This document shows, one piece after another, positions 1 through 9,074 of a stretch of 9,074 nucleotides of DNA (position 1 is the first letter of the stretch; each line of letters starts with the position of its first letter). A model generated the notes under the pieces. That model searched no databases and was not told the DNA's origin. It saw only the letters and a list, made by a program, of their open reading frames with translations. Both the position numbers and the translations under genes were made by a program. Source of the stretch: JBBIVP01 sp037439705 [NCBI: bacterium] (GTDB taxonomy: Bacteria; JBBIVP01); NCBI GenBank assembly GCA_037439705.1, contig JBBIVP010000082.1, positions 1 to 9,074 of the forward strand, given 5' to 3'.

Positions 1-2
1 AT

Positions 3-125
3 ATAAACATAAAGTGGAATTTTTGGGTAAAAGTGACAAAACCGAATGAAGAAACAAGACCTAACCCCATTACCCCCAATTTTACCCCTTTTAACTCAAA
101 TTTCCAACCCCTTTCCCCCTGGTAA
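3..125 (+). CDS. possible 3' end of an upstream gene (partial, uncertain)
   Basis: Reading from position 3, the frame is open for 40 codons to a TAA at 123-125. The peptide is rich in Pro, Thr, Asn and Phe (for example PNPITPNFTPF) and ends in PLSPW. I recognise no family. The repeated CCC/ACC codons explain why this stretch is so C-rich compared with the rest of the window. Because the upstream part is missing, this could equally be non-coding DNA with a chance open frame. The stop lies 67 bases before the next gene, which leaves room for the candidate promoter seen there. Confidence 0.25.
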   Translation: MNIKWNFWVKVTKPNEETRPNPITPNFTPFNSNFQPLSPW

Positions 126-126
126 C

Positions 127-152
127 AATGTCTATGTTGTTCTACATTTTTT
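127..152 (+). terminator. weak hairpin plus T-run after the possible upstream stop
   Basis: AATGT at 127-131 can pair with ACATT at 144-148 across a 12-base loop, and T residues continue to 152. It sits directly after the possible upstream stop codon, where a terminator would be expected. The stem is only five A/T-rich pairs, so folding would be weak and the call is tentative. Confidence 0.2.
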
Positions 153-157
153 ATCCC

Positions 158-186
158 TTGAATTTATGAATAAAAAATCGTAATGT
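158..186 (+). promoter_or_regulatory. candidate promoter of the signalling operon
   Basis: TTGAAT (158-163) and TAATGT (181-186) are separated by 17 bases, resembling a sigma-70 type -35/-10 pair, although the -10 matches only half of the consensus. A start of transcription about seven bases beyond the -10 would fall at the ATG at 193. No Shine-Dalgarno sequence precedes that ATG, so a leaderless transcript is possible. The same TTGA plus 17-base arrangement is seen before 5649 and 7469. Confidence 0.3.
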
Positions 187-192
187 TAAAGT

Positions 193-1038
193 ATGACAAA
201 GGGGACAAAGATAGCTCAATTAACAGAGGAGGCGTATAAATTCTTCACAAAAGGAGATTTTCGTAAAGCAATTGAAGTTTTTAAAAAACTCGTTCAATTG
301 AAACCAGACAACGAAAAAAACAGGATGAAACTGGCTGAATGCTATTTAAAACTGGGAGAGAAAAAATCCGCTTTTCAGGAATACTTTGAAGTAGCAAAAC
401 TCTATAAAGAAAAGGGATTTTTAGTGCAGGCAATTTCTGTTTCCAAAATTCTTCAGAACATAATGCCCCAGGACGAAATGGTTAATAAATTTATTGATGA
501 ACTTTACAGGGAAAGAGGAATTACAGCGAAGACAAAAAAAGAAGAAGCCCCACCCATTGAAAAAGAGGAAGAGATAATAGAAATTGAGATGGAGGAAGAG
601 GAGGAAGAGAAAGAAGAAAGACCTGCATTTCCAAAAATTTCTTTTTTTTCATCCCTTGCTCTTGATGAGTTTAAAGAGGTTATAAATAACCTTTCTACAA
701 AATCATTTTCTCAAGGTGAGGTTATTGTGGAAGAAGGAAATATCCTCAATGCTCTTTACATAATTTCTCAGGGTGATGTGGAAATAATATCCAAAGGTAA
801 AAGAATAACAACCCTTCCTCCGGGTTCATTCATCGGACAAAAATCTTTTTTTGAACGTTCACCAATAAGTGCTTCGGCTTTGGCTCTTACAGATGTAATA
901 CTTCTTGAACTTACCCATCAAAGCCTTAATGATATAATAAAAAAATATCCAAAGGTCAAATCTGCAGTAGAGGAAATCTACATAGAAAAGGTTTTTATCC
1001 CAATTCTGAAATCATCCCCTGTTCTCCGCAATTCCTGA
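193..1038 (+). CDS. TPR and cyclic-nucleotide-binding-like protein, N-terminal part (frameshifted)
   Basis: This is the first gene of the signalling operon, 281 residues, predicted cytoplasmic. Residues about 10-105 look like tetratricopeptide helices (FTKGDFRKAIEVFKKLVQLK), a protein-interaction scaffold. Residues 113-142 form a strongly acidic, Glu-rich linker. Residues about 150-265 form a cAMP-receptor-type beta-roll. Its phosphate-binding cassette is degenerate: the usual Gly-Glu is Gly-Gln (Q216), and the phosphate-binding Arg is Ile (I225). Cyclic nucleotide binding by this domain is therefore doubtful. The frame ends in VLRNS and TGA exactly where a second domain should begin, and the missing PLFS start of that domain is readable one frame over. 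The gene was probably once continuous to 1438. It has no visible DNA-binding, kinase or membrane segment. The ATG at 193 lacks a ribosome binding site. Confidence 0.85.
   Translation: MTKGTKIAQLTEEAYKFFTKGDFRKAIEVFKKLVQLKPDNEKNRMKLAECYLKLGEKKSAFQEYFEVAKLYKEKGFLVQAISVSKILQNIMPQDEMVNKFIDELYRERGITAKTKKEEAPPIEKEEEIIEIEMEEEEEEKEERPAFPKISFFSSLALDEFKEVINNLSTKSFSQGEVIVEEGNILNALYIISQGDVEIISKGKRITTLPPGSFIGQKSFFERSPISASALALTDVILLELTHQSLNDIIKKYPKVKSAVEEIYIEKVFIPILKSSPVLRNS
1010..1038 (+). other. apparent frameshift site between two CNB domains
   Basis: Frame 1 (the 193 ORF) and frame 2 (the ORF ending at 1438) overlap only here, from just after a frame-2 TGA (1007-1009) to the frame-1 TGA (1036-1038). 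Frame 1 reads KSSP then VLRNS and stops. Frame 2 reads LFSAIPESDLPTIAPWF, which is what should follow SSP, since the intact downstream gene has FSPLFSELDADD at the equivalent place. The shift most likely lies in the CCCC run at 1016-1019: one extra base or two missing bases would restore one 415-residue-class protein. A sequencing or assembly error, a real mutation, or programmed +1 frameshifting could each explain it. Confidence 0.75.
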
Positions 1039-1072
1039 AAGCGACCTGCCTACGATTGCTCCCTGGTTTAAC

Positions 1073-1438
1073 ATGGTAGAGTTTCAGGAAAACGAAATTG
1101 TCATAAAAGAAGGAGAAGAAGGTAAGGCACTTTACATAGTTAAAACCGGAGAGCTTATGGTATTTAAAAAACTGGCAAAGGGAAAGGCTGTAAAGCTGAC
1201 CGTGCTCGGACCAGGGGATATATTCGGAGAAATTTCAATTCTTACAGGAGGAAAAACCACAGCAAGCGTGAAGGCAATCAAAAATACAACCGCTATGAGC
1301 CTTGAGCGTTCAAAATTTAAAGAACTCGTGATGCTCTATCCTGTTGTCCTTGATGGAATCTCAGAAATTATGGATAAAAGGCTCGCCACAAATAAAGCTA
1401 TTATGGAAAAACTTCTTCAGAAGGAGGGAATTGTTTAG
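1073..1438 (+). CDS. cyclic-nucleotide-binding-like domain, C-terminal part of the frameshifted gene
   Basis: This frame encodes a nearly complete CNB beta-roll of 121 residues if started at the ATG at 1073. The frame is open from 1010, however, and the first helix of the domain (LFSAIPESDLPTIAPWF) lies before that ATG. No Shine-Dalgarno sequence precedes 1073, so it is more likely the second CNB domain of the gene starting at 193 than an independent gene. The cassette FGEISILTGGKTTASV keeps the Gly-Glu (E53 from the ATG) but has Thr (T62) in place of the phosphate-binding Arg, so ligand binding may be weak or lost. The C-terminal helix ends in EKLLQKEGIV. Its last codons contain the ribosome binding site of the cyclase gene, and its TAG shares a base with the cyclase GTG start. 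Confidence 0.75.
   Translation: MVEFQENEIVIKEGEEGKALYIVKTGELMVFKKLAKGKAVKLTVLGPGDIFGEISILTGGKTTASVKAIKNTTAMSLERSKFKELVMLYPVVLDGISEIMDKRLATNKAIMEKLLQKEGIV
1421..1428 (+). promoter_or_regulatory. strong ribosome binding site fixing the cyclase GTG start
   Basis: AAGGAGGG lies inside the end of the preceding gene with nine bases to the GTG at 1438. The GTG overlaps the upstream stop as TAGTG, which suggests translational coupling. This site decides for the GTG start over later candidates. Confidence 0.7.
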
Positions 1439-3648
1439 TGAAAAAATTTCTTCTAAAGGAATTTCCCTTCATTTTTTTATTCATGCTTCTTTCAGGATTT
1501 TTCTACATAAGAGGGTGCGAATTCATTGACTATATGGAATTAAAATCCCTTGATTACAGAGTGAAGATAAAAGGAAAGGAAAAACCTGTTGAGGATGTGA
1601 TAATAGTAGCCATTGATGAAAAAAGCATTAAGGAACTTGGAAGGTGGCCCTGGTCAAGGGATATAATAGCCCAGGGAATAGAAAAACTCATCAAAATGGG
1701 AGCGAAGACGGTGGGACTTGATATAGTTTTTTCGGAAAGGGAAGAATTCAAACAGAAGGAAAAATTTATTGAATTTCTTGAGCAGATGGAAGACGAAGAA
1801 TTAAAGAAAAACCTTTCGGTGGTAATCCGGAACATAAATCCTGATAAAAATCTGGTCGAAACTTTCAGAAGGTATAGAGAAAATATCGTGGCAGGTTATT
1901 TTGTATTTATGAAAGAAGAGGAAATAGGAGATGTTAAAATAAAATGGAGTGACAGATATATAAAAAATTCTTTTGTAAATGTGATTATAAACTCCACCCC
2001 CAGTGTGGAACCCGTTTTAAAAAGAGCGATTGCGGTGGAAAATAATATCCAGGACATTGAAATGGCTACCAAACACTTTGGTTTCTTTAATGCCATTTCT
2101 GACAAGGACGGAATTTACAGAAGAGCCCTTTTATTAATTCGTATAGGAGATACAATCTATCCCTCCCTTCCACTTGAAATGCTGAGGGTTTATACTGATT
2201 CTAACATCATAGTTTATGCTACTGATGGTTTCATAACAAAAATAAAAATCGGAAATTACTCTATATATCCCGATGAAAAAGGAACCATTCCCCTTGCATT
2301 TCTTGGTCCCGGAAAAACATTCCCCCATTATAGTTTTTCTGACATAATTAAGGAAAGGATATCTCCTGAAAAAATAAAGGGGAAAATGGTTTTGATAGGA
2401 GCGACTGCAATTGGAATATACGATCTGAGACCAACTCCCATGGACGAAAGATTCCCTGGAGTAGAAGTTCATGCAACCGTAATTGACAACATACTTAAGT
2501 CAAGACCTCTCAAAAGATATGACTGGATGTGGATATTTGAGATGCTCGGAATATGGCTTATGTTTTTTATAATGGGAACGGTGTTCTTAAAAACAGGACC
2601 TTTTCCAGCAATCCTTACCTCAGCAGGAATCATTTTATTTTTCAATGCTTTCGCTTTTTACCTGTTTTTGAAGAAAAGAATATGGGTTATACTCCTTTAT
2701 CCCAACATATCCCTTCTCGGTCTAACACTTATAATGAGTTTCTACAAGTACCTCTCAGAAGAGAAAATGAAAAAAATGATAAAAAATGCTTTCAGCAAAT
2801 ATCTCAGCGATAAACTCGTTGAGATTATTGTCAGGAACCCCGAAAAATTAAAACTCGGTGGAGAAAAAAAGGAAATAACCGTTCTTTTTTCTGACATAAG
2901 GGGGTTCACATCTATTTCCGAAAAACTCCCACCGGAAGAAATCGCCAACCTACTTCATGAGTATCTCACACCAATGTCTGAGGTTATACTTGAAAACGAC
3001 GGTCTGTTAGATAAATACATAGGAGATGCGATAATGGCTCTCTTTGGCACACCCGTATGGATGGAAACACATGCTATAAAGGCATGTGAAACTGCTCTTT
3101 CAATGATAAAAAAACTGGACGAACTCAATAAAAAATGGGAAAAAACAAAGGGACTGAAACTTAAAATAGGGATAGGGATAAATACGGGTGAATGTGTTGT
3201 GGGAAACATGGGCTCAGATATTCTGTTTGACTATACTGCAGTTGGCGACACTGTAAATCTCGCATCCAGACTTGAAGGCACGACAAAGTTTTATGGCGTT
3301 GGAATTGTGGTAAGCGAATTTACTGTTTCAAAAACAGGTAAACAATTTCTTTTCAGAAAACTTGACCTTGTTAGAGTAAAAGGAAAAGAAAAGCCAGTGA
3401 AAATTTATGAACTTGTGGGAAGAAATAATGAGGTGGATGGAAAAATGAAAAATTTTATATCCCTCTTTCACCAGGCTTTAGTTAATTACATAGAAGGAAA
3501 ATGGGAAATAGCAATTGATGGTTTCAGAAACTGCCTTGAAATTTTTCCAGAAGACAAACCGTCAAAACTTTATTTAGAAAGGTGCTTAAAATTGAAAGAA
3601 ATGAAAATTGAAAGATGGGAAGGAATATATGAAATGGAGGTAAAATGA
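1438..3648 (+). CDS. CHASE2-domain class III adenylate cyclase with C-terminal TPR-like tail
   Basis: This 736-residue membrane enzyme is predicted to convert ATP to cAMP. A first membrane helix (about 9-24) leads to a CHASE2 sensor domain outside the membrane (about 30-355; landmarks IVAIDEKSIKELGRWPWSRD and KMVLIGATAIGIYDLRPTP). Three more helices follow (about 363-383, 387-411, 414-436), which places the C-terminal half in the cytoplasm. The class III catalytic domain spans about 476-660. Metal aspartates D486 (FSDIRGF) and D530 (IGD) are present, as are transition-state N607 and R611 (TVNLASR). K526 and D598 are at the positions that select adenine, favouring adenylate over guanylate cyclase. 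Residues about 665-720 resemble a TPR (WEIAIDGFRNCLEIFPED), as is common in this family. All catalytic residues on one chain suggest a homodimer. The ligand sensed by CHASE2 is unknown. It lies between two CNB genes. Confidence 0.93.
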   Translation: MKKFLLKEFPFIFLFMLLSGFFYIRGCEFIDYMELKSLDYRVKIKGKEKPVEDVIIVAIDEKSIKELGRWPWSRDIIAQGIEKLIKMGAKTVGLDIVFSEREEFKQKEKFIEFLEQMEDEELKKNLSVVIRNINPDKNLVETFRRYRENIVAGYFVFMKEEEIGDVKIKWSDRYIKNSFVNVIINSTPSVEPVLKRAIAVENNIQDIEMATKHFGFFNAISDKDGIYRRALLLIRIGDTIYPSLPLEMLRVYTDSNIIVYATDGFITKIKIGNYSIYPDEKGTIPLAFLGPGKTFPHYSFSDIIKERISPEKIKGKMVLIGATAIGIYDLRPTPMDERFPGVEVHATVIDNILKSRPLKRYDWMWIFEMLGIWLMFFIMGTVFLKTGPFPAILTSAGIILFFNAFAFYLFLKKRIWVILLYPNISLLGLTLIMSFYKYLSEEKMKKMIKNAFSKYLSDKLVEIIVRNPEKLKLGGEKKEITVLFSDIRGFTSISEKLPPEEIANLLHEYLTPMSEVILENDGLLDKYIGDAIMALFGTPVWMETHAIKACETALSMIKKLDELNKKWEKTKGLKLKIGIGINTGECVVGNMGSDILFDYTAVGDTVNLASRLEGTTKFYGVGIVVSEFTVSKTGKQFLFRKLDLVRVKGKEKPVKIYELVGRNNEVDGKMKNFISLFHQALVNYIEGKWEIAIDGFRNCLEIFPEDKPSKLYLERCLKLKEMKIERWEGIYEMEVK
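3636..3640 (+). promoter_or_regulatory. ribosome binding site of the tandem CNB gene
   Basis: GGAGG lies within the last codons of the cyclase gene, nine bases before the ATG at 3650. The cyclase stop (3646-3648) and this start are one base apart, so the two proteins are probably made from one message. Confidence 0.6.
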
Positions 3649-3649
3649 T

Positions 3650-4489
3650 ATGAAAGAAAAACTTAAAAAGGTTTACTTTTTGAGGGACCTTGATGATGAA
3701 GCCTTATCCGCTGTTCAAGGTGTATGCTCCATAAGGACATTTTCAAAGGGAGATAAAATCATTGAAGAGGGTGAAGAAAGTTATTCTATCTTCATAATCA
3801 CTGATGGAAAGGTTCATGTGTATAAAAAGGACATCACGGGTGCAATGAAGTTTATGGATGAACTTGGTGAAGGAAATTTCTTCGGGGAGATAAGTTTTCT
3901 GACCGGCAGACCGAGAACCGCAACGGTAGTTGCCCATACAGACACTACCCTTTATGAAATCTCAAAAGAAGATATGGAAAAGATTGAAGAATCCTATCCG
4001 CAGATAAAAAGCGTTCTTGTGGATTTCTACAAAATTCGTGTTCTTGATTCACTCCTCGCATTCTCGCCTCTTTTTTCTGAACTTGATGCAGATGATAGAA
4101 AATATGTTCTTACAAAGTTCAAACCCGATATATATCAGCCGAATCAGGTGATAGCTCAAGAAGGAACAGAGGGAGATTATCTTTTTGTAATAAAAACTGG
4201 AAAGGTAGTAGTGAAAACAAAAGACATAAAAGGGAGGGAAATAAAACTTGTAGAACTCGGTCCAGGGGATTTTTTCGGAGAGATAGCCTTGATCACAAAC
4301 ATCCCGAGAACAGCTACTGTGACTGCCATTACAAAGGTGGGGGTTTTAAAGATGTCAAAGAGTGATTTCATGGAGATAATCCAGCTTTATCCATCAGTTT
4401 TTGAGAAAGGAATTGAATATGTAAAGAAAAGGGCTGAAGACACACTAACAATACTTCTTGATGCAAGAAAAACCGAGAGACTGGAATAA
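3650..4489 (+). CDS. tandem cyclic-nucleotide-binding protein (two intact CNB domains)
   Basis: The protein has 279 residues and is almost entirely two CNB beta-rolls, about 5-130 and 137-262. Both cassettes look competent. The first has FGEISFLTGRPRTATV, with E80 contacting ribose and R89 contacting the cyclic phosphate in known family members. The second has FGEIALITNIPRTATV with E211 and R220. It probably binds the cAMP made by the cyclase encoded immediately upstream. There is no helix-turn-helix, kinase, channel or membrane segment, so it is not a CRP-type regulator. The arrangement resembles a protein kinase A regulatory subunit without its inhibitor segment, and output is presumably by protein contact. 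It resembles the two degenerate CNB domains encoded upstream of the cyclase, which suggests duplication and divergence. The short C-terminal tail (RAEDTLTILLDARKTERLE) is charged. The partner is unknown. Confidence 0.9.
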   Translation: MKEKLKKVYFLRDLDDEALSAVQGVCSIRTFSKGDKIIEEGEESYSIFIITDGKVHVYKKDITGAMKFMDELGEGNFFGEISFLTGRPRTATVVAHTDTTLYEISKEDMEKIEESYPQIKSVLVDFYKIRVLDSLLAFSPLFSELDADDRKYVLTKFKPDIYQPNQVIAQEGTEGDYLFVIKTGKVVVKTKDIKGREIKLVELGPGDFFGEIALITNIPRTATVTAITKVGVLKMSKSDFMEIIQLYPSVFEKGIEYVKKRAEDTLTILLDARKTERLE

Positions 4490-4491
4490 AA

Positions 4492-5592
4492 TTGGATAAA
4501 CCCTCAAAAAATTTAAAAAAAATTCTTACCCTCTACAGAATAGGTTCTCTTCTCAATTCATCCCTTGAAATAAACATAATCCAGAAAAGAGCAATGGAAG
4601 CAATCACTGAGCTTATGAAGTGTGAAGCAGGCTCCCTCCTTCTTGTTGATGAAAACACCAATGAACTCTACTTCCAGATAGCCCTCGGAGAAAAGGGAGA
4701 AGAAGTAAAAGAAATAAGGTTAAAAATTGGTGAAGGAATCGCGGGATGGGTGGCAAAAGAAGGAAAAAGCATTATCGTTCATGATGTAAGAAAAGACCCG
4801 AGGTGGTTCAGAAAGGCAGATGAAAAAACAAAGTTTCAAACAAGAAATATGATATGCGTGCCTGTGAAAAGCAAGGGAAAGGTTATAGGAGTTATCCAGG
4901 GAATAAACAAAAAAAGAGGAAAATGGACAAAGGATGACCTAAAACTTCTTGAACATTTCAGCAATCAATTGAGTATCGCAATAGAAAATGCGAGGCTTTA
5001 TGAAGAATTAAAGAAAACATTTTATGAAACATCACAAGCTCTTGCTGAAGCAATAGAAATGAGAGACCCGTATACAGGCGGGCACACATTAAGGGTAATG
5101 AAGTATTCGAAAGCAATAGCTGATGAGATGGGTTTAAGCAAAGAAGAAATAGAGAAGATAAAAATCTCTGCCATTCTCCACGATGTTGGGAAAATAGGGA
5201 TAGAGGATTCAATTTTGAGAAAATCATCAGGATTGACCGAGGAAGAATTGAAAAAGATGATGGAACATCCTAATATCGGAGAAGAAATTGTGAAAAAAGT
5301 AAGTTCATTAAAGGAGGTAGCTATCATAATAAGAGCCCATCAGGAAAGATTTGATGGTAAAGGGTATCCCGATGGATTGAAGGGCGAAGAAATACCATTG
5401 CACGCAAGAATAATAGCAGTTGCTGATAGTTTTGATGCAATGATAACTGACAGACCCTACCGAAAAGGATTACCTGTAGAGAAGGCTGTAGAGGAATTAA
5501 AAAAAAACATAGGGATTCAGTTTGACCCGGATGTAGTGAATGCATTCCTAAGAGCCTTTGCGAAGGGAAAAATAAAAGAATCCGCGTCCTAA
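4492..5592 (+). CDS. GAF domain / HD-GYP cyclic di-GMP phosphodiesterase
   Basis: This is a 366-residue cytoplasmic protein. A GAF sensor domain covers about 10-168 (EAGSLLLVDENTNELYFQIA, GEGIAGWV, CVPVKSKGKVIGVIQ) and joins through a signalling helix (about 160-185) to an HD-GYP domain (about 185-355). Metal and catalytic positions are visible: H198 (GGHTLRV), H230-D231 (ILHDVGKIGI), H259 (MEHP), H283, the HQERFDGKGYP motif with GYP at 291-293, and D312 (VADSFDAM). This set predicts hydrolysis of cyclic di-GMP or a related dinucleotide. Its GAF ligand is unknown; some GAF domains bind cyclic nucleotides, and that is a possibility here only because of the neighbours. The start is taken as TTG, two bases after the preceding stop. 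The first in-frame ATG, at residue 35, would cut the first GAF helix. The ribosome binding site is weak (GGA at 4483-4485), so coupling to the upstream gene is likely. Confidence 0.9.
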   Translation: MDKPSKNLKKILTLYRIGSLLNSSLEINIIQKRAMEAITELMKCEAGSLLLVDENTNELYFQIALGEKGEEVKEIRLKIGEGIAGWVAKEGKSIIVHDVRKDPRWFRKADEKTKFQTRNMICVPVKSKGKVIGVIQGINKKRGKWTKDDLKLLEHFSNQLSIAIENARLYEELKKTFYETSQALAEAIEMRDPYTGGHTLRVMKYSKAIADEMGLSKEEIEKIKISAILHDVGKIGIEDSILRKSSGLTEEELKKMMEHPNIGEEIVKKVSSLKEVAIIIRAHQERFDGKGYPDGLKGEEIPLHARIIAVADSFDAMITDRPYRKGLPVEKAVEELKKNIGIQFDPDVVNAFLRAFAKGKIKESAS

Positions 5593-5610
5593 TCCGGGCT
5601 CATTCCTTCC

Positions 5611-5639
5611 TTGATATTTTCCTGAAAAATCTGTAAATT
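5611..5639 (+). promoter_or_regulatory. candidate promoter of the PP-loop/tatC pair
   Basis: TTGATA (5611-5616) and TAAATT (5634-5639) are 17 bases apart, in the 56-base gap after the HD-GYP gene. Transcription would begin around 5646-5649, at or just before the ATG at 5649, which has no clear Shine-Dalgarno sequence. The spacer holds an imperfect inverted repeat (GATATTTTC at 5613-5621, GAAAAATC at 5624-5631), which could be an operator or chance in A/T-rich DNA. Confidence 0.4.
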
Positions 5640-5648
5640 TTTGATGGC

Positions 5649-6665
5649 ATGAAAAAGATAAGGGCAATAGCGCTTCTTTCCGGTGGACTTGATTCTACGC
5701 TTTCTGCAAAAATAGTCATAAGGGAAGGAATAGAAATAATAGGCATCCATTTTTATACGGGATTTTCATTTATTGAAAGAAAGAGGATGATCGGAACCCT
5801 TAGAGAAACAATATTTTCAAAAACCATTGAGCAGTTGGGAATTCCTGTAGAAATTGTTGACATATCGGATGGTTATATGGATATTATCTTGTACCCGAAG
5901 TATGGATACGGAGCAAATGCTAATCCCTGTCTTGATTGTAAAATCTATATGTTCAGAAAAGCCAAGGAACTCCTTGAAAAATTTGATGCAAAATTTATCG
6001 TAACAGGTGAGGTTCTCAAACAGCGACCAATGTCCCAGCAGAAGCATCAACTTATGTTAATTGAAAAAGAAATCGGATTAAAGGGGATTATTGTAAGACC
6101 GCTTTCTCAGAAGCTTTTTCCGGAAACAATTCCTGAAAAAGAGGGGTGGATAAACCGGAAGAAACTTTATGATATAAACGGAAGGTCAAGAAAAATTCAG
6201 ATGAAACTTGCAGAAGAACTTGGTATCAAAGAATATCCACAGCCTGCTGGAGGATGCTGTTTCTTAACCGAAGAAACTTATGGAAGGAGATTCTTTGATT
6301 ATATTGAACACAACCCGAAAGAAAAATTTACGAGAAAAGAGGCACTTCTTCTTGCGTTTGGGAGACACTTTCGTATAAGCGAAAAAACAAAAGCAATTGT
6401 TGGAAGAAACGAAAGGGAGAACCGAGTTCTTGAAGAGTTTTCAAATGGAAGAATAATTTTATATCCTGAGGACAGAAAAGGACCTATAATGCTCCTGGAT
6501 CCAACTTCTACAGAGGATGAAATAGAAAAAGCTGCGAGGCTTTTTGTAAGATATTGCAAAAAGGAAAAAGACAAAATTTCAATAAATGTCCACTTCGAAA
6601 ACACCGTAAGAACCCTTTCCGTTGAGCCCCTTGAAGAACATGAAATAGAAAAAATGAGGATTTAA
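5649..6665 (+). CDS. PP-loop tRNA thiolation-type protein with C-terminal NFACT-R-like domain
   Basis: The 338-residue cytoplasmic protein opens with a PP-loop ATP-pyrophosphatase motif (SGGLDS, residues 11-16), used by ThiI and MnmA enzymes to adenylate a tRNA base before sulfur insertion. A Cys pair follows (C94, C97 in NPCLDCK), then TGEVLKQRPMSQ (119-130) and a Gly-Gly-Cys-Cys pair (203-204), so sulfur transfer or a metal site on Cys is likely. Residues about 225-338 form a separate domain (LLLAFGRHFRIS, KGPIMLLDPTS, AARLFVRYCKKEKD). This resembles the NFACT-R / DUF814-type RNA-binding domain and would deliver RNA to the active site. The N-terminal ferredoxin-like/THUMP part of classical ThiI is absent. 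The modified base cannot be read from sequence; database annotation may call such proteins ThiI-like. It forms a transcription unit with tatC, one base downstream, with no obvious functional link. Confidence 0.8.
   Translation: MKKIRAIALLSGGLDSTLSAKIVIREGIEIIGIHFYTGFSFIERKRMIGTLRETIFSKTIEQLGIPVEIVDISDGYMDIILYPKYGYGANANPCLDCKIYMFRKAKELLEKFDAKFIVTGEVLKQRPMSQQKHQLMLIEKEIGLKGIIVRPLSQKLFPETIPEKEGWINRKKLYDINGRSRKIQMKLAEELGIKEYPQPAGGCCFLTEETYGRRFFDYIEHNPKEKFTRKEALLLAFGRHFRISEKTKAIVGRNERENRVLEEFSNGRIILYPEDRKGPIMLLDPTSTEDEIEKAARLFVRYCKKEKDKISINVHFENTVRTLSVEPLEEHEIEKMRI
6655..6660 (+). promoter_or_regulatory. ribosome binding site of tatC
   Basis: TGAGGA in the final codons of the PP-loop gene lies six bases before the ATG at 6667. 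It fixes the tatC start and supports co-translation from one message. Confidence 0.5.
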
Positions 6666-6666
6666 G

Positions 6667-7383
6667 ATGCCAGAAAAGGAAATGACATTTATTGAACATC
6701 TTGAAGAACTGAGAAAAAGAGTAATCGTCTCTCTAATCGCAGTTGGTGTATGCTTCATAATCAGTTATATATTTTCCAAACAAATTCTTTCCTTCATCCT
6801 TCTTCCCTATACAAAAAATGTGGGCAAAAACCCCCTTGTATTCATAACCCCTGTTGAGGGGTTTTTAACCTATCTAAAAGTTGCTTTCTTCTCGGGTTTA
6901 TTTTTTGCAAGCCCTGTTATTCTTTATGAATTCTGGGCATTTGTAGACCCTGCCCTTTATCCTCACGAAAGAAAAGTTGCCTTTCCAACACTCGTTCTTT
7001 CTATAATTTTCTTTGTAGGAGGATGTGCTTTTTGTTATTTCCTCGTGCTACCAATTGCTGTTAAATACCTAATACTGGGCTTTTCTTCCGATATACTTTC
7101 ACCGATGATATCTGTTGGAAAATATCTATCTTTCTCCCTCGTTCTTATTCTTGCCTTCGGTCTCATATTTGAATCACCTCTCGTTCTTTTTTTTATGAAT
7201 AGATTGGGACTTATTCAAGTTGAAACCCTTACAAAAAATAGAAGCGTAATAATAGTGGTGATATTTATAATTGCTGCTATTCTGACACCTCCGGATGTGA
7301 TCAGTCAGATATTACTTGCCCTTCCGCTTCTTTTTCTTTTTGAACTAACAATACTTGCAATAAAAATTTTTGGAAAAAGGTAA
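6667..7383 (+). CDS. tatC: Sec-independent (twin-arginine) protein translocase subunit TatC
   Basis: TatC is the membrane receptor that recognises twin-arginine signal peptides of folded proteins and works with TatA/TatB. The 238-residue length and layout are typical: a cytoplasmic amphipathic start with HLEELRKRV (11-19), and six hydrophobic helices at roughly 19-36, 70-92, 106-131, 151-177, 193-208 and 212-232. The signature stretch EFWAFVDPALYPHERK (88-103) is present, as is the conserved buried glutamate E170 (FGLIFESPLV) in the fourth helix. TPPDVISQ (207-214) matches the usual short loop between the last two helices. No tatA or tatB gene is in the window, so they must be elsewhere. The gene follows the PP-loop gene by one base and is followed by a weak terminator. 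Confidence 0.95.
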   Translation: MPEKEMTFIEHLEELRKRVIVSLIAVGVCFIISYIFSKQILSFILLPYTKNVGKNPLVFITPVEGFLTYLKVAFFSGLFFASPVILYEFWAFVDPALYPHERKVAFPTLVLSIIFFVGGCAFCYFLVLPIAVKYLILGFSSDILSPMISVGKYLSFSLVLILAFGLIFESPLVLFFMNRLGLIQVETLTKNRSVIIVVIFIIAAILTPPDVISQILLALPLLFLFELTILAIKIFGKR

Positions 7384-7405
7384 AAAACCTGAAAGTTCCA
7401 TTTTT
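7371..7405 (+). terminator. candidate intrinsic terminator after tatC
   Basis: TGGAA (7371-7375) can pair with TTCCA (7396-7400), and inside it AGGT (7378-7381) pairs with ACCT (7387-7390) around an AAAAA loop. Five T residues follow at 7401-7405. The hairpin overlaps the last codons and stop of tatC and precedes a candidate promoter for glyA. The stem is short and interrupted, so leaky termination is likely. Confidence 0.4.
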
Positions 7406-7413
7406 CATTGTGT

Positions 7414-7442
7414 TTGAAAATAAATTTTAAAGGTATTATTTT
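7414..7442 (+). promoter_or_regulatory. candidate glyA promoter
   Basis: TTGAAA (7414-7419) and TATTTT (7437-7442) are separated by 17 bases in the tatC-glyA gap. A transcript starting near 7449 would have a leader of about 20 bases carrying the glyA ribosome binding site. I see no purine, glycine or SAM riboswitch; the gap is too short for one. Confidence 0.4.
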
Positions 7443-7456
7443 TTAGAAAAACTTTT

Positions 7457-7467
7457 GAGAGGTGGAG
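7457..7467 (+). promoter_or_regulatory. ribosome binding site fixing the glyA GTG start
   Basis: GAGAGGTGGAG lies just before the GTG at 7469; its core GAGGTG (7459-7464) is four bases from the start. The next in-frame alternative, a TTG at 7481, would be about 16 bases away, so GTG is preferred. Confidence 0.6.
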
Positions 7468-7468
7468 C

Positions 7469-8731
7469 GTGTATAAAATTTTGTGGAAAGTAGACCCTGA
7501 AATAGCAGAGGCAATAAAGAAAGAAATAGAAAGGCAGGAATTCAAACTTGAACTTATAGCTTCAGAAAATTACGCAAGTAAAGCGGTTCTCGTAGCAATG
7601 GCAAATGTCATGAACAACAAATATGCGGAGGGATATCCTGCAAAAAGATACTATGGAGGTTGCGATTATGTGGATATAGCAGAACAACTTGCTATTGAAA
7701 GGTTGAAAAAGTTATTTAGATGTGAATTTGCAAATGTTCAACCCCATTCAGGTGCTCAAGCTAATATGGGAGTATATTTTGCCATTCTCAATCCGGGAGA
7801 TGTGATACTTGGAATGAACCTTTCCCACGGAGGACATTTAACCCACGGAAGTCCCGTTAATTTTTCCGGAAAACTTTACAAGGTTATTTCATACGGAGTG
7901 AACAGAGAAACAGAAACCATTGACTTTGAGGAAGTAAGAAAACTTGCACTTGAACATCGTCCAAAAATGATAGTTACTGGCGCCAGCGCATACCCGAGGG
8001 AGATTGATTTCAAAAGGTTTAAAGAAATTGCGGATGAGGTCGGTGCCTTTCTTATGGCAGATATAGCACATACCGCAGGTCTTGTTGCAGCGGGACTTCA
8101 TATGTCACCAATTCCATCTGCGGATGTGGTGACCGCAACAACCCACAAAACCCTGAGGGGACCAAGGGGAGGAATTATAATGGGAAAATCAGAACACGAA
8201 AAAAAGATAAATTCTTCAGTATTCCCTGGAACACAGGGTGGACCGTTCATGCATGTGATTGCTGCAAAAGCAGTCTGTTTTAAAGAGGCACTTTCAGAGG
8301 AATTCAAAGAATATCAGAAACAGGTTGTAAAAAATGCAAAGAAACTGGCAGAGGTTTTAAAAGAGAAGGGATACAGGCTCGTCTCAGGTGGAACAGATAC
8401 CCATCTGTTTTTGATTGACCTTACAAATAAAAACATAACAGGAAAGGAAGCAGAAGAAGCGCTCGCAAAAGCAGGAATCACAGTTAATAAAAATACAATT
8501 CCTTTTGAAACAAAACCTCCGTTCATTGCAAGTGGAATAAGAATTGGGACGCCGGCAGTGACAACAAGGGGAATGAAGGAAAGAGAAATGGAAATAATTG
8601 GAGAATACATTGATGAAGTTCTGAAACACAGAGAGGATGAAAAATATCTTGAAGAAATAAAAGAGAAAGTCAGAAAACTCTGTGCAGAGTTTCCGGTTTA
8701 TAGAGACCTTCTTGAAGATATTTCAAGATGA
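7469..8731 (+). CDS. glyA: serine hydroxymethyltransferase
   Basis: This PLP enzyme interconverts serine and glycine with transfer of a one-carbon unit to tetrahydrofolate, giving 5,10-methylene-THF for thymidylate, purine and methionine synthesis. The 420 residues are close to the usual bacterial length. Clear landmarks are [10 protein letters not shown] (28-37), [15 protein letters not shown] (50-64), [11 protein letters not shown] (89-99), [17 protein letters not shown] (115-131) and the PLP lysine K227 in [12 protein letters not shown]. Also present are VFPGTQGGP (251-259), the SGGTDTHL folate/substrate region (307-314) and SGIRIGTPA (355-363). The reading frame is intact with no missing active-site residue. 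Its TGA overlaps the ATG of the dCMP deaminase gene as ATGA, so the two are co-translated; the deaminase feeds dUMP to the thymidylate step that uses methylene-THF. Confidence 0.97.
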
Positions 8732-9074
8732 AAAGACCCACCTGGGATGATTATTTTATGGGTTTTGCCTTCCTCGCAAGGGAAAGGTCAACATGCCTGA
8801 GAAGAAAGGTTGGGGCAGTAATTGTGAAAAATAAACAAATCCTTGCTACAGGTTATAATGGAGCACCAAAAGGAATTACTCATTGTGAGGTCACAGGATG
8901 CCTTAGAGAACAACTAAATGTTCCATCCGGGGAAAGGCATGAACTCTGCAGGGGACTTCATGCGGAGCAAAACGCCATAATCCAGGCAGCCTTTCACGGG
9001 GTAAACATTCAAGGTGCTGAAATATATTGCACCGAAATGCCCTGCATTATATCTGCAAAAATGATAATAAATGC
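8728..9074 (+). CDS. dCMP deaminase (ComEB-type), 5' part only
   Basis: The frame opens with the ATG overlapping the glyA stop and runs off the window after 115 codons. The start [20 protein letters not shown] matches the usual beginning of deoxycytidylate deaminases, which convert dCMP to dUMP for thymidylate synthesis. VGAVIV (28-33), [12 protein letters not shown] (42-53), GCLRE (57-61) and [18 protein letters not shown] (67-84) follow in the family order. H78 is the first zinc ligand and E80 the proton shuttle. C106 is the second ligand, in the PCxxC position. The third ligand, normally Cys two residues on (PCxxCAKM), reads Ser here: codon TCT at 9052-9054 gives PCIISAKM. The protein may therefore be impaired, or this may be a base error. 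The missing C-terminus prevents judging the rest. It has no clear ribosome binding site of its own. Confidence 0.9.

Follow-up and report, generated by a model that had tools for sequence, protein, structure and literature searches.

The window analyzed here, a 9-kb stretch of bacterial DNA (9,074 nucleotides), carries on its forward strand (positions 193-5592) genes for a TPR-CNB protein, a CHASE2 adenylate cyclase, a CNB-CNB protein, and a GAF-HD-GYP protein, in that order. A CHASE2 cyclase followed by a GAF-HD-GYP gene recurred in 4 of 36 other CHASE2 loci, which strengthens the claim of an earlier note on this DNA that the cyclase is linked to a c-di-GMP enzyme. Our preferred reading, tentative and held with slightly less than even confidence, is a membrane sensor relay in which an outside signal would change cAMP, cAMP would act on the HD-GYP protein through its GAF domain, and c-di-GMP would change in turn, with the CNB-CNB protein as an added branch.

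Table 1. Features of the four-gene region (positions in the window)
Feature	Positions	Strand	Evidence
TPR and first CNB protein	193..1038	+	ORF; Pfam TPR_19 and cNMP_binding; frame ends before second CNB
CNB1 degenerate phosphate-binding cassette, Q and I at Glu/Arg positions	823..873	+	Alignment of the four window CNBs
Second CNB, in another frame, of the apparently frame-broken first gene	1010..1438	+	Open frame; CNB match 7.5e-23
CHASE2 class III adenylate cyclase, GTG start, 736 aa	1438..3648	+	ORF; Pfam CHASE2 1e-63, Guanylate_cyc 1.5e-28
CHASE2 sensor domain, residues 23-379	1504..2574	+	Pfam
Cyclase catalytic domain, residues 477-658, with D486, K526, D530, D598	2866..3411	+	Pfam; alignment
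CNB-CNB protein, 279 aa, no HTH	3650..4489	+	Pfam, two cNMP_binding stretches
GAF-HD-GYP protein, TTG start, 366 aa	4492..5592	+	Pfam GAF and HD_5; PDB 4mcw (PmGH) 1.7e-65, residues 32-355
GAF domain, residues 26-165, candidate cAMP receptor	4567..4986	+	Pfam; PDB best matches 1ykd (CyaB2) and 5w10 (Lcd1 GAF)
HD-GYP domain, residues 183-348; HD 230-231, HQE 283-285, GYP 291-293	5038..5535	+	Pfam HD_5; PmGH alignment

The ORF list and the Pfam domains bore out the gene order, coordinates, and junctions (a 1-base overlap, 1 base, and 2 bases) given earlier, and the cyclase residues in Table 1 as well as E80/R89 and E211/R220 of the CNB-CNB protein were found at exactly the residue numbers named. 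No clear Shine-Dalgarno-like sequence precedes the starts at 193 and 4492. The earlier note had also reported no CRP-type domain, kinase, or channel, and had concluded that the output must run through protein contact. The absence holds within the 9-kb window; because this is its scope, a forced protein-contact output does not follow. An Rfam scan gave no matches above the gathering score.

Class III adenylate cyclases are marked by a metal Asp pair together with an adenine-type Lys/Asp. All of these residues were present in the cyclase (D486, D530, K526, and D598), which combines a CHASE2 domain and a class III catalytic domain with membrane segments (four hydrophobic stretches, residues 4-30, 364-387, 388-411, and 414-436). 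K526 and D598 match CyaB (3r5g); in 2w01, Glu stands in place of this Lys. As read from these residues, the product is probably cAMP.

The first gene had been described as TPR-CNB(-CNB). The TPR and both CNBs were found, but they do not share a single open frame: frame 1 reaches a stop at 1038, and the CNB reading runs on in another frame from ~1010 to 1438. The second CNB looks like the remainder of a frame-broken gene, and mutation, a programmed shift, and an assembly error are each possible causes of the break. As the simplest account, a programmed shift located at the stop was set aside, because the CNB-like reading in the other frame already starts upstream of it. A 121-aa ORF at 1073 was set aside as a separate gene because its start falls inside the CNB fold. 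No Shine-Dalgarno-like sequence precedes this ORF, which is weak support, as the starts at 193 and 4492 are similar. Neither CNB has both the Glu and the Arg of the cassette; in the alignment of the four window CNBs, the CNB2 cassette (1223-1270) keeps Glu and has T in place of Arg. The TPR-CNB(-CNB) protein has probably lost cAMP binding.

Within the window, intact cassettes were found only in the CNB-CNB protein, where both are intact (E80/R89 and E211/R220). This protein aligned through both CNBs of PKA RI-alpha. It has no C-terminal HTH and only cNMP_binding in Pfam, which sets it apart from CRP/FNR regulators. Across 299 genomes no near relative was found, the best hit reaching 38% over residues 27-146, and a search in the phylum of G084 returned 0 of 149 at 1e-20. 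Among plasmids, none of the module genes had a close relative, the best rows being 32% over 93% for the cyclase, 35% over 85% for CNB-CNB, and 33% over 96% for GAF-HD-GYP. Viral-contig scans using CNB-CNB and the cyclase gave no loci; the scan using GlyA gave two (L013 and L014). GlyA had a match in 60 of 64 genomes, with identities no higher than 67%. AlphaFold models built from single sequences scored poorly (pLDDT 46.7 and 36.5).

When the window GAF alone was compared with the PDB, CyaB2 ranked first and Lcd1 second. According to literature excerpts, the GAFs of both bind cAMP; GAF domains as a class bind ligands of many kinds. At the NKFDE positions, read by eye, the window GAF has N, K, W, D, and L, Lcd1 has N, R, F, D, and L, and PmGH shows a similar pattern. 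Because the pocket positions and NK...F...D are largely shared by PmGH, for which the excerpts consulted held no report of cAMP binding or response, they do not single out cAMP. Similarity to cAMP-binding GAFs in the PDB and the precedents of Tlr0485 and Lcd1 suggest that the GAF of the HD-GYP protein is a better candidate cAMP receptor than the CNB-CNB route, and cAMP may switch the enzyme directly.

The HD-GYP domain was recognized by HD_5 (3.1e-41) and by its HD and GYP motifs. These had been taken as motifs of c-di-GMP hydrolysis; however, the window reads HQE at the site of the HHE metal ligands of PmGH, and Tyr occupies the position of PmGH E185. Seven metal ligands are common to both HD-GYP groups, according to excerpts of PMC4159591. 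Six of the seven are kept in the window, and the equivalent of PmGH H277 is Gln. In the partial text on PmGH, H277 is a metal ligand and H277A essentially abolished activity. The GYP residues, the catalytic Asp/Lys pair, and the other six ligands are kept in the window and were invariant across five aligned proteins. Since one metal ligand is changed, c-di-GMP hydrolysis, though probable, is less certain than first stated. No test of an HQE-type metal site was found in the literature excerpts, in which HQE was not searched by name.

Of the 69 HD-GYP domains in the comparison, 60 had HHE and 8 had HQE, the latter all belonging to one subfamily; this set is non-random, part of it having been gathered by a profile seeded on the window. 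L120 and L135, outside the capture of the motif pattern, were read as HHE by eye. HQE was rejected as a mark of cyclase linkage, as four HQE relatives lie beside unrelated genes and the cyclase-linked L052 has HHE as its GYP-motif triplet, with a separate HQE elsewhere in the protein.

Gene neighborhoods were compared at the 36 CHASE2 loci found among 299 genomes from the phylum of Orenia, a set that did not extend to the window's own lineage; neighbors were counted with a 1e-3 filter, and several loci are cut by contig ends. The complete four-gene set was found at 0 of the 36, which, within this phylum set, counts against its proposed status as a conserved unit. In contrast, a CHASE2 cyclase followed within 400 bases on the same strand by a GAF-HD-GYP gene was found at four loci (L047, L052, L064, and L065), where the GAF-HD-GYPs (371-394 aa) lie -73 to +393 bases downstream of the cyclase. 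Between 0.136 and 0.27 such pairs were expected, giving a Poisson P(>=4) of 1.3e-5 to 1.8e-4 if loci are treated as independent. The four genomes are not all of one class. As at these loci, the window has the cyclase first and on the same strand, with no more than one gene or a few hundred bases before the HD-GYP gene; the gene in between is CNB-CNB in the window and DUF3307 in L052. Each of the four has a DUF3307-type gene, assigned by Pfam in L047, L052, and L065 and by phmmer against these three in L064; outside the four, L159 (by Pfam) and L044 (by phmmer) have one as well. None shows a CNB gene in the same-strand cluster (L064 is cut upstream by the contig end); at L065, a CRP gene pointing the other way lies 2.3 kb upstream. 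The proposal that CNB-CNB carries the signal to the HD-GYP enzyme is therefore unneeded as well as unsupported.

A CRP-type regulator lies downstream of the cyclase at 20 of the 36 loci and upstream at L069. At L067 a CNB-DUF2225 protein without HTH comes after the cyclase; 0 of 36 loci combined an HTH-less CNB protein with a GAF-HD-GYP. Five close GAF-HD-GYP relatives (G101, G175, G280, G206, and G256) lie beside unrelated genes, and their genomes gave no CHASE2 match; the subfamily therefore also occurs independently of CHASE2 cyclases. HD-GYP neighbors were judged at 18 loci minus L153-L157, whose rows were used in the trees only. A contig scan with the window cyclase matched only Orenia L001, from which FecR and CRP references were picked by eye and then confirmed by Pfam. 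Searches of relatives around G335, G100, and G138, plus class searches, gave no additional CHASE2 locus.

In the full-length HD-GYP tree, the window protein, those of the four pair loci, and six others formed one clade (11 of 41 rows, 98/95), with L064, L047, and L065 nearest to the window by path. The window protein was unplaced in the HD-only tree, which excludes the fragment L157_383. In the cyclase tree, covering 35 of the 36 loci, the four partner cyclases fell into one 8-row clade (99/98), and the window cyclase was unplaced.

In the preferred relay, a ligand binding CHASE2 outside the cell would alter cAMP synthesis, and cAMP would bind the GAF of the HD-GYP protein and alter its phosphodiesterase activity, most likely upward, so that c-di-GMP would fall. 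CNB-CNB would join the cyclase/HD-GYP core as another cAMP receptor, serving as buffer, scaffold, or further output; the TPR-CNB(-CNB) protein, if made at all, would be a scaffold. Against the relay count the separation of the cyclase and HD-GYP genes by CNB-CNB in the window, the unplaced window proteins in the HD-only and cyclase trees, the five HD-GYP relatives from genomes lacking a CHASE2 match, the GAF pocket positions largely shared with PmGH, HQE in place of HHE, and the greater frequency of CRP (20/36) than of GAF-HD-GYP (4/36) downstream of the cyclase. The last count, together with the varied ligands of GAFs, the five HD-GYP relatives beside unrelated genes, and a CRP absence established for the 9-kb window only, favors parallel outputs, with cAMP driving CNB-CNB (or a CRP elsewhere), the GAF sensing another ligand, and the genes merely co-transcribed. 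We consider this unlikely, as this cyclase clade and GAF-HD-GYP genes are repeatedly close and the window GAF resembles cAMP-binding GAFs.

CNB-CNB could instead bind cAMP and dock on the HD-GYP (or TPR) protein, controlling it through contact, in the manner of a PKA regulatory subunit with its kinase. The alignment through both CNBs of RI-alpha, the two intact cassettes, the position of the gene between cyclase and HD-GYP, and HTH-less CNB partners such as that of L067 agree with this; nevertheless, it appears quite improbable given the four pair loci without a same-strand CNB gene, the 0/36 co-occurrence, the lack of a near CNB-CNB relative in the 299 genomes, and a sequence from which no docking segment can be read. 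To a similarly low degree we credit an HQE HD-GYP that is a weak, different, or inactive enzyme acting as a regulated binding protein, which is compatible with the other readings. The loss of activity in PmGH H277A (partial source) and the confinement of HQE to one subfamily in a set dominated by HHE point that way, whereas the conserved six ligands, GYP residues, and Asp/Lys pair, and the normal HHE of L052, point the other way.

A wider version of the preferred relay seems rather unlikely but is worth stating. CHASE2 cyclase and GAF-HD-GYP (mostly of the HQE subfamily, usually with a DUF3307 membrane protein) would form an undescribed, private cAMP-to-c-di-GMP converter across bacterial classes; cAMP would bind the GAF directly, the altered metal site would yield a cyclic-dinucleotide hydrolase that is gated by cAMP or has a different specificity, and the version in the window would be enlarged with the PKA-regulatory-subunit-like CNB-CNB and TPR-CNB. 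If true, the recurrent pair would be a defined two-protein wiring of outside signal, cAMP, and c-di-GMP, and would predict which CHASE2 cyclases work via c-di-GMP rather than CRP. The finding also draws attention to a subfamily of HD-GYP proteins that carries HQE.

Links between cAMP and c-di-GMP are already known case by case from Bd1971, Lcd1, and Tlr0485, here cited from partial sources. CHASE2 cyclases with a CNB-type receptor, as in the window, occur in S. meliloti (CyaD1/CyaD2/CyaK with Clr) and Orenia (CHASE2-FecR-CRP), but these receptors bind DNA as CRPs, whereas the window CNB-CNB has no HTH. In the excerpts, Bd1971 of Bdellovibrio bacteriovorus (CNB-EAL) is a c-di-GMP phosphodiesterase under cAMP control with sensor and EAL fused in one protein; the window has separate genes and HD-GYP. 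Lcd1 of Leptospira (5W10), whose GAF ranks second among the PDB matches of the one in the window, is described there as a cAMP-dependent diguanylate cyclase and makes c-di-GMP, which the window HD-GYP is predicted to degrade. PmGH of Persephonella marina shares the GAF-HD-GYP architecture (Table 1) but, in its partial source, has E185, HHE, and a tri-iron site. Tlr0485 of Thermosynechococcus vulcanus, in the excerpts of PMC8846402 a GAF-HD-GYP c-di-GMP phosphodiesterase activated by cAMP, resembles the window protein in its described domains, GAF plus HD-GYP. Those excerpts mention no adjoining dedicated CHASE2 cyclase or CNB-CNB gene, whereas the window has both.

The window's + strand carries one tight run of five reading stretches relevant here, and their junctions and named residues proved the same on re-reading as in the earlier note. 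The GAF-HD-GYP gene was followed, after 56 bases, by genes for a ThiI/MnmA-like + NFACT-R_2 protein, TatC and GlyA and by a dCMP-deaminase-like gene. Because a simple scan for terminator-like sites on the + strand found none from 5592 to 5649, the operon transcript may continue into the genes past 5592. In the protein encoded at 5649-6665, Pfam placed a ThiI/MnmA-like ATPase domain and, at the C-terminus, an NFACT-R_2 RNA-binding domain; no NCBIfam model scored above its cut-off. In the intergenic stretch 61-125, 5' of the operon, the + strand has several C runs 4-5 bases long, and the corresponding G runs on the - strand might form a quadruplex.

Reading stretches of the operon and their assignment
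Feature	Position	Strand	Basis
TPR-CNB	193-1038	+	reading frame, Pfam
Second CNB, other frame	1010-1438	+	reading frame, Pfam
CHASE2 cyclase	1438-3648	+	reading frame, Pfam
CNB-CNB	3650-4489	+	reading frame, Pfam
GAF-HD-GYP	4492-5592	+	reading frame, Pfam

The frames of the two CNBs of the first gene differ. Because the CNB-like reading in the other frame begins ahead of the first frame's stop, a single gene with a frame break is the simplest account; the break may be mutational, programmed or introduced during assembly. In an alignment of the window's four CNBs, CNB1 lacked both the cassette Glu and Arg, and CNB2 had the Glu with Thr replacing Arg. With such cassettes, the first-gene protein probably does not bind cAMP in the usual manner.

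The PDB matches of the window cyclase were class III cyclases, in which a Lys and Asp pair goes with adenine. The window cyclase agrees with CyaB (3r5g) at both residues, whereas 2w01 carries Glu in place of the Lys. One hydrophobic stretch before CHASE2 and three between CHASE2 and the catalytic domain fit an outside sensor. A genome scan with this cyclase found only Orenia metallireducens (29% identity; Bacillota in NCBI's taxonomy), in which FecR and then a CRP with HTH follow the cyclase. Starting from this genome, CHASE2 was searched in 299 genomes of that phylum, and the flanks of all 36 positive loci were examined. Genes were counted if they lay on the cyclase's strand and no more than 2.5 kb downstream of it. 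CRP with HTH plus FecR occurred in 18/36 loci, CRP in two, GAF-HD-GYP plus DUF3307 in four, an HTH-less CNB in one and FecR only in one; ten had none of these kinds, including L049, with a GAF-HD-GYP at 2.9 kb. The window's gene set was found in 0 of these 36 loci, all from Orenia's phylum and several of which end at contig ends.

In the four GAF-HD-GYP loci, the distance from the cyclase was -10 (L047), +393 (L052, where a DUF3307 gene lies between), +30 (L064) and -73 bases (L065). The sole CNB gene found near them belongs to L065, where a divergently oriented CRP lies 2.3 kb upstream; in L064, <500 bases are visible upstream of the cyclase. From 385 HD-GYP genes in the 36 genomes, and assuming 950 genes per Mb, 0.136 HD-GYP neighbours were expected for one slot (P of at least four, 1.3e-5) and 0.27 for two (1.8e-4), values that serve as a guide only because the loci are related. 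The distribution of the pair is patchy: in the classes of G335 (22 genomes) and G138 (3 genomes), CHASE2 occurred in these two genomes only, and neither class included any of the other genomes with the pair. The cyclase tree grouped the four cyclases linked to HD-GYP in one clade of 8 (support 99/98), together with that of L067, which precedes an HTH-less CNB-DUF2225 protein. The window cyclase was unplaced; its highest identity was 44%, to L052.

All four GAF-HD-GYP loci have a small DUF3307-type protein close to the cyclase. Another is 1.8 kb from the cyclase in L044, and one is immediately 3' of a CHASE2 cyclase on the alphaproteobacterial Paracoccus aminophilus plasmid pAMI5 (L159, 8117-8455); none was found in the window. 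On Shinella and Ensifer plasmids (L158, L160), CHASE2 cyclases (Pfam) lie near FecR and NHLP bacteriocin export genes.

The window GAF-HD-GYP shared 43% identity with L047 and L064, 42% with L065 and 38% with L052. A profile built from these five proteins and run over the 299 genomes ranked the four seeds first, then G101 (498 bits) and G175, G280, G206 and G256 (415-391), followed by 322 and below. In a full-length tree of 41 rows, gathered with a window-seeded profile and, apart from the window, all from one phylum, the window, the four cyclase-linked proteins, four HQE relatives, G101 and G199 formed one clade (98/95), with a long window branch and flagged window composition. The window was unplaced in the HD-domain-only tree.

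The best PDB match of the window GAF-HD-GYP, almost full length, was PmGH of Persephonella marina (4mcw). Excerpts of PMC4159591 give its metal ligands as E185, H189, H221, D222, H250, H276, H277 and D305, of which E185 is variable and the other seven are common to two HD-GYP groups; H277A essentially abolished activity. In the window, E185 is Tyr and H277 is Gln, and the others are retained. At this metal site, HQE occurred in 8/69 HD-GYP domains, all inside the window's clade, and HHE in 60/69, with one fragment. HQE replaces HHE in 7/9 of the best-scoring proteins outside the window (L115-L118 and cyclase-linked L047, L064 and L065).

The window GAF alone was closest to 1ykd (CyaB2) and 5w10, the latter being the Lcd1 GAF (PMC11800159, in part), followed by the PDE5, PDE2 and PDE10 GAFs. 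At the CyaB2 cAMP contacts R291, T293, I308, D356 and N359 (excerpt of PMC4411481), the PDB alignment, read by eye, gave A, S, I, D, T for the window and N, S, I, D, T for Lcd1. These residues are compatible with cAMP binding, short of proof, because several are also retained in PmGH.

The recurring core is the cyclase and GAF-HD-GYP, with no CNB protein in the cluster. For this reason, cAMP from the cyclase acting on the GAF of the HD-GYP protein would be the most economical link, whose binding, activity and direction we infer; the CNB-CNB protein of the window would be an added receptor. The latter could be aligned with PKA RI-alpha along both CNBs, the Glu and Arg being retained, and its top PDB row was a Toxoplasma protein with several CNBs. 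Each cassette Arg is followed by Thr (PRTATV), which does not settle the nucleotide because such a Thr is found in cGMP- and cAMP-binding CNBs alike. No near relative was found in the 299 genomes around Orenia (best match, 38% over residues 27-146). The CNB-DUF2225 protein directly 3' of the L067 cyclase (5744-7027, G203) is a candidate for another non-DNA-binding cAMP receptor.

CHASE2 cyclases working through CRP are already known from S. meliloti CyaD1, CyaD2, CyaK and Clr (PMC13001267, in excerpt), and 20/36 loci look like this kind. Precedents for cAMP acting on a GAF, in the accessible part of PMC8846402, are Tlr0485, a cAMP-activated c-di-GMP phosphodiesterase, and Lcd1, there in a c-di-GMP cyclase. 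In Bd1971, where the CNB-type sensor and EAL form one fused protein, the same cAMP/c-di-GMP crossing is seen (PMC6717892, in part). No description of the CHASE2 cyclase and GAF-HD-GYP pairing was found in the literature searched, which mostly excluded subscription journals. Control of a c-di-GMP enzyme by cAMP is a known kind, and this pairing would be a new variety of it.
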